A DNA stretch of 64,000 bases from Chryseobacterium vaccae. Lineage in GTDB: Bacteria > Bacteroidota > Bacteroidia > Flavobacteriales > Weeksellaceae. Below, in pieces: positions 1 through 64,000 of this stretch. Made by a program: the position numbers and the translations under genes. The DNA is taken from contig NZ_VSWH01000001.1 of assembly GCF_009602705.1 (NCBI RefSeq), positions 1,116,001 to 1,180,000 on the forward strand, in the 5' to 3' direction. The notes beneath the pieces were generated by a model, which was not told the origin of the DNA, searched no databases, and saw only the letters and a list, made by a program, of their open reading frames with translations. Each line of letters begins with the position of its first letter. Within the stretch, counting starts at the first letter, position 1.

Positions 1-522
1 GGCCGTGATAAGCTTCTGCTGGCGGGTATGAATCACAACATAGTCTTTCAATCCCTCAATAAATTTAACATCCGAAAAACTAATTTTATAAAATCTCCGG
101 TCTGCCTTAATGAACAGAAAGTCTTCCGTATTGGATTCTACCGTATTTTTTATGGTATTTTTAGATAAAAGTTCGCTGTACAAAATAGCTTTCCCTATTG
201 CTTTTTCAAGTCGTTTAGGATCAACAGGCTTCAGAAGATAGTCTACCGCTTCCAGCTCGTAACTTTTGAGAGCATATTGGGAATACGCTGTTGTGAAAAT
301 AACCAGTGTTCCTTCCGGCAGCATTTCTGCAAACTCAAGTCCGGTAACCATTGGCATTTCAATATCCAGAAAAATAAGATCGGTATCATTGGTTTTAAGA
401 AAATCCAGTGCAGCCGGGGCATTAGAAAACTCTCCAAGAATCTCAATTTTTGAAATTTCGTTGATCAATGAGCGCATTTCTGCTCTTGCCAGTGGTTCAT
501 CATCTACTATAATACAGTTCAT
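1..522 (-). CDS. LytTR-family response regulator (C-terminus cut by window edge)
   Basis: Read on the minus strand from the ATG at 522 and open to base 1, so the C-terminal end is missing. The N-terminus begins MNCIIVDDEP, the acidic pocket of a receiver domain. The phospho-acceptor Asp lies in LIFLDIEMP, followed by FTTAYSQYALKSYE and the conserved Lys in DYLLKPV. After about residue 135 a LytTR-type DNA-binding domain starts (FLFIKADRRFYKI, then VKFIEGLKDYVVIHT). Its ATG overlaps the TGA of the upstream kinase gene (ATGA), which implies translational coupling. It should be the phosphorylated partner of that kinase; the target genes are unknown. Confidence 0.93.
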   Translation of the reverse strand, partial: MNCIIVDDEPLARAEMRSLINEISKIEILGEFSNAPAALDFLKTNDTDLIFLDIEMPMVTGLEFAEMLPEGTLVIFTTAYSQYALKSYELEAVDYLLKPVDPKRLEKAIGKAILYSELLSKNTIKNTVESNTEDFLFIKADRRFYKISFSDVKFIEGLKDYVVIHTRQQKLITA

Positions 523-1595
523 ACAGGAATTTTTAAATTTACGGTATATTCTTTTTCTCCGGAAGCAATCTTCAGATCAAATGTACTGCCATATAACAGC
601 TCCAGTCTTCTTTTAATATTGGCAAGCCCCAGTCCGCTGTACTTTTCGTTGGATATGATGAATTTAGGATCCCTGGAATTAATACATGTAAAGAATAATT
701 CTTTATTTTCAACCCTGATGATGATCCTGATATAAGAATCTTTTCCACTGATGTCTGCACTGTGTTTTACAGCATTTTCAACAAAAGTAGTGAATAAATT
801 AGGAGGAATAAAAACACTTTTCGAAGCCTTGTTTTCTGTATCAGCTTCAATATCAAAGGAAAAATTCTCTCTTCTTATCTTTTCCAGAGTAAGAAAATTG
901 GAAAGGAAATCAATTTCTGAGGTCAGCAAAGTTTTTTCTTCACTGTTTTCATAAAGCTGATACCTAAGGAATTCCGAGAGTTTGACGATCACCGTGGATG
1001 CTTTTTCCGGATCTGTCCGGGTCAGTGCTTTCACATTATTCAGCATATTAAAAAGAAAATGCGGATTAATCTGATTCCGGAGTTCATTCAGTTCCATCTG
1101 AAGGGTAAGGTTGCTGAGTTCCATAATTCTTTTATTATCATGAATCCATTTTTGCAGAAGCTTTACGGTTGTTGTGGTCAGAATGATGGGTACACACATC
1201 AGAACACCTTCATAGATACTGCCCTTTTCACCTTCTGTTTTTATGTTGACAATCCTAAAATCGGAAAACAGGGTTTTAAATCCATATCCGATCAGGTTTA
1301 GCCCAATCACTCCCATTAAAACCAGCAATATAAGATAGGTAATATATCTTGCTCTGAAAAAGAACCTGGGCACAAGGACATAAATATTAATGTAAACCAT
1401 CGTAATCAACATTATATATACAAAAAAGAGAATATAATACTGATATATACCAGAATACCAATGCCAGAACCTGGCACTGTACAACAGGAGAAAAAAGAAA
1501 ATTAAAAACAACAGGTGTCTGGAAAGTCTGAACCGGCCTTCTGTCAGAAAATCCATAACAAGTGTTTCTTTGAATCTGTAGTTGCTTAATTTCAT
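519..1595 (-). CDS. LytS-like sensor histidine kinase
   Basis: The 358-residue protein has four hydrophobic segments in the first 150 residues (an inner-membrane sensor), then a short coiled region and the His_kinase domain typical of LytS/YehU proteins. The phospho-acceptor His lies in NQINPHFLFNMLNNVKAL. The ATP-binding part has the N box (FVENAVKHS) and a glycine-rich YSGLGLANIKRRL near the C-terminus. It overlaps the response regulator by four bases, so the two form one operon. A second Met at residue 14 (MDFLTEG) is a possible alternative start. The signal sensed cannot be read from the sequence. Confidence 0.94.
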   Translation of the reverse strand: MKLSNYRFKETLVMDFLTEGRFRLSRHLLFLIFFFLLLYSARFWHWYSGIYQYYILFFVYIMLITMVYINIYVLVPRFFFRARYITYLILLVLMGVIGLNLIGYGFKTLFSDFRIVNIKTEGEKGSIYEGVLMCVPIILTTTTVKLLQKWIHDNKRIMELSNLTLQMELNELRNQINPHFLFNMLNNVKALTRTDPEKASTVIVKLSEFLRYQLYENSEEKTLLTSEIDFLSNFLTLEKIRRENFSFDIEADTENKASKSVFIPPNLFTTFVENAVKHSADISGKDSYIRIIIRVENKELFFTCINSRDPKFIISNEKYSGLGLANIKRRLELLYGSTFDLKIASGEKEYTVNLKIPV

Positions 1596-1783
1596 ATTTT
1601 CCGGAGTGATGAATACTGGAACAAAAATAGAGAATAACGAAAACTATTCATATAATATTATACCAACCCTGTATTTTATTATACCAATTTTCCCGCACTC
1701 TGATTTCGTATAAAATAAAAGCGGTTTCGTATAAAAAGATTCAGGAGCATGTCTATTCTGTATTTCTTTGTCCTGTTCAATTT

Positions 1784-2218
1784 ATGCTTATGGAATTAGC
1801 CGTTTTTCAGGAATTAGCAAAGGAAATCACTTTAGAATGTTTTTATATGACAGAATCCCAACAGGAAGAAAAAGTAATACAGCTTATTGATCTTCATCAT
1901 TTTGCAGAATGTTATCATGAACATCTCAAAATCCTAAACTACATCCACCATCCTATTAATATTATAGAAGAAAAAGGGATCCGGAAAGGTATTTTATTTT
2001 ATGACATGAAACATTCCACGCCGTTTGACTGGAATGCATTTGAGGAATTCAAAAGATATAATGAACTCAAAGAGCTCTGGTTTGTTTTTGTAGAAGAGGA
2101 CCTGACAGCTGGAAGCGCCCGCTATACCAACTTCATCATCGAGAACAGCATTGAAATATTTTATGACAGGATATTTCGGTTCAATTTTTTCCAGTCTGCC
2201 ATCCAACAACTAAAATAA
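1784..2218 (+). CDS. hypothetical cytoplasmic protein, 144 aa
   Basis: I do not recognise the family. The protein has no signal peptide or membrane segment, is rich in aromatic and acidic residues, and has a His-rich patch (LIDLHHFAECYHEH). The second half alternates strand-like and helix-like segments. It ends four bases before the ATG of the frameshifted beta-barrel gene, so the two are probably co-transcribed. Start is at MLMELAV; the second ATG two codons later is equally possible. Confidence 0.6.
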   Translation: MLMELAVFQELAKEITLECFYMTESQQEEKVIQLIDLHHFAECYHEHLKILNYIHHPINIIEEKGIRKGILFYDMKHSTPFDWNAFEEFKRYNELKELWFVFVEEDLTAGSARYTNFIIENSIEIFYDRIFRFNFFQSAIQQLK

Positions 2219-2222
2219 AACC

Positions 2223-3196
2223 ATGAAAACATTGAGAAGAGTTCTTTTTCCGCTTGCCATCTTTCCTTTTAAAAGTATCGTAAATGCTCAGAAAAAGACA
2301 GTATTCCTTTAAAAGTAAGGGCATTTTTTGCCGATAAATTTCCACAGAACCGCGATCTTATTGTAGATTTTACCCAGACTGCACCTTATAAGTTTTCATC
2401 AGAGCTTCAGGGTGCAGATCTGCCAGACAATCGAGTAAAAAGCTTTCAGCAGATAAGAGCCAGAGCCAATATTTATTTTATCAAAAAGAAAAACTGGCTG
2501 CTGGGTACCTCTCTCAATTACCGCTACACCTCAATGAATACGGAACATCCTGTAGAGCCCGGAGCCGGAAAACAGGAAAAAAACTTTCATTATCATACTG
2601 AGGCAGTGAATTTTAATTATTTTTCAAGGTTATTTAATAAAACAGCCATTTATACGGCTTCAGTTTCTGTAGATGGAAGTAATCAGCATTTTGAAAGAGC
2701 CCGGGGAACAGTAACAGCTTCAGTGATTTTGAAAGCAACACCAAAAACAAAAATGATTATCGGTATTGCCGGTTTTATTGATCCCAGTGCACAGATTCCG
2801 GTGCTCCCCATCTTTACTTATGAAAACAAATTTAATAACGGATGGGTTCTCGATATTCTTCTTCCGAAAAAAATGCTGATCCGAAAAGATATTTTCGCCA
2901 ATGGAAGGATCTCCCTGGGAACAGAAATGGACAATACTAATTTTTACCTGTACCGCAATAACAGGACTTACGAATTTCGGCAGGTTGAGATCAATTCGGG
3001 AGCGATGTATGAACATAACCTTGGTGGAAACTTTGTAGGAATTTTAAAAACAGGAATCAGGGCTGTCCCGCGAGCAAGAGTTTTTGACAAAGAGGAATCT
3101 TTTAAAGACTATATTTTTGAAGCGAAATATCAGCCGTCATTTTACCTCGATGTCGGAATTTCCTATAATCCATTTGGAAAACCTCGGACAAAGTAA
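2223..3196 (+). pseudogene. frameshifted outer-membrane beta-barrel-type protein
   Basis: The ATG at 2223 encodes a signal peptide (MKTLRRVLFPLAIFPFKSIVNAQ) that runs into TAA after about 29 codons. The downstream frame, offset by one base, is open from about 2282 to 3196. It reads DSIPLKVRAFFADKFPQNRD and continues as alternating amphipathic strands ending near YLDVGISYNPF. Adding one A to the A-run at 2292-2296 joins the frames into a protein of about 324 residues. The strand pattern and signal peptide suggest an outer-membrane barrel, possibly of the DUF6268 type (from memory, not checked). It may be a true pseudogene or a homopolymer sequencing error. The 2534 ATG is internal. Confidence 0.7.
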
Positions 3197-3322
3197 TGCC
3201 AACTCAGGGAAATTTTCAGAAAATTCCAAAAAAAATAATCCGTCAACCATTACTTTTCTAAAGAAGATCACCGCCCGATCTTTATAACAAACTGAAAAAC
3301 CCGACCAATAAACTTAACTGCC

Positions 3323-3361
3323 TTACCTATTACCTATTACCTATTACCTATTACCTATTAC
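3323..3361. repeat. 7-bp tandem repeat TTACCTA, about 5.5 copies
   Basis: Five perfect copies of TTACCTA plus a partial copy lie between the barrel gene and the 3' end of the SMR transporter gene. No function is visible; it is a likely site of replication slippage. Confidence 0.95.
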
Positions 3362-3386
3362 CCCTAAGTTTATCATCGCACTATAT

Positions 3387-3722
3387 CTAATGCGTTCCCA
3401 TCTTTGAGAACACATTAATAACAATAACCCCAATAACAATCAGGGCAATACCGATAATTGCTGGGAGGTCAGGAACCTGTTTAAAAGCAATTACACCAAT
3501 AAGGGTGATAAAAACAATTCCTACCCCAGACCAGATTGCATAGGTTATCCCTACCGGAATCTGCCGGAGCGTAATACTCAGGAAATAAAATGCAGCAGCA
3601 TATCCTATTACAGTAGCTACAGAAGGCCATAGCTTTGAAAATTCTTCAGATTTTTTCAGAAAACTGGTTGCGATGATTTCAAATACAATTGCTAAAGCAA
3701 GAAAAATATAACTGCGGCCCAT
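3387..3722 (-). CDS. SMR-family multidrug efflux transporter (EmrE/QacE-like)
   Basis: A 111-residue protein with four hydrophobic helices, the normal length for small multidrug resistance proteins. The essential Glu of TM1 is in IVFEIIATSFLKKS, and the family pattern YAIWSGVGIVFITLIG is present in TM3. These proteins work as dimers in the inner membrane, exchanging protons for cationic drugs or guanidinium-type compounds. The ATG at 3722 (MGRSYIF) is chosen over an upstream start because the 19-residue extension is hydrophilic and absent from the family. Substrate cannot be assigned. Confidence 0.92.
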   Translation of the reverse strand: MGRSYIFLALAIVFEIIATSFLKKSEEFSKLWPSVATVIGYAAAFYFLSITLRQIPVGITYAIWSGVGIVFITLIGVIAFKQVPDLPAIIGIALIVIGVIVINVFSKMGTH

Positions 3723-4351
3723 AAGGATGATTTTGTACAAAAATAATGAAATCTGTTTTCTTTCTCTAGTAGCCAACAAATTTTGAAGAAGGGTTTCTAT
3801 AGTATGAAATGCATGAACTATTTCATTTTGCTGGCAGACAGATTGAGAATTTACCCCTTAAAATTTGTTTAAAATACTGACAGCCTGCCAGAAGTATGAC
3901 ATTATTTCAATGATCTGTGACAATAAATTCAAAAAAGATGTCATAAAAACTGTCAGTAACAGAAGTTTAAAATAACCAATTTCCAGGAGAAAGAATAAAT
4001 TTTCTTAACATAAAAAATCACCATCTGATGAAATTCTCTTGTTTAAAATTTTCTTTATGCATCAGTATTATGCATCGCATTTCTTATTTTTTGTTTTATC
4101 AACTTTAATATAGAAGCACTTAAAGTGTTACCATTTTTACAAAAACTTACGGATAAGCTAATAAAGATATTAATAAATTTTCAATAATACATTAATTTAA
4201 TGTAAATAAAAATTCATTAAAAATTAAGAATATTTGAATATAACACACTGATATACATCATGATTATTTGCTTTGGCACGTGATTTGAAAGTTGTAATAT
4301 TGCAATTGTAAAATTGATAAAAAAAAGTCAAATAATTAAAAATAAAACAAA

Positions 4352-4435
4352 ATGGTAACTTACATTGGCATCGCAACATGTTTAGTAGTTTTTTCTTCTT
4401 ATTTCGCAACTGTAAAGAGAGAAGAAAGAAACTAA
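4352..4435 (+). CDS. possible 27-aa membrane mini-protein
   Basis: ATG-initiated ORF in a 1.2-kb gap. It has a hydrophobic core (YIGIATCLVVFSSYFATV) followed by a charged tail (KREERN). It lies upstream of two hairpins, the second a convincing terminator, so the area is probably transcribed rightward. No homolog is recognised; a chance ORF is possible. The rest of the gap (3780-4970) is AT-rich and I see no other gene in it. Confidence 0.3.
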   Translation: MVTYIGIATCLVVFSSYFATVKREERN

Positions 4436-4517
4436 GTTCTATTAAAGCTGAGAGCCTATAGAACAACTATATTAATTGTATTGTTTATGTTTTTAATCTG
4501 ATTATATCAGATCCGCT

Positions 4518-4540
4518 CTTTTACTCACTTGGAGTAAAAG
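4518..4540. other. perfect inverted repeat, 9-bp stem
   Basis: CTTTTACTC, loop ACTTG, then GAGTAAAAG. There is no strong T-tract after it, so it may be a structured 3' UTR element or a weak terminator of the small ORF at 4352. Confidence 0.6.
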
Positions 4541-4602
4541 GGCCCAAAAACATAACTTCAAACTGAACTTCATAACAAATTTTTATATATCCCAATAGTT
4601 TA

Positions 4603-4627
4603 GCCGTGCTTTTGCACGGCTTTTCTT
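4603..4627 (+). terminator. rho-independent terminator
   Basis: Stem GCCGTGC/GCACGGC with a TTTT loop, followed by TTTTCTT on the plus strand. No annotated plus-strand gene precedes it closely, which points to a short unannotated transcript from the 4.2-4.6 kb region. Confidence 0.75.
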
Positions 4628-4970
4628 ATATCTTGAAATTATTTTTAAACGTTGGAAATACCGAGCGGTACATGGAATTTGAGAATAAATAGAATCAGGT
4701 TCAGCTGAAAGTTGAAAATTATTGTTTTTTCTTGAAAAAAGTATCCAAAGTTCAAGACTGGAATCCTCCACTAAAAAATAAGATTGACCCCGAAAATTTC
4801 CAAACCCGCATAGATCAGACGGTTCTTCTTCAGTCCTAAACTTCAGCCATACCCAGACAGTGGAAATTTTTTAACCTGTTTCCAAAGTCAATCAATCAGA
4901 CCTCTTTTATCTCTCCTCTGGACTACCCTTTTATTCTCTTTCAGGACCTGTACTTCATTCAATAAAGCCT

Positions 4971-4978
4971 TATCTTTG
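4971..4978 (+). promoter_or_regulatory. Bacteroidota -7 element TATCTTTG
   Basis: It matches TAnnTTTG exactly. Transcription would start near 4984, which excludes the upstream ATG at 4976 and supports the start at 5009 for the AAA ATPase. No clear -33 TTG was found. Confidence 0.5.
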
Positions 4979-5008
4979 TCTGTAGTAAGAATCATTTTTC
5001 AAATCAAC

Positions 5009-5728
5009 ATGAATCTGTATAACCTTATTATTCAGGACAAAGAACAGGTAGGCCTTCATGATGTATTTCTTGATGCTCATAACCGGGAACAGCTCGTACA
5101 GCTTATCAAAGAACATACATATGTGAAAGAACTTCAGGAATACGGCCTTCCCGTGAATAACAAAATTCTTCTTCAGGGCAATTCCGGATGTGGAAAAACA
5201 ATGACCGCTAAAGCAATAGCCAATGCTTTGGGTAAAAACATCATCATCCTGAATCTCAGCAATATTGTTTCGTCCCGCATCGGGGAAACTTCCCAGAATA
5301 TTAAAATGATATTCGACAAAGCAGCCAGGGAACGATCGGTTCTTTTTCTGGATGAACTGGATCAGATAGGAAAAGCCCGGGGAAGCGATGACAAAGATGT
5401 AGGCGAAATGAGAAGACTGGTCAATACATTGATCCAATTGATTGATTATTACCCTGAAAATGCTCTTCTGCTATGCGCAACCAATCATCCAGAAATCATT
5501 GATACGGCTTTGTTACGACGTTTTCAGCTAAAAATCAATTATACAATGCCATCTGCAGAGTTTCTGGATACTTTTTATGATGATCTTCTGTCTAAATTCC
5601 CTGAAGAATTCCAGAATATTGAGCGGAAATATGAAATTTCTTTTGCAGAAGCTAAAGATTATGCACTAACCTCTGTAAAATCTTCTCTGATCAAAAAACT
5701 GGAAAGCCAGAAAATCTCACAGTCATGA
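5009..5728 (+). CDS. AAA+ ATPase
   Basis: A 239-residue single-domain AAA+ protein. Walker A is GNSGCGKTMTAK, Walker B is SVLFLDELDQIG, and a sensor-1-like LLLCATNH precedes the arginine-finger/sensor region DTALLRRFQ. The short N-terminus ends in a helix before Walker A, and there is only a small C-terminal lid, so it resembles stand-alone remodelling ATPases rather than a protease or replicase subunit. Its TGA overlaps the ATG of the PLP-binding protein gene. The start at 5009 is preferred because the 4976 ATG falls in the promoter. The specific substrate is unknown. Confidence 0.85.
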   Translation: MNLYNLIIQDKEQVGLHDVFLDAHNREQLVQLIKEHTYVKELQEYGLPVNNKILLQGNSGCGKTMTAKAIANALGKNIIILNLSNIVSSRIGETSQNIKMIFDKAARERSVLFLDELDQIGKARGSDDKDVGEMRRLVNTLIQLIDYYPENALLLCATNHPEIIDTALLRRFQLKINYTMPSAEFLDTFYDDLLSKFPEEFQNIERKYEISFAEAKDYALTSVKSSLIKKLESQKISQS

Positions 5729-6459
5729 AAGAAGACATCCTCCACAACATCAGTATCATCAATGACAGGATAAAAAAAGCGTGTGAAAAAGCAGGCAGAG
5801 ATCCTAAAGAAGTGAGGTTGCTTCTGGCAACAAAAACGGTTTCTGCTGACCGCATTAAAATTGCTTTGGAGAATGATGAAACTTTAATTGCCGAAAACAA
5901 AGTACAGGAACTGAAAGAAAAGTACGAAGAACTTAAAGATATTCTCCATGAAAATCATTTTATCGGACATCTTCAGACCAATAAAATTAAAGATATTCTG
6001 AAGTATGATATAGTTTGTGTTCAGTCTCTCGACCGCCTGGATCTGGCTGAGAAACTTCATCAAAGACTTTTATCTGAAGGAAAAAATATTGAGGTTCTGA
6101 TCCAGGTGAATACTTCTCAAGAGGAAAGCAAATTTGGAGTTCATCCTGACAAAGCTTTGGAACTGACCAGAAAAGTTGCAGAATTCAGTACTTTAAAAAT
6201 CAAAGGGCTGATGACCATCGGTTTGTTCAGTGCGGAGACAGAGAAAGTAAGAAGTTGTTTTAAAATCCTTAAAAACCTGCAGCAGGAAATCATTCATGAG
6301 AATATTCCAAACGTGGAAATGAAAGAGCTCTCTATGGGTATGAGCGGAGATCTGGAGACCGCCATTGAAGAAGGTTCTACAATTGTACGGGTGGGAACTG
6401 CTGTTTTTGGAGCAAGGGTATATCCGGATAGCTATTATTGGGATGAAGGGAAAAGTTAG
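5725..6459 (+). CDS. YggS/PLPBP-family pyridoxal phosphate homeostasis protein
   Basis: A 244-residue protein of the PROSC/YggS family, which binds PLP through a Lys and helps keep cytoplasmic vitamin B6 and amino-acid pools balanced without a known catalytic activity. Family motifs are visible: LLLATKTVSADRI (the PLP Lys), HFIGHLQTNKIKDIL, VQSLDRLDLAEKL, LIQVNTSQEESKFGV, GLMTIGL, and LSMGMSGDLETAIEEGST followed by VRVGTAVFG. It is translationally coupled to the AAA ATPase upstream (ATGA overlap). That pairing is unusual, since this gene often sits with cell-division or proline-synthesis genes in other phyla. Confidence 0.95.
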   Translation: MKEDILHNISIINDRIKKACEKAGRDPKEVRLLLATKTVSADRIKIALENDETLIAENKVQELKEKYEELKDILHENHFIGHLQTNKIKDILKYDIVCVQSLDRLDLAEKLHQRLLSEGKNIEVLIQVNTSQEESKFGVHPDKALELTRKVAEFSTLKIKGLMTIGLFSAETEKVRSCFKILKNLQQEIIHENIPNVEMKELSMGMSGDLETAIEEGSTIVRVGTAVFGARVYPDSYYWDEGKS

Positions 6460-6554
6460 TTCTATCTTTTAAATAAATCAGTGAAATACACATTCCCATT
6501 TAACTTTAGGAAAAATCGTAATCCAATACGTAATAACCTATTCAATTAAACTGA

Positions 6555-8003
6555 ATGAAAAAGCTGATCGCTATATTTTCTCTGTTCATTTCAACATTAT
6601 TATCTGCCCAACCGGGATATACCTTCACCATGAGACAGGCAGATTTTGAAAGATTCACCCAACAACTGAAAACGGATCCCAATAATGATGAACTAATCTG
6701 GAAACGGCTGAACATCAGTTTTAATCCTCAATTTGATATTTACACTAAAGGAGGAAAACAAACTTATTCTTCTACACCCAATTTTCAGTTTAACCAGATT
6801 TTCGAAAACTGGACCTATGAAAAAATCCTGGCAGATATTAACCGATTAATTGATCACAAAGCAGAAGTTAACGAATATGGAAGGAATACTAATATAATTG
6901 ACTTTACGGTATTACGGGGAAATCTGTATTATCTCACAGGTGATAATAAAAATGCTTTGAGCGACTATCTTACCGCATTTAATGATGTCAGCCAAGCAGC
7001 TTCCAGCCCAAATAATGACGAAAAGAAAAGAAAAATCTGTATTTCCCTCGCAGCTTATTATTATAACCTGACTGAAGACAGCAGACAAGAAAACTTACGT
7101 GAAGCTTTAAAATATATTGATATGATCTCTCCTATCGAGTTTGTTTGCAATATTGAAAGTGTTCAGTCTAACGGGGAGATTTTTGATTACTATCAATATG
7201 AGAAAATCAATTTACTGACCTATCTACATGAAGATCTACGACTCGAAAATTATTATAAAAAATTAATCCTGCAAAGTTATGATCTTTATAAAAAGAAAAA
7301 TGAGGACGGTCTCTATATCTTTGATAAAATTAATGATCTGGCCAATTTCTATTTTCAAAAAAAGAATTACGAAAAAGCCCGCCGCCTTACTGAAATTGCT
7401 TTAAATTATTTCCCCAAAAACAGCTTAGGTTATATTATTAACCGATATAATGTTTCCAAACATTATTTTTTACTGAACCGGATTTATCGGACTGACGGCT
7501 TCAAAAATCAGGAGAAAGAATTTAATAATTTAATTGACATTCTTGGCCCTACCCATGGGATAAGTTACAATGCAAAAGAAATCGGAAGTTACATTAAGGA
7601 GTCTTTGGAAAAATATCCTGAAGAACCGCGTTTGCTTTTAGCTCTGGCTATCTGGCATTATAAGAATGATTTTGAAACCGCTACAGCAAGACCGGAAGAA
7701 ATTTTAAAGATACTTAATAAGGCTGAAGAATCGCAGCTTAAGGATTACAGACTCCCTTTTACCAAAGCTCATATCTATCTGTACAAACAAAGAAATTATA
7801 AGCTGGCTCTTAAAGAGATTAATAAATCATTACAGCTTAATCAGTCAGATCCTCATGTTTATGGGATGAAATCTGAGATTCTCCGCAACATTCACGGTTT
7901 TGATGAGAAAGAAGAACAACTGGCCGCTCAGGAATCACAAAGCAAATCTAAGACAGTCCGTATTAAGGATATGCCGGAGTTATTAAAAGAAATACAGCAG
8001 TAA
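6555..8003 (+). CDS. exported TPR-type repeat protein
   Basis: A 482-residue protein with a clear Sec signal peptide (MKKLIAIFSLFISTLLSAQ). The rest is helical, with tetratricopeptide-like pairs, e.g. VLRGNLYYLTGDNKNALSDYL, LANFYFQKKNYEKARRLTEIAL, and near the C-terminus FTKAHIYLYKQRNYKLALKE. It is probably periplasmic. No enzymatic motif is visible, so a scaffold role is inferred from the repeats only. Confidence 0.8.
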   Translation: MKKLIAIFSLFISTLLSAQPGYTFTMRQADFERFTQQLKTDPNNDELIWKRLNISFNPQFDIYTKGGKQTYSSTPNFQFNQIFENWTYEKILADINRLIDHKAEVNEYGRNTNIIDFTVLRGNLYYLTGDNKNALSDYLTAFNDVSQAASSPNNDEKKRKICISLAAYYYNLTEDSRQENLREALKYIDMISPIEFVCNIESVQSNGEIFDYYQYEKINLLTYLHEDLRLENYYKKLILQSYDLYKKKNEDGLYIFDKINDLANFYFQKKNYEKARRLTEIALNYFPKNSLGYIINRYNVSKHYFLLNRIYRTDGFKNQEKEFNNLIDILGPTHGISYNAKEIGSYIKESLEKYPEEPRLLLALAIWHYKNDFETATARPEEILKILNKAEESQLKDYRLPFTKAHIYLYKQRNYKLALKEINKSLQLNQSDPHVYGMKSEILRNIHGFDEKEEQLAAQESQSKSKTVRIKDMPELLKEIQQ

Positions 8004-8111
8004 TGCTCCTTTAGCAAGAATGGATTCAATTCCTTTATCATAATTCACAAACTGTAAAAAATCCGGTACATTTTTTGCTCATAATTTATTAATAACCAAA
8101 CAAATACACTT

Positions 8112-8291
8112 ATGACAAAAAAACTACTCTTTGGATGCCTTCTGATGACGGCATTATTCTTTTTTTCATGTGACAGGCCAGCTCCTTCACAAATGAACAG
8201 AAGTGAAGCTTCCATTGAAACTATTTCAATGATCACCTTTCTCGCAATGGGAATTGCCATTTTTATAGCATACAGCTATAGAAGAAGGTAA
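8112..8291 (+). CDS. small lipoprotein, 59 aa, with C-terminal membrane helix
   Basis: The ORF has a lipoprotein signal (charged MTKK, hydrophobic core, then FFFSC with Cys20), a short polar stretch and a hydrophobic segment (MITFLAMGIAIFIAYSY) ending in RRR. A lipid anchor plus a C-terminal helix would tie it to the membrane twice. It is followed directly by a terminator, which supports a real monocistronic gene. Family not recognised. Confidence 0.65.
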   Translation: MTKKLLFGCLLMTALFFFSCDRPAPSQMNRSEASIETISMITFLAMGIAIFIAYSYRRR

Positions 8292-8315
8292 AATAACAGG
8301 ACACAATCAATTCAT

Positions 8316-8348
8316 ATCACCTTTCAATACATGAGAGGTGATTTTTTG
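8316..8348 (+). terminator. terminator after the small lipoprotein gene
   Basis: Stem ATCACCT/AGGTGAT with a 13-nt loop and a following TTTTTT run, 24 bases after the lipoprotein stop codon. Confidence 0.75.
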
Positions 8349-8455
8349 TGAATCAAGTACCAAGAAGTAAAGATTTCACATTGTTCAGCCCAATGAAATT
8401 AAACTTTTAATTTCTTTTATTCCTCCATCCCAGATTAATTCTCTGATTTGTAAAA

Positions 8456-8485
8456 TTGTTTTTCAGTAGAAATTGACTAAATTTA
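8456..8485 (+). promoter_or_regulatory. candidate promoter, TTG-N19-TAAATTTA
   Basis: TTG at 8456-8458, a 19-nt spacer and TAAATTTA at 8478-8485, one base from TAnnTTTG. It would give the S41 peptidase gene a leader of about 90 nt. The 8349-8455 stretch shows nothing else. Confidence 0.45.
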
Positions 8486-8584
8486 GGCCGATTCGACTTC
8501 TATACTTTATTACATCTTATCCATACTTACCGCTGAAGATGTAATATTTCAAACCTGCCGGATGTCTTTTTTATAAACTATATC

Positions 8585-10051
8585 ATGAACAACTTAAAAG
8601 CTATATTCATTTCTTCTTTATTTACATTAACAACAACATCTCTATACGCCCAGACCTGTGATTGTACAAAAAACTTTGAGTGGGTAAAAAAAACATTTGA
8701 AGAAAATGATGCCGGCTTTGAATATGCATTGAAACAGAAAGGAAAGCAGGCCTACGAAGACCATAATAAAAGAACGGCAGAAAAAGTAAAATCAATTAAA
8801 ACATTCACTGAGTGCGGACCTGCTTTATATGAATGGATGACTTTTTTCCGCTCCGGCCATATTGCGATAAGGAATATCAATAAACAGACATCGTCAAAAC
8901 CTGCTGATAACAGTCCAAAACAGGAAAATCAGTTTGCCAATTGGGAAACATTCTCAATAGAAGCCCAGGATTTCAAAAAGTATCTGGATCAAAAGAAAGC
9001 TGATGATTATGAAGGAATCTGGGAAACCGAACCTTATAAAATCGGGATTAAAAAGAAAGGAGATCAATATGTAGGATTCATCATAGAATCCGGCGCAGAA
9101 ACCTGGACAAAAGGACAGGTGAAACTGAAACTTGATTTTTCTAATGGTAAAACAAATTCTATTTTTTATATGCGCGACCATTCTGCCGTGGAATCCAAAG
9201 AGATAACCATGATTGGAAAAAATCATTTACAAATCGGGGATTTCAGCCTTTCAAGGGTTTATCCGAAAGTTAAGGATGATCCGAAATATGACCAATATTT
9301 CAAATCGGTAAGCGCCAATAAACCTTATGTGGAAAAGCTCAATGAAAAGACATTGTATTTCAGAATCCCGTCTTTTCAGGCATCTGAGAAAAAGAAAATT
9401 GATAGCGTGATTGCTGCGAACAGAGATAAAATTCTATCCACAGAAAACCTTATCATCGACATCCGCAACGGGACAGGGGGAAGTGACGGCAGTTACAGCA
9501 AGATTCTTCCATTGATTTACACCAACCCAATCAGAACGGTAGGCGTGGAATTCCTTTCCACAAAACTAAATAATCAGAGAATGATGGATTTCATCAACAA
9601 ACCTGAATACGGATTTGATGAAGAAAATAAAAAATGGGCCAAAGCTTCCTTCGACAAACTGGAAAAAGAGCCTGGAAAATTTGTGAATCTCAATGAGGGT
9701 GTAGTCAGCATTACCAAATATGATACTGTTTATCCTTATCCTAAAAATGTAGGGATCATCATTAATGAAAGAAACGGAAGTACGGACGAACAATTTCTAC
9801 TGGCAGCCAAGCAAAGTAAAAAGGTGAAATTATTCGGAACAACAACATTTGGTGTTTTAGACGTTTCCAACATGTATTTTGTTCCTTCTCCATGCAAAGA
9901 ATTTGAATTAGGATACTCACTTTCAAGAAGCATGCGTATCCCGGATTTTACGATTGACGGAAAAGGATTGCAGCCTGATTTTTATTTAGATCGAAGTATT
10001 CCTGTATATGAATGGACAGAGTATGTGAATACTGTATTGAACGGTAAGTAA
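8585..10051 (+). CDS. exported S41-family (tail-specific/CtpA-like) peptidase
   Basis: A 488-residue protein with signal peptide MNNLKAIFISSLFTLTTTSLYAQ and a mature N-terminus starting with CDC. The N-terminal half includes a strand-rich insert (residues about 140-240). The C-terminal S41 fold has LIIDIRNGTGGSDGSY and NVGIIINERNGSTDEQFLLAA, where the Ser of NGSTDEQ occupies the nucleophile position, then LFGTTTFGVLD. A PDZ domain is not obvious. Likely a periplasmic serine peptidase or relative. A second, lipoprotein-type S41 gene lies at 42.3 kb. Confidence 0.85.
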   Translation: MNNLKAIFISSLFTLTTTSLYAQTCDCTKNFEWVKKTFEENDAGFEYALKQKGKQAYEDHNKRTAEKVKSIKTFTECGPALYEWMTFFRSGHIAIRNINKQTSSKPADNSPKQENQFANWETFSIEAQDFKKYLDQKKADDYEGIWETEPYKIGIKKKGDQYVGFIIESGAETWTKGQVKLKLDFSNGKTNSIFYMRDHSAVESKEITMIGKNHLQIGDFSLSRVYPKVKDDPKYDQYFKSVSANKPYVEKLNEKTLYFRIPSFQASEKKKIDSVIAANRDKILSTENLIIDIRNGTGGSDGSYSKILPLIYTNPIRTVGVEFLSTKLNNQRMMDFINKPEYGFDEENKKWAKASFDKLEKEPGKFVNLNEGVVSITKYDTVYPYPKNVGIIINERNGSTDEQFLLAAKQSKKVKLFGTTTFGVLDVSNMYFVPSPCKEFELGYSLSRSMRIPDFTIDGKGLQPDFYLDRSIPVYEWTEYVNTVLNGK

Positions 10052-10187
10052 ATGTTGGAAATAAATAACTGAAACATCTGATACAAAAATTAAATACAAT
10101 CCATACAAAAAGAAATATTTTACTGTATTATTCAACCATATAAACAAATATTTATTTTAATTCGGGGTTAAAAGAAAAATATTTGTT

Positions 10188-10195
10188 TATTTTTG
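10188..10195 (+). promoter_or_regulatory. -7 element TATTTTTG before the small-gene cassette
   Basis: Exact TAnnTTTG match about 70 nt upstream of the 10264 start. The predicted leader contains an imperfect hairpin (CCGCAcATT with AATGCGG). No clear -33 element. Confidence 0.4.
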
Positions 10196-10263
10196 GGACC
10201 CGCACATTACGTAAATACGAATGCGGCATAATAACCTATTAAAACTCAAAAACCAATTACTAC

Positions 10264-10494
10264 ATGAGTACATTATGGAAAATGACGGTCATGGAAAAAA
10301 AGAATGACTACATTGATTTACTTGTTAAATTCGATGTACCCAATCCGGGTAATATTTCAGATTACGTTATATTCAGAAAACCGGGATCATCACAGGCAAC
10401 ATCAGGTTCTTCACAGGAAGAAGCCAACAGCAAACCACCCATTTTTAAAAAGCTTTTGATTGATTTGTGGAAAGCAATGACCAATAGCAACTAA
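10264..10494 (+). CDS. hypothetical protein, 76 aa
   Basis: Small soluble protein, no signal peptide. A beta-like first half (YIDLLVKFDVPNPGNISDYVIF) leads to a Ser/Gly-rich linker (KPGSSQATSGSSQEEAN) and a short amphipathic C-terminal helix. The segment DYVIFRKPGSS weakly resembles EYHISLKPSGS in the next, broken ORF, so the two may be related. It heads a cassette of small genes. Function unknown. Confidence 0.5.
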   Translation: MSTLWKMTVMEKKNDYIDLLVKFDVPNPGNISDYVIFRKPGSSQATSGSSQEEANSKPPIFKKLLIDLWKAMTNSN

Positions 10495-10518
10495 CTCACC
10501 AATAAAAAAATTAAAACC

Positions 10519-10614
10519 ATGAGCTTTTTTTAAGCGCTTAAAGACTATACAGATGATGAAAATGAATATCATATTAGTCTTAAGCCCTCAGGATCAGGTT
10601 CGCCAAAAAACTAA
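10519..10614 (+). pseudogene. small ORF with in-frame stop codon
   Basis: ATG at 10519 gives MSFF, then TAA, and the same frame continues as ALKDYTDDENEYHISLKPSG...SPKN to a TAA at 10612-10614. One base change (TAA to AAA or CAA, for example) would restore a 31-residue protein. Its stop overlaps the ATG of the next ORF (TAATG). The sequence after the stop looks coding, but the ORF is very short. Confidence 0.35.
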
Positions 10615-10824
10615 TGGGAAAACCTTTCCGTTTTTTTGACCATGAAGAGTTATTCTTTATTTTTTTTTTAAGACATTTAGAAAAAAGAGCGCGCTATTCC
10701 ATTTAGTCATGGTTTTGAAGGTCATGATTTGAGTAAGTTGGAAAAATATATGCACAACGTTAATGAATTACCTGAAAGAAAAAAATATGGCCACATCGAT
10801 AGCAAAAACGAAAACACTATTTAA
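10614..10824 (+). pseudogene. frameshifted small protein, about 69 aa when joined
   Basis: The first frame reads MGKPFRFFDHEELFFIFFLRHLEK and then terminates at 10704-10706. The neighbouring frame carries ERAIPFSHGFEGHDLSKLEK and runs to TAA at 10822-10824. Removing one A from the run at 10681-10686 joins the two. The joined product is about 69 residues with no recognised domain. Its end overlaps the start of the ankyrin-repeat gene at 10787. Either a decayed gene or a homopolymer error. Confidence 0.5.
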
Positions 10825-11704
10825 AAAAGCATTTTACTATAACTGGGATAATGGGCTGGATGGATTGGAAAAAGTCTTAAGAGACCGTAATTGTGATAAG
10901 GCAACTGCAGTAATGATCTTCTGGCGGGGACATCCCGGTTATTATTACAATAATCCGGATATAGAAAAAATGGAGTCTCATGAAAAGGCAGCCTTCGAAT
11001 TTCTGAAGTCATTAGCAGGAGATATCGTTTCAAACAAATACTTTGAAATCATTTCATTTTCTCCGGAAAAAGAATTTATTCCTGAGACTTTAGGTAACAT
11101 TCCTGCTGAACTTATTCAGGAGGTAAAAGGAACTATAAATTATAAAGAAGTATTGTTCCCTAACAACAACCCATTTGATGAGCAAATAATGGCTCTCTGC
11201 AAAAATTGTGATGATATTAATAAGATGTTTGCCTTAGAAAAAGAAGGTGCTGATTTCAGTTTAAAAATCAATAACGGTTATTCTTATCCAATTAAAATTG
11301 CCTGTGGCAGCGGGCAAACAGAAGCAATTAAATATTTCATTGAAAAAGGCTATGATCTGAATAAAAAATATGATAAAATGCCTTTATTTTGGAGTGCAGT
11401 TACCAACAAAAAAATTCCAGCAATTAATTTGATACTCGAAAACGGTGGAAAAATAAATCAAAAAGGTGAATTTGGCAGAACTATTTTACATGGCATTGCA
11501 GGCTGGTTTGTCGAAAATCAAGATTATTTTGATGATACAATGAAAAAAATTATTACTCTTTTAATTGAAAAAGGCGCCGATATTCATGCTAAGGATTCAT
11601 CTAAAAAAACTCCGCTTGATTTGGCAATCATGTGGAATAATGTAAAGTATATCGACTACTTAAACGAAATTGAAAATGATAAAATAGAAAAAACCCGAAT
11701 TTAA
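10787..11704 (+). CDS. DUF4274-like plus ankyrin-repeat protein
   Basis: A 305-residue protein from MATSIAKTK; an ATG 24 bases upstream is possible but lies inside the preceding reading frame. Residues about 10-60 (FKKAFYYNWDNGLDG, NCDKATAVMIFWRGHPGYYYN) resemble the DUF4274 family as I remember it. The second half carries ankyrin-type repeats: YPIKIACGSGQTEAIKYFIEKGYDLN, then PLFWSAVTNKKIPAINLILENGG, RTILHGIAG and TPLDLAIMWNN. Such proteins are often found as immunity proteins near contact-dependent toxins; here no toxin is visible, so that role is only a suggestion. Confidence 0.7.
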   Translation: MATSIAKTKTLFKKAFYYNWDNGLDGLEKVLRDRNCDKATAVMIFWRGHPGYYYNNPDIEKMESHEKAAFEFLKSLAGDIVSNKYFEIISFSPEKEFIPETLGNIPAELIQEVKGTINYKEVLFPNNNPFDEQIMALCKNCDDINKMFALEKEGADFSLKINNGYSYPIKIACGSGQTEAIKYFIEKGYDLNKKYDKMPLFWSAVTNKKIPAINLILENGGKINQKGEFGRTILHGIAGWFVENQDYFDDTMKKIITLLIEKGADIHAKDSSKKTPLDLAIMWNNVKYIDYLNEIENDKIEKTRI

Positions 11705-11751
11705 ACAACATTATATTTACAATTAACACTAAAACAATTTAAACTAAAACC

Positions 11752-12324
11752 ATGGCTATCAATTTTACATCAGAAGAAGAAAAAAATGATTTCTGGACAC
11801 TTTCGAATACTATTCAAGCCGGAAATTATGAAGAAGCTTTACATATTTCTAAAGCTTTACTGGAAAAATTCCCTGACAACAAAGCAATCTATCACAACCA
11901 GATCGGCGCAATGATTTACCTCTCTAAAAGCGATTACTGGGGTGCTACCAATCATTACTCCAAAGCGCTAGAATATGGATTTGATGCTGATGTGTGTGAA
12001 GACAACATCTGGGAATCCGCTGTAGATTCTTACAAATCTCTTATTGACAGTGAAGCAGGTTTCTGTAAAATTATGATCACAGCTACTCAGGAATTTATTC
12101 CTGCTAATGATTTAGTAGAGAAATATGAAAATCTTTTCCCATCCGGAAAATATGTTGAGGAAGCTAAAGAGCTTAACTATATTTTTAATTTAACAAAAGA
12201 GCTTCAGGATAACAACAACTATACTTCTTCAGCCTTAAACCAAAACTATTCAGGTAAATATCCGGACGGAAAACATCATGAAGTGGTGACCGCCCTGGCT
12301 GGAATTATAGACAATAATTCATAA
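11752..12324 (+). CDS. TPR-like cytoplasmic protein, 190 aa
   Basis: Helical protein with at least one TPR-like pair (NYEEALHISKALLEKFPDNKAIYHNQIGAMIYL, then YWGATNHYSKALEYGF). There is no signal peptide. It is the last gene of the small cassette that starts at 10264 and ends at a strong shared terminator. Function unknown; a partner or immunity role is possible from context only. Confidence 0.65.
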   Translation: MAINFTSEEEKNDFWTLSNTIQAGNYEEALHISKALLEKFPDNKAIYHNQIGAMIYLSKSDYWGATNHYSKALEYGFDADVCEDNIWESAVDSYKSLIDSEAGFCKIMITATQEFIPANDLVEKYENLFPSGKYVEEAKELNYIFNLTKELQDNNNYTSSALNQNYSGKYPDGKHHEVVTALAGIIDNNS

Positions 12325-12362
12325 TTCTATACCAGAAGACACATTGCTTCGTTTACAATAAC

Positions 12363-12398
12363 AAAAAACTCCCTCTCATTACTGAAAGGGAGTTTTTT
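12363..12398. terminator. bidirectional terminator between convergent genes
   Basis: Perfect 12-bp stem AAAAAACTCCCT/AGGGAGTTTTTT with a 12-nt loop. It serves both the 11752 gene and gcvP. Confidence 0.9.
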
Positions 12399-12418
12399 AT
12401 ATCTAGAAAAAATTCTGA

Positions 12419-15277
12419 TTACATATAAGCTTCAATCGGCTCACAAGTACATACTAAGTTTCTGTCTCCGTACGCTTCGTCTACTCTGGATACGGAAGCA
12501 AAGAATTTGTGGTCTCTTACCCACTCCAGCGGATATGCTGCTTTTTCTCTGCTGTATGGTTTGTCCCATGAGTCTGAAACAACTACCTGTTCAGTGTGAG
12601 GAGCGTTTTTCAGTACGTTGTTAGCCTGATCTGCTTCACCGTTAGCAATTTCATCGATCTCTTTTTTGATAGAGATTAATGCTTCAGCGAAACGGTCGAT
12701 TTCTGATTTGCTTTCAGATTCTGTAGGCTCAATCATCAATGTTCCTGCAACCGGGAATGAAACGGTAGGAGCATGGAATCCGTAGTCCATTAATCTCTTC
12801 GCTACATCAGCTACTTCAATTCCTAAAGATTTGAACTGACGGAAATCTACGATACATTCGTGAGCCACTCTTCCGTTTTCGTTTGAATATAAGATCGGGA
12901 AATGCTCTGCTAAAACTTCTTTCAGGTAATTTGCATTCAGAATAGCGTGTCCTGTCGCTTTTTTCAGACCATCAGTTCCTAACATTTTAATGTAAGCATA
13001 AGAAATATTAAGGATTAATCCTGAACCGTAAGGTGCTGCAGAAATGCCGTCGATGGCTTCTTTAGCCCCTATTCTGATATTGGCATTGGAAGGAAGGAAT
13101 GGAACCAGGTGTTTAGCTACACAGATTGGACCCACTCCAGGGCCTCCGCCTCCGTGAGGAATAGCAAAAGTCTTGTGCAAGTTAAGGTGGCAAACATCTG
13201 CTCCGATGTTTCCTGGACTTGTGAATCCAACCTGAGCATTCATGTTGGCTCCGTCCATATATACCTGTCCGCCATGTTCGTGGATCAGGCTTGTAATTTC
13301 TTTAATATTAGCGTCAAAGAATCCGTAAGTAGACGGATACGTAATCATTACGCATGATAAATTCTCAGAATGCTGTTCTGTCTTAGCTTTAAGATCTTCG
13401 AAATCGATTTCTCCGTTTTCAAGATTCTTTACGACAACAATCTTCATTCCGGCCATTGCTGCAGAAGCAGGGTTGGTTCCGTGTGCAGACTGAGGGATCA
13501 GCACTACATTTCTGTGGCCTTCTCCTCTTGAAATATGGTATTCTCTGATGACCATTAATCCTGCATATTCTCCCTGAGCACCGGAATTCGGCTGAAGAGA
13601 AGTTCCTGCAAAACCTGTAATTTCTGCAAGGTCTTTTTCTAATTCACGAATCATTTCCTGGTAACCGCCAGCCTGATCTACCGGTACAAACGGGTGAACA
13701 CTACCCCAGTTATCCCATGACAATGGAAGCATTTCTGTAGCTGCATTCAGTTTCATGGTACAAGAGCCAAGAGAGATCATAGAATGGGTTAACGAAAGGT
13801 CTTTTCTCTCAAGACGCTTGATGTAACGCATCAATTCTGTCTCGGTGTGATATTTATTGAATACCTGCTCTGTAAGGATCTCGTCTTTTCTTAAGTTCTC
13901 CTCAGGAATGCTGTATCCTTCTTTGATTTCTAGTTTGAAAGTCTGCTTATCTTTAAACTGGGCGAAAGAAGCCATTAAATAATTCAATTTATCCAATGTT
14001 GTGCTTTCGTTGATCGCGATACTTACCACTCCTTCTGTGAAGTAGTTTAAGTTCAGTCTGTGATCAAGCATCATTCTCATCAATCTTCCTTTTTCATCTT
14101 CATTTAAAAGGATTTTCACCGTATCGAAGATTGGCTCTTCCACCGTATGATATCCTAGAGCTTTAAGACCGTTTTTCAAAGCATTAGCTTTAAAGTGGAT
14201 CTGATCAGCGATATAATTTAATCCTTTTGGACCGTGATAAACCGCATACATTCCGGCCATTACCGCTAAAAGGACCTGAGCTGTACAAATGTTTGAAGTT
14301 GCTCTTTCTCTTTTGATATGCTGTTCTCTGGTCTGTAATGCCATTCTTAATGCACGTCTTCCGTACATATCCTGGGAAACTCCAATTATTCTTCCCGGAA
14401 TATCTCTTTTATAATCATCTTTACAAGAGAAGAATGCCGCGTGAGGTCCTCCGTATCCCAATGGTATACCAAATCTCTGTGAAGTTCCTACTGCACAGTC
14501 TGCTCCCATAGAAGCCGGTGATTTTAATTTAACCAAAGCCATCGGATCACAAGCCACAACTACCTGTAAATCTAGTTTCTTATATTCTACAATATCTTCC
14601 GTATAATCTAAAACGATACCGTTTTTACCCGGATATTGTAATAAAACCCCATAATAAGAAGCATCAAATGCATGGGTTTTGTGGTCTCCTACCACCACTT
14701 CGATACCTAATCCTTCTGCTTTCGTCTTTAACACAGAAACCGTCTGAGGAAGCACCAGTTCTGAAATAAAGAACTTATTAGCCTCTGCTTTTTTCTGATC
14801 TTTTGTTCTGTTGTTAAAGAACATATGCATTGCTTCAGCAGCAGCTGTTGACTCATCTAAAAGAGAAGCATTAGCCAGTGTAAATCCGGTAAGGTCACAT
14901 ACTACAGTCTGGAAGTTAAGAAGAGCTTCAAGTCTTCCCTGTGCAATTTCTGCCTGGTATGGAGTATAAGCCGTATACCAGCTTGGGTTTTCAAAGATAT
15001 TTCTCTGAATGGCTGACGGCAAAAGCGTATTATGGTAACCAAAACCAATGTAGCTTGTATAATCAGTATTCTTAGATGCCAATTCTTTCGAATGGTTCAG
15101 CATCTCGTATTCTGAAAGCGGTTCCGAGATCTCCAGATCTTTCTCTAAACGGATAGAAGAAGGAATAGTCTGAGAAATTAACTCTTCAATACTTGAAACG
15201 CCCAATTTTTCCAACATCGCCTGTTTATCGGCTTCATTAAGGGAAATGTGGCGGTTCACAAACTGTTCTGTATTCAT
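12419..15277 (-). CDS. gcvP: glycine dehydrogenase (decarboxylating), P protein
   Basis: A 952-residue single-chain P protein of the glycine cleavage system, which decarboxylates glycine and passes the aminomethyl group to lipoyl-GcvH. It has both the N-terminal half (SYIGFGYHNTLLPSAI, then YTAYTPYQAEIAQGRLEALL) and the C-terminal half with the PLP site HLNLHKTFAIPHGGGGPG (Lys near residue 702). The length is normal for the fused form, and all regions are intact. GcvT and GcvH are not in the window, so the system is encoded at separate loci. The terminator at 12363 follows directly. Confidence 0.98.
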   Translation of the reverse strand: MNTEQFVNRHISLNEADKQAMLEKLGVSSIEELISQTIPSSIRLEKDLEISEPLSEYEMLNHSKELASKNTDYTSYIGFGYHNTLLPSAIQRNIFENPSWYTAYTPYQAEIAQGRLEALLNFQTVVCDLTGFTLANASLLDESTAAAEAMHMFFNNRTKDQKKAEANKFFISELVLPQTVSVLKTKAEGLGIEVVVGDHKTHAFDASYYGVLLQYPGKNGIVLDYTEDIVEYKKLDLQVVVACDPMALVKLKSPASMGADCAVGTSQRFGIPLGYGGPHAAFFSCKDDYKRDIPGRIIGVSQDMYGRRALRMALQTREQHIKRERATSNICTAQVLLAVMAGMYAVYHGPKGLNYIADQIHFKANALKNGLKALGYHTVEEPIFDTVKILLNEDEKGRLMRMMLDHRLNLNYFTEGVVSIAINESTTLDKLNYLMASFAQFKDKQTFKLEIKEGYSIPEENLRKDEILTEQVFNKYHTETELMRYIKRLERKDLSLTHSMISLGSCTMKLNAATEMLPLSWDNWGSVHPFVPVDQAGGYQEMIRELEKDLAEITGFAGTSLQPNSGAQGEYAGLMVIREYHISRGEGHRNVVLIPQSAHGTNPASAAMAGMKIVVVKNLENGEIDFEDLKAKTEQHSENLSCVMITYPSTYGFFDANIKEITSLIHEHGGQVYMDGANMNAQVGFTSPGNIGADVCHLNLHKTFAIPHGGGGPGVGPICVAKHLVPFLPSNANIRIGAKEAIDGISAAPYGSGLILNISYAYIKMLGTDGLKKATGHAILNANYLKEVLAEHFPILYSNENGRVAHECIVDFRQFKSLGIEVADVAKRLMDYGFHAPTVSFPVAGTLMIEPTESESKSEIDRFAEALISIKKEIDEIANGEADQANNVLKNAPHTEQVVVSDSWDKPYSREKAAYPLEWVRDHKFFASVSRVDEAYGDRNLVCTCEPIEAYM

Positions 15278-15746
15278 TTTTATTTATTAGATTTTGTTGT
15301 AAAAAAGATTCGTAAAATTACAATTTTTTACAGGATTGTACAATAATCTGAAATTATCAATATTTCAATAAAAATAAAATATGAATTTTAAAATGAACAA
15401 TTTAATATAATTTTAATAAACAAAACTCAAAAACATCTTTTACTAAGTTTCCCAAAAGAAGGATTATCCTATATGCAGAACATATTATTACATCCACTTC
15501 TATAATTTACAAGATCTGTATGAATTTATAGAATAATCCTCATCAGTATGTATCTTTAGCTGATCAGTTTTATTAATGACCATTTATTAGAAAACAAGGG
15601 AATTAAGTATCATTTTTGGAGAATGCATAACGCTGGAAAAGTTATTTTTATCCGAAAAATGAAGTGTCCTTTCAATGATAAACATGTTGATAATCAGGTT
15701 TTGTAATATTTATGAATTTTTATTAATTATATTTATTCTAAATTAA
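15278..15746. other. AT-rich intergenic region
   Basis: About 470 bases between the divergent gcvP and the Cys-rich ORF. It must hold the gcvP promoter, but I find no confident TAnnTTTG on the minus strand, no ORF of note and no strong hairpin. Confidence 0.6.
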
Positions 15747-15754
15747 TATATTTG
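15747..15754 (+). promoter_or_regulatory. -7 element TATATTTG directly before a start codon
   Basis: Exact TAnnTTTG match ending four bases before the ATG of the Cys-rich ORF. If it is used, the mRNA would be leaderless or nearly so. Confidence 0.45.
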
Positions 15755-15758
15755 TACC

Positions 15759-15911
15759 ATGAATATGATAGTTCCATTTAAAGTACCGCCTTTATCTCCT
15801 GTATATGCATTCAATAATGAAGATATGTTCTGTGAAAAGAAATCCTGCTGTAAAAAATTCAAGAAAGGGAAAAGATGTAAGAAATGTCCCGGCAGAAAAA
15901 AGATGGCTTGA
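15759..15911 (+). CDS. Cys- and Lys-rich mini-protein, 50 aa
   Basis: ORF starting MNMIVPFKVPPLSPVYAFNN. The C-terminal half is dense in Cys and Lys: CEKKSCCKKFKKGKRCKKC then PGRKKMA, with five Cys in 19 residues. The cysteines could bind a metal or form disulfides; the basic charge would suit nucleic acid or membrane binding. It ends right at the convergent dnaJ-like gene. A second ATG two codons in is an alternative. No family recognised. Confidence 0.55.
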   Translation: MNMIVPFKVPPLSPVYAFNNEDMFCEKKSCCKKFKKGKRCKKCPGRKKMA

Positions 15912-15912
15912 T

Positions 15913-16560
15913 TTATACTAAGTTATTGAAAAGCACATAAACTGCAATTATTAAAAGAATAATTCCCCAGATCAGCATTACAATTTTCGGCTGCCCATAT
16001 CTGTTCGCCAATGTTCTGGGCTGAGGTTTAAACATTTCCTCTACCGTATTTTTGAATTTTTCAGTATCATTTTCAAAGACTTCTGTAATGGTAATTCCCT
16101 GTACCACCGTTTTATGAAGCAGTGAGTTGGTAGCATGAAGCAGCAGCTGGAATTTTCCGTCTTTAAATTCTGTGATTTTAAATATTCTCTCACCATAAGG
16201 CTTTTCCAGCCCGAAAGGCAACACTTTCACCACATCGGCATTGCTTGTCTGCCAGCTGATAATAATCTCCTCACCTTTTTTAGCATGAATTTTATTCGCC
16301 GTAAAAGTTTTGATAGCCGGCGGAATATTATACCTGAAGCTTTTCTGATGGCTCTCTAAATTCTGATCATATGCTTTTCTTCTGGCCGGATCACTCAACG
16401 TTTCATAAGCTTCCTGAATTTCACGGAAACGGCCTGCAAAGAAATCATCATTTTCGTTTTTATCCGGATGGTATTTTAAAGAAAGTTTTCTATAAACCTT
16501 TTTGATGTCTTCTTCCGAAGCATCCTGAGAAATCCCGAGAAAATAGTAGTAATCTTTCAT
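15913..16560 (-). CDS. membrane-anchored DnaJ-domain protein
   Basis: A 215-residue protein. Residues about 2-65 are a J domain with [11 protein letters not shown] containing the HPD motif that stimulates Hsp70 ATPase. The middle (about 85-150) is a beta-rich region ([21 protein letters not shown]) and the C-terminus has one membrane helix ([19 protein letters not shown]). It therefore probably recruits DnaK at the membrane and is not the canonical DnaJ, as it lacks the zinc-finger region. Start at 16560 (MKDYYYFLG) fits the J domain better than the ATG four codons upstream. Confidence 0.85.
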
Positions 16561-16670
16561 TGAGCTATGCAAAAATAAGGATTAAGTTTTTATTCCCGAA
16601 CAGATTTCTTAGATGACAAAGTTTTTTTTCATGATATTTTATTGAAATATAGTTGGGGTTTGATCCATTA

Positions 16671-16703
16671 AAACCTAACAGGTCTTCAGTACCTGTTAGG
16701 TTT
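16671..16703. repeat. perfect hairpin with AACCTAAC/GTTAGGTT arms
   Basis: 13-bp arms AAACCTAACAGGT/ACCTGTTAGGTTT with a 7-nt loop, upstream of the dnaJ-like gene. It is not needed as a terminator for a neighbour and shares its arm sequence with terminator hairpins at 21.3, 57.8 and 59.2 kb, so it may be a dispersed element. Confidence 0.75.
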
Positions 16704-16768
16704 GTAGATTTGTAATTAGTATCCAGTTTCTGAGATTAATTCAGAACTATTCATTTTAGTAACAAAAA

Positions 16769-16807
16769 AATTCCGGCGCGGGAAGCGAAGCTTCCCGCGC
16801 CGGAATT
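16769..16807 (-). terminator. GC-rich terminator of the ECF sigma operon
   Basis: Perfect 18-bp stem around a GAA loop (stem core CCGGCGCGGGAAGC). On the minus strand it is followed by a T-run, directly after the last gene of the operon. It is strikingly GC-rich for this genome. Confidence 0.85.
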
Positions 16808-16836
16808 AAACAATTTCAATTTAGTATTTTACTTTT

Positions 16837-17094
16837 TTATGCTTCGCAGTTCTGATCTTTTCTGCAGCATTTGGATGCAAATTCCTTTTTGAATTTCCCT
16901 TTCAGTTCCTGGTACTGCTCATCATTCATTTCTCTGATCTTATCTGCCAGTCCGAAAGGTGATCTTTCCTTGATTCCGTATTCATTAAAAATACCTTTGA
17001 TAAATCTTTTTCTTTGTATTGCTTTTTTAGCGATTAATGCAACGCCCACAACAGCTAATGCTCCAAGAGCTCCTTTTAATGCTGAATTTTTCAT
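16837..17094 (-). CDS. small membrane protein of the sigma operon, 85 aa
   Basis: N-terminal membrane helix (LGALAVVGVALIAKKA) followed by a charged helical segment (DEQYQELKGKFKKEFASKC). The C-terminus has Cys residues (CCRKDQNC). It is the last gene of an operon with an ECF sigma factor and another membrane protein that shares the feature of a single acidic/basic helix after the membrane part. Role in regulating the sigma factor is inferred from position only. Confidence 0.65.
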   Translation of the reverse strand: MKNSALKGALGALAVVGVALIAKKAIQRKRFIKGIFNEYGIKERSPFGLADKIREMNDEQYQELKGKFKKEFASKCCRKDQNCEA

Positions 17095-17185
17095 TTTTTC
17101 AAAATTTTAAATTTTACTACTTCTTGTTTTTTATATAGACGAATGAATTTTAATTTTACTTTACTACTTCTTTAAAATTTTTAAA

Positions 17186-17518
17186 TTATTCGTTGTTTCT
17201 GTTAAAGAATCCTCCTGAACATTTGTTTCTCCACACTTCTTTGAATTTTTCTCTTTCTTCAGGAGAAAGTCCTTCCATTTTCTCTCTCATTTTTCTTTCT
17301 TTAAAGTCTCTCATTCCTTTTCCAAAATGAAATCCTCCGAAAAGAATTTTACTTAGGATCAGAATTCCCATCGCCTGCCAGAATGTAATGGATTTCACAC
17401 CCAAAATTTCAGGAAGCAGGCAGTTCCAAAGCAGCATAACGATCCAGGTAACTGCCAATAGGATCAGCGGCGGACATAACAATAAAAAAATCCAGCCTTT
17501 TTTGTGTTTATGATTCAT
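17186..17518 (-). CDS. membrane protein of the sigma operon, 110 aa
   Basis: Two or three membrane helices (WIFLLLCPPLILLAVTWIVM; FWQAMGILILSKILFGG), then a highly charged C-terminal helix (KGMRDFKERKMREKMEGLSPEEREKFKEV). It follows the ECF sigma gene by 13 bases. This layout is common for small regulators downstream of flavobacterial sigma factors; a role as a sigma-binding membrane protein is inference. Confidence 0.7.
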   Translation of the reverse strand: MNHKHKKGWIFLLLCPPLILLAVTWIVMLLWNCLLPEILGVKSITFWQAMGILILSKILFGGFHFGKGMRDFKERKMREKMEGLSPEEREKFKEVWRNKCSGGFFNRNNE

Positions 17519-17531
17519 AATTTCTTTTTTA

Positions 17532-18086
17532 CTAACTTTTTAAATCTTCGTATAATCTTCTCAACCTGTTTCTTAAATGCTTTACAGCATAATTTTTACG
17601 GCTGATAATGGTTTTGATATTTTCGCCCTGCTCATCAGCGATCTCCTGGAGCGTTTTGTCATTCAGTTCATTTTCTACGTAGACTAATCTTTGTTTTTCG
17701 GGAAGTTCGTCAAGGGCCTCAAATAACTTTTTCCAGATCTCGTCCTGAAACATTTTAATTTCGGGGCCGGCACTGTCATCCATCAGCAGAATATCTTTGA
17801 TAGAAAACTCTCCGTCTTCATCTTCATAAACAAAGTCTTCCAGATTTTCTGTTTTCTTTTTGCGGTAACGGTCCGTGATTTTATTGGCCGTTACCCTGTA
17901 CAGCCATCCTCCGACATTGACAATCTCTGACAGATTGGTTATGCTGCTGAACTGGTACCACACTTCCTGCAGAATATCTTCTGCATCTTCGGTGTTTTTC
18001 ACTTTAGGACGAATATAAGACATCAGCTTTCCTCCGTACTTTGAAACGGTCTGTGAGATAATACTTTCTTTATCCTTCTGTGGCAT
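17532..18086 (-). CDS. ECF-type RNA polymerase sigma factor
   Basis: A 184-residue sigma-70 family protein with region 2 (VKNTEDAEDILQEVWYQFSS, NVGGWLYRVTANKITDRYRK) and region 4 (LPEKQRLVYVENELNDKTLQEIADEQG, then NIKTIISRKNYAVKHLRNRL, a helix-turn-helix). It directs RNA polymerase to a specific promoter set. Start at MPQKDKESI; an upstream Met eight codons earlier is an alternative. First gene of the operon with the two small membrane proteins. Confidence 0.92.
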   Translation of the reverse strand: MPQKDKESIISQTVSKYGGKLMSYIRPKVKNTEDAEDILQEVWYQFSSITNLSEIVNVGGWLYRVTANKITDRYRKKKTENLEDFVYEDEDGEFSIKDILLMDDSAGPEIKMFQDEIWKKLFEALDELPEKQRLVYVENELNDKTLQEIADEQGENIKTIISRKNYAVKHLRNRLRRLYEDLKS

Positions 18087-18284
18087 TGTTATTTCTTCGA
18101 CAACCTCCATACTGATATGACGGACTGCCTTTTGATTTTACTTTAATAAATTTAAAAAAATTTTATGATCTACGATAAAATGGTTTATTCATCAGTACTT
18201 TTATATTTTAAATTTGATCAGACAAACAAAAGAAAACGGAAAGCATACAACACCCTCCGTTTTCAACATTATAAAAATTTCTGC

Positions 18285-20291
18285 TTATTTTCTATTGAAA
18301 TTCTCGGCAAAAAAGCCAAGCATATATTTATACAGCTCAATTCTGTTAGGTTCTTTTCCAAATCCATGGCCTTCATCATATTTTACCATGTACGGAACTT
18401 CATAGCCTTTCGCGCGCATTCCTTTTACAATCTGATCCGATTCATTAATATTAACTCTTGGATCGTTAGCTCCCTGTACCACAAATAACGGCTTCTTGAT
18501 TTTATCAATCTGGAATACCGGAGATACTTCTTTCGCAATCTTCGCTTCTTCAGGGTTGTCCAGATCATACCAGATCTCTTTTACCATTTGTTTATAAGGC
18601 TTCCAGTATTCCGGAAAGGAATCAAAGAAAGTAAATATATTGGAAACTCCCACGTAGTCTACCCCGCACGCATACAGATCAGGAGTTTTGATCAACCCCA
18701 TCAATGTTGCATATCCTCCATGGCTTCCTCCGTAAATGGCAATTTTATCTTTATCTGCCCATCCCTGCGCGATCGCATATTTTACGCCGTCTTCCACATC
18801 ATCCATTGCTTTTCTTCCGATCTGCTTATAACCTGCTTTCTGAAACTCTTTCCCATATCCACCTGAAATTCTGAAATTTACCTGAAGAGTTGCATATCCT
18901 CTGCTGGCAAAAAGCTGTGCTTCCGGATTGAATCCCCACTCATCCCGGATTCCCTGAGGACCTCCGTGAGGATTAACGATCATAGGAACTTTTTTACCTT
19001 CAAGAGCTGCTTTCGGAAGTGTAATATATCCATGAATCGTCAGGCCGTCTCTGCTTTTAAATTCAATAGGTCTCATTTCTGCCATATCAGCTTCTTTCAG
19101 CATGGGCATCAGATCGTAAAGCAGCTTGTTTTTTTTGGTTTTGGTATCATATTCATAATAGGTTCCGTAAAGCTTGTCACTGCTTACAATCACCAGAAGC
19201 TTTTCATTATTATCATCTGAAGAGACAATTCCAAATTCTTTATCACCGAATTCTTTTTTCAGCTGATCATCCACTTCTTTATAAAATTTGCTTACAGGAA
19301 TCGTTTCGCCTTTCACCCCGCTGTAGCTAATGTAATCCAGTTCATAATTCCTGCTTTTTCCAGCAACACTTATAGAGCCGGCATCATATACCGGATTGGA
19401 ATAGATTTCTTTAATGACAGTATTTTTCTTAAGATCATACAATACAATTCTTGCTTTATCGCTGTCCAGATTTGTGTACACATACGCTTCATCCTTATTT
19501 TTAGAATTATCATTAAAACGGATAATACTGAAACTGTCTTTCCAGTCTGTAGATTTGATAAGATTGAATTTTCCGGTCTGCAGATCTTTATAATACGTTT
19601 TCGTTGTTAATCCACCTTCAAGAACTGAATATCCTCTTAGATTTCCGTCTTTATCAAAAAGGTAGTCATCAATAGGGTTATTAACATCTTTGTTTTCGTA
19701 AAGCTGGGTCATTTCACCAGTATTGAAATTAATCCTGTACGGTTCAAAGATCTGTTTGTTATTTTTATTCATCGACACTACCACATAATCTGTGTCTTTA
19801 ATCAGCCGTACAATATTCAGGGTAATCCCTTCAAACGGAGTGAGATCTTTAAGGTTTTTTCCATCAATATCAGCCGCATATAAATGGACATTTTCATTTC
19901 CTCCCTTATCCTGGGTATAGAAAAGGCGTTTTTTATCCAACCAGCCGTAACTTTGAATGAGATCGTCTTTTTCTACGATAGCTTTGGTAATTTTCCCTGT
20001 TTTAAGATCTTTAACGTAAACATGGTTTTTGCTGTCCTTGTCTTTTTCTTTATAGGAAAGATACTGTCCATCAGGAGATAGTTTAAACTGTGATGCTTTA
20101 GGTCTTGCGAAATAATCTTCCACTTTATACTTAAAATTTCCTTTATCATAGGAAACCAGTTTCTCAAGAATGGCTTTGGAAGACGGAAGAGTGGGATCAC
20201 CCGGGAGCTTAGTCGTTGAAGTTTGTGCATTCATCATTATAGCAGATAGTACGATTTGTGCCGCACCGAAAATTTTAGCATTGAAATTCAT
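18285..20291 (-). CDS. exported S9-family peptidase (prolyl oligopeptidase type)
   Basis: A 668-residue protein with an N-terminal signal peptide (ending near MMNAQTST), a seven-bladed propeller-like region (repeated YVKDLKTGK-, LYAADIDGKNL-type strands) and a C-terminal alpha/beta hydrolase domain. The catalytic triad is visible as Ser in YGGSHGGYATLMG, Asp in VQGANDPRVN and His in YDEGHGFGKEPNR. The GGSHGG signature is typical of S9 acylaminoacyl/dipeptidyl peptidases. Probably a periplasmic oligopeptidase. No near partner gene. Confidence 0.95.
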   Translation of the reverse strand: MNFNAKIFGAAQIVLSAIMMNAQTSTTKLPGDPTLPSSKAILEKLVSYDKGNFKYKVEDYFARPKASQFKLSPDGQYLSYKEKDKDSKNHVYVKDLKTGKITKAIVEKDDLIQSYGWLDKKRLFYTQDKGGNENVHLYAADIDGKNLKDLTPFEGITLNIVRLIKDTDYVVVSMNKNNKQIFEPYRINFNTGEMTQLYENKDVNNPIDDYLFDKDGNLRGYSVLEGGLTTKTYYKDLQTGKFNLIKSTDWKDSFSIIRFNDNSKNKDEAYVYTNLDSDKARIVLYDLKKNTVIKEIYSNPVYDAGSISVAGKSRNYELDYISYSGVKGETIPVSKFYKEVDDQLKKEFGDKEFGIVSSDDNNEKLLVIVSSDKLYGTYYEYDTKTKKNKLLYDLMPMLKEADMAEMRPIEFKSRDGLTIHGYITLPKAALEGKKVPMIVNPHGGPQGIRDEWGFNPEAQLFASRGYATLQVNFRISGGYGKEFQKAGYKQIGRKAMDDVEDGVKYAIAQGWADKDKIAIYGGSHGGYATLMGLIKTPDLYACGVDYVGVSNIFTFFDSFPEYWKPYKQMVKEIWYDLDNPEEAKIAKEVSPVFQIDKIKKPLFVVQGANDPRVNINESDQIVKGMRAKGYEVPYMVKYDEGHGFGKEPNRIELYKYMLGFFAENFNRK

Positions 20292-20626
20292 AAATCATTT
20301 TTAAGTTAAACCATAATCTGTATTTACACTTTTAAATCAATAAAAGAATAAACGCTTCTTATTAGTTAGACTCTTCACACTATCAAAATGTTACATGATT
20401 TATCCCTAATTTATGAAAAAAAATTGAATTTGGATTGAAAAAGCAGTTTTTTAAAGGATTAGAAAGTGAGAAAAGACACCTTATTCATTTCCGGGTTCAA
20501 ATTCAATTAAATAGGATTTCAGAAATTCACCTCTCAATTTCTTTTTCAAGATATAGGTTTTTAAGATTTTCATATTGCAGCACAGTGTCTTTTACAGCCG
20601 TAATCTTATCGTAAGCATTCTTTCTC
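20292..20626. other. intergenic region with a coding-like remnant
   Basis: 335 bases. On the minus strand, 20527-20626 reads as an open segment without a start codon (AYDKITAVKDTVLQYENLKN, then LYLEKEIER and a stop), which looks like the end of a lost helical protein. The rest is AT-rich and holds no clear signal. Confidence 0.35.
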
Positions 20627-21085
20627 TCAATTCAGGTAAATTCCAAAATACCATGTCCAGGCAATCAGGATCAGCTGCATCGGAATTCTCTGGGTATAAA
20701 GATATTTCATCCCCGGCCCGGTGTAGTCTGCTTTGAAAATATTGATCTGTTTTCTGGATGAATGAATGTTGGCTATAAAAACCAAAATATAGAAACAAAT
20801 CAGTGATACGGCAGTAAATTCACGAAGAGGAGGAATCATTAAACCTATTCCGGCCGCAATTTCAATAACACCTGTAAAATATACCCAAAATAGTTTTCCT
20901 GGTATATAATCGGGAATCATCATAACCATTCCTTTCTGAAATTTAAAGTGTGAAAGTCCGGTGAAGATAATGAACACGGCCATTCCAAGGTTTCCTGAAA
21001 ATACAAGATCTGCTTTTTCCTGAAATAGTAAGGTTATCAGAAGAGCAAGGATAAAAGTTGTGAAAAGAATGGCTAATAATTTCAT
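20627..21085 (-). CDS. DoxX-like membrane protein
   Basis: A 152-residue protein with four membrane helices. The core matches the DoxX pattern: GMAVFIIFTGLSHF, then YFTGVIEIAAGIGLMIPPLR, and a C-terminal helix IQLILIAW-like region. DoxX proteins are inner-membrane proteins often linked to oxidative or sulfur stress. It is the last gene of the long minus-strand run from 32.3 kb, though a terminator at 21277 separates it. Confidence 0.8.
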   Translation of the reverse strand: MKLLAILFTTFILALLITLLFQEKADLVFSGNLGMAVFIIFTGLSHFKFQKGMVMMIPDYIPGKLFWVYFTGVIEIAAGIGLMIPPLREFTAVSLICFYILVFIANIHSSRKQINIFKADYTGPGMKYLYTQRIPMQLILIAWTWYFGIYLN

Positions 21086-21276
21086 GAAAAATGTTCTTTA
21101 TATCTGATTGTGAAGATACTGCTAAAATTTAATTTATGTTCTTATTTGATCAATAAAGAACAGATTGAGGATGAATTCCAAAAGCTGGGAGAATCTATTT
21201 TTATTAATTCTGCCCAATATATAGTTTTCGCCCCTGATCCCGGATTTGGTATTCAAATTTTTAAGAGAAAACAAAA

Positions 21277-21306
21277 AACCTCACAGTTTCTGAAGTCTGC
21301 AAGGTT
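21277..21306 (-). terminator. terminator after the SRPBCC gene
   Basis: On the minus strand AACCTTGCAG pairs with CTGTGAGGTT (two G-U pairs) and is followed by TTTTTTG. It closes the SRPBCC gene at 21331. Confidence 0.7.
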
Positions 21307-21330
21307 AGTATTGTATTAAATATTCTGTTA

Positions 21331-21771
21331 TTACTTTTCGGCAAGGTTCTTTACTACTTCAAGGCCTTTTGTAAAGCCTGTATTCAAATGATCTCTCCAT
21401 TCCTTTTCTACCTGCACTTCGGTATGAAGTTTTGTTTTTCCTCCTAAATCAATCAGAAGATACTTTTCGAAACACCCGCTCCACTCCATTACTTCTTTGC
21501 TTTGGGTATCTTCATTTCCTTCTTTATCAACCATTCCCAGATGTTTGAAAATAATCTGATTGGGTTCCTCTATACTGTCAATGGTTGAAACCATTCCTTC
21601 TCCTTCTGCATTAAGGAAATAAGTTTTCCCGCCCACTTTCCAGTCCGAGGTCATTTTAGACTCCGGGCCAAAATACTGGGTCCATTCAGTGTAAGTGTCC
21701 GGATTCCAAAGAATATCCCAGACTTTCTGTTGCGGAGCATTGATTACTGTTTCGTACGATAAGGTTTCCAT
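21331..21771 (-). CDS. SRPBCC (AHSA1-like) protein, 146 aa
   Basis: START/Bet v1-like fold typical of activators of Hsp90 ATPase homologs and of ligand-binding proteins. The N-terminus reads METLSYETVINAPQQKVWDILWNPDTYTEW, and the C-terminal helix is HLNTGFTKGLEVVKNLAEK. One of three paralogs (21.3, 21.8, 24.5 kb). The ligand is unknown. Confidence 0.85.
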   Translation of the reverse strand: METLSYETVINAPQQKVWDILWNPDTYTEWTQYFGPESKMTSDWKVGGKTYFLNAEGEGMVSTIDSIEEPNQIIFKHLGMVDKEGNEDTQSKEVMEWSGCFEKYLLIDLGGKTKLHTEVQVEKEWRDHLNTGFTKGLEVVKNLAEK

Positions 21772-21834
21772 ATTTTAAATTTTTGTGGTTTGAAATACAT
21801 TAGCTGTAAATATCCTGACCATCTGCTTCGTTTT

Positions 21835-22263
21835 TTAAAGCTGATTTTCCGAAAGATGTTTAACGATTTGCATGGCCGCAGGAAATTTTTCTTCAAAAAA
21901 ACTTTTGAACTCTTCCGGAGCCTGAATTTCGGTTTTCAGTTCAGTTCCATCCTCTGTTTCTTCCAACAGATAAGCTTCTGTGGCATCTCCCCATTGCTGA
22001 GGAACTTCTATTCCGTTATAAATTTCTCCGAGGTGCAGAAATTTCATTTCTTTATGCGGAATATTTTGCTCAACACGGCTGTACATCCCATTTTGATGCG
22101 GATCAAAAAATTTAAAAATGCTTCCTTTTTCCAGTGTCCCTTCATAAAAAGAACCTTCTGTGAAAGCAGTTGTCCACTGCCGATAGGTAATTTCACCCCA
22201 AAGCACATTCCATACTTTTTCAGGGGGTGCTTCAATCTGTATTTTGAATGATAATTTTTCCAT
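21835..22263 (-). CDS. SRPBCC (AHSA1-like) protein, 142 aa
   Basis: Paralog of the 21331 gene, with the same opening (MEKLSFKIQIEAPPEKVWNV) and C-terminal helix (KFPAAMQIVKHLSENQL). Adjacent same-strand copies suggest tandem duplication followed by divergence. No catalytic motif is evident. Confidence 0.85.
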   Translation of the reverse strand: MEKLSFKIQIEAPPEKVWNVLWGEITYRQWTTAFTEGSFYEGTLEKGSIFKFFDPHQNGMYSRVEQNIPHKEMKFLHLGEIYNGIEVPQQWGDATEAYLLEETEDGTELKTEIQAPEEFKSFFEEKFPAAMQIVKHLSENQL

Positions 22264-22336
22264 TGTTATTTTTTAAATTTTAAATATCGGGTTTTCAGAG
22301 ATACGGCATTTAATATTAATAAAAGTTTCCAGCCGC

Positions 22337-23170
22337 TCATCCTCCCACAAAGTCACCTCCGTTAATATGAATGACTTCTCCCGTGATGTACTCTGCATCC
22401 TTTGAAGCGAGAAAAACATAAGCCGGCGCAACTTCAGAAGGCTGGCCCGCCCGTTTCAGCGGGGTATCTTTCCCAAATGTGGAAAGATCATCAAAGGTTT
22501 CTTTTACGAGCGGGGTCCATATTGGTCCGGGAGCAATACCGTTAACCAGAATTTTCTTTTCTGCCAGATTGGTGGATAATGACCTGATAAAAGAGAGAAT
22601 CGCTCCTTTTGTAGCTGCATAATCAATCAGGTGATCACTTCCGCGGTAAGCCGTAACAGACGTCGTGCAGATGATCCTCCCTCCTTTTCTCATTACCGGC
22701 AAAAAAAGCCTTGTAAGTGAGATCATAGAGATAATATTGGTTTCAAAGGTTTTCTGTATCTGCTTATCCGAGATCTTTTCAAGGGTATCTTTTGAGGTAT
22801 GAATTCCGGCATTATTAACCAGAATATCCAGGTTTCCCCATAAGTTCTTTATTTTCTCCGCACATCTTTCTCTGAATGCTTTTCGGGTAAGATCTCCTTT
22901 AATCAGAGTGCACTTCCGGCCCTCATTTTCTACCAGTCTTTTGGTTTCTTTTGCGTCATCATCACTTTCTTTGTAAATGATGGCTACATCTGCGCCTTCC
23001 CGTGCAAAATGAACGGCTACAGCCTGTCCTATTCCACTGTCTCCACCGGAAATGACAGCTTTTTTATCAGCCAGCTTTCTGCTTCCCAGATAATCATTCC
23101 TTATAATCTCAGGAAATAACCCTTCCTTAGGGACTTTTGACTTAGATTGTGACTTGTTCTGTGTTTTCAT
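22337..23170 (-). CDS. short-chain dehydrogenase/reductase
   Basis: A 277-residue classical SDR. It has the NAD(P)-binding GGDSGIGQAVAVHFAREGADV, the NNAG motif (LDILVNNAGIHTSKDTL), the Ser of IICTTSVTAYRG, and the active-site Tyr/Lys in DYAATKGAILSF. A basic N-terminal extension (MKTQNKSQSKSKVPKEG) is typical of the YghA/general-stress-39 group. ATG at 23170 is used; an in-frame TTG two codons upstream is less likely. Substrate unknown. Confidence 0.92.
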   Translation of the reverse strand: MKTQNKSQSKSKVPKEGLFPEIIRNDYLGSRKLADKKAVISGGDSGIGQAVAVHFAREGADVAIIYKESDDDAKETKRLVENEGRKCTLIKGDLTRKAFRERCAEKIKNLWGNLDILVNNAGIHTSKDTLEKISDKQIQKTFETNIISMISLTRLFLPVMRKGGRIICTTSVTAYRGSDHLIDYAATKGAILSFIRSLSTNLAEKKILVNGIAPGPIWTPLVKETFDDLSTFGKDTPLKRAGQPSEVAPAYVFLASKDAEYITGEVIHINGGDFVGG

Positions 23171-23262
23171 AAGCAAATCTTTATCTTAATTGCATCAAAC
23201 GGTAAGCCGAAAGGAAGATCTGAAGAAAACTGCAGTCACAAAAAGAAAATTTTATCTTTTCC

Positions 23263-24129
23263 TTAAGAATTATAAGCGTTTTCCAGATCCTGTATCACGA
23301 TTTTCTGCATTTTCATCATCGCCTGAACTACTTTCTGGGCTTTTTCCTGATCAGGATCGCTCATCAGCTGGATCAATTTTTTAGGAACAATCTGCCAGCT
23401 CATTCCATAACGGTCTTTCAGCCAGCCACACATGCTTTCTCTTCCTCCATCAGAGATAAGGGTATTCCAGAAATGATCAGTCTGTTCCTGATCATCAGTC
23501 ATGACAACCATGGAAATCCCTTCATTAAAATCGAACTGATGATCGTAGGAATTATCCATGCAGAAGAAGCTGTAACCATCAATGGTAAAATGGGCATGCT
23601 GTACATTTTCTGCGGGCTCCGGAATTGAATGTCCTTCTCCTCCATCGCCATATCTGAGAATATTTCCTATGCTTGAATTGGGGAAAGTTTTGGTGTAAAA
23701 TTCCATTGCCTCCATTGCTTTTCCGTTATTCTCATGAATGAACATTAAGGTAGGAATTATTTTCTGTTCTGTTGGTTTATCTCCAAGGAATATCTGCCAG
23801 GTCACTCCGTATTTATCCTGTACCCAGCCGTATTTGCTGCTCCATGAATAAGTGTCCAGAGGCATCAGGGCCATTCCTCCTTCCATCAGTTTATCCCAGT
23901 AGGTCTGTACTTCGTCTTCGGTAGTGCAGATGACCATAAAGGAAATAGAAGGATTTTTTTTGAAATGCGGTCCACCATTCAACAACATCAGTTTTTGGCC
24001 AAACAGATCAATATTCATAACAACAGGAGTGTCTGCCGTGATCTTTCCGTTAAATACGTCACAATAAAATTCAGCGGATTCTTTTGCATCTCCATCGTAC
24101 CAGAGGCATGGAAAAATATCGTTGTTCAT
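23263..24129 (-). CDS. PhnB-like VOC protein with two tandem domains
   Basis: A 288-residue protein in which two glyoxalase-fold halves repeat: FPCLWYDGDAKESAEFYCDVF at the start and LMFIHENNGKAMEAMEFYTKTF from about residue 130. Each half ends with a conserved DKYGVTWQI/DRYGMSWQI signature. It belongs to the 3-demethylubiquinone-methyltransferase-annotated PhnB group, which lacks proven methyltransferase activity. Function unknown. Confidence 0.88.
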   Translation of the reverse strand: MNNDIFPCLWYDGDAKESAEFYCDVFNGKITADTPVVMNIDLFGQKLMLLNGGPHFKKNPSISFMVICTTEDEVQTYWDKLMEGGMALMPLDTYSWSSKYGWVQDKYGVTWQIFLGDKPTEQKIIPTLMFIHENNGKAMEAMEFYTKTFPNSSIGNILRYGDGGEGHSIPEPAENVQHAHFTIDGYSFFCMDNSYDHQFDFNEGISMVVMTDDQEQTDHFWNTLISDGGRESMCGWLKDRYGMSWQIVPKKLIQLMSDPDQEKAQKVVQAMMKMQKIVIQDLENAYNS

Positions 24130-24232
24130 AAGTTTAAATTTAGGGGGATGATATAGTTTTATATGTCATGCCGTTGAATTCCTTACAGATAATTAGGCAG
24201 CATGACTATTTTATTCAGATTTAATAATGGTT

Positions 24233-24499
24233 TCAGATATAAATATCTCTAAAAGAAACCTGATGTTCTTTCATGTAGCTCTTCAGCTTATCCATAGCAT
24301 TTTTACCAAAACCATGCAGTTTCCGGATGTCTTCCTCAGAATAATCCGAAAGCTTTTCCAAAGAGTCTATTTTTTCTCTTTCCAAAGCTCTTCTTGCAGG
24401 TGCTGCCAGGATTCCCTGCAGGAAATTATCATTTTTAACAACATGACTAACGGCACAAACAGAGCTTAAACATTGGGCCATTATAACTAAGTTTATCAT
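24233..24499 (-). CDS. helix-hairpin-helix protein (RNAP alpha-CTD-like)
   Basis: The last 60 residues (LAAPARRALEREKIDSLEKL, then SDYSEEDIRKLHGFGKNAMDKLKSYM) look like the HhH fold of the RNA polymerase alpha C-terminal domain, a DNA-binding unit. The 20 or so N-terminal residues (LSSVCAVSHVVKN) look poorly conserved. The ATG at 24481 is an alternative. It sits within the VOC/SRPBCC run; a DNA-binding regulator role is inferred. Confidence 0.6.
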   Translation of the reverse strand: MINLVIMAQCLSSVCAVSHVVKNDNFLQGILAAPARRALEREKIDSLEKLSDYSEEDIRKLHGFGKNAMDKLKSYMKEHQVSFRDIYI

Positions 24500-24516
24500 G
24501 ATTGCAAACGGGTATT

Positions 24517-24930
24517 TTAGTGGTTTTCAACATATTTATGGAAATTATTGAGAATGGCGTACCAGCCTTCCCGCTGCATTTCCACAGAGTTTTGTTTCTC
24601 AGGATCAAAAATTTCAGTGACTTTGGTTGTATTTTCGTCTATTTTCTCAAAAATAACGTCTACCTTCCGCCCGTCTTCCATATGATATTTGATTTTTTCA
24701 TTGGGAATAACCTCATCATAGGTTCCTTCAAAATCAAACCCGAAGCTTTTATCTTTTGCCTCCATCCTGTTTTTGAACTTTCCTCCCACTTTCAAATCAT
24801 TAACAGAACTTGGACACTGCCAGCTTTCATGGGCAAAATTCCATTTTGTAATATGTTTGGGTTCATTAAAATAATTCCAGACCTTATCTACCGGGGCTAA
24901 AATTGTGATGTCTATTTTAATCGGGTCCAT
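24517..24930 (-). CDS. SRPBCC family protein, 137 aa
   Basis: Third SRPBCC protein of the run. Opening IKIDITILAPVDKVWNYF and terminal helix MQREGWYAILNNFHKYV fit the fold, with a central EGTYDEVIPNEKIKYHM. It is more distant from the two copies at 21.3-22.3 kb. The function is unknown. Confidence 0.85.
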   Translation of the reverse strand: MDPIKIDITILAPVDKVWNYFNEPKHITKWNFAHESWQCPSSVNDLKVGGKFKNRMEAKDKSFGFDFEGTYDEVIPNEKIKYHMEDGRKVDVIFEKIDENTTKVTEIFDPEKQNSVEMQREGWYAILNNFHKYVENH

Positions 24931-24955
24931 AGTTCTATTTTTTAATGTTTAGTAA

Positions 24956-24978
24956 GGACGGTCCGGCATGAACCGTCC
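24956..24978 (-). terminator. hairpin after the 25005 gene
   Basis: GGACGGT/ACCGTCC stem with a 9-nt loop. Its T-tract is weak, so it may be an attenuating hairpin. Confidence 0.45.
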
Positions 24979-25004
24979 CTTGATAATTTTAGTTAAATAT
25001 AAGA

Positions 25005-25436
25005 TTATTTTGAATATTCTTCATTATAGTTCACCATCCAATGAACACCATATTTATCCTGGAAGCTTCCGAAATAGTCTCCCCAAAACTGGTCTTCAAT
25101 AGGCATTTCTACATTTCCGCCTTCAGAAAGCCCTTTGAACAGTCTGTCTGCTTCTTCTCTGGAATCCGGAAAAATAGATACATAATTATTGTTTCCAACC
25201 GTAAGGGTCTGCCCAAATCCGGGAACAATATCCGAAGCCATCAGCAGGTCGCTACCAATAGGCAGTGCAATATGCATTACTCTGTTTTTTTCTTCCTCAG
25301 AAAGATTCTCCGTTCCAGGGGCGTTTCCCATTTTGTGAACTTCTCCCAGGAATTCTCCTCCGAAAACAGATTTGTAGAAAGTGAACGCTTCTTCTGCTTT
25401 CCCATCAAAATTTAAATACGGATTTAATTTAGCCAT
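25005..25436 (-). CDS. PhnB-like VOC protein, single domain, 143 aa
   Basis: Opening KLNPYLNFDGKAEEAFTFYK and ending FGSFQDKYGVHWMVNYNEE are the PhnB signature. It contains one glyoxalase domain, half the length of the 23263 protein. No metal-binding pattern strong enough to predict an enzyme. Confidence 0.88.
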   Translation of the reverse strand: MAKLNPYLNFDGKAEEAFTFYKSVFGGEFLGEVHKMGNAPGTENLSEEEKNRVMHIALPIGSDLLMASDIVPGFGQTLTVGNNNYVSIFPDSREEADRLFKGLSEGGNVEMPIEDQFWGDYFGSFQDKYGVHWMVNYNEEYSK

Positions 25437-25510
25437 AATTTCTAAGTTTTAAAATTGTTATTGATTTTTTTAGTTCCAACGGTACAAAATAATTGAGCCA
25501 TTGGTTGTTT

Positions 25511-26287
25511 TTAAGAGTTTAAAAATTTTTCTATTTCATGTACAGTCAGATCTACGAGATCAGAATCTGTATTTCCTTCAAAGTCTGCCATCATATAAGA
25601 ACCATGTCCTGCTGGCAGAATCATCAGTTGGGAACCTTTTACCAAACGCCACATTTCCACCACATGTTCCGGCTTCATCACATCTTTATCACCGCTGACG
25701 AATAATACGGGAACTTCTATACCCGAGAGAATTTTTTCATCCCAGTCTTCAAAAGTCTGCATTCTTTTGCTGTCTTTATCAAAGAGGTTTTCAAGCTTTG
25801 AAAAATCGGGATTCAGATTGAGAAAGTTAATTTTTAGAGATTCTGGCATCGATTCCAGAGTAGCTTCTGCCATACTTTCGAAGAAACCGTCCATCATACC
25901 ACTTTTCTTAAAAAAAGATGAGGCTACAATAAGCTTCTCGGTGATTTCAGGATAAAGATGGGCGATCTGCATGACGGTATTTCCGCCATTACTGAATCCC
26001 CAGAATGCGGCTTTTTCAATTTGAAGTTCTTTCAATACGGCAGCTACGTCATGGGCGTCCTGTTCGAAGGTTTCGGGAATATCGCGGTGTTCACTCATCC
26101 CATGGTTCTGCAGATCAATTCCTATCAGCTGAAATTTTCCGTTCAGTCTTGTGATAACTTCCTTAAAATCGAATAAGATAGAAGAACCGCCTCCATGAAT
26201 CAATATAAGAGGTTTTCCGGCACCGTAGATCTCATAATACATACGGATCCCATTGACATTTTTATATCCTTTTTCGTTGGGCTCCAT
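25511..26287 (-). CDS. alpha/beta hydrolase
   Basis: A 258-residue hydrolase with oxyanion motif LILIHGGGSS, nucleophile Ser in AFWGFSNGGNTVMQ, acid in FVSGDKDVMKPEH and His in LPAGHGSYM. There is no signal peptide, so it is cytoplasmic. Substrate unknown. It starts three bases after the stop of the preceding DinB gene, so the two should be co-transcribed. Confidence 0.9.
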   Translation of the reverse strand: MEPNEKGYKNVNGIRMYYEIYGAGKPLILIHGGGSSILFDFKEVITRLNGKFQLIGIDLQNHGMSEHRDIPETFEQDAHDVAAVLKELQIEKAAFWGFSNGGNTVMQIAHLYPEITEKLIVASSFFKKSGMMDGFFESMAEATLESMPESLKINFLNLNPDFSKLENLFDKDSKRMQTFEDWDEKILSGIEVPVLFVSGDKDVMKPEHVVEMWRLVKGSQLMILPAGHGSYMMADFEGNTDSDLVDLTVHEIEKFLNS

Positions 26288-26290
26288 TGA

Positions 26291-26815
26291 TCAGTATTTT
26301 AGATTTTCATCTACATCGTAATTCATTCCCGGATAATCCAGAATTCTTCTCATCAATCCGATCTGTCCGCACAGGTAATCTTCACGTCCGATGCACATTC
26401 CTGCAAAATTGAGCTTTGTTTCCTTAATAAACGGAACATTCATTCCGATTTCAAAGATTTCATCCAGCTCTTCATCAGATACTTCCCACAGTTTCTGATA
26501 GACTTTCGGAGAAATTTCATGAAAACTCTTTTTCAGATCTGCGAGGCTCGGATAATTAAAACTTTCATCCAATGTTTTGCCCTGGAAAAAAAGTTCACCA
26601 TAAGGATCTTCGTCACGAAGTCCCAGAACCCAGCCCAGGCCGTACCGCATATTCACAAAGTTTCCTGCCATCCAGACGATATGATTGGTTTTTCCTTCAA
26701 TTCTTTTCAGAGCATCTTCTTCCGAAATTCCCTCCAGAACATTCATAAAACTCTGGGAATGCATCCTGTAAGCAGGAATAATGAGTTCCATTTTTTTTGA
26801 TTTTGGCGTGTCCAT
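26291..26815 (-). CDS. DinB-like protein, 174 aa
   Basis: Four-helix-bundle type with KMELIIPAYRMHSQSF, then TNHIVWMAGNFVNMRYGLGW (the His-x3 helix-2 pattern) and CIGREDYLCGQIGLMRRILD near the C-terminus. In DinB-like proteins three His usually bind metal; here the helix-4 position reads GREDYLCGQIG, so the metal site may be incomplete. Known relatives act as thiol-dependent transferases. Confidence 0.75.
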   Translation of the reverse strand: MDTPKSKKMELIIPAYRMHSQSFMNVLEGISEEDALKRIEGKTNHIVWMAGNFVNMRYGLGWVLGLRDEDPYGELFFQGKTLDESFNYPSLADLKKSFHEISPKVYQKLWEVSDEELDEIFEIGMNVPFIKETKLNFAGMCIGREDYLCGQIGLMRRILDYPGMNYDVDENLKY

Positions 26816-26872
26816 TTTTGTATTTTTTAGTTTTAATAATAACTTATTTTATAGACCTGCAATCTGTTGTGG

Positions 26873-26940
26873 TATATTTTTGCTTTCCACAGATTTTTCA
26901 GATTTTTGTGATAATTTTATTTTCCGGTAGATCCGGCAGA
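26873..26940. repeat. dispersed intergenic repeat, copy 1
   Basis: TATATTTTTGCTTTCCACAG and TTCAGATTTTTGTGAT-ATTTTATT are shared, with indels, with the copy at 27645. Both are noncoding segments between genes of the same run. Confidence 0.65.
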
Positions 26941-26959
26941 TTAGGCAGCTTTTTTTGCT

Positions 26960-27421
26960 CTATTTTATTGCCCCAGGTTTTCCCAGGATTCTTCTGAGGT
27001 ATCCGAACTGTCCTCCGTGATAAATTTCATGCAGTGATAAAGTTGCAATATCATTAATGGTACCAGGTTTGAAATGTTCTATCATATTAAGAGCACTTTC
27101 CAACCTATTCTGAGATTCTTTAAAATAAGATTTCAGTTCTTCAAAAGTGACAAACTTATCTTTTCTATCCAAAGGATTTTCTCCTCTGTTATAGCATGAG
27201 AACTTTTCACTATCCCAGACTGATTCTTCACCTAATATATTCAGAAAGGCATTTCTTATATAAATCAGATGTCCTAAAATCCAGTTCATGCAGTTGGCTT
27301 CATCATTAGGGAAAATCATGGATTCTTCATCCGTTATTCCTTCTGTATTTAAAGAGACTATCCTGTAAGTAGCGGATGTCTGTCTTTTTATAATTTCAAT
27401 ATCGTTTGACTTTGTTTCCAT
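26960..27421 (-). CDS. DinB-like protein, 153 aa
   Basis: Four-helix-bundle fold with NCMNWILGHLIYIRNAFLNIL containing the first His and TLSLHEIYHGGQFGYLRRILG with two more, giving the normal three-His metal site of DinB-like proteins. It differs from the neighbouring DinB protein at 26291, whose helix 4 lacks the H-x3-H pair. Confidence 0.88.
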   Translation of the reverse strand: METKSNDIEIIKRQTSATYRIVSLNTEGITDEESMIFPNDEANCMNWILGHLIYIRNAFLNILGEESVWDSEKFSCYNRGENPLDRKDKFVTFEELKSYFKESQNRLESALNMIEHFKPGTINDIATLSLHEIYHGGQFGYLRRILGKPGAIK

Positions 27422-27644
27422 AATTGATACTTTTTGCTCTTGGTGATTGTGATCATTTTTCTTTCTGTAACTGAAAAAATCTTTTGAATTGCTTCGTTAT
27501 AAATAGTTTTACGCCACGGATGCACGAATGATTTTGGATTATCTTGTTCTATAATAATTGCTGAAAACCTTTAATTTTCTTGTGTCTTAAAAGCATTGCA
27601 ATTTTTAAAACCCATGCGGCATTGTACTTTTCAATACATAAGCT

Positions 27645-27725
27645 ATATTTTTTGCTTCCCACAGATGTCACAGAGTTCTCAGATTTTTGTGATGATTTTA
27701 TTCTCGCAAATCCAACAGATTTTTG
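27645..27725. repeat. dispersed intergenic repeat, copy 2
   Basis: Related to 26873-26940; it has an added CACAGAGTT unit and the same CAGATTTTTGTGAT core. Lies downstream of the 27774 VOC gene. Confidence 0.65.
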
Positions 27726-27773
27726 TTTTGCGGATTATTTTGATTTTGTAAGAAAATCTTATAGATTGATGAG

Positions 27774-28184
27774 TTATTCTGTAGGCATCTGGGAAACATC
27801 TCCGTGCATTATTTCCCACTGATGGCCATCTATATCAGCAAAGGCACTCTGATACATCCACCCATAATCCAGTGGTTCGCTGTATTTTGAACCTCCGTTT
27901 TCAAGGGCTGTATTCACAATACGGTCTACTTCTTCACGGCTGTCTACTCCAACTGCAAGAAGCACCTGGGTGGTATCTCCTTTAGCAAAAGGCCTGTTGG
28001 TAAATGTTTGAAAAAATTCTTCTTTCAGAAACATAGTGTATATATGATCTTCTTTCATAATTACACATATCGCCTTATCATCTGAGAACTGTTCGTTGAT
28101 GGAAAAACCAAGCTTCGTCCAGAATGCTCTGGTTTTCTGTACATCTTTTACGGGTAAATTGACATAAATCTGACTGATTTTCAT
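27774..28184 (-). CDS. VOC (glyoxalase/bleomycin-resistance) protein, 136 aa
   Basis: Opens MKISQIYVNLPVKDVQKTRA and ends DIDGHQWEIMHGDVSQMPTE. The Glu of WEIM and His of DGHQW fit the VOC metal-binding positions. It is a close tandem copy of the 28230 gene, with the same C-terminal SQMPTE. Confidence 0.88.
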   Translation of the reverse strand: MKISQIYVNLPVKDVQKTRAFWTKLGFSINEQFSDDKAICVIMKEDHIYTMFLKEEFFQTFTNRPFAKGDTTQVLLAVGVDSREEVDRIVNTALENGGSKYSEPLDYGWMYQSAFADIDGHQWEIMHGDVSQMPTE

Positions 28185-28229
28185 TTTGTAATTTTTAGTG
28201 TTTAACTTTGAAAAGTAAAATCTTTCGGA

Positions 28230-28637
28230 TTATTCTGTGGGCATTTGGGACATATCAGCATAAGTCATATTCCATCCGTGTCCGTCAAGATCCCAGAAAG
28301 AATTTTGATACATCCATCCATAGTCCTGCGGTTCTTCATGTTGTGTAGCTCCATTTTCCACGGCTGAATTTACAATACGATCAACTTCTTCACGGCTGTT
28401 CAGTCCCAAAGCCAATAGTACTTCGGATGTATCTCCTTTGGGAACAGGTTTATTTGAAAAAGTCTGGAAATAATCGTCTTTTAAGAACATGATATATGTG
28501 TCTTCTTTTATCATAACACATACTGCCTTATCATCAGAAAACGGCTCATTGATGGCAAAGCCAAGTTTGTTCCAGAAATCTCTGGTTTTCTGTACGTCTT
28601 TTACCGGAAGGTTTACATAGGTTTGACTGACTTTCAT
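28230..28637 (-). CDS. VOC protein, tandem paralog, 135 aa
   Basis: Opens MKVSQTYVNLPVKDVQKTRD and ends DLDGHGWNMTYADMSQMPTE. It has the same layout as 27774, but the C-terminal WEIM of that copy is WNMT here, replacing the Glu at a likely metal position. One of the two copies may therefore have lost activity. Confidence 0.88.
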   Translation of the reverse strand: MKVSQTYVNLPVKDVQKTRDFWNKLGFAINEPFSDDKAVCVMIKEDTYIMFLKDDYFQTFSNKPVPKGDTSEVLLALGLNSREEVDRIVNSAVENGATQHEEPQDYGWMYQNSFWDLDGHGWNMTYADMSQMPTE

Positions 28638-28714
28638 TTTTGTAATTTTTAGCGTTTAACTTTTAACCAAAATTACCAAGCTTCAATGAAAGTCAACTTG
28701 CCATAAGGCAAGAT

Positions 28715-29305
28715 TTAATTTTTCTTAGGATGAGAGACCAATTCTTTACGGATTCTGCTTAAGGAAGTATCTGTAACCCCAAGATAGGAAGCAATCTGCT
28801 TCAGAGGAGCATACTGCACAACGAGCGGTTTCTCTTCTAAGAGATTAAGGTAACGCCTGGTAGCGGACAGGGTAAACATTTCCACGGAACGCTGTTTATA
28901 AGTAAACAGTTCTTTAGACATCCATGCTCTTCCCCACTCTCTGAGGTTGGGTATTTTATGAAAAAGCTCCTGAAAGGTTTCATAATCGAATCTCCAGCAT
29001 TCGCAGTCGGTGATGCAGACAATATTTTCCTGAGACGGAATTCTCTGAAACAATGAAAGGACTTCGATGATGATCTCATTGTCTGCAAAGAAATGGGTAG
29101 TTACTTCATTTCCGTTAAAATCATTGACAAATGAGCGGGCCAGCCCTTTTTCAAGGATATAATATTCATTGGCAGTTTTGCCTTCAATAAGAATACTTTC
29201 TCCTTTCTGGAATGATACTTTTTCATGAGCCTGAAATATTTCTTCAAGTTCTTCCTGCATAAAAAAGGGAAAATCATAGCAGATTTCTAAGGCTTTGCTG
29301 GTCAT
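28715..29305 (-). CDS. Crp/Fnr-family transcription regulator
   Basis: A 196-residue protein with a cyclic-nucleotide-binding-like beta-roll (KGESILIEGKTANEYYILEKG, then THFFADNEIIIEVLSLFQR) and a C-terminal helix-turn-helix (LKQIASYLGVTDTSLSRIRKEL). This small Bacteroidota group usually lacks a defined cAMP site. It reads in the same direction as the VOC genes just downstream and may control them. Confidence 0.9.
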   Translation of the reverse strand: MTSKALEICYDFPFFMQEELEEIFQAHEKVSFQKGESILIEGKTANEYYILEKGLARSFVNDFNGNEVTTHFFADNEIIIEVLSLFQRIPSQENIVCITDCECWRFDYETFQELFHKIPNLREWGRAWMSKELFTYKQRSVEMFTLSATRRYLNLLEEKPLVVQYAPLKQIASYLGVTDTSLSRIRKELVSHPKKN

Positions 29306-29525
29306 TGGTGTCTAAATTTAAAGTCTTTAAAAATATGACTTTTAATTGAACCAGAAATGTAAAAAATTAAACAATTTAATGAAAATTCAATAAAATTTAT
29401 TTTAATCAACTTAAATACAGCAGGATAAATTATTTAATAATCTTTCTAATAATTAAACAGATTTGCTTGAAACATATTTAATCTCATCATATATTTATTT
29501 TAATATATCAGAAATATCTTATACA

Positions 29526-30737
29526 TTAAAATAATGAAAGCTGGATCGGCTTAGGATTCTGAGGTTTCTGTGCATCCCCCAAAACCGTTTTTCCTCCGAA
29601 CCTCCATGAATTCTGTCTTTCTTCTTCAATTACCTGCTGAATATCAAAATCAGGAATGAAGTCCTGTTCTGTCTGGGTAACGATTTGGTGAAGTTTGTTT
29701 AAAGTATTCAGCTTATCAGAATTTCCAAGTTTTGATTTTTCAATTCCTTTTCTGAGGATACTTATACTTTCATCATAGATTTTCGTCGGAACCGGAAACG
29801 GATGCCCATCTTTTCCTCCGTGTGCAAAGGAGAATCTGGCGGGATCTGCAAATCTTGAGGGTGCACCATGAATCACTTCACTAACCAGAGCTAAAGACTG
29901 CATGGTTCTTGGTCCCACTCCTTCCAGCATCAGGAGATCTTCAAAATTCTGAGGCTGCTGTTCGCGGGTAACATATAAAAGAGCGCCGAGACGTTTCAAA
30001 TCAACATCTGAAGCCCGCACATCATGATGCTCAGGAAGTATAAGTCTTGAAAAATCTTTCATCACCTCTATAGAATCGGTGTGGGAAATATCCAGAATCC
30101 CTTTTCTGTTTCCTGAAGCCTCTGCATCCGTAAGGTTAAGAATCTTTCCTCTTGAAATTCCGTTGATTCCTGTATGAGGCTCTTCTACAAAAGATTTTAC
30201 ATTTTCCGAATGCCAGTGGTAACGTCTGGCAGTTCCGTCTGATTCGTGCATTCCCTGCTGAACGACACTCCAGCTTCCGTTATCTGCCAGAATAAAGTTA
30301 TGCAGATACAGCTGATAGCCATCCTGAATGGCTGTATTATCTACTTTAGCGGAAAGTTTGCTGGCTTTAACGAGTTCATGTCCGTTCAGACCCGTTTTAT
30401 CTGCAATCTGAATTAATTCAGAAGGGGTCTCTCTTGAAAACTTGCCTTTTCCACCACAGATGTACAGTCCCAATGACTGTGAGCTAGGATTAATGGAACG
30501 TTTCAATGCCCCCATCACAGACGTAGTAATCCCCGAGGAATGCCAATCCATTCCCATCACTGCGCCAAAACTCTGAAACCAGAACGGATCTGCCAGCCGG
30601 CGGAGTACCTCATCTTTACCATAATCCATCAGGATCACTTCTATGATGGAAAGGCCAAGAACAGACATACGTTCGTACAGCCATGGTGGTACTTTTCCAT
30701 AGTGTAAGGGTAAATCTGCAGTTCCTGAACGTTTCAT
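29526..30737 (-). CDS. DUF763 family protein
   Basis: A 403-residue protein opening MKRSGTADLPLHYGKVPPWL, the standard start of DUF763. Further signatures are GMDWHSSGITTSVMGALKRS and a helix-hairpin-helix-like MLEGVGPRTMQSLALVSEVIHG, so nucleic acid binding is possible. The family is widespread but uncharacterised. Confidence 0.92.
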   Translation of the reverse strand: MKRSGTADLPLHYGKVPPWLYERMSVLGLSIIEVILMDYGKDEVLRRLADPFWFQSFGAVMGMDWHSSGITTSVMGALKRSINPSSQSLGLYICGGKGKFSRETPSELIQIADKTGLNGHELVKASKLSAKVDNTAIQDGYQLYLHNFILADNGSWSVVQQGMHESDGTARRYHWHSENVKSFVEEPHTGINGISRGKILNLTDAEASGNRKGILDISHTDSIEVMKDFSRLILPEHHDVRASDVDLKRLGALLYVTREQQPQNFEDLLMLEGVGPRTMQSLALVSEVIHGAPSRFADPARFSFAHGGKDGHPFPVPTKIYDESISILRKGIEKSKLGNSDKLNTLNKLHQIVTQTEQDFIPDFDIQQVIEEERQNSWRFGGKTVLGDAQKPQNPKPIQLSLF

Positions 30738-30832
30738 CTTTTAATTTAAAGGTTCAAAGTTAACTTTAATATTCCGGATTTTTTATGATTTGGATAACCT
30801 GTTACGTCCGGCAAAAGAAACCTCAAATTCTA

Positions 30833-31237
30833 TCAACCCGCCGAATAGAATGCCAGATCTTTATGTTTTTCTTCATTATATTCTTCCTCGAAAGTGATTT
30901 TATTTCCGGAAGGATCGATAACTGTAAAAGATACTGCATTATAGAATGTTTTTTCAAGAGCCGGACGGTTGTATTTGTACTTTTTATCAATCAGCTCTTT
31001 ATGATAGGCAGGAACCCCTTCTCCCCAGACAGCCACTCTAACTCCGGGGGAACCGTCTCCGTGGTGCTCGCTTAAATGGAAAATAATATTTTCTCTTTTT
31101 ACTTCCATATAAACAGGAGTATTTTCACCAAAATAATGCTCCCAGACAATCTCGAATCCAAGCCAGTCAACGTAAAATTCTACCGCTTTTTTGTAATCGA
31201 AGATTCTGAGAATAGGGATGATTTGTGTTGCTTTCAT
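30833..31237 (-). CDS. VOC (bleomycin-resistance-like) protein, 134 aa
   Basis: Single glyoxalase-fold protein: ATQIIPILRIFDYKKAVEFY at the start, HLSEHHGDGSPGVRV in the middle and DPSGNKITFEEEY near the end. The HGDGSPG segment is the signature of the bleomycin-resistance-like subgroup. Whether it binds a drug is unknown. Confidence 0.88.
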   Translation of the reverse strand: MKATQIIPILRIFDYKKAVEFYVDWLGFEIVWEHYFGENTPVYMEVKRENIIFHLSEHHGDGSPGVRVAVWGEGVPAYHKELIDKKYKYNRPALEKTFYNAVSFTVIDPSGNKITFEEEYNEEKHKDLAFYSAG

Positions 31238-31410
31238 AATAAATAATTATAATAGAATTTTCGTTTTTTTTAACGGGAGGATTACTATTTTCTTTAATTA
31301 ATTGGTGGATATTTTTGCCTGCAGCGACGTTTCACTGAGCAGGAAGCGCAATCAGCAATTGCTGGCCAGAATGCTTTAATACCTCTTATAAGGGACATTC
31401 ATAATTTGGC

Positions 31411-31764
31411 TTACTGATGTTCAAGGATATTAACTATTTTACCAAACGGATCTTTAACGAAGAAGCGGCGTACACCCCAATCTTCGTCGGTCATATCATA
31501 GACGATTTCAAATCCGGACATTATCATTTTATGGTAGATTTCTTCAATGTTATCCACTTCAATGGAAAGATCGGGAACCTCCGTATCATTACCGCCCTGA
31601 ACAGCAAAACTGATCTGAATCTTTGATTCTTCATTGGTTCCTAAAGTTTTGATCCAGCCATGATCCATCAATACATCAAGTTCTAAAATGTCCTGATAAA
31701 AAAGATCAGCTTTTGAAGGATCTTCTGTTTTTATATTGGCTACGATTCTTTTTACCATTTTCAT
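31411..31764 (-). CDS. VOC family protein, 117 aa
   Basis: Opens MKMVKRIVANIKTEDPSKAD and ends with VRRFFVKDPFGKIVNILEHQ, fitting the glyoxalase fold. The ATG at 31764 is used because the longer frame to 31821 would overlap the terminator of the thiol peroxidase gene. Confidence 0.85.
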   Translation of the reverse strand: MKMVKRIVANIKTEDPSKADLFYQDILELDVLMDHGWIKTLGTNEESKIQISFAVQGGNDTEVPDLSIEVDNIEEIYHKMIMSGFEIVYDMTDEDWGVRRFFVKDPFGKIVNILEHQ

Positions 31765-31787
31765 TCTGTTTTTGGAATTAACAAGGT

Positions 31788-31815
31788 CAAAAAAAGCCCT
31801 GCTGAAAGTAAGCTT
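31788..31815 (-). terminator. terminator of tpx
   Basis: Imperfect stem of AGCC.TGC-GAA arms read on the minus strand, followed by a run of seven Ts. Located between tpx and the VOC gene. Confidence 0.65.
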
Positions 31816-31845
31816 CGGCAAGGCTCTTTATAACGCTTGTTTCTA

Positions 31846-32349
31846 TTATTGGTTTAATGCTGTCAGTGCTGCATCATAATTAGGCTCATCAGCAATTTCT
31901 GAAACCTGTTCTGTGTAAACCACTTTATTGTTTTCGTCTGTAACGATTACGGCACGGCTTAATAATCCTTTTAGAGGAGAATCTGTAATAGTTACTTCAT
32001 AATCATCGCCAAAGCTGCTTCTGAAATCTGAAAGTGTTTCAACATTATTCAATCCTTCTGCTGCACAGAATCTTCCTAATGCAAACGGAAGGTCTTTAGA
32101 AACGTTAATGATTACTGTATTGTCCAGTTTTGAAGCTTCTTCATTGAATTTTCTGCTGGAAGCCGCACAAGTAGGCGTATCAATACTTGGGAAGATATTG
32201 AATACTTTTTTCTTTCCTTCAAAAGTTTCCAACGTTTTTACATTCAGTCCGGAATCTACCAGAGCAAAATCTTTAACAGTGCTTCCCACCGATGGTAATG
32301 TTCCTATTGTGTGTACTTCGTTTCCTTTTAAAGTTATTGTCGTTGACAT
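31846..32349 (-). CDS. tpx: thiol peroxidase (cytoplasmic)
   Basis: A 167-residue peroxiredoxin of the Tpx type: NEVHTIGTLPSVGSTVKDF, the peroxidatic Cys in FPSIDTPTCAASSRKF, and the resolving Cys in ALGRFCAAEGLNNV. It reduces lipid or hydrogen peroxides using thioredoxin. The 32349 ATG (MSTTITLKG) gives the normal length. A second, exported copy lies at 49.7 kb. Confidence 0.96.
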   Translation of the reverse strand: MSTTITLKGNEVHTIGTLPSVGSTVKDFALVDSGLNVKTLETFEGKKKVFNIFPSIDTPTCAASSRKFNEEASKLDNTVIINVSKDLPFALGRFCAAEGLNNVETLSDFRSSFGDDYEVTITDSPLKGLLSRAVIVTDENNKVVYTEQVSEIADEPNYDAALTALNQ

Positions 32350-32504
32350 AATATTTATTTTTTTAGTTTCCTCAAATTTACTCAAAATAGAAAATCTTTT
32401 CCCTCAAATAAAGGTTAAATAATTCTTAAAGTGAAATAAGTGTCCAGGTTCACTTTCAGATGTAAATTTTAAGTATATTCGCATCCTGAAAAAAAATAAT
32501 AACC

Positions 32505-32957
32505 ATGCGAAAAAAAATTACATTCCTGCTCTTTGGAGTACCGGTCTTTGGTTTCGCCCAGTCAGTTATTGGCACAATTAATTCCGGTGCCATTTCTGAA
32601 TCCGGATTTTCTCATTCCGTAGGAGAAATTTACGTTATCCCGGATAACCCAAACCAGAGCAGTTCCGGCACAATGGGAATGCTGTATCAGACGTCTTTAC
32701 AGGTTCTCGGCATCAGTGAGATTGAAAAAGAAAATGTTAAGATCTACCCTAATCCAACCACTGACTTTATTCACGTTTCATTAAGCTCCAATTCTAAGAT
32801 TGAAGATGCCGAAGTATACGACACAGCGGGAAGACTTGTTCTGAAAACAAAACTCGAAAACGGAAAACTTGATCTCCGCAGCCTTCATTCCGGGATTTAT
32901 ATGATCTCTTTCAGAAATCCTGACATCAAACCTATTAAAATCATTAAAAAACCTTAA
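32505..32957 (+). CDS. T9SS type A sorting-domain protein, 150 aa
   Basis: Signal peptide MRKKITFLLFGVPVFGFAQ, a short mature part and a C-terminal sorting domain opening ENVKIYPNPTTDFIHVSL, with YDTAGRLVLKTKL, LHSGIYMISF and a closing KIIKKP. The sorting domain is about half of the protein, so the passenger is short (about 65 residues). It would be secreted or anchored by the type IX system. Fourteen bases separate it from the next secreted protein gene. Confidence 0.88.
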   Translation: MRKKITFLLFGVPVFGFAQSVIGTINSGAISESGFSHSVGEIYVIPDNPNQSSSGTMGMLYQTSLQVLGISEIEKENVKIYPNPTTDFIHVSLSSNSKIEDAEVYDTAGRLVLKTKLENGKLDLRSLHSGIYMISFRNPDIKPIKIIKKP

Positions 32958-32970
32958 AAACTATCTGATC

Positions 32971-34086
32971 ATGAAAAAACTTTACGCTACAATAGGATTA
33001 TTTGTCGCTTCATTATTAAGCGCACAGGTTCCGCAGGCTTTCAGCTACCAGACCATTGCCTTTAACGCTTCCGGAGCACCCATTTCCAACGGAAACGTTT
33101 CTTTAAGAGTAAGCATTTTAGAAAATTCGGCTACAGGAACCGTTCTGTATACTGAAACTCACAATAAAACAACGAACGCTAAAGGTCTGGTTAATTTAAA
33201 TATCGGACAGGGAACTTCTTCCACAGGAAGTTTCGGAGGAATCAACTGGGGAACGAATACCAAATTCGTTAAGGTGGAAATGGACCCACAGGGAGGTTCT
33301 AACTACACCAATGTTGGAGTAAACCAGCTGATGAGTGTTCCCTATGCACAGGTAAGTAAAACAATCGTTACTGGTCCTGGCCAAGGAATTACTCTGGTAT
33401 CTCCTAACGGAACCAATTACACCTTAAGCGTAAGTGACTCCGGTACATTAACCCTGCCTACGAATACGGGTTCATCCGGCAACACTTTACCTTCCAACTT
33501 ATATACGTACGGATCATATAACTCCTTCACTCCTTCCTCTGCTGAATTACTTCGTGGAAATGGCAGTACAAAAGTGGGTTATAAATATCTTCAGGCCAAT
33601 ACACAGATTAAGTTCATAGCTTCACCGGGTAATGGTGCACAGGTTTACGGTTCAGACTCCAATGGATACGTTACTGCTAATGGAAGTAACTACAATGTTT
33701 CGTCCAATGGATATTACCAGATCCTGATCGCTCCTAACGGTCCGCAAATGAGGGCAGGTTTCTTCAATTTTGCTCCTCAGATCCAGTTTACTTCATCTTC
33801 GGGTACCACGCCTGTAACTTCTGTCACCTATAATAATACTACAGGAAAATTTACAGCCCTTATCAATGGGGTTACAACCAGTACCGGAGGTTCTTTTTAC
33901 ATCAGACTTGCTTCAGAGAGTTTAGAACCTGAAGATTTAGGAGATAACCTGGGCGATGGAGCTTTTGATGTAGAAGGAGCTGCGATTACCTTCCCTAATA
34001 TTTCTTCTACCACACCTAAAAACTATAAAGTTGAATTCAGCCTCAATTTTGATGGCACCGGAAGTTATACAATTACACAGATATAA
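32971..34086 (+). CDS. secreted hypothetical protein, 371 aa
   Basis: Signal peptide MKKLYATIGLFVASLLSAQ followed by a conserved flavobacterial surface-protein start (VPQAFSYQTIAFNASGAPI, then SLRVSILENSATGTVLYTET, and NVGVNQLMSVPYAQVSKT). The rest is Gly/Ser/Thr-rich and probably beta-structured; no catalytic motif or sorting domain at its end. Paired with the 32505 sorting-domain protein, so the two may act together on the cell surface. Confidence 0.8.
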   Translation: MKKLYATIGLFVASLLSAQVPQAFSYQTIAFNASGAPISNGNVSLRVSILENSATGTVLYTETHNKTTNAKGLVNLNIGQGTSSTGSFGGINWGTNTKFVKVEMDPQGGSNYTNVGVNQLMSVPYAQVSKTIVTGPGQGITLVSPNGTNYTLSVSDSGTLTLPTNTGSSGNTLPSNLYTYGSYNSFTPSSAELLRGNGSTKVGYKYLQANTQIKFIASPGNGAQVYGSDSNGYVTANGSNYNVSSNGYYQILIAPNGPQMRAGFFNFAPQIQFTSSSGTTPVTSVTYNNTTGKFTALINGVTTSTGGSFYIRLASESLEPEDLGDNLGDGAFDVEGAAITFPNISSTTPKNYKVEFSLNFDGTGSYTITQI

Positions 34087-34091
34087 AATTT

Positions 34092-36412
<2,321 letters not shown>

Positions 36413-36434
36413 ACTTCAGATTCTTTTGAAATAC

Positions 36435-36465
36435 AAAAAGCTCCTTTTTCAAGGGGCTTTTTTTG
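36435..36465 (+). terminator. terminator of isocitrate dehydrogenase
   Basis: AAAAAGCTCC/GGGGCTTTTT stem (one G-T pair) and a T-run, 22 bases after the stop codon. Confidence 0.8.
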
Positions 36466-36496
36466 TTGATTATTTCTTGGTGTTGGTTTAAATTTT

Positions 36497-36516
36497 AATC
36501 GGGCCGAAGCCCGATT
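36497..36516. other. small GC-rich hairpin
   Basis: AATCGGGC/GCCCGATT around a CGAA loop. It belongs to the set of GC-rich stems with GAA-type loops also seen at 16769 and 43876. Confidence 0.6.
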
Positions 36517-36609
36517 CTATTGAATATTGAAATCATGTTAACATAGGAGGTTTCTTTTGGTGCTTTTGTGTGTTTTGAGATTTTGATTTTTTTTTGAATT
36601 CATTAAAAA

Positions 36610-36644
36610 ATCCGGATTCCTGTTTGACATTCAGGAATCCGGAT
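36610..36644 (-). terminator. terminator of the aldo-keto reductase gene
   Basis: Perfect 13-bp stem ATCCGGATTCCTG/CAGGAATCCGGAT, followed by a T-run on the minus strand, just below the 36667 stop codon. Confidence 0.85.
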
Positions 36645-36666
36645 CTTTGTTAGTCAATTAATGAGT

Positions 36667-37668
36667 TTAATTATTAACCAGCTTCATAGAACCTTCGCTA
36701 TACCTCTCTCCTACATTCGGATATTTTTTGAGGAGTGAATCTATGGTTTCAAGGTCTGACGGGCTTAAGTCAATAGCTATCGCTTCGATATTTTCTTCAA
36801 GATATTTGATCTGTTTGGTTCCCGGAATCGGAATGATATCATCCCCTTGATTCAGTACCCATGCCAGTGCCAGCTGGGTTCCTTTCACGCCTTTAGACTG
36901 GGCAAATTCGTTAAATTCTCTGGCTAGATTCCTGTTGTTTTCCAGATATTCTGCCTGATAACGCGGCAGTGATTTCCTGAAATCTTCATCTCCAAAATTC
37001 TGAACTTCGTTGATATTCGCAAAAAGTCCTCTTGCCAGCGGAGAATAAGGAACAAGCGTAATTCCCAGTTCCCTGATCGTAGGAAGTATTTCTTTTTCTA
37101 CGTCTCTGGTAAGAATTGAGTATTCAGACTGAAGAGCCGTGATTGGATGAATTTTATTTGCTTTTCTGATGGATTCGGCGGAAGCTTCTGACAATCCAAG
37201 GTATTTTACTTTACCTTCTTTTACCAGTTCTGCCATCGCTCCTACTGTTTCTTCCACCGGAACATTAGGATCAATCCTATGGGCATAATACAGATCAATT
37301 GTATCTATTTTCAGTCTCTGCAAACTCAGATCTACAGCCTGTCTGATCCATTCCGGAGAACCATCGAAATAAGTTCCCGGAGCTCCGCTGTGGCTCGCTT
37401 TTCCGTCTTTGAATCTGAATCCGAATTTAGTGGCGATAAAAATCTTATCACGGTTCGGAACTAAAACTTTTGAGATCAGTTTTTCATTTTCTCCGTTGGC
37501 GTACATATCTGCGGTATCCCAGAAATTTACGCCCAGATCAAGGGCTTTATGAAGTGTATTGATGCTTTCCTGCTCATTGGCAGGTCCGTAAGCAAAGCTC
37601 ATACCCATACATCCTAATCCTATGGCAGAAAGCTGCTCTCCTGTGTTTCCTAATTTTCTAAATTTCAT
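36667..37668 (-). CDS. aldo/keto reductase
   Basis: A 333-residue NADPH-dependent reductase fold. It has [22 protein letters not shown], the catalytic Asp/Tyr in [17 protein letters not shown], Lys in [11 protein letters not shown] and His in [12 protein letters not shown], then the NADPH-binding [16 protein letters not shown]. Start at 37668, since the upstream ten residues of the longer frame are outside the fold. The AraC regulator lies upstream in the same orientation. Confidence 0.93.
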
Positions 37669-37764
37669 GATTGCTGTGATTTTATATTTACAAGACAAAA
37701 TTAAAACAAGAACTCAATGGCAGCGATATAGAATTCAAACGAAGACTTATAAAATTCAAACAAA

Positions 37765-38661
37765 CTAGTTTCTTACTGCATTTGGGGTTATTCCAGTCTG
37801 TCTTTTAAAATAATTCGTAAAATAAGCAGGCTCTTCAAATCCCAGCCCATAAGCGATTTCTGAAATATTCCAATCCGTATGCTTCAGTAACGCACTGGCC
37901 TCCTGAATGATTCTTGAAGTAATCTGCTGACTTGTGGTTCTTCCGGTTATCTCTTTTACGGAACGGTTCAGGGAATTGACATGAATGGAAAGGTTCTGTG
38001 CAAAATCATTTGGAGTTTTCAACTTCAGATAAGCGTCCGGACTATCAATCGGAAACTGTCTTTCCAGCAATTCCATAAACAATGAAGCCACTCTTTGTGA
38101 AGCATTTTGATACGGTTGAAAACTTTCTGCAGGATGCATTTTCATGGTTTCATGAATCAAAAGATGAAGATAAGCGCGCAGCATATCATATTTATGCGTA
38201 TAATCCGACTGGATCTCGGCCGTCATTTTGCTATAAAGCTCTGAAATGGTCTTTTGCTGGTCTTTATTGACAAAGAAAACCGGAGTACCGCCAATCCTGA
38301 ACAGCGGAGAATCCTGAAGATTCCCGATGCGGCTTCCGTTCTGAAGAAATTCTTCGGTAAAAAGACAAAACCACCCGGTCTGATTTTCATCCTCTGCTTC
38401 CCATGAATATGGCACCATTGGGTTTGAAAATAAAATAGCCGGCTGATCTATATGAATCCATTTGTCGGCATAATGAAGTTTTCCTTTTCCTATAATCAGT
38501 GAAATTTTATAATAATCCCTCCTGCTGTAAGGGGTTACCAACGAACAGCTGTCACGGGAAAACACATTAAAATGACCAATTCCGGGAGTTATAATACATG
38601 ACAGTTCCCGGGAAAGCTCGTTCCGTTCATAAAATCCTTTTAATGTTTCTTTAGACTCCAT
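37765..38661 (-). CDS. AraC-family transcription regulator
   Basis: A 298-residue regulator with a cupin-like N-terminal half and a C-terminal pair of helix-turn-helix motifs (DFAQNLSIHVNSLNRSVKEI and WNISEIAYGLGFEEPAYFTN, then YFKRQTGITPNAVRN). It sits 97 bases upstream of the aldo-keto reductase and likely activates it. Confidence 0.93.
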   Translation of the reverse strand: MESKETLKGFYERNELSRELSCIITPGIGHFNVFSRDSCSLVTPYSRRDYYKISLIIGKGKLHYADKWIHIDQPAILFSNPMVPYSWEAEDENQTGWFCLFTEEFLQNGSRIGNLQDSPLFRIGGTPVFFVNKDQQKTISELYSKMTAEIQSDYTHKYDMLRAYLHLLIHETMKMHPAESFQPYQNASQRVASLFMELLERQFPIDSPDAYLKLKTPNDFAQNLSIHVNSLNRSVKEITGRTTSQQITSRIIQEASALLKHTDWNISEIAYGLGFEEPAYFTNYFKRQTGITPNAVRN

Positions 38662-38711
38662 ACATCAAAATTATAAAATTCAAACAAATAAAAGTATAAA
38701 GAATTATAAAA

Positions 38712-38738
38712 AATGACCGACTAAAAGCCGGCCATCAA
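38712..38738 (-). terminator. hairpin after the 38765 gene
   Basis: TGACCGAC pairs imperfectly with GCCGGCCA around TAAAA, and a T-run follows on the minus strand. Confidence 0.55.
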
Positions 38739-38764
38739 AATTGAATGTATAGTTGATCGTTGAT

Positions 38765-39190
38765 TTAATGATGATCGTGATGATCATGTTTTTTATCCAT
38801 TTTATATACTTTGGACTTATTTTTTTTGTATTTCTTGTCGTTATTTTTATTTCGGTTGTATACTGCTACAGGATTTTGTCCTTTGTAATATTTTTTCTTA
38901 AACTTTAAGTACTTTTCACGGCCTAAGATTCTTTCTATTTCGTAATACCGGTCTTCTCTCCACCGATCCGGATGGCTTACATAAACCCGGTTCCAGGAAT
39001 CATAGTTGTCATACCTGTTGTTCAGTGCATTCAATTGATTGGTCTGTACAACAGAGAGCAGAAGGTCCGCTGCTACCGTCTGCCAGTTTACATCGGTAAT
39101 GCTCCTGCGGTAATCATTATAATAATCAGATTGTGCAAAGCTCAAACCGAATGTACCCGTAAGCAGTATTGCTATTATTATTTTTTTCAT
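38765..39190 (-). CDS. secreted hypothetical protein with His-rich tail
   Basis: Signal peptide MKKIIIAILLTGTFGLSFAQ, an acidic/aromatic mature domain (DYRRSITDVNWQTVAADLLL, then RYYEIERILGREKYLKF) and a Lys-rich stretch ending KKHDHHDHH. The terminal histidines could bind metal. No known family is certain. No partner gene nearby. Confidence 0.7.
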   Translation of the reverse strand: MKKIIIAILLTGTFGLSFAQSDYYNDYRRSITDVNWQTVAADLLLSVVQTNQLNALNNRYDNYDSWNRVYVSHPDRWREDRYYEIERILGREKYLKFKKKYYKGQNPVAVYNRNKNNDKKYKKNKSKVYKMDKKHDHHDHH

Positions 39191-39342
39191 TTCACCTCAT
39201 TTTTAAATTAAACTGTTTTATATTTTCCAATTAAAATGCCAAGTCTTCAAATTGAACTCATAATGTTTGTTAAAAACCACATAAATCATTGATAATCTTT
39301 CAGATATTTTCTATATTTATATACAATCATTAGGATTCCTTT

Positions 39343-40620
39343 ATGGAAATTATCATTATCATACTGCTTATTCTGCTGAATGGAATTTTCTCCATGTCTG
39401 AGATGGCACTCGTTTCCTCCAAAGGTTTCAGACTTAGGAAGGAAAAGAAAAAAGGAAATACTAACGCCAAAACCGCAATCAAACTTTCTGAAAACCCTAA
39501 TCAATTTTTATCCACCGTACAGATTGGTATTACCCTGATTGGAATTCTCCTTGGTATTTTTTCCGGGGACAGGCTTACTTCGGATCTTGCTGCCTATATT
39601 GCTCAGTTTGAAACTTTCACAGAATATTCCAAAGGAATTGCGTCTTTTATCATTGTGGCGCTTATTACGTTTCTCTCTATTGTTTTCGGTGAACTGATTC
39701 CAAAGCGAATAGGAATGAAATTTCCGGAAAAAACAGCCATTATTATAGCAAAGCCCATGTATTGGCTTTCTGTGATTGCTTCCCCTTTTATCTGGCTGCT
39801 CACTGTTACCAATAATGGGGTTCTGAGACTTTTCGGAATTAAAAATGATGAAAAGGAACTGATTACTGAAGAGGAAATTAAATCGATCATCAGGGAAGGA
39901 AAAGAAGGTGGCATTATTGAAGAAAAAGAACATGATGTTTTAAAGAATGCTTTTGAACTTGGCGACCGCAAAGTTAGTTCTGCTGCTACACACCGTTCAA
40001 AAATAATTTCTGTGGATGCTGATGACAACTATGAAACGGTAAAATCAAAAATCAGAAACAGTTCGTTCTCTGCTTATCCTGTGACTGACAAAAACAACCT
40101 GGATCATATTATAGGAATCGTCAAAATGCGGGATCTGTTCGATCTTGACCCACTTCATTTTAATCTCCGGGAACATGTGAGAAAAACGGTTTTTGTAAGT
40201 GAGAAATCTTTCATCTATCCTATGATGGAAAGCTTCCAGATCAGCCGCTCCCATATTGCTGTTGTTATTGATGAGTATGGAACAACAAAAGGTATTATTA
40301 CCCTGAATGATATATTGAATGATCTTGTCGGAAATACTCCTGATGAATCTGATGACGACAGGGATATTATCAAACGGAATGAAAACTCATGGCTTATTGA
40401 TGGCAAATGCCCGCTGTACGATTTTAAAAAGTATTTCAAAGTTGATCTGGATGAGGAAATAGAGAAACACTTCATCAGCGTTTCAGGACTTTTCATCTAT
40501 GGCAGAGACACTCTTCCGAAAACCGGGGAAAAAGTACAGATTGGCAATCTTATTCTGGAAATTGTGGACAAGGACGGAAACAGGATTGACAAGATTATGG
40601 CAACTAAGATGACAAAATAG
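39343..40620 (+). CDS. hemolysin/CorC-type membrane protein with CBS domains
   Basis: A 425-residue protein with an N-terminal DUF21/CNNM transmembrane domain (GIFSMSEMALVSSKGFRLRK, then FGELIPKRIGMKFPEKTA), a pair of CBS domains (SAYPVTDKNNLDHIIGIVKM; SHIAVVIDEYGTTKGIITL) and a C-terminal CorC/HlyC domain. The family is linked to divalent cation (Mg2+/Co2+) transport; the CBS domains probably bind nucleotide. Confidence 0.93.
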   Translation: MEIIIIILLILLNGIFSMSEMALVSSKGFRLRKEKKKGNTNAKTAIKLSENPNQFLSTVQIGITLIGILLGIFSGDRLTSDLAAYIAQFETFTEYSKGIASFIIVALITFLSIVFGELIPKRIGMKFPEKTAIIIAKPMYWLSVIASPFIWLLTVTNNGVLRLFGIKNDEKELITEEEIKSIIREGKEGGIIEEKEHDVLKNAFELGDRKVSSAATHRSKIISVDADDNYETVKSKIRNSSFSAYPVTDKNNLDHIIGIVKMRDLFDLDPLHFNLREHVRKTVFVSEKSFIYPMMESFQISRSHIAVVIDEYGTTKGIITLNDILNDLVGNTPDESDDDRDIIKRNENSWLIDGKCPLYDFKKYFKVDLDEEIEKHFISVSGLFIYGRDTLPKTGEKVQIGNLILEIVDKDGNRIDKIMATKMTK

Positions 40621-40778
40621 TCTGAAAATGGACTAATCCCTGAATTATTATATTCCTTAAATTTCGTTAAGATTCTTAAAACTTTTATTTCATATTGTTT
40701 TAATTTGTAATTTTAATGGAAAAGAATGCGGAAAAAGTATTCGAAGTCATTTATTAACTCAATAAAATCTCATACATT

Positions 40779-41066
40779 ATGGAAAATATAAAGTTTGAAA
40801 TATCTCCATACCAGGATGAACTGCAGCTATTGATTGACGGGAATAAAGTAGGATACATGTCAATTGAAGTTGACGGAAGGCTGCTGATTGTATATTACAC
40901 TAAACTTGATGAAGAACGTGAGGGACAGGGATATGCCAAAATGCTACTGGACGAACTGGTTCGTTATGCTGAGGAAAAAGACCTGCTAGTAGATCCTGAA
41001 TGCGATTTTGTCCGCCAGCAATTTGAAAACCACCCCAGAAGATATAAAGATATCTGGCATGCCTGA
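40779..41066 (+). CDS. small GNAT-type acetyltransferase, 95 aa
   Basis: Short N-acetyltransferase of the YidJ/Gcn5-related single-domain type. The acetyl-CoA-binding motif is DEEREGQGYAKMLLDELVRY. The last part (DPECDFVRQQFENHPRRYKD) is conserved in this subgroup. Substrate unknown. Confidence 0.85.
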   Translation: MENIKFEISPYQDELQLLIDGNKVGYMSIEVDGRLLIVYYTKLDEEREGQGYAKMLLDELVRYAEEKDLLVDPECDFVRQQFENHPRRYKDIWHA

Positions 41067-41067
41067 T

Positions 41068-42165
41068 TCAATCTTCCCACCAGACACTGAACTGATTATT
41101 ATCCCGGTTTAAATCTACAACTTCTCCGATCATTGGAGTAAGAATGGATAGTCCTTTTTCTTTTCCTAAACGGGTTACCATCTGCAAAGGTTCGTTCCAA
41201 GGATGAAGAGCCAGTGCAAATTTTGAAGAATGAACAGGAATTGTATTTTTTGCCTGTAAATCAATAGCCGCCTGGATCACATCTTCCGGAAGCGCGTGAA
41301 TATATTTCCAAGCTTTGTCATACTGCCCGTTTTCAAGAACAGCAAAATCAAAAGGCCCGAATTGATCTCCAATTTCTTTAAAATGAGTATCATAACCGCT
41401 GTCTCCGCCTAAGAAAATCTTTTTTGACGGAGTTTCCAGAACGTAAGAAGTCCAAAGCGTATTGTTCTGCTTTATCTTTCTTCCGGAAAAATGTCTGGCT
41501 GGCGTAAACGTAATTTTTATATTATTTTTAAGGATTATTTCAGCACCCCACTCTTCTTCTATCAGTTTATTTTCACCGTATCCCCAGCGTTCCAGATGTG
41601 CTCCTGTTCCCAAAGGAACAATAGCCATACCTGTACGGTCTTTAATAGATTTTACGGTAGGATAATCAAGATGGTCGAAGTGATCATGGGTAATCACCAG
41701 GTAATCCAGATCAGGCATATCTTCAGGTTTAAAAATATCCGAGCCTTTAAATGCTTTGTTAAAATATTTGAATGGTGAACCATATAAGCTTAATACAGGA
41801 TCGACCAAAAAAGAAACGCCATCTGTTTGTAAGTAATAAGATGAATGTCCGAGCCAGATGAACACATCCTGGTCTTTCGGAATGCTTTTAAGATCTGTAT
41901 ATACTGAAGAAATCGCTTTTAAAGGTTTTAGCAGCGGATGTTTTCTTCCAAAGAAAAAATCATAGGTTACCTGCAGAGTTCCATACCCCTCTGCAACGGC
42001 TGGCGTATAATTTCTGTTGTGAAATTTACCTTTTTTATACAACTTTGACTGGCGTATTCGTTCAAGCCTTTTACCTTTCGGAGCAGCACCAAATGCAGGC
42101 CTATTCATCACTATAAAATAAAATACCGTTACAATAAACCCTGTAATAACCACCCAATAAATCAT
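41068..42165 (-). CDS. MBL-fold hydrolase (NAPE-PLD-like)
   Basis: A 365-residue protein with an N-terminal membrane helix (VITGFIVTVFYFIVM) and a metallo-beta-lactamase domain. Metal ligands are in VITHDHFDHLDYPTV, with further His in TPARHFSGRKI and Asp in FLGGDSGYDTHF, and a late His in TIPVHSSKFALALHPW. The region before the domain is typical of the NAPE-PLD/RomA-like group of phospholipid or alkyl-chain hydrolases. Convergent with the GNAT gene; the two stop codons are nearly adjacent. Confidence 0.88.
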   Translation of the reverse strand: MIYWVVITGFIVTVFYFIVMNRPAFGAAPKGKRLERIRQSKLYKKGKFHNRNYTPAVAEGYGTLQVTYDFFFGRKHPLLKPLKAISSVYTDLKSIPKDQDVFIWLGHSSYYLQTDGVSFLVDPVLSLYGSPFKYFNKAFKGSDIFKPEDMPDLDYLVITHDHFDHLDYPTVKSIKDRTGMAIVPLGTGAHLERWGYGENKLIEEEWGAEIILKNNIKITFTPARHFSGRKIKQNNTLWTSYVLETPSKKIFLGGDSGYDTHFKEIGDQFGPFDFAVLENGQYDKAWKYIHALPEDVIQAAIDLQAKNTIPVHSSKFALALHPWNEPLQMVTRLGKEKGLSILTPMIGEVVDLNRDNNQFSVWWED

Positions 42166-42337
42166 CTTGTTCTATAAAATAAATGCCAAAGGTATTGACT
42201 TTTATTTTTATATGAAAAATACAGATAACAACCTTTTTTAACTTAATTTATAAGGTATTCTGAATAATTTAGTATTAATTTAAACAACAATAATGAGAAA
42301 CTTTCTAACTTAGCAGATTGAAAAAATTCCAAACACA

Positions 42338-43873
42338 TTGAAAAATTATTCGATCTTATTTGCCGCTTTAATCATGTCATCATGTGCTTCTATCCGAAGA
42401 CATAATGAACAAAGAGCAGCCTGCATTCCTCCGGAGAAACTTAAAGAGGATGTAGATTATGCTTATTTAAAACTGCAAAAAATGCATCCGCAATTATATT
42501 GGTATATCTCTAAACAGGAACTCGATCATAAATTTGACAGTCTTAAACAGACCTTCGACCAACCTTTGACTCCGCTTCAATTTTATTTTAAATTGCAGCC
42601 CGTTATTGCAGATGTGCGGGAAGGACACCTCGCTTTGAGAATTCCCAGAAAAAAATTCACTAAAAAAGAGATAAAAAAGCTGGAACATAAAAAAGGAATG
42701 TTCAGCCGTTTTGAATATTATATAAAAGGAGACCGTTTATTTATTGTTGAAAACAAAGATTCTATAGAAGGCATACAGCCGGGTAGCGAAATTTTATCCA
42801 TTAATCAGATTCCGGTTTCAGAGTATCTGAAAAAATACAGAGACCTAATCAGCAGCGATGGATACAATACTACTTTCCAGTCTTATTTTTTAAAAGACGT
42901 ATTTTTCAATTTTTATACGGCAGAAAACGGATTTACCGATAGCGCAGTAATAGAAACAGTTTATAACGGTCAGAAGCATATTTATACGCTTCATAGAGAA
43001 TCTAAAACTAAAAATGATCTGGAAAAAGATAAAGAACAGGAAAAACGCACTTCTGAAAAGAAAGTCAATGACTATGTAGCTTTCAGTAATTCTTATAATC
43101 GAAATTTTAAATTCCTCGATCAAGACAGTACGACAGCTTACCTAAAAGTAAAGAGTTTTTCCCGTGATCATTCAGACCAGTTTTATAAGGAAACATTTAT
43201 CAAAATAAAAAATGCTAAGGCTAAATACCTCATCATTGACGTTCGCAACAATTACGGAGGCTCACTGCATGAGATTAATAACCTGTATTCTTATCTCGCA
43301 GCAGAACCATTTGTTCTGATCAAGCCTTCCCAGCTGACCTCAAGACTCAGCCCGCTAAAAACCAATTATTTCAGAAAGAGCAATGCGCTTCAATATGCCT
43401 TTAAAAGCCTGGCTTATCCTACTTATGTATTTTCCCAGACCTTCAGCACCTACAAGAAAGACGGAAAGATATATTATAAAATGAAGGCTGATAAACCTAC
43501 CCGACCTAATAAAGACGCTTTCCAAGGAAAAGTTTTTGTGCTGATCAACGGAGGAAGTTTTTCGGCATCATCCATCATTACCGCTAAACTTAAATACGAT
43601 AAAAGAGCTATTCTTGTTGGTGAAGAAACCGGAGGGGCCAATGACGGAACGGTTGCCGGATTTTATTCTTATCAGAAACTTCCCAATTCAAAAATTAATC
43701 TTCCCATCGGCCTGCTTCTGGTACAGCCAAATATTGATTTTCTGAATACCAAAAGAGGAGTTGTTCCGGATGTGGTTATTCCTGAAAGTATGCAGGACAT
43801 TATCAATAAAAAAGATCCGCAGCTGGAATGGATAAAAAGTGAGATTGCAAAAGAAAAAGAAATCATCAGATAA
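42338..43873 (+). CDS. S41-family peptidase lipoprotein
   Basis: A 511-residue protein with a lipoprotein signal ending in LIMSSCASI. The start is TTG at 42338; it is preferred because an internal ATG would remove the signal. A PDZ-like segment (IEGIQPGSEILSINQIPVSEY) is followed by the S41 core: AKYLIIDVRNNYGGSLHEI, then VFVLINGGSFSASSIITAKL (Ser of GSFSAS) and LVGEETGGANDGT. Likely a membrane-anchored tail-specific protease or relative. It ends in a strong terminator. Confidence 0.9.
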   Translation: MKNYSILFAALIMSSCASIRRHNEQRAACIPPEKLKEDVDYAYLKLQKMHPQLYWYISKQELDHKFDSLKQTFDQPLTPLQFYFKLQPVIADVREGHLALRIPRKKFTKKEIKKLEHKKGMFSRFEYYIKGDRLFIVENKDSIEGIQPGSEILSINQIPVSEYLKKYRDLISSDGYNTTFQSYFLKDVFFNFYTAENGFTDSAVIETVYNGQKHIYTLHRESKTKNDLEKDKEQEKRTSEKKVNDYVAFSNSYNRNFKFLDQDSTTAYLKVKSFSRDHSDQFYKETFIKIKNAKAKYLIIDVRNNYGGSLHEINNLYSYLAAEPFVLIKPSQLTSRLSPLKTNYFRKSNALQYAFKSLAYPTYVFSQTFSTYKKDGKIYYKMKADKPTRPNKDAFQGKVFVLINGGSFSASSIITAKLKYDKRAILVGEETGGANDGTVAGFYSYQKLPNSKINLPIGLLLVQPNIDFLNTKRGVVPDVVIPESMQDIINKKDPQLEWIKSEIAKEKEIIR

Positions 43874-43875
43874 AT

Positions 43876-43914
43876 AAACAGTTTCGGCGGGCTTTCAGCC
43901 CGCCGAAACTGTTT
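43876..43914 (+). terminator. GC-rich terminator of the S41 gene
   Basis: Perfect 18-bp stem around a TTC loop (GAA on the other strand), then TTTT, starting right after the stop codon. The same stem length and loop size recur at 16769. Confidence 0.85.
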
Positions 43915-43952
43915 TCAACGTATTTCAATTATCAGATCTGTTTTCAATAAAA

Positions 43953-43979
43953 AATCCGGCAGGAATTTTCTGCCGGATT
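43953..43979 (-). terminator. terminator of the M4 peptidase gene
   Basis: AATCCGGCAG/CTGCCGGATT with a 7-nt loop and a minus-strand T-run. A similar hairpin occurs at 46126-46153. Confidence 0.85.
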
Positions 43980-44000
43980 AAACTAATCTTTAATAAAAAA

Positions 44001-45992
44001 TTATTCTACTATTATTTTCTTAGTAACAACAGCGCTTCCATCAGCATTGATTTTTACCACATAAACTCCTTTCTTAACTCCATCAATACTAACTTTATTT
44101 TCTCCTTTATCCAATTTCTGAGTGGCTTTAATCAATCTTCCTGAAATATCATAGATTTCAACAGAGGCATTATTTCTATTATTTTCTATGGTAAATACTC
44201 CGTTTTTAACAGGGTTCGGATAAATGCGGAAATGATCTTCTGCTCTCGTTATTTCTTTTGTTGACAGTACTCCATTTCCTATTCCTACACCATACCAAGC
44301 CTTTACATTCTGCTGCTGTTCGTTGCTGGAAGCACCGTAAAGATCCGTTACAGCTTGTTTGGTTGCATTATAAGCATCCAGATAGGTTGTATTTGGAGTC
44401 ATATACTGATGTAACGCTCTATAGATAATCTTCTCTGCTTTTTCAATGGTAATTCCCGTCACGTTATAGGCATTGCCGATATCGTTGGTTCCTGAACCTC
44501 CCTGCGAGAGAAGATAAAACCAGTAGTTCCCTACTCCGCTGTTGATATGTACACCTCCATTATCATTATTTGGATCAGGATTAGCGGTACTTGCCCAATG
44601 AGTTCCGTTATAGGTATCCGGCTGCGGAGTTGGATTTACATTATTAGGATCAGACATACTTCTCATATAAGGACTTGGAGAAGGATTAAATATAGAAGCT
44701 ACGGTAATTCCTTCGCCTATGGTCCAGTTCGGATTACTTCCTGAATAAAATTCAATTGCTGTTCCCAGCATATCAGCGATAGATTCGTTGATTGCTCCGG
44801 ATTCTGATTGATAATTTAATCCACCTAAACCGTTTCTTCCGATAATCAGGTGAGAATATTCATGTCCAGCCACATCTATTCCTACCACGGGGTTCATATA
44901 AGTGATCAGCCCGTTAAACATCTTTCCGTTTCCGTAAAGCATACATACAATTCCTCCATACAAAGGAGTATCAAGGGCAGCTGCATTTGCACCTCCGGTG
45001 AGCCCTCCAAAATCGAAATTATAATAATTATCAATTCTAGCTCCATTTCCGTCATAGCTATTCCTGTTGTGGCGGTTGATATAATAATCATAGGCATTTT
45101 TCATACCCCAATGAACTTCTACCGGAGGTTTTGTATCACTTGCCGTATAATCTGCCGTAGGACTGATATATTCTTCTACACTAATAATTCCTCCATTTAT
45201 AGTGTCTATATCAAGAGTAGTTCCGTTTCGGGTATGGATGTTCCGGGCATTGTCTTTCAACCGGTACTGACCATTATAAGAATCAGCAGTAATAGATTGA
45301 GTACCCTTATAATAGGTTGAGCTCTGAGATGGAGTATCTACATCATGGATTCTGGAAATTTTCTTAACAACCGTTCCTGAATTGTTATCTATATAATACG
45401 TAAAGGCCTGTAAAGGCTTCATAGACAAAGTTTCTACTTTTGATGTATGATAAACAGCAGCAGAGCGCCCATTATCAACTTTCGTGATGACTTCTTCTAT
45501 ATTGGATATAGTAATCTTACCCCTAGCATTCAGATCAGAGATAATGAGAGATCTTATCTTCTGTAAAGTAGGCTGCTGTCTAGGAGATAAATTGATGTCA
45601 GAAATAATTTCTCCGTTTACATAAATTAATTTTCCATCTTTTTCATGGAGCAGGACCATATCATCCATTACTTTTACTCCTTTATAATAATGTTCATATA
45701 CAGAGTGAGTGATTCCCAACTCATCCTTATTCTTTTTAAGAAACCTGTACGAATGATCGGTTCCGGTCCCTAGCCACTCTCCTAAATGGTTGGCCAGAAA
45801 ATCCGGAGCAATATCTCTCCCGCTGAAACTTGCATTAAAATTCCCCATTACTGAAGTGATCGAAATTTTCGGAAAATCCTTAATTGAAGTTTCAGAACCT
45901 TGTCTGTTTTGTGCGTGTAGTAAGGTAAAAGGGGTAAGACCTGCAGTAAGAGCAAAAGCCAGGACTTTGGCAAGAGTAGTCATTTTTTTCAT
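44001..45992 (-). CDS. M4 (thermolysin-family) metallopeptidase with T9SS sorting domain
   Basis: A 663-residue secreted protease with signal peptide (MKKMTTLAKVLAFALTAGL), an FTP/propeptide region (YEHYYKGVKVMDDMVLLHEK), and the catalytic domain with zinc motif GHEYSHLIIG, GAINESIADMLG and the C-terminal HINSGVGNYWFY. A sorting domain closes it (FRIYPNPVKNGVFTIEN, GVYVVKINADGSA, KKIIVE). It is secreted by the type IX system to the surface or medium. The promoter region at 46018 is duplicated upstream. Confidence 0.96.
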   Translation of the reverse strand: MKKMTTLAKVLAFALTAGLTPFTLLHAQNRQGSETSIKDFPKISITSVMGNFNASFSGRDIAPDFLANHLGEWLGTGTDHSYRFLKKNKDELGITHSVYEHYYKGVKVMDDMVLLHEKDGKLIYVNGEIISDINLSPRQQPTLQKIRSLIISDLNARGKITISNIEEVITKVDNGRSAAVYHTSKVETLSMKPLQAFTYYIDNNSGTVVKKISRIHDVDTPSQSSTYYKGTQSITADSYNGQYRLKDNARNIHTRNGTTLDIDTINGGIISVEEYISPTADYTASDTKPPVEVHWGMKNAYDYYINRHNRNSYDGNGARIDNYYNFDFGGLTGGANAAALDTPLYGGIVCMLYGNGKMFNGLITYMNPVVGIDVAGHEYSHLIIGRNGLGGLNYQSESGAINESIADMLGTAIEFYSGSNPNWTIGEGITVASIFNPSPSPYMRSMSDPNNVNPTPQPDTYNGTHWASTANPDPNNDNGGVHINSGVGNYWFYLLSQGGSGTNDIGNAYNVTGITIEKAEKIIYRALHQYMTPNTTYLDAYNATKQAVTDLYGASSNEQQQNVKAWYGVGIGNGVLSTKEITRAEDHFRIYPNPVKNGVFTIENNRNNASVEIYDISGRLIKATQKLDKGENKVSIDGVKKGVYVVKINADGSAVVTKKIIVE

Positions 45993-46017
45993 TGATATTA
46001 CATTTATTAATTAGTAT

Positions 46018-46052
46018 TTCACAGTTAGTAGGAGAAATACATAAATGTTACA
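46018..46052 (-). promoter_or_regulatory. ECF-type promoter of the M4 peptidase gene, copy A
   Basis: Minus-strand TGTAACATTT, 11 bases, then CTACTAACTGTGAA. It resembles ECF sigma promoters of Bacteroidota and is 31 of 35 bases identical to copy B at 46330-46364. Confidence 0.6.
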
Positions 46053-46125
46053 TAATTTTTAATATTTAAATGATTTAATAAAACAAATACTAAAATATCC
46101 TATAAAAAAACATTAAAAATAAAAA

Positions 46126-46153
46126 CCCGACAGAAAATATTCTGCCGGATCTC
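46126..46153 (-). terminator. orphan terminator hairpin
   Basis: CCGaCAGAA/TTCTGcCGG stem with AATA loop and a T-run on the minus strand. It resembles the M4 gene terminator at 43953 but no gene precedes it. Confidence 0.55.
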
Positions 46154-46166
46154 ATTATGTGTTTTT

Positions 46167-46250
46167 TTAAGTTTTTGCTCTGCAGCATCCTTTGAAAAGG
46201 ACATTTGTACGAAATAATTTTTTAATAAGTAAATTAATTTTCTGAACCAA
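46167..46250 (-). CDS. possible 27-aa peptide in the duplicated region
   Basis: TTG-initiated minus-strand ORF (VQKINLLIKKLFRTNVLFKG, then CCRAKT) between promoter copy B and the orphan terminator. It is basic and hydrophobic with a CC pair. It could be a small peptide gene or just the scar of a lost gene. Confidence 0.25.
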   Translation of the reverse strand: MVQKINLLIKKLFRTNVLFKGCCRAKT

Positions 46251-46329
46251 TATTTATGTCTTAAAATTTAAATAGATAGTGTGAAATGGTGAGGAATTAT
46301 CTCCATATCAACAAAAACTATTTCTAATC

Positions 46330-46364
46330 TTCACAGTTAGTAGAAAAAAAACAAAAATGTTACA
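46330..46364 (-). promoter_or_regulatory. ECF-type promoter, copy B (no full gene downstream)
   Basis: The same TGTAACATTT and CTACTAACTGTGAA elements with identical 11-base spacing as copy A. The following 180 bases to the orphan terminator hold no gene of normal size. Confidence 0.5.
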
Positions 46365-46384
46365 CTTTTTTAGAAAAAAAAATA

Positions 46385-46414
46385 ATTCGCGGCAGAAAAA
46401 TCCCTGCCGCGAAT
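46385..46414 (-). terminator. terminator of the 47-kb sigma operon
   Basis: Perfect 11-bp stem ATTCGCGGCAG/CTGCCGCGAAT with an 8-nt loop and a long minus-strand T-run, after the 46437 stop codon. Confidence 0.85.
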
Positions 46415-46436
46415 GGTAATATATGCTGTTTTTTTT

Positions 46437-47255
46437 TCAATTCATCCTGTTTAAAGCCTTTTGAAGCTCATTTAAATCAATAAAATTGAGAAGCGCTCCT
46501 ATAATGATAAAAATAAGAAGCACCGCTGTTAAAAATGCAAGAATAAAAATATAGACTGATACAAACCACAAAACGGTATTCAGAATATTTCCCCTGATTC
46601 CGAATTTTGTGATGAAAAATTTTTGAGAGCGTTCAAACCATGAAGTTTTATTTCGTCTTGGATTTTGTTTTATTTCTACTCCATTAAGTTCATCTATCAA
46701 CTGGACAACATCATTGATGTATCTTCCGTACATATAATACATCCAATATTTGATAATGAACCACACCAGCAATAAAGTGATCATGAAGCTGATTCCAAAA
46801 ATAGCGAGGTTGTATTTCATTTCAAAATGAAAATTGATGGTAATCAGTGATAACAGAAAAGCAAGAGGAATATAGGAAATATAATAGGAAATGTAGATTT
46901 CTTTCGATATTAAAAGTTGCGTTTTAAGGTTAAACAAGTCATAATTTGTATTGATACTTTTTTGGCAGAGCATCTTATAAAGCTTAAGGAATCTGGAGTA
47001 AAAATAAACGATAAGAGCAAGGGTAAGCACAACCACAAATGCCGATATGATCTTGATATTGGCATCTCCGGAAGCAAACGGGAATCCGGTCATAAGCATG
47101 GGCAGGGTGACGACCATCAGCCAAAACTCTGTTTCCATATTAATTTTAAGCATCTGCAGCGGCGAATGTATCTCATTCTGCTTTTCCAAAGAGACCTCGG
47201 GCAGGTCATCTTTGGTATCTTTATTCCAAAGTTCTTTAAAATTCTCTAACTCCAT
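46437..47255 (-). CDS. membrane protein of the ECF sigma operon (possible anti-sigma factor)
   Basis: A 272-residue protein with a short acidic N-terminus (MELENFKELWNKDTKDDLP) and about five membrane helices. The N-terminal LWN segment is like the sigma-binding part of other Bacteroidota anti-sigma proteins. It begins nine bases after the sigma gene and shares its terminator. The anti-sigma role is inferred from order and layout, not from a recognised domain. Confidence 0.7.
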   Translation of the reverse strand: MELENFKELWNKDTKDDLPEVSLEKQNEIHSPLQMLKINMETEFWLMVVTLPMLMTGFPFASGDANIKIISAFVVVLTLALIVYFYSRFLKLYKMLCQKSINTNYDLFNLKTQLLISKEIYISYYISYIPLAFLLSLITINFHFEMKYNLAIFGISFMITLLLVWFIIKYWMYYMYGRYINDVVQLIDELNGVEIKQNPRRNKTSWFERSQKFFITKFGIRGNILNTVLWFVSVYIFILAFLTAVLLIFIIIGALLNFIDLNELQKALNRMN

Positions 47256-47264
47256 TGTATGTGT

Positions 47265-47762
47265 TTAAATCTGTGTTTTTTTCTTCTCAATAATCTCTTT
47301 CAGCTTGGTTTTAGCCCTGTTCATCTTCACTCTTGCATTGACTTCGGTTATTCCTAACTGCCGGGCAATCTCTTTACCCGGAAAGTCCTGCAAAAAATAA
47401 AAAATGAGCGCTTTATCAATCGGGCTGAGCTGGTGGATTGCTTCATACATCAGCTTCATATTTTGATCATCCGTATCATTGTAAGGCTCTTGATGGACAG
47501 CAAGGTTTTCCACCTGCTGATTTTGTATAAAACTACGTTTTTTTTCGCTTCGGAGAAATACGATAGCAGTATTTAGTGCAGTTCTGTAGAGCCAGGTAGA
47601 AAAGTCGCTCTTTCTTTGGAAATCACCATATGATTTCCAGGCCTGATAAATGATCTCCTGATAAAGATCATTCTGATCATCCTGATTATCCATATACATC
47701 TTAGAAATCTTGAAGATAACACCTTTATGTTTCTCAATCTTTTCTAAAAATTCACTTTCCAT
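47265..47762 (-). CDS. ECF-type RNA polymerase sigma factor
   Basis: A 165-residue sigma factor: region 2 at NQDDQNDLYQEIIYQAWKSY and DFSTWLYRTALNTAIVFLR, region 4 at LSPIDKALIFYFLQDFPGKE then IARQLGITEVNARVKMNRAK (helix-turn-helix). Start is MESEFLEKI (47762); ATGs at 47771 and 47804 are possible. It lies a few hundred bases from two ECF-type promoter copies (46018, 46330), so it may drive the M4 peptidase gene. Confidence 0.92.
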   Translation of the reverse strand: MESEFLEKIEKHKGVIFKISKMYMDNQDDQNDLYQEIIYQAWKSYGDFQRKSDFSTWLYRTALNTAIVFLRSEKKRSFIQNQQVENLAVHQEPYNDTDDQNMKLMYEAIHQLSPIDKALIFYFLQDFPGKEIARQLGITEVNARVKMNRAKTKLKEIIEKKKTQI

Positions 47763-47930
47763 TGAAAACATGGTAAAAATTCTAGCCCTAAAACAGCAAT
47801 TCATTCAAAAGCTGCCTTCTTTTATTAAAAATAACTACAAAACTCAAGCATTAATATACAAAATCCTCAATAAATGATTATATTTTTTGAGGATTATTAT
47901 TTTATGTTAAATTGAAGTCAAAATCAAATC

Positions 47931-49559
47931 TTAGAAAATATAGTCTGTACTTAGAAAATGAGAGTCATGATCTCTAACGATTGTATTGAGTAATTTTTTA
48001 TTGGAATCGGTAAGCTTTGCGGCTACCAGGGACCTTATTGAAAATGAGCGGAGCGCATCAAAAACAGAAAGCGTTCCTTCTGCACTGTCTTTTCTTCCGG
48101 TAAAAGGAAAAACATCCGGTCCACGCTGTGCCTGACAATTGATATTTACCCGGCTCACCAGATTGACAAAAGGATCAATCAGCCTTCCCACTTCTTCCGG
48201 ATCTTCACTGAAAATACTCACCTGCATCCCATGAGAAGCATTGATCTGATATTCTACAGGTTCTTCAATATCATCAAAAGGAACTACGGGAATTACAGGA
48301 CCGAACTGCTCTTCATGATAAAGTTTCATACGGCTGTCAACAGGATAAACCACTGCCGGATAGACAAAAGATGCTTCGGTATATCCACCATTCTGATTCA
48401 AAACTGCGGCACCTTTCGATAAAGCATCATCAATACATTCCTGAAGGTACGGCGGTTTATTAACTTCCGGAAGGGGTGTAACTTTAACCCCATTTTCCCA
48501 GGGAAGACCGGGCTTAAGGGCGGAAACAGCATCACTTAATTTTCGGGTGAACTCTGCAGCCACTTCTTTTTGAACAAAAATAAGTTTCAATGCGGTACAC
48601 CTTTGTCCGTTAAAAGACAACGCCCCTAAAATACATTCATTCACGGCTACGTCCAAATCAGCATTTTTAGTTACAATAGCAGCATTTTTTGCATCTAAAC
48701 TCAGAATAGCGCGAAGCCGGTTTACCTTAGGATGCAGTTTTTTCAGCCCATTGGCTACTTTACTGGAGCCGATAAAAGCCAGAACATTTACTTTTCCGCT
48801 TTCCATGATTGGAGTAATGATCTCTGAACCTTTTCCGTAAAGGGTATTTACCGTTCCTTTCGGGAAAGCTTCCTTAAATGCATTCAGGAGCGGATAATGA
48901 GCCAGCACTCCATGTTTAGGAAGCTTAAACAGGATTGTATTTCCCATGATCAACGCAGGAATCAATGTTGTGAAGATCTCATTTAAAGGATAATTGAAAG
49001 GTCCCATACTCAAAACAACCCCCAAAGGAGCTCTTCTGATCTGTGCAATGGTACCTTCTGCCTCCTGGAAGCGTGAAGATTCCCGGTCCAGATCTTTCAG
49101 GGCATCAATCGTCTGATTAATATAATCCACCGTTCTGTCGAATTCTTTTGTGGAATCTGCCAAGGTTTTCCCAATCTCCCACATCAGCAGTTTTATGATG
49201 AGATCACGCTGCTGGATCATCAGGTAAACAAATTTCTGCATACACTGTATCCGCCCCTCTACAGACATTGTTGGCCATTCACCGAGACCGTTGTCATAGG
49301 CTTTAACACAGGCTTCGAGAACTTCCATGGCTTCTGCCGGGCCAATATTGGGAATACTTCCGAGTAATTTCCTTTCCAGGCCATTTTCTGTAGGAATACA
49401 AACGGGTGAATAAATATTCTGTACTTCGCCTTTCCACTCTACCAATTCTCCGTTGAGAAGATACACTTTCTGGTGAATCTCAGGAACTTTAAACTCTTCA
49501 GGAATTTCACTTTCGTTTTTAAAAATATTTTGAAATGACGGCTTGTTTGCTGAATCCAT
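47931..49559 (-). CDS. NADP-dependent glyceraldehyde-3-phosphate dehydrogenase (aldehyde dehydrogenase family)
   Basis: A 542-residue aldehyde dehydrogenase of the GapN type. It has GVVLSMGPFNYPLNEIFTTL, the catalytic Cys in SFNGQRCTALKLIFVQ, and YHEEQFGPVIPVVPFDD before the C-terminal cap. The group is annotated as non-phosphorylating NADP GAPDH, which would yield 3-phosphoglycerate and NADPH directly. The substrate assignment rests on family recall. Confidence 0.85.
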   Translation of the reverse strand: MDSANKPSFQNIFKNESEIPEEFKVPEIHQKVYLLNGELVEWKGEVQNIYSPVCIPTENGLERKLLGSIPNIGPAEAMEVLEACVKAYDNGLGEWPTMSVEGRIQCMQKFVYLMIQQRDLIIKLLMWEIGKTLADSTKEFDRTVDYINQTIDALKDLDRESSRFQEAEGTIAQIRRAPLGVVLSMGPFNYPLNEIFTTLIPALIMGNTILFKLPKHGVLAHYPLLNAFKEAFPKGTVNTLYGKGSEIITPIMESGKVNVLAFIGSSKVANGLKKLHPKVNRLRAILSLDAKNAAIVTKNADLDVAVNECILGALSFNGQRCTALKLIFVQKEVAAEFTRKLSDAVSALKPGLPWENGVKVTPLPEVNKPPYLQECIDDALSKGAAVLNQNGGYTEASFVYPAVVYPVDSRMKLYHEEQFGPVIPVVPFDDIEEPVEYQINASHGMQVSIFSEDPEEVGRLIDPFVNLVSRVNINCQAQRGPDVFPFTGRKDSAEGTLSVFDALRSFSIRSLVAAKLTDSNKKLLNTIVRDHDSHFLSTDYIF

Positions 49560-49702
49560 ATCGTTTATTATTTAATATTTTGATTGTTTTCTGAAGAATA
49601 AAGGTAGAGGGAAAATTCGGTTTCAGGAATAATGATTTAATAGATTTCCTCTATTTCAAAGCTGTTTGAACGAAAATTAATCCTGCTTACTGAAAAAAAG
49701 AA

Positions 49703-49710
49703 TAATTTTG
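49703..49710 (+). promoter_or_regulatory. -7 element TAATTTTG for the exported thiol peroxidase
   Basis: Exact TAnnTTTG match 17 bases before the 49728 ATG. It would give a short leader. Confidence 0.45.
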
Positions 49711-49727
49711 CTGTAAAAATAAATCTC

Positions 49728-50300
49728 ATGTATTCAAAATTAGTTTTCAGTACGTTATTGTTCTTCTCAGCATTTATCTTTGCTCAAAATACCAAAACAG
49801 CCAATACCATTTTAATGAGAGGTAAGCCGGTACATACCTATTCTCAATTACCAGCAGTGAATAAAACTGCCCCAAAGTTTACGCTTACGGATGTTGATAT
49901 GAAAGATCAGACCTTAGATTCTTATAAAGGAAAATATGTAATTCTTAATATTTTCCCAAGTGTAGATACGGGTGTTTGTTCTGCTTCTGTACATCATTTC
50001 AATGAAGATGCGGCTAATCTTCCAAATACTGTTGTTCTTTGTATTTCCAAAGATCTGCCTTTCGCCCAGAAAAGGTTTTGCGGTGCGGAAGGAATCAAAA
50101 ATGTAGTAATGCTTTCTGATTTCCGTTCTGATTTTGGGAAAACATATGGCGTGGAAATCACAGATTCCGCCATGAAGGGGCTTTTAAGCAGAGCGGTTGT
50201 TGTTATTGATCCTTCAGGAAAAGTTGTTTATCAGGAACAGGTTGCTGATATTTCCCAGGAACCTAATTATGAAGCGGCTATTAAAGCCGTGAAGAAATAA
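49728..50300 (+). CDS. exported thiol peroxidase
   Basis: A 190-residue Tpx paralog with an N-terminal signal peptide (SKLVFSTLLFFSAFIFAQ) absent from the cytoplasmic copy at 31.8 kb. The peroxidatic Cys is in FPSVDTGVCSASVHHF and the resolving Cys in AQKRFCGAEGIKNV, both intact. It presumably removes peroxides in the periplasm; the reductant there is not identified. Confidence 0.9.
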   Translation: MYSKLVFSTLLFFSAFIFAQNTKTANTILMRGKPVHTYSQLPAVNKTAPKFTLTDVDMKDQTLDSYKGKYVILNIFPSVDTGVCSASVHHFNEDAANLPNTVVLCISKDLPFAQKRFCGAEGIKNVVMLSDFRSDFGKTYGVEITDSAMKGLLSRAVVVIDPSGKVVYQEQVADISQEPNYEAAIKAVKK

Positions 50301-50380
50301 AAAAAGAAGGGAAACTGAAGAAGGGAGGATGGAAGTTTATTTCGGGCTTTTAATTTCTGACAGTTATCTATATCTTAAAC

Positions 50381-50411
50381 AAAATCTCCGGTAATCAGTA
50401 CCGGAGATTTT
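50381..50411. terminator. bidirectional terminator
   Basis: Perfect 13-bp stem AAAATCTCCGGTA/TACCGGAGATTTT with a 5-nt loop between the convergent tpx-like and plug-protein genes. Confidence 0.9.
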
Positions 50412-51010
50412 TATTTTCTGAACTGTCTCTTCTTAGTTGTGATCAATACGACTCCATTTTTAGCTTTATCTCCATATAAAGCAGTCGCCTCACTACCTTT
50501 TAAAATTTTCATTTCTTTAATTGAGTTTTGATCAAGACTTCTGGTTGATTCATAATCAGATATCTTTCCATTTAATACATATAGAGGTTCAATATCTCTC
50601 CGATTAACGACTGTTCCTCCTCCAACCAGCATCCGTTGATGGGCTTTGCTGTTCTTTTGAAATCCCAATAATACCACATCTTTTAACTCCGCTGTTTCTA
50701 CCGTATCATTTTTTACACTTTGCTGCGCATTTACGGCTATAAGGCCTCCTGCTGTTAAAGCAAAACCCACCGCAAATTTTGCAAAAAGAGCATTGATAGT
50801 GGAGTAATGTAAATCCCTGTTGAGCTGTGACGGATTAAAATTTCCGCATATATTTTCTGAAGAATCTGAAAAAACATCCATAATTTCTTCATCTGTAGAA
50901 GTTCTGAAATCTCTGACTGTCTTGGAACAAACAGAACAGAACCTTCCCTTTTCATCAGGAGACATATTATTCCAGTTTTCGTGGCAAGGAGTAGGTATGG
51001 TGATTTTCAT
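50411..51010 (-). CDS. CxxC zinc-ribbon/TonB-plug fusion protein, paralog 1
   Basis: A 199-residue protein with two parts. The N-terminus (PTPCHENWNNMSPDEKGRFC, then SVCSKTVRDF) is a small Cys-rich ribbon. A membrane helix (FAVGFALTAGGLIAVNAQQ) follows. The C-terminus (PLYVLNGKISDYESTRSLDQ, MKILKGSEATALYGDKAKNG) matches the plug domain of TonB-dependent receptors, with no barrel. Such membrane-anchored plugs probably take part in regulatory signalling. Tandem with a paralog at 51136. Confidence 0.82.
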   Translation of the reverse strand: MKITIPTPCHENWNNMSPDEKGRFCSVCSKTVRDFRTSTDEEIMDVFSDSSENICGNFNPSQLNRDLHYSTINALFAKFAVGFALTAGGLIAVNAQQSVKNDTVETAELKDVVLLGFQKNSKAHQRMLVGGGTVVNRRDIEPLYVLNGKISDYESTRSLDQNSIKEMKILKGSEATALYGDKAKNGVVLITTKKRQFRK

Positions 51011-51135
51011 GAGGGTTTCTTTTTATTATAAAGATGCTTTTAAGAGCAAAAAGGTTGGAATGGGATTATTTTTTTATTTAAGAGTATAAAATATTTCTTC
51101 AGTAAAGTACGAACAAAATTCCCGCATGGAAGGTT

Positions 51136-51729
51136 TTATTTTCTGAATTTTCTCTTCTTAGTGGTTACCAGAATAACTCCGTTTTTAGCTTTTTCATTTG
51201 AAAACATTGCACTTGCTTTATTTTTATCAAGAACCTTCATTGTCTTTATCATATCAGGATCTATCTTCCTGAGCTCCTCCAGACTGCTTACTTTCCCATT
51301 GAGGAGGCATAAGGGCTCTTGATGATTCTGCAGACTCATTGAAGCTCCTCCAATCATTCTTTGCGAAAATAAACTATCTTTTACCACAGGCGCAAAAGCC
51401 TTCCCTCTTAAACCAGCTAATTGTGCAGGCAGATCTTTTTGCTGTGCTTCTAAAGAAACAAATCCTCCTGCTGTCAGCATGAAACCCACTGCAAATTTCA
51501 TAAAAAGAGCATTGACAAAGGAATACCGCAAATCTCTCCCCAATTGGGTTTCATTAAAATTTCCACATATATTTTCTGAAGAATCAGAAAAAACCTCCAT
51601 AATTTCTTCATCTGAAGCTTTTCTGAAATCTCTGACCGTTTTGGAGCAGACTGAACAGAATTTTCCTTTTTCATCAGGAGTCATGTTATTCCAGTTTTCA
51701 TGACAGGGCGTGGGTATGGTAATTTTCAT
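51136..51729 (-). CDS. CxxC zinc-ribbon/TonB-plug fusion protein, paralog 2
   Basis: A 197-residue paralog with the same layout: PTPCHENWNNMTPDEKGKFC, a membrane helix ending in GGFVSLEAQQ, and a plug-like C-terminus (DMIKTMKVLDKNKASAMFSN). Upstream regions of the two genes are also alike, so the whole unit was duplicated. The C-terminal MFS replaces the LYG of paralog 1, suggesting divergence. Confidence 0.82.
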   Translation of the reverse strand: MKITIPTPCHENWNNMTPDEKGKFCSVCSKTVRDFRKASDEEIMEVFSDSSENICGNFNETQLGRDLRYSFVNALFMKFAVGFMLTAGGFVSLEAQQKDLPAQLAGLRGKAFAPVVKDSLFSQRMIGGASMSLQNHQEPLCLLNGKVSSLEELRKIDPDMIKTMKVLDKNKASAMFSNEKAKNGVILVTTKKRKFRK

Positions 51730-52264
51730 GAGGATGTCTTTTATTATAAAGATGCACTGAAAATAAAAAAGGTTGGAATGGTTATATTTTATTTAAAGAG
51801 TATTAAAATTTTCTAGACAAAGTACAAATATATATTCGAATAAACGTAGTGGTAATAAATCATAATAAAATATCTTTGGAATTAAGTATTGGAGATACTT
51901 CCTAAGTTAAGCTACAAGGCTTTTGTGAATGTAATTTGCTTTTTTTACGTTATCCTAGTAAATAATAATCAATAATATTAAAAAAACATGAGAAAAATTT
52001 CCTAATTCATCAAAAAATTTCACGCAAAGTCCAATATATTTTCGAAAACTGTTTTAAATAAACGAACGACTTCAAAAATCTGTTGTTTACTGTTGTTTTT
52101 GAAAGACAAGGATTTTATGGTTTGTAAACAAAATATATTGGAGTTGGAAATTTTGGAATATGGGAAACCGTAATTGTTTATTAAATGTTTTTTTTATTTT
52201 TGATGACAATTATGAGAGTATTAAAAAATTTGCTAATCCATACCTTATATAATTAATAACCAAT
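51730..52264. other. AT-rich leader region of the ATPase/DUF4276 pair
   Basis: 535 bases with no gene of normal size. The first 100 bases on the left belong to the promoter of paralog 2. From about 51830 the sequence is AT-rich. It holds an inverted repeat CCAATATATTTT (52031-52042)/AAAATATATTGG (52130-52141) and a short internal repeat of CTGTTGTTT. Confidence 0.6.
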
Positions 52265-53488
52265 ATGTATATGATTAAATTAACCAAATTTGAAATTAAT
52301 AATTATAGGTCATGTCTAAAATCTAATATTGACTTAAATCAAAGCTTGATGTGCCTAATTGGAATAAATGGTGCGGGAAAGACAAATATATTAAATGGGT
52401 TACTTTTACTAAAAAAACTAAAGGAAAGTTATAGAATACCTGGAACAAAACAGAAAAATCTTTCTGGATCCTTGACAGAAATTTCACTTGACTTTAAGTT
52501 GGATGAATATACAATTAAAGTTAAAGGTACTTTAAGATATGAAACAGACGATAGAAATAATGATGAGGTTCTAGATTCAATCCTAAAGTTCAATTTTTTT
52601 GACATTACAGGTAGTAAAAAGTGGATTGAAATTCCACTTGAATTATTTAAATATATTCACGAAATAAAATTTAAAGAAAATGATTTTATACTAAGAGAAT
52701 ATTTTAAATTGCCCGATCTTGTAGAGTCTCAAATTAATGCATTATATTCAATTAGAGATTTCTTTAATAATATAAGTTATTATAGTGCAAGTCAATTTTC
52801 CGATCCTTCGAAATGTCCAATTTCATTTGAACTTGACGAAAACAAATCTTACCGTAGTAATAGATTTAATTTTCACCATGAAAAATTTTTAAATGATTTA
52901 TATATAAAATATAAAAACAATAAAAACGAATTTAATAAATTCATTTCAACTGTTAATCAAGAAGGAATTGGAATTATAAATAATATTTCTTTTTCTGAAT
53001 ATGATATGCCATCAAGTTCATATGAAGTAAAATCTGGTGGAAAGATAAGGAAGATTGAACGCAATCGACAATTAATTATCCCTTATGTAACAATTGACGG
53101 TGTAGAACTTTCTCCAAATCAATTGTCTGAAGGTACTTTTAAAACACTTGCTCTCATATTCTATATTATTACTGATGAAAATGAATTATTATTAATTGAA
53201 GAACCTGAAGTTTGTGTTCACCACGGTTTACTAAATAGTATTATTTCATTAATTTCAGTTCAATCTAAGAAAAAACAAATTATCATAAGCACACATTCTG
53301 ATTTTGTTTTAGATAGACTAAGTCCCGAAAACTTATTAATTGTAACAAAAAATTCACAAAAAGGCACTGTTGCAAAGCCACTAGATAAAGCTTTATCAAA
53401 AAATGATTATAAAGCTTTAAAATCATATTTGCAAGAAACAGGAAATTTAGGTGAATATTGGAAAGAAGGAGGTTTAGATCATGAGTAA
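52265..53488 (+). CDS. RecF/SMC-type AAA ATPase (OLD-like), putative defense protein
   Basis: A 407-residue ABC-type ATPase. Walker A is GINGAGKT (33-40), the signature-like LSEG is at 287-290, Walker B is LLLIEEPE (Glu312, Glu313 and Glu315 in IEEPE) and a His of STHSD is at 344. This is the pattern of OLD/AriA/GajA ATPases, which need a partner nuclease. Here the Toprim-like gene overlaps its 3' end by eight bases. The second ATG (residue 3) is an alternative start. The region is more AT-rich than its flanks. Confidence 0.85.
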   Translation: MYMIKLTKFEINNYRSCLKSNIDLNQSLMCLIGINGAGKTNILNGLLLLKKLKESYRIPGTKQKNLSGSLTEISLDFKLDEYTIKVKGTLRYETDDRNNDEVLDSILKFNFFDITGSKKWIEIPLELFKYIHEIKFKENDFILREYFKLPDLVESQINALYSIRDFFNNISYYSASQFSDPSKCPISFELDENKSYRSNRFNFHHEKFLNDLYIKYKNNKNEFNKFISTVNQEGIGIINNISFSEYDMPSSSYEVKSGGKIRKIERNRQLIIPYVTIDGVELSPNQLSEGTFKTLALIFYIITDENELLLIEEPEVCVHHGLLNSIISLISVQSKKKQIIISTHSDFVLDRLSPENLLIVTKNSQKGTVAKPLDKALSKNDYKALKSYLQETGNLGEYWKEGGLDHE

Positions 53489-54062
53489 ATTACCAAAAAA
53501 AATCGGAATAATTGCTGAAGACGAAAGTGATGTTGAAGCAGTAAAAGAGTTAATAAAAAGAATTACGGGAAAAAATAATATTGGTTTCAAACATTTTGTG
53601 GGAAGAGGTTGTGGGAAAATTAAACGAAAAGCAGATGATTGGGCAAACCAACTAAAGCAAAGAGGATGTTCTGTATTAATCCTCATCCATGATTTAGATA
53701 AAAATAAATATGAAGATCTCTATGAGATTATTCATAAAAGCATACACCCATTTGCAATTTCAAAAACTTTAATAAATATACCCACTGAAGAAATGGAAGC
53801 ATGGTTTTTAGCCGATGAAAATGGACTAAAAAATGCTTTAAATTTGAAAAAAAAGCCTAAAACATATCATCATCCTGAAACAGTAAAATCTCCCAAAGAA
53901 GTATTGGGTAAAGAAATAGAAAAGGCATCAAATGATACTAAAATCTATTTAAACACAAAACATAATTTACTAATAGCTAAATCAATAGATATTGATATTG
54001 TAAAAAATAAATGTAAGTCGTTTAAAAGTCTTCATAAATTTGTAGTTGACAGTAAAATTTAA
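53481..54062 (+). CDS. DUF4276/Toprim-like protein, partner of the ATPase
   Basis: A 193-residue protein. The first Toprim-like acidic motif is IAEDESDVEA (Glu13-Glu15), the DxD is LIHDLDKN (Asp71, Asp73), and INIPTEEMEAWFLADENGL (101-115) matches the conserved end of DUF4276 as I remember it. Toprim folds of this class cut DNA or RNA with two metals. It starts inside the ATPase gene, so the two are translationally coupled. Related pairs (AriA with DUF4435 AriB) are anti-phage systems; the role here is inferred from that layout. Confidence 0.75.
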   Translation: MSKLPKKIGIIAEDESDVEAVKELIKRITGKNNIGFKHFVGRGCGKIKRKADDWANQLKQRGCSVLILIHDLDKNKYEDLYEIIHKSIHPFAISKTLINIPTEEMEAWFLADENGLKNALNLKKKPKTYHHPETVKSPKEVLGKEIEKASNDTKIYLNTKHNLLIAKSIDIDIVKNKCKSFKSLHKFVVDSKI

Positions 54063-54095
54063 ATTATTTAGTAATATTTTAAGCTTGTATTTATA

Positions 54096-54123
54096 AAAAA
54101 CCTGCTTCACATAGCAGGTTTTT
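54096..54123. terminator. bidirectional terminator after the ATPase/Toprim pair
   Basis: AAAAACCTGCT/AGCAGGTTTTT stem, six-nt loop, and a T-run. It closes the pair and the convergent MBL gene at 54128. Confidence 0.85.
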
Positions 54124-54127
54124 ATTT

Positions 54128-54889
54128 TTAATATTCTACCAGCATCTCCCCATCCCCCAAAACCACATACTCCTGCCCCACTTCTTCCGAAACGCTCCTC
54201 AAATCATTTTCATCAAACTCCTGCGGAACATAAAATTTCTCGTGCGTAAACAAACCATAATGAATAGGAACCAGTTTTTTAGCATGTAAAAGATGAGCAG
54301 CAGCAAAAGCTTCTTTCAGATTAAGGGAAGCAGGAATCGGGCTGTACTCCAGGCCGATGATCTCAAAATTTACCACAACACCGTTCACGGGAAGAAATGC
54401 ATAATCAATGTCTGGATTTTCTTTTCCCAGCTTCCAGAACTGATTATGCCAGATGGTGTCACCACCATGAAAAATCTTTGTGGTTCCGTCATCTACAATC
54501 CAGGAAGTCTGGATTTCTCCCACTCCATCCATAGCAAATACCGGTTTGAAAGCAATATTATTTTCAGTAAAGGTTTCATCCAGATCCAGAACGATCATTT
54601 CTATATCCCCTACAATTTTTCTGACAATAACTTCCAGCCCTGAATAGACAATCAGCTTTCCATCTTTTTTCAGGCATTTTCTGATCACGCTTTTGTCAAA
54701 ATGGTCAAGATGAAGATGGGTAAACAGGATATAATCAGCCTGTATCTCATCTGAAAATATGATCAGATCTTCAACGGCATCTCCCAAAACAGGTTTGTAG
54801 TAAGAAAAATCTTCGGCAGCATCTAGTAAGATTGTTTTTTGTCGGGATATCAGTTTTATTCCGGCCCAGTTTAATTTTTGTATTTCCAT
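54128..54889 (-). CDS. MBL-fold hydrolase (UlaG-like)
   Basis: A 253-residue metallo-beta-lactamase-fold protein with FTHLHLDHFDK as the metal motif and IFHGGDTIWHNQFW as a second site. It has no signal peptide. Similar in fold to UlaG, but the substrate is not predictable. Not a beta-lactamase by context. Confidence 0.85.
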   Translation of the reverse strand: MEIQKLNWAGIKLISRQKTILLDAAEDFSYYKPVLGDAVEDLIIFSDEIQADYILFTHLHLDHFDKSVIRKCLKKDGKLIVYSGLEVIVRKIVGDIEMIVLDLDETFTENNIAFKPVFAMDGVGEIQTSWIVDDGTTKIFHGGDTIWHNQFWKLGKENPDIDYAFLPVNGVVVNFEIIGLEYSPIPASLNLKEAFAAAHLLHAKKLVPIHYGLFTHEKFYVPQEFDENDLRSVSEEVGQEYVVLGDGEMLVEY

Positions 54890-55079
54890 ATTCTTTTTTC
54901 ACAAAGGAAAAGACTTATGGAAGGCCAGTCAATAAACAAAAGATAATTAATGAGGGTTGATGGAAGCTGGAGGATGGAAGAAGGAAGTTATTGAGGTTAT
55001 AACAATTCTAACTTTTCTTTTCTATATTTTTCTAAAATAATTTCAGAAACTCTAAGGTTTACAGTAATCTCCAGTCGAT

Positions 55080-55625
55080 CTAATCATTAATTCTTTTTCT
55101 GATCCGGCTTAAAGAAATAGGGGTAATTCCAATGTAAGAAGCTAAGTATTTTAATGGAATATTCTGGATGTAGTGAGGCTTATTCTTCAGAAGGTATTCA
55201 TAGAGGTCCTGAGGAGTGTTTTTCAGCAGCAGCATTTCTCTTTTCAGGGCGGCACTTAGTTTTCTGCTCAGATAATAGTTCTGTACAAAGCGGCATTCGG
55301 GATTGACGGCAAACATTTCCTTTACTTCATCCAGCGAAATTTCCCAGGCCAGGCCATTGTTTATCGATTCATAAACAGCGTCAGATCCTTTTTCTCCAAC
55401 GGTAAAAATATCTCCGGGGAAGTAAAAATCTGCACAAACTTCAATATCGATATCTGATGTACTGTTAAGGTAATATTTCCGAACAAGCCCATCTTCAAGA
55501 AGATAGGCTTTATTATCGGAAAATATATTTTTCTTTGGAAATTTAACCCCGGCGAATTTGTCCCAAACGGGATCATTGTCATCCACGTTCAGATGGGTAA
55601 ACAGGTTTTTATTAATTTCTGCCAA
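55080..55625 (-). CDS. Crp/Fnr-like regulator
   Basis: A 181-residue protein with a degenerate cyclic-nucleotide-type roll and a C-terminal helix-turn-helix (LKYLASYIGITPISLSRIRKR). It starts 14 bases after the hutU stop codon, in the same orientation, so it is probably the last gene of the hutU operon. Confidence 0.85.
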   Translation of the reverse strand: MAEINKNLFTHLNVDDNDPVWDKFAGVKFPKKNIFSDNKAYLLEDGLVRKYYLNSTSDIDIEVCADFYFPGDIFTVGEKGSDAVYESINNGLAWEISLDEVKEMFAVNPECRFVQNYYLSRKLSAALKREMLLLKNTPQDLYEYLLKNKPHYIQNIPLKYLASYIGITPISLSRIRKRIND

Positions 55626-55639
55626 GGTTATATGATGAT

Positions 55640-57625
55640 TTACAGTAAGTTTTCGTCTACAAAATTCGGAAGTGTTACTTTTAAGTTCGGTTCTGCTTCC
55701 ATCGCTCTTTTGATGGCAAAAACAGCGCCTTCATTTCTGGCCCAGCTTCTTCTTGAAATTCCGTTATTGACATCCCAGAACAACATAGATTTCAGCCTTC
55801 TGTCAGCATCTGCGCTTCCGTCAAGCAGCATTCCGAAACCTCCGTTGATAACTTCTCCCCAACCTACTCCTCCACCGTTGTGGATAGACACCCAGGTAGC
55901 CCCGCGGAAACTGTCTCCGATCACGTTATGGATGGCCATATCTGCGGTAAATCTGGAACCGTCATAAATATTGGACGTTTCTCTGTACGGCGAATCTGTC
56001 CCGGAAACATCATGGTGGTCTCTTCCCAGTACTACAGGTCCGATTTCTCCTTTATTGATAGCATTGTTGAATGCTTCCGCAATCTTCATTCTTCCTTCTG
56101 CATCAGCATATAGGATTCTGGCCTGCGAACCTACCACCAGCTTATTTTCCTGAGCTCCTTTGATCCACTGAATGTTATCTTTCATCTGCTGCTGGATTTC
56201 TTCAGGAGAATTTTTAATCATTTCCTCTAAAACAGCGCAGGCAATATTATCGGTCTTCTGAAGATCTTCAGGATTTCCGCTTGCACATACCCAACGGAAA
56301 GGCCCGAATCCGTAATCAAAGCACATCGGTCCCATGATATCCTGAACATAGCTTGGATATCTGAATTCTCTTCCCAATGTCGGATGCTCTGCCATTACAT
56401 CAGCTCCGGCTCTGGAAGCTTCCAATAAAAAGGCATTTCCGTAATCAAAGAAATACGTTCCTTTTTGAGTGTGTTTATTAATAGCAGCAGCGTGTCTTCT
56501 TAATGTCTCCTGAACTTTTTCTCTGAATAATTCAGGATTTTCCGCCATCATGGTGTTGGACTCCTCAAAGCTCTGCCCTGCCGGATAATATCCTCCTGCC
56601 CAAGGGTTGTGAAGTGAGGTTTGATCTGATCCTATATCAATTCTCAGATCTTCCTGGTCAAATTTTTCCCAAACTTCAACAATATTTCCAAGGTAGGCTA
56701 AAGAAACGGTTTCTTTATTCTGTTGAGCCTCTTTTACTCTTTTTACCAGTTCATCAAGGTCTTCATGAATTTCGTTGACCCATTTTTGCTCGTGACGGAT
56801 TTTTGTAATCTTTGGATTTACTTCGGCACATACTGTAACACAGCCTGCAATATTTCCTGCTTTCGGCTGAGCACCGCTCATTCCTCCTAACCCTGAAGTC
56901 ACAAAAAGACCTCCTTTTGGTTCTTTATTTATTTTTCTGAATGCATTAAGAACGGTAATGGTTGTTCCGTGAACAATCCCTTGTGGCCCGATATACATAT
57001 AGCTTCCGGCAGTCATCTGCCCGTATTGGGTAACCCCTAACGCATTGAATTTCTCCCAATCGTCCGGCTTTGAATAATTCGGGATCATCATTCCGTTGGT
57101 TACCACCACTCTTGGTGCATCTTTATGTGATGGAAACAGTCCCATCGGATGACCTGAATACATCACCAGTGTCTGCTCATCTGACATTTCCGATAAATAT
57201 TTCATCGTTAACAGATACTGCGCCCAGTTGGAAAAAACCGCCCCGTTTCCACCATACGTAATAAGTTCGTGAGGGTGCTGCGCCACGGCATAATCCAGAT
57301 TGTTCTGGATCATCAGCATGATGGCTTTAGCCTGTTCCGATTTTCCGGGATAATCAGCGATGGATCTTCCCTTCATTTCATAATCCGGACGGAAACGGTA
57401 CATATAAATCCTTCCGTAATCTTCCAGTTCTTTTTTAAATTCCGGAATTAATTCTGCATGAAATTTAGGATCAAAATAACGCAGTGCATTCTTTAATGCC
57501 AGCTTTTTTTCCTCTTCGCCCAGAATTTCTTTACGCTTTGGAGCATGGTTGATATTGGTTTCGTAGGGTTTCGGCTGTGGCAGCTGATTTGGAATCCCCT
57601 GCTGTATCTGTTCTTGAAATGTCAT
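55640..57625 (-). CDS. hutU: urocanate hydratase
   Basis: A 661-residue enzyme that converts urocanate to 4-imidazolone-5-propanoate in histidine degradation, using tightly bound NAD. Visible signatures include LFVTSGLGGMSGAQPKAGNI, and a C-terminal GRDHHDVSGTDSPYRETSN region with RGATWVSIHNGGGVGWGEV. It is the long form typical of Bacteroidota. HutH, HutI and HutG are not in the window. It is followed by a Crp/Fnr regulator. Confidence 0.97.
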   Translation of the reverse strand: MTFQEQIQQGIPNQLPQPKPYETNINHAPKRKEILGEEEKKLALKNALRYFDPKFHAELIPEFKKELEDYGRIYMYRFRPDYEMKGRSIADYPGKSEQAKAIMLMIQNNLDYAVAQHPHELITYGGNGAVFSNWAQYLLTMKYLSEMSDEQTLVMYSGHPMGLFPSHKDAPRVVVTNGMMIPNYSKPDDWEKFNALGVTQYGQMTAGSYMYIGPQGIVHGTTITVLNAFRKINKEPKGGLFVTSGLGGMSGAQPKAGNIAGCVTVCAEVNPKITKIRHEQKWVNEIHEDLDELVKRVKEAQQNKETVSLAYLGNIVEVWEKFDQEDLRIDIGSDQTSLHNPWAGGYYPAGQSFEESNTMMAENPELFREKVQETLRRHAAAINKHTQKGTYFFDYGNAFLLEASRAGADVMAEHPTLGREFRYPSYVQDIMGPMCFDYGFGPFRWVCASGNPEDLQKTDNIACAVLEEMIKNSPEEIQQQMKDNIQWIKGAQENKLVVGSQARILYADAEGRMKIAEAFNNAINKGEIGPVVLGRDHHDVSGTDSPYRETSNIYDGSRFTADMAIHNVIGDSFRGATWVSIHNGGGVGWGEVINGGFGMLLDGSADADRRLKSMLFWDVNNGISRRSWARNEGAVFAIKRAMEAEPNLKVTLPNFVDENLL

Positions 57626-57837
57626 ATTGCTGTTTAAAATTCAACGTTTTGAAGTTTTAAAGATATTCAAATTAGGAAAAATAAGCAACTAATAGGGGGA
57701 AAAAGCGAATTTGTTTCTTTTAAAGCAGAGGGCTATACGCAAAATAACACTGTTTCCGGAACATCTTATACTCCAAGATTTTTTTATGTTGCGAATGCAC
57801 GAATAATTGTATGGATGTACTCATTGGATTTAAAATA

Positions 57838-57866
57838 AAAAACCTCACTGAAATTTCAGTAAGGCT
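57838..57866 (-). terminator. terminator of the 57888 gene
   Basis: CCTcACTGAAA/TTTCAGTaAGG stem and a minus-strand T-run, just below the stop codon. Its arms share the AACCTnAC theme of the other hairpins. Confidence 0.7.
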
Positions 57867-57887
57867 GTTCTGTTGCTATTCAATATT

Positions 57888-58178
57888 TTAAGTTAAGACA
57901 TCATCATTTCCCTCTTCATGATCATCTGCATTATCACTGAGACTCCAATAATTATTTTCTTCATCTTCAGATCCTATTTCTTCCATTTCATCATCGTCTT
58001 CTACTCCGGGAATATCTAATCCTTTATCAATCTTATCATCATCTTCTTCACTGAGGATAGGATTTCCGTCCCCATCCAGCGGAATATGCTTTTGTTTATT
58101 GAATATATCTTCATCCGGACTGTAATCCATCTGTTCCAATCTTCTGTCTTGTTCGTTGTTATTATTTTCGGGTGTCAT
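57888..58178 (-). CDS. acidic hypothetical protein, 96 aa
   Basis: Strongly acidic, Asn-rich and probably disordered (ILSEEDDDKIDKGLDIPGVE, then EDEENNYWSLSDNADDHEEG). No signal peptide or membrane segment. The family is not recognised. Confidence 0.65.
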   Translation of the reverse strand: MTPENNNNEQDRRLEQMDYSPDEDIFNKQKHIPLDGDGNPILSEEDDDKIDKGLDIPGVEDDDEMEEIGSEDEENNYWSLSDNADDHEEGNDDVLT

Positions 58179-58238
58179 GGTATTGAGTATTTAAGGTTTA
58201 TAAAAACAGAACAAAAATAATTCCAAGTTGTAGATTTT

Positions 58239-59213
58239 CTATGAATATACTTCAGGATTTGCACAGTACGGCATTTTTCCTCCTTTTGAAAGAGCAATGA
58301 TGTTTTCTGCAGCCAGCCTTGCCATTCCGTTTCGGGCTTCAATAGTGGCTGAGCCTATATGAGGCAGCACACAAACTGTTGAAAGTTCCAGAAGAGGATC
58401 ATCCTGAGACATGGGTTCAGGATTTGTTACATCCAGTCCTGCTCCCCAGATCTGGCCGGAAACAATCGCCTGGTAAAGATCTTCCTGATTGTGAAAACCT
58501 CCCCTCGCTGTGTTGATAAAAATAGCACCAGATCTCATCTTCTCAAAAACCGAATGATTAAAAAGGTCTTTCTGTTCAGGGCTAAAACTGGCATGAATAC
58601 TCAGTACATCTGAATTCATGATCAATTCATCAAAAGAAACATAGTCCGCATTCAGTTCTTTTTCTGCTTCTTCATTCCGGTGGCGGTTATAATAGATAAT
58701 CTTCATATCAAAGGCTCTCTGTGATTTTTTTGCCATTTCAAAGCCTATTCTTCCCAGACCGAAGATTCCCAATGTCTTTCCGTAGAGTTCCTGCCCCAAA
58801 GCATCCATCGGATCAAATGCTCCCCAATTTCCCTCTTTTACTTTCTGAAAATTATATCCTGCTCTTCTGGCCACAGACTGCATCAGCAGGAATGCTGTAT
58901 CTGACGTGGCTCTGCTTAAAACATCAGGAGTATTTCCAACGGGAATTTTTCTGCGGTCAGCTTCCTGAATATCTACATGATCAAAACCTACCGAGTAAAG
59001 TACAATCGCTTTAATATTCGGACATTCTTGAAAAAATGTTTTATCATATCTGAATGTATTTCCTACGTTTAAAACGGCATCTGCATTTCTGCAGTGCCAC
59101 AGCCATTCTTCATAAGAAAGATCTTCTTTTTCAGGAAATATAATATCTATTCCTTCTCTTTCCAACATGGTGATCCCGATCTCAGGAATTCTTTTATTGA
59201 TAAAAACTTTCAT
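58239..59213 (-). CDS. D-2-hydroxyacid dehydrogenase (glyoxylate/hydroxypyruvate reductase-like)
   Basis: A 324-residue dehydrogenase. The NAD-binding motif is LGIFGLGRIGFEMAKK, and the catalytic Arg, Glu and His are in INTARGGFHN, DVTNPEPMSQ and LPHIGSATIEARN. The pattern fits the glyoxylate/hydroxypyruvate group more than lactate dehydrogenases. Its exact 2-oxo acid substrate is not fixed by the sequence. Confidence 0.92.
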   Translation of the reverse strand: MKVFINKRIPEIGITMLEREGIDIIFPEKEDLSYEEWLWHCRNADAVLNVGNTFRYDKTFFQECPNIKAIVLYSVGFDHVDIQEADRRKIPVGNTPDVLSRATSDTAFLLMQSVARRAGYNFQKVKEGNWGAFDPMDALGQELYGKTLGIFGLGRIGFEMAKKSQRAFDMKIIYYNRHRNEEAEKELNADYVSFDELIMNSDVLSIHASFSPEQKDLFNHSVFEKMRSGAIFINTARGGFHNQEDLYQAIVSGQIWGAGLDVTNPEPMSQDDPLLELSTVCVLPHIGSATIEARNGMARLAAENIIALSKGGKMPYCANPEVYS

Positions 59214-59243
59214 ATTGTCTTTGATTAATGAGCTCCATAAAAA

Positions 59244-59270
59244 AACCTTACTCCCATAAAAAGTAAGGTT
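59244..59270 (-). terminator. terminator of pcm
   Basis: AACCTTACT/AGTAAGGTT stem with a 9-nt loop, then a T-run on the minus strand. It shares the AACCTnAC arms of 16671 and 57838. Confidence 0.8.
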
Positions 59271-59348
59271 ATAACTTTAATATTAAATTAGGTTTAGTTT
59301 CGAGTCCAATTTTCATTCCGAAATGAACTTTACACCTTAGAATTGTTG

Positions 59349-60002
59349 CTAATGATTAGTGTTTCCAAGCATTGGCACAAATTTATAGGCTCCGAATTCT
59401 TCTTTTTCAAACTGGGTTGGGCCTACTTTTGTAAATCTGTATAAAACCTGCTCATCTGTAGGACCTAATGGAATCACCATTTTCCCTCCTACTTTTAGCT
59501 GTTTCAGTAATTCTGTAGGGAGAACTGATGCTCCACAGGTTACGATGATCTTATCAAAAGGAGCAAAGGTGGGAAGTCCTGCAAATCCATCCCCAAAGCT
59601 CTGAAATTTAGGATACAAATGCATTTCTCTAAGTTTCTTCTTTGAAAAATCAAAAAGGTCTTTCTGTCTTTCTACGGTATATACCAACCCTTTCATGGCC
59701 AGCAGAACAGCCGTCTGATACCCACAGCCTGTTCCTATTTCCAGAATTTTTTCTCCGGGTTGTACCTGCAGGAGCTCAGACTGCTCCGCTACCGTTGAAG
59801 GATGCGAAATGGTCTGTTGGGCAAGAATAGGAAATGCCCGGTCTTCATAGGCAAAATCTTCAAAAATACTTTCAATAAAAAGGTGTCTCGGGACTTCATT
59901 CATTGCCGAAAGTACATTTTCATCTGAAATTCCGATCCTTTGTCGGAGATAGTCCACAAGGATCTTTCTTTTTCCTTTATGTACAAACGAATCGTGCGTC
60001 AT
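59349..60002 (-). CDS. pcm: protein-L-isoaspartate O-methyltransferase
   Basis: A 217-residue SAM-dependent enzyme that repairs isoaspartyl residues. The SAM-binding motif is EKILEIGTGCGYQTAVLL, preceded by QQTISHPSTVAEQSELLQV, with VTCGASVLPTELLKQLKVGG near the end. Cytoplasmic; complete and with normal length. It diverges from the Gfo/Idh/MocA gene. Confidence 0.95.
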   Translation of the reverse strand: MTHDSFVHKGKRKILVDYLRQRIGISDENVLSAMNEVPRHLFIESIFEDFAYEDRAFPILAQQTISHPSTVAEQSELLQVQPGEKILEIGTGCGYQTAVLLAMKGLVYTVERQKDLFDFSKKKLREMHLYPKFQSFGDGFAGLPTFAPFDKIIVTCGASVLPTELLKQLKVGGKMVIPLGPTDEQVLYRFTKVGPTQFEKEEFGAYKFVPMLGNTNH

Positions 60003-60136
60003 GGGTGGGTATGGATATTAAGGTTTGGGTAATCGTTCCTGCAAAAGTAAAAAAACTATCCATATTGATCAACCTAAAAGCTGCAGAGTATTTCTTAATA
60101 CCTAAAATTATTATCTTTACAGAAATTAAAAAAGCT

Positions 60137-61099
60137 ATGTTAAAAGCAGGTTTGGTAGGTGCCGGACATCTTGGAAAGATCCATTTAAGACTTCTGAATC
60201 AGTCTGATAAGTATGAACTGGTAGGTTTTCATGATAAAGATGTTGAAAACGGAAAGAAAATAGAAGCTGAATTCGGATATAAATATTTTGAAAATTTTGA
60301 TGAACTTCTGGAGCAGATTGATATGCTGGATATTGTAACTCCAACGGTTTATCACTATGATTATGCATTAAAAGCCATTGAAAAAAAGCTTCATTTTTTC
60401 ATTGAAAAACCGGTTACCCAAACGCTTGAGCAGGCAGAAGAAATCTTACGTCTGTGTCAGGAAAACGGTATTAAAGCTCAGGTAGGCCATGTGGAACGAT
60501 ACAATCCCGCTTTTATCGCTACTAAAGAATACATCCAAAATCCTATGTTTATTGAAATTCACAGACTTGCTGAATTCAATCCACGCGGGACGGATGTTTC
60601 TGTTGTACTGGACCTTATGATTCACGATCTGGATATTTTATTGAGCATGGTAAAATCCAAAGTAAAAAATATTCATGCAAGCGGTGTGTGTGTTGTAAGC
60701 AAAACCCCGGATATCGCCAATGCCAGAATTGAGTTTGAAAACGGTTGTGTAGCCAACCTTACGACTTCCAGAATATCTATGAAGGCCATGAGAAAAAGTC
60801 GTTTCTTCCAGAAAGATGCGTATATTTCCGTTGATTTCTTAGAGAAAAAAGCTGAAGTAATCCGAATGAAAGATGCTCCGGAAAATCCGACTCCTTTCGA
60901 TATGATCATTGAAAATGCTGATGGAGAAAAGAATCAGATTTTATTTGAATATCCTAATATTCAGGCAAACAATGCTATTCTGGATGAACTGAACTCTCTT
61001 GCATACGCCATTACTGATGGTAAAAACGTAGAAGTTTCTCTGGAAGACGGAACTGAAGCATTAAAAGTAGCTCTTGAAATTGTAAAATTGATTTCCTAA
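60137..61099 (+). CDS. Gfo/Idh/MocA-family oxidoreductase
   Basis: A 320-residue enzyme. Start at 60137 (MLKAGLVGAGHLGKIHLRLL, Rossmann fold) is well supported; the earlier ATG would add 78 residues that run into the divergent pcm gene. The catalytic EKP is in HFFIEKPVTQTL, with GHVERYNPAFIA and LDLMIHDLDILLSM. Probably acts on a sugar or inositol-like substrate with NAD(P); the substrate is not predictable. Confidence 0.9.
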   Translation: MLKAGLVGAGHLGKIHLRLLNQSDKYELVGFHDKDVENGKKIEAEFGYKYFENFDELLEQIDMLDIVTPTVYHYDYALKAIEKKLHFFIEKPVTQTLEQAEEILRLCQENGIKAQVGHVERYNPAFIATKEYIQNPMFIEIHRLAEFNPRGTDVSVVLDLMIHDLDILLSMVKSKVKNIHASGVCVVSKTPDIANARIEFENGCVANLTTSRISMKAMRKSRFFQKDAYISVDFLEKKAEVIRMKDAPENPTPFDMIIENADGEKNQILFEYPNIQANNAILDELNSLAYAITDGKNVEVSLEDGTEALKVALEIVKLIS

Positions 61100-61189
61100 T
61101 CAGGACGAAACTGATATAACCTTCTTTCAGAAAAAGAAAAAATAGATTTTATCAGATAAAATATTAAGCTTATTTTTAAAGCTAAGAAA

Positions 61190-61600
61190 ATGAAAAACTT
61201 ACTCATTATAACAGGACTTTTCTGCTTTACTTTTTTTTCTGCACAAAAAAGCCCGGCTTACATAGAAATAGGCTATTCCAGCATCTGCTGCGGAACACCT
61301 TCCACAGAACCGGTACTGAATTATCTGAAGCAGTTTGAAAAGAAAAACCAGTCTAAAGCTTTTGAAATCCTTATTCAGAGCGGCCTTGGAAGAGAAGGAG
61401 AATTCAATTTATACATTGGTATCAGCGGGCTTGGGAAAAAGCAGAAAGATATTTTTATGAGAGGTCTTTCTTCTGTTATATCTTCACAAAATCAGAAAAG
61501 AAACCAGAATAGAGACGGAAACGTCAATTTTAATAAGGCGGTAACCATTTATCAGGACGATCTTATGAACAGAAAAAATTTAACTATCTATAAAAAATAA
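61190..61600 (+). CDS. secreted hypothetical protein, 136 aa
   Basis: Signal peptide KNLLIITGLFCFTFFSAQ, a mature part with Cys pair (IEIGYSSICCGTPSTEPVL) and a long basic C-terminal tail. No domain is recognised. It begins 90 bases after the Gfo/Idh/MocA gene and ends seven bases before the 3-hydroxybutyryl-CoA dehydrogenase gene. Confidence 0.6.
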   Translation: MKNLLIITGLFCFTFFSAQKSPAYIEIGYSSICCGTPSTEPVLNYLKQFEKKNQSKAFEILIQSGLGREGEFNLYIGISGLGKKQKDIFMRGLSSVISSQNQKRNQNRDGNVNFNKAVTIYQDDLMNRKNLTIYKK

Positions 61601-61607
61601 AAGAAAA

Positions 61608-62501
61608 ATGATCAAAAACATCGTAGTTATCGGGGCAGGAACCATGGGGAATGGTATTGCGCATACTTTTGCACAAAGCGGATTCAAAGTAAATCTGGTA
61701 GATGTTTCTCAGGATGCGCTGGACAGAGGCCTGAAAACCATTACGACCAATCTTGACAGAATTATAGCTAAAGGGAACCTTACAGAAGAGCAAAAAGCTG
61801 AGACGTTAGGAAACATCAGCACTTTTACTGAACTTAAAAATGCTGTGGGAGCTGCTGACCTTATCGTGGAAGCTGCTACTGAAAATCAGGATCTGAAACT
61901 AAAAATTTTCGGACAGATGGACGAATTTGCTCCTGAAAACTGTATTCTGGCTACCAATACTTCATCTATTTCTATTACTAAGATTGCAGCAGCTACAAAA
62001 AGAGCTGACAAAGTAATCGGGATGCACTTTATGAACCCGGTGCCTATTATGAAGCTTGTAGAGATCATCAAAGGATATTCTACTTCTAAAGAGACTTTTG
62101 ATTCTATTTATGAAATGAGCAAAACTTTGGGCAAAGTTCCTGTAGAGGTAAATGATTATCCAGGTTTTGTTGCCAACAGAATCCTGATGCCAATGATCAA
62201 CGAATCTATCGAAACTCTTTACAACGGAGTGGCAGGTGTAGAAGAAATTGATACGGTGATGAAGCTTGGAATGGCACATCCGATGGGACCTCTTCAACTG
62301 GCAGATTTTATCGGACTTGACGTATGCCTTGCTATTCTTAATGTTATGTATGAAGGCTTTAAAAATCCTAAATATGCTCCCAATCCGCTTCTTGTCAACA
62401 TGGTAATGGCAGGAAAACTTGGGGTAAAATCCGGAGAAGGGTTCTATGATTATTCTGAAAGCAAAAAAGCTGAAAAAGTTTCAAAAATGTTTTTGAAATA
62501 A
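61608..62501 (+). CDS. 3-hydroxybutyryl-CoA dehydrogenase
   Basis: A 297-residue enzyme with NAD-binding KNIVVIGAGTMGNGIAHTFA, the catalytic His in GMHFMNPVPIMKLVEI and DYPGFVANRILMPMINESI, followed by a C-terminal domain ending with VKSGEGFYDYSE. It catalyses the reversible oxidation of 3-hydroxybutyryl-CoA to acetoacetyl-CoA. Stand-alone bacterial length. Start at ATG 61608 fits. Confidence 0.95.
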   Translation: MIKNIVVIGAGTMGNGIAHTFAQSGFKVNLVDVSQDALDRGLKTITTNLDRIIAKGNLTEEQKAETLGNISTFTELKNAVGAADLIVEAATENQDLKLKIFGQMDEFAPENCILATNTSSISITKIAAATKRADKVIGMHFMNPVPIMKLVEIIKGYSTSKETFDSIYEMSKTLGKVPVEVNDYPGFVANRILMPMINESIETLYNGVAGVEEIDTVMKLGMAHPMGPLQLADFIGLDVCLAILNVMYEGFKNPKYAPNPLLVNMVMAGKLGVKSGEGFYDYSESKKAEKVSKMFLK

Positions 62502-62528
62502 ATTCTTCAGGGATTATTTTTTAGCTTA

Positions 62529-63848
62529 ATGAGAATAAAAGAAAAAAATATCCAGATAGCAATGGTCATCATTACGGTAATGATGACCATTTTACGTTTT
62601 CTGCTGAATGAAAAAGGAAGGGTAAACCCGGACTCTATCCGCTTTATGAGGTTTGCTCATGTTTTCCCGGTTATTGATAACACCACTACTCCTTTGGGCT
62701 ATCCGGCAGCCATCAAATTGTTTACTTTTATGGGATTTGATGAGTTCTGGGGAAGCAAAGCGCTGGGTATAACAGCCTTGTTATTTATTGTCTGCTTCTG
62801 CTGGGCAAAAGACTTCTATAAAAGAGAAGCCATTATGATGAGTGCTCTGTTCAGTTTTGTTTCGCTTTATGCGTATACCATGAGTGAACCATTCATTCTT
62901 CCGTTTGTTTTCCTGTTTCTTTATACCGCCTCACAGATCATTACCGGAAAGCTTGAAAAAGGAAAAGCTGTTTTTTATCTCTCTCTTTCATTAATTGCTC
63001 TTTACAACATCCGATACAGTGCCCTGTTTTTTATAGCCGGAACCGGTCTTTTCGGACTATTGTCCCTGAAAAAGAAATATAGCCCGGCATTTATATTATC
63101 AGGATTCATCGGTTTAGCATTTGTAATAGCTTACAAATTCCTGTTTATCGATTATTTTAATCAGAATTATGTTAAAACCTTTCTGGAAGTAGGACTCTAT
63201 CCTACTTCTAAATTACTAAGAGAACTTTTCCAGGGGCTTGCTACTTCCTTTAACCCTTTTATTCATATTGCTGATCCGGGTGGAGGCAAAATCAATTATG
63301 CTATTTATGGTATCGGAGGTTTAAATATCGTTTTACTGATCTATCTTTTAATAAATAAAAAGTTGTCAGAAACAGAACAGTTCTTTGTAACCATCAGTGT
63401 TACGGGAGTTGTATGCTCTTACTTTATCCAGTATTTTTATTCTGTGAATGCAATGGATTACAGAATCATAGGACCATTTCTTGTTCCGCTGTGGCTGGTC
63501 TATTTCAACAGGCTATTTGCAATTTTCGGGATGAGAACCTATCTCATCAGCATACTGAGTATCATGACCGGAATGACTTTTACCTGGCTGTCCAAAGGAA
63601 ATTATCTGGAAAACAGAAAAGCAGTTTCAGAATTTCTGGAAAATGAAAAACTGGATAAGGTTCCTTTACAGTTCTATGTTACGAAAAATGAAGAAGACAT
63701 GAATAAAATGAAAACAGCAGAACTTGTCAGTACGGTAAATTCCAATGTCACACTCACTTATAAACCTCAGGATACGGTTCGTAAAACTACCTTGACATGG
63801 TATAAAGTTTTACAAAAAATTAAAATCGACAAGAATAAATATCAATAA
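62529..63848 (+). CDS. polytopic membrane protein (glycosyltransferase-like)
   Basis: A 439-residue protein with about ten membrane helices. The N-terminal loop (RVNPDSIRFMRFAHVFPVID, then TTPLGYPAAIKLF) is like the first periplasmic loop of GT39/GT83-type integral glycosyltransferases, but the family's typical acidic DE pair is not clear. It may be a lipid-linked sugar transferase or an unrelated polytopic protein. Confidence 0.6.
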   Translation: MRIKEKNIQIAMVIITVMMTILRFLLNEKGRVNPDSIRFMRFAHVFPVIDNTTTPLGYPAAIKLFTFMGFDEFWGSKALGITALLFIVCFCWAKDFYKREAIMMSALFSFVSLYAYTMSEPFILPFVFLFLYTASQIITGKLEKGKAVFYLSLSLIALYNIRYSALFFIAGTGLFGLLSLKKKYSPAFILSGFIGLAFVIAYKFLFIDYFNQNYVKTFLEVGLYPTSKLLRELFQGLATSFNPFIHIADPGGGKINYAIYGIGGLNIVLLIYLLINKKLSETEQFFVTISVTGVVCSYFIQYFYSVNAMDYRIIGPFLVPLWLVYFNRLFAIFGMRTYLISILSIMTGMTFTWLSKGNYLENRKAVSEFLENEKLDKVPLQFYVTKNEEDMNKMKTAELVSTVNSNVTLTYKPQDTVRKTTLTWYKVLQKIKIDKNKYQ

Positions 63849-63854
63849 TTTTAT

Positions 63855-63862
63855 TATCTTTG
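63855..63862 (+). promoter_or_regulatory. -7 element TATCTTTG before the last gene
   Basis: Exact TAnnTTTG match 24 bases before the 63886 ATG. No clear -33. Confidence 0.45.
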
Positions 63863-63885
63863 ATTAAAGTTAAAACATTAAAAAA

Positions 63886-64000
63886 ATGAAATTACCAAAG
63901 TTTTTATTAGCAGATAATTCGGAATTTCCTGAAGATCTATTCGTAGTACACACAGAATATCCAAGATTTATCTTAAACGTTGAGGAAGAAGAGGTTGAGT
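63886..64000 (+). CDS. hypothetical protein, N-terminal part only
   Basis: Open from the ATG at 63886 to the window edge (MKLPKFLLADNSEFPEDLFV, then VHTEYPRFILNVEEEEVE). It looks cytoplasmic and acidic. I recall similar small proteins in Flavobacteriia, but no function can be given. Confidence 0.65.
   Translation, partial: MKLPKFLLADNSEFPEDLFVVHTEYPRFILNVEEEEVE

Follow-up and report, generated by a model that had tools for sequence, protein, structure and literature searches.

A two-gene ATPase–DUF4276 pair, probably an anti-phage module of the HEC-01 kind, at an apparent defence hotspot of Chryseobacterium vaccae

The gene pair and its surroundings

In the window (the whole stretch of 64,000 nucleotides of Chryseobacterium vaccae that was analysed), two genes lie on the same strand and overlap by 8 bp: gene A (52265..53488, plus strand), which encodes an ABC-type (AAA_15/AAA_21) ATPase of 407 amino acids, and gene B (53481..54062, plus strand), which encodes a DUF4276 protein of 193 amino acids, a predicted nuclease with a Toprim-like fold. 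This overlap had been claimed in an earlier note made from the sequence, and our ORF calls bear it out, as the translations do every motif quoted for the two proteins; the residue numbers K39, D71 and D73 are correct, and the genes are indeed AT-rich (GC content of 26.1% for A and 27.7% for B vs. 36.5% for the window). The true start of A may be the ATG at 52271 (405 amino acids), since the orthologue of Chryseobacterium sp. Leaf180 and a database copy both have this length. The profile searches called for in the note assign A to AAA_21 (71.4 bits) and AAA_15 (58.4 bits) and B to DUF4276 (70.4 bits, for a cut-off of 30.2) in Pfam, with no DUF4435 in B.

The note had also described the pair as lacking housekeeping neighbours, which is wrong: it is flanked by genes for an aldehyde dehydrogenase, a redoxin (49728..50300, plus strand; the left anchor of the site), an MBL-fold hydrolase (54128..54889, minus strand; the right anchor, convergent with B), a Crp-like regulator and the urocanase HutU (55640..57625, minus strand; the right flank), all identified with Pfam except the regulator, for which “Crp-like” is our own reading of a gene without Pfam match. 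The two genes to the left of A, neither of which matched in Pfam, are called plug genes hereafter, the second (51136..51729, minus strand) being the left neighbour of A. A hairpin with a T run seen in the sequence (54098..54121, plus strand) is a probable terminator between B and the MBL gene; the idea of a terminator travelling with the module was dropped, 15 such hairpins being present in the 705 kb of 53 related loci.

Predicted folds of the two proteins

The best PADLOC models for A are AbiLi (PDLC02335, 7.8e-24), AriA (1.1e-23) and HEC-01A (PDLC04177, 5.8e-23), and its predicted fold has PtuA as best structural match, with AriA lower in the same list. The protein stops after the ATPase domain, without a Toprim domain (ORF and Pfam), and K39 is kept in 33/33 diverse pairs. 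As modelled, A has the PtuA/AriA fold, and it belongs to the ABC-type ATPases.

The model of B is confident and Toprim-like, with the Toprim region of the OLD nuclease as best solved match and AriB below it in the list, so that the lack of such a fold, named in the earlier note as refuting its reading, is not what is predicted. There is no Foldseek match at E ≤ 0.001, unrelated folds trail the OLD match by at most one Z unit (for the most part over shorter regions), and the fold rests on the model, because a PDB sequence search with B gave nothing meaningful. Both hallmarks of the Toprim superfamily, the fold (as modelled) and the conserved Glu plus DxD, are present in B. Moreover, the six metal-site positions published for OLD have counterparts in B by order and spacing, the ligand order agrees with that of Bp OLD, and, among the 33 diverse pairs, E13 and D71 are kept in 33/33 and D73 in 30/33. 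Residues E13, D17, D71, D73, E104 and E106 are a likely metal site, and B as modelled would combine a Toprim-like fold with counterparts of the two-metal ligand set of OLD, matched by order and spacing.

Pairing and distribution

A directly precedes B on the same strand in 32 of the 36 loci with a DUF4276 match, with gaps from -86 to +25 bases according to longest-frame calls and 25 of the pairs overlapping, even though some A matches in these loci are weak (e.g., L098, E 0.004). The four exceptions are a B lost by the ORF filter (L073), a contig end (L101) and two loci where the profile found no A (L082 and L095). The A and B distances are correlated across 33 pairs including the window (r 0.889, with 0/1000 permutations as high), which indicates co-inheritance and not contact, because linked genes correlate anyway. 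A and B go together as a unit.

The locus is accessory. B as a single query matches 1/147 relatives’ genomes, i.e., only C. vaccae itself, while the DUF4276 profile has any match in 9/296 family genomes and in 25/395 genomes at the class level. Strong profile matches are limited to three of the 296: this genome, Chryseobacterium sp. Leaf180 (G704, L002) and a genome of another genus (G583), whose B protein is 44% identical to that of the window. An invariant core locus, the other finding named in advance as refuting, is thus not what these counts and the empty site of the nearest relative examined (see below) describe. The Leaf180 proteins are 85% and 88% identical to ours, and the module DNA is 82% identical beside 81% for the adjoining hutU, which fits either shared descent at the site or a transfer of similar age. 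Related A-B pairs occur on three viral contigs; B had no tblastn match in the plasmid and phage collections, and a mobile element at the site is not claimed. Elsewhere, a different pair of the HEC-01 type has a common place beside an apparent triosephosphate isomerase gene (by eye) in three Chryseobacterium genomes (L092, L093, L094), a related pair lies directly 3' of a type IIG restriction-methylase-like gene (L075:5469-10845), and the G583 pair has nearby an apparent tyrosine recombinase and a HamA-like protein (L057:14820-17658, by eye), the latter without PADLOC match.

Other cargoes of the same site

The MBL gene is present in 54 of the 173 genomes of the genus, this one counted, and neither A nor B was found around it in the 53 others. 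In these relatives, the order is aldehyde dehydrogenase, redoxin, plug genes, a variable interval, MBL, Crp-like regulator and hutU, both anchors falling within the examined stretch in 48 of the 53 sites. Where the MBL gene is closest to ours (G724, 94%), the redoxin–MBL interval measures 817 bp and holds one plug gene; homology with the window stops at 51062 (or at 51812, through the leader of the second plug gene) and restarts at 54121, which we read as an empty site.

Across the 48 sites, the interval ranges from 693 to 7199 bp, with a total of 65 ORFs of at least 165 amino acids, most plug genes excluded. PADLOC was run on 24 of these ORFs, from 16 sites, and matched at E ≤ 1e-6 in 10 of the 16, a proportion that is no estimate of enrichment, the ORFs having been picked non-randomly, by size and look, and without control intervals. 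The cargoes thus recognised are Hachiman (L058: HamB 1.7e-72, with a partner that matches Pfam HamA at 1.6e-7 and no PADLOC model), a fused PARIS AriAB (L124, 5.8e-107), OLD (L128, 9.1e-63), Kiwa (L130: KwaA 6.5e-75, KwaB 5.6e-111), PDC-M02A/B (L066), PDC-S60 (L121 and L135), an AriA-like ATPase (L142, 8.1e-20), a weak PDC-S59 match with an nSTAND domain in Pfam (L143, 1e-7) and a partial Ppl match (L151, 3.1e-19). The scanned cargoes of L064, L125, L136, L144, L149 and L154 gave no PADLOC match, nor did either of the two proteins of L122, a site without left anchor. Judging from this gene content, the site from redoxin and plug genes to MBL, Crp and hutU is a defence hotspot; nothing on it appeared among the matches listed by a literature search for Chryseobacterium and defence islands.

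A leader and palindrome common to unrelated cargoes

Just before A lies a diverged copy of a leader, or “head” (52049..52209, plus strand; nhmmer E 2.5e-6), the sole match in the 64-kb window of a model built from nine other leaders. It includes a palindrome copy (ATATGGGAAACCGTAA, 52158..52173, plus strand) with two mismatches to TTACGG-N4-CCGTAA, which by itself could be a chance occurrence (0.97 such copies expected in 64 kb), and a TAnnTTTG box (52195..52202, plus strand), aligned with a box in the 11 other leaders compared, which we take to be a likely Bacteroidota -7 promoter element.

In the relatives, this head is associated with a DUF6261 gene (PF19775), of which tblastn found full-length copies in 10 of the 53 sites, a truncated one in L058 and fragments in L157. 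The gene is divergent and just 5' of the cargo in L121, L122, L124, L130, L138, L143, L144, L151, Leaf180 and G583, and on the Crp side in L071 and L152. The gap between DUF6261 and cargo is 69–85% identical over at least 200 bp in nine loci with different cargoes, its constant end being the palindrome followed by the box. The nine-leader model also finds L066 (E 2.1e-40) and Leaf180 (1.5e-13, middle part only), and not the G583 leader at E ≤ 0.1. DUF6261 has no tblastn match in the window; a search of the whole genome gave no match in control genomes, so that absence from the genome is unproven by it. In the literature, the domain gave one match only, which in the part of the text available concerns Streptococcus.

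The palindrome was searched with at most two mismatches and at most 250 bp upstream of cargo genes. It lies 64–127 bp upstream of the cargo in 9/10 PADLOC-positive sites, including four (L066, L128, L135 and L142) without DUF6261 and outside the leader model, while L151, the remaining site, has it farther away, 286 bp upstream and in front of a small ORF. As a control, other genes of the same loci gave 0/53 (MBL), 1/51 (Crp), 0/48 (hutU), 0/44, 0/45, 0/47 and 2/39 (plug). When one mismatch at most is allowed, 13/48 intervals contain it, namely the same 9/10 positives and L137, L138, L144 and L155; the Leaf180 and G583 palindromes have one mismatch each, at 79 and 117 bp.

Of 12 further places examined for their leader similarity, eight have the promoter-side end and four (L164, L165, L168, L170) the middle only, among housekeeping genes; this middle is a dispersed repeat and does not mark defence by itself. 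The L144 leader matches 81/173 genomes of the genus, many to the middle only among the matches listed. The palindrome is present in 7/8 loci with the promoter-side end (not in L169), a rate that is expected, because these loci were picked by leader similarity. In L159, L160, L161, L166, L167 and L169, the cargo adjoins hutU directly (hutU by its start, by eye), as in Leaf180. Ten proteins from the eight loci were scanned, with PADLOC matches in 5/8: PDC-S66 with TIR (L161), PDC-M01A (L162), a PD-T4-6/mad6-like kinase (L163), PARIS (L166) and a partial PDC-S60 with NACHT (L167). L166 has the plan of the window, i.e., two plug genes, a partial head and then the cargo.

Several other observations concern these loci. 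The conserved leader stands before unrelated cargoes in L058, L121, L122, L124, L130, L138, L143, L144, L151, L159–L163 and L167, and in L058, L122, L124, L138 and L144 the box is followed by another inverted repeat, built on the same half-site. Cargo genes behind a head and without PADLOC match are L122:5612-7229, L144:6792-7895 and L160:2864-5722, and Pfam found nothing but a CBS domain (L160) in those of them scanned. PIN_8 cargo proteins, likewise without PADLOC match, are encoded by L159:2873-4258 and L169:3215-4441, and are possible undescribed defence effectors. Finally, a 78-aa ORF (L058:1312-1548) resembles DUF6261 at its start and a plug protein at its end, as recombination between the two would leave it.

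A 124-aa XRE-like protein (read by eye) is encoded by L159:1217-1591 and, in a search of 67 loci, by 19 more, and its gene is close to many of the heads; DUF6261 and cargo are present in 12 of the 20, and some others have no head. It was not found in the window. Its gene is a candidate regulator of the palindrome.

The earlier note had placed the pair behind a structured leader. The block is conserved as a promoter and palindrome region, whereas a structured RNA is not claimed: folding is not beyond that of shuffles (z -1.12 for 52000-52264 and -1.23 for 52015-52160), Rfam gave nothing near the gathering score, and a consensus fold of 12 leaders has a covariation term of 0.04, with two-sided changes in 10/36 pairs, even though single hairpins look compensatory by eye. 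Upstream of the promoter lies an inverted repeat of two 16-nt arms (52027-52042 / 52130-52145), 94% complementary and separated by 87 nt, which is single-copy in the genome and has no visible counterpart in Leaf180.

Proposed function and alternative readings

The predicted fold of A-B, its likely active site and its setting make a defence reading likely, and we regard the pair as probably a two-gene anti-phage module of the HEC-01 kind, an exchangeable cargo of the chromosomal hotspot. The probable promoter of the pair is the TAnnTTTG box at 52195, preceded by the palindrome. PARIS and the AAA/Toprim toxin–antitoxin pairs suggest, by analogy, that A would assemble with ATP into an oligomer acting both as sensor of infection and as restraint on B; on a phage signal, B would be freed or activated, and its cleavage of nucleic acid would end the infection while sacrificing the cell. 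In the available portions of two papers, AriB of PARIS is kept bound by AriA until its release, upon which it cleaves tRNA (PMC12409363), and TOPRIM/RloB toxins are neutralised by AAA ATPases (PMC10440598). For the substrate of B, we lean slightly towards RNA (tRNA), DNA being the less probable choice.

The solved fold closest to B is that of the OLD DNA nuclease, above AriB, and the ligand order of B is that of Bp OLD; A and B might accordingly act as a single ATP-regulated complex, like OLD or Gabija, whose target would be phage or host DNA, to be nicked or degraded, with B staying in the complex and tRNA left uncut. We consider this unlikely, as B is separate from the ATPase, as in PARIS, the tested stand-alone Toprim partners of AAA ATPases are translation toxins or abortive effectors in the portions of the sources available, and the fold alone leaves the substrate unfixed. 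A role outside phage defence, as an addiction module or a genome-maintenance ATPase-nuclease, appears distinctly improbable given the patchy presence of A-B and the several known defence systems among the other cargoes of the site, even though, again from partial texts, related AAA/TOPRIM pairs behave as toxin–antitoxin systems and the OLD-family ATPase-nickase Cran1 has its role in the cell cycle and not in defence (PMC12796447). The two mismatches of the palindrome, the partial match of the head and the absence of DUF6261 from the window by tblastn could also suggest a decaying or silent remnant whose head has degraded and whose DUF6261 gene is gone. Yet both frames are intact and keep their active-site residues, the identity to Leaf180 given above is as high in the module DNA as in hutU, and L066 and L166 carry intact cargo behind partial heads, which makes decay very improbable.

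Returning to the defence reading, A-B could be one cargo of an exchangeable cassette, in which a constant head beside hutU (a divergent DUF6261 gene, often a nearby XRE-like gene, and a leader of ~340 bp ending in the palindrome before the promoter) would have different systems swapped in behind it; we hold this tentatively, at slightly less than even confidence. If so, one promoter and regulator would be common to unrelated immune systems, as a common switch, and head and tail would be homology arms for exchange. What a specialist would find surprising is the palindrome common to unrelated defence cargoes. This context may be of more consequence than the pair: such a hotspot would allow common control and exchange of bacterial immunity to be tested at one locus. 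Likewise, DUF4276, for which no literature mention was found under this name or PF14103 (most subscription papers, and bioRxiv as a set, lying outside the search), gains a testable candidate nuclease active site from the model of B and a concrete two-gene system to assay.

Comparison with known systems

A-B resembles several systems in part. Gene A is of the AriA type, as in PARIS, but the AriB partner is a DUF4435 protein, whereas at E ≤ 1 the sole Pfam match of B is DUF4276 and PADLOC gives it no AriB model; kinship of B with DUF4435 by profile was set aside as too weak to use (probability 7% against a small profile of five rows). A is also of the AbiLi type, its best PADLOC model, but B contains no RloB domain as expected of an AbiLii/RloB partner (Pfam, E ≤ 1), even though it aligns with RloB over 177 columns with motifs in register (probability 69%). 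OLD and GajA share with B, as modelled, a Toprim fold and ligand order, but there ATPase and Toprim are fused, whereas the window pair consists of separate proteins; no GajB-type helicase stands beside it. In Septu and retron Ec78 (PtuA/PtuB), the partner PtuB is an HNH nuclease, according to an incomplete source, and not Toprim-like as predicted for B. The likeness to PARIS and Gabija put forward in the earlier note therefore holds for the ATPase-plus-Toprim logic, which the predicted folds (OLD/AriB for B, PtuA/AriA for A) reflect, and fails for membership in either system, because B has neither DUF4435 nor RloB, A has no Toprim domain and no helicase adjoins them.

The closest counterpart is HEC-01, a candidate system of PADLOC-DB 2.0 (HEC standing for “Hma-embedded candidate”) made of an ATPase (HEC-01A) and a DUF4276-like protein (HEC-01B), which A and B match at 5.8e-23 (PDLC04177) and 6e-16 (PDLC04196), respectively, besides further HEC-01A and HEC-01B models; for B, HEC-01B is the top PADLOC match. 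The note had thought a DUF4276 partner not well characterised; such a pair is already in the database, but the window scores (79.5 bits for A and 57 for B) are modest and far below those of the L094 pair (428.5 and 139 bits), and the window pair is not inside an Hma locus. In the available parts of the papers concerned, HEC-01 appears among the defence systems listed as predictions for D. piger (PMC12724379), several HECs, including HEC-06, are active in assays (PMC12988326), and the first description of TOPRIM-linked OLD-ABC operons is credited to Krishnan et al. 2020 (PMC12839542), a description that may well cover the A-B family. On these sequence matches, the window pair appears to be a member of a known, little-studied candidate kind, HEC-01.
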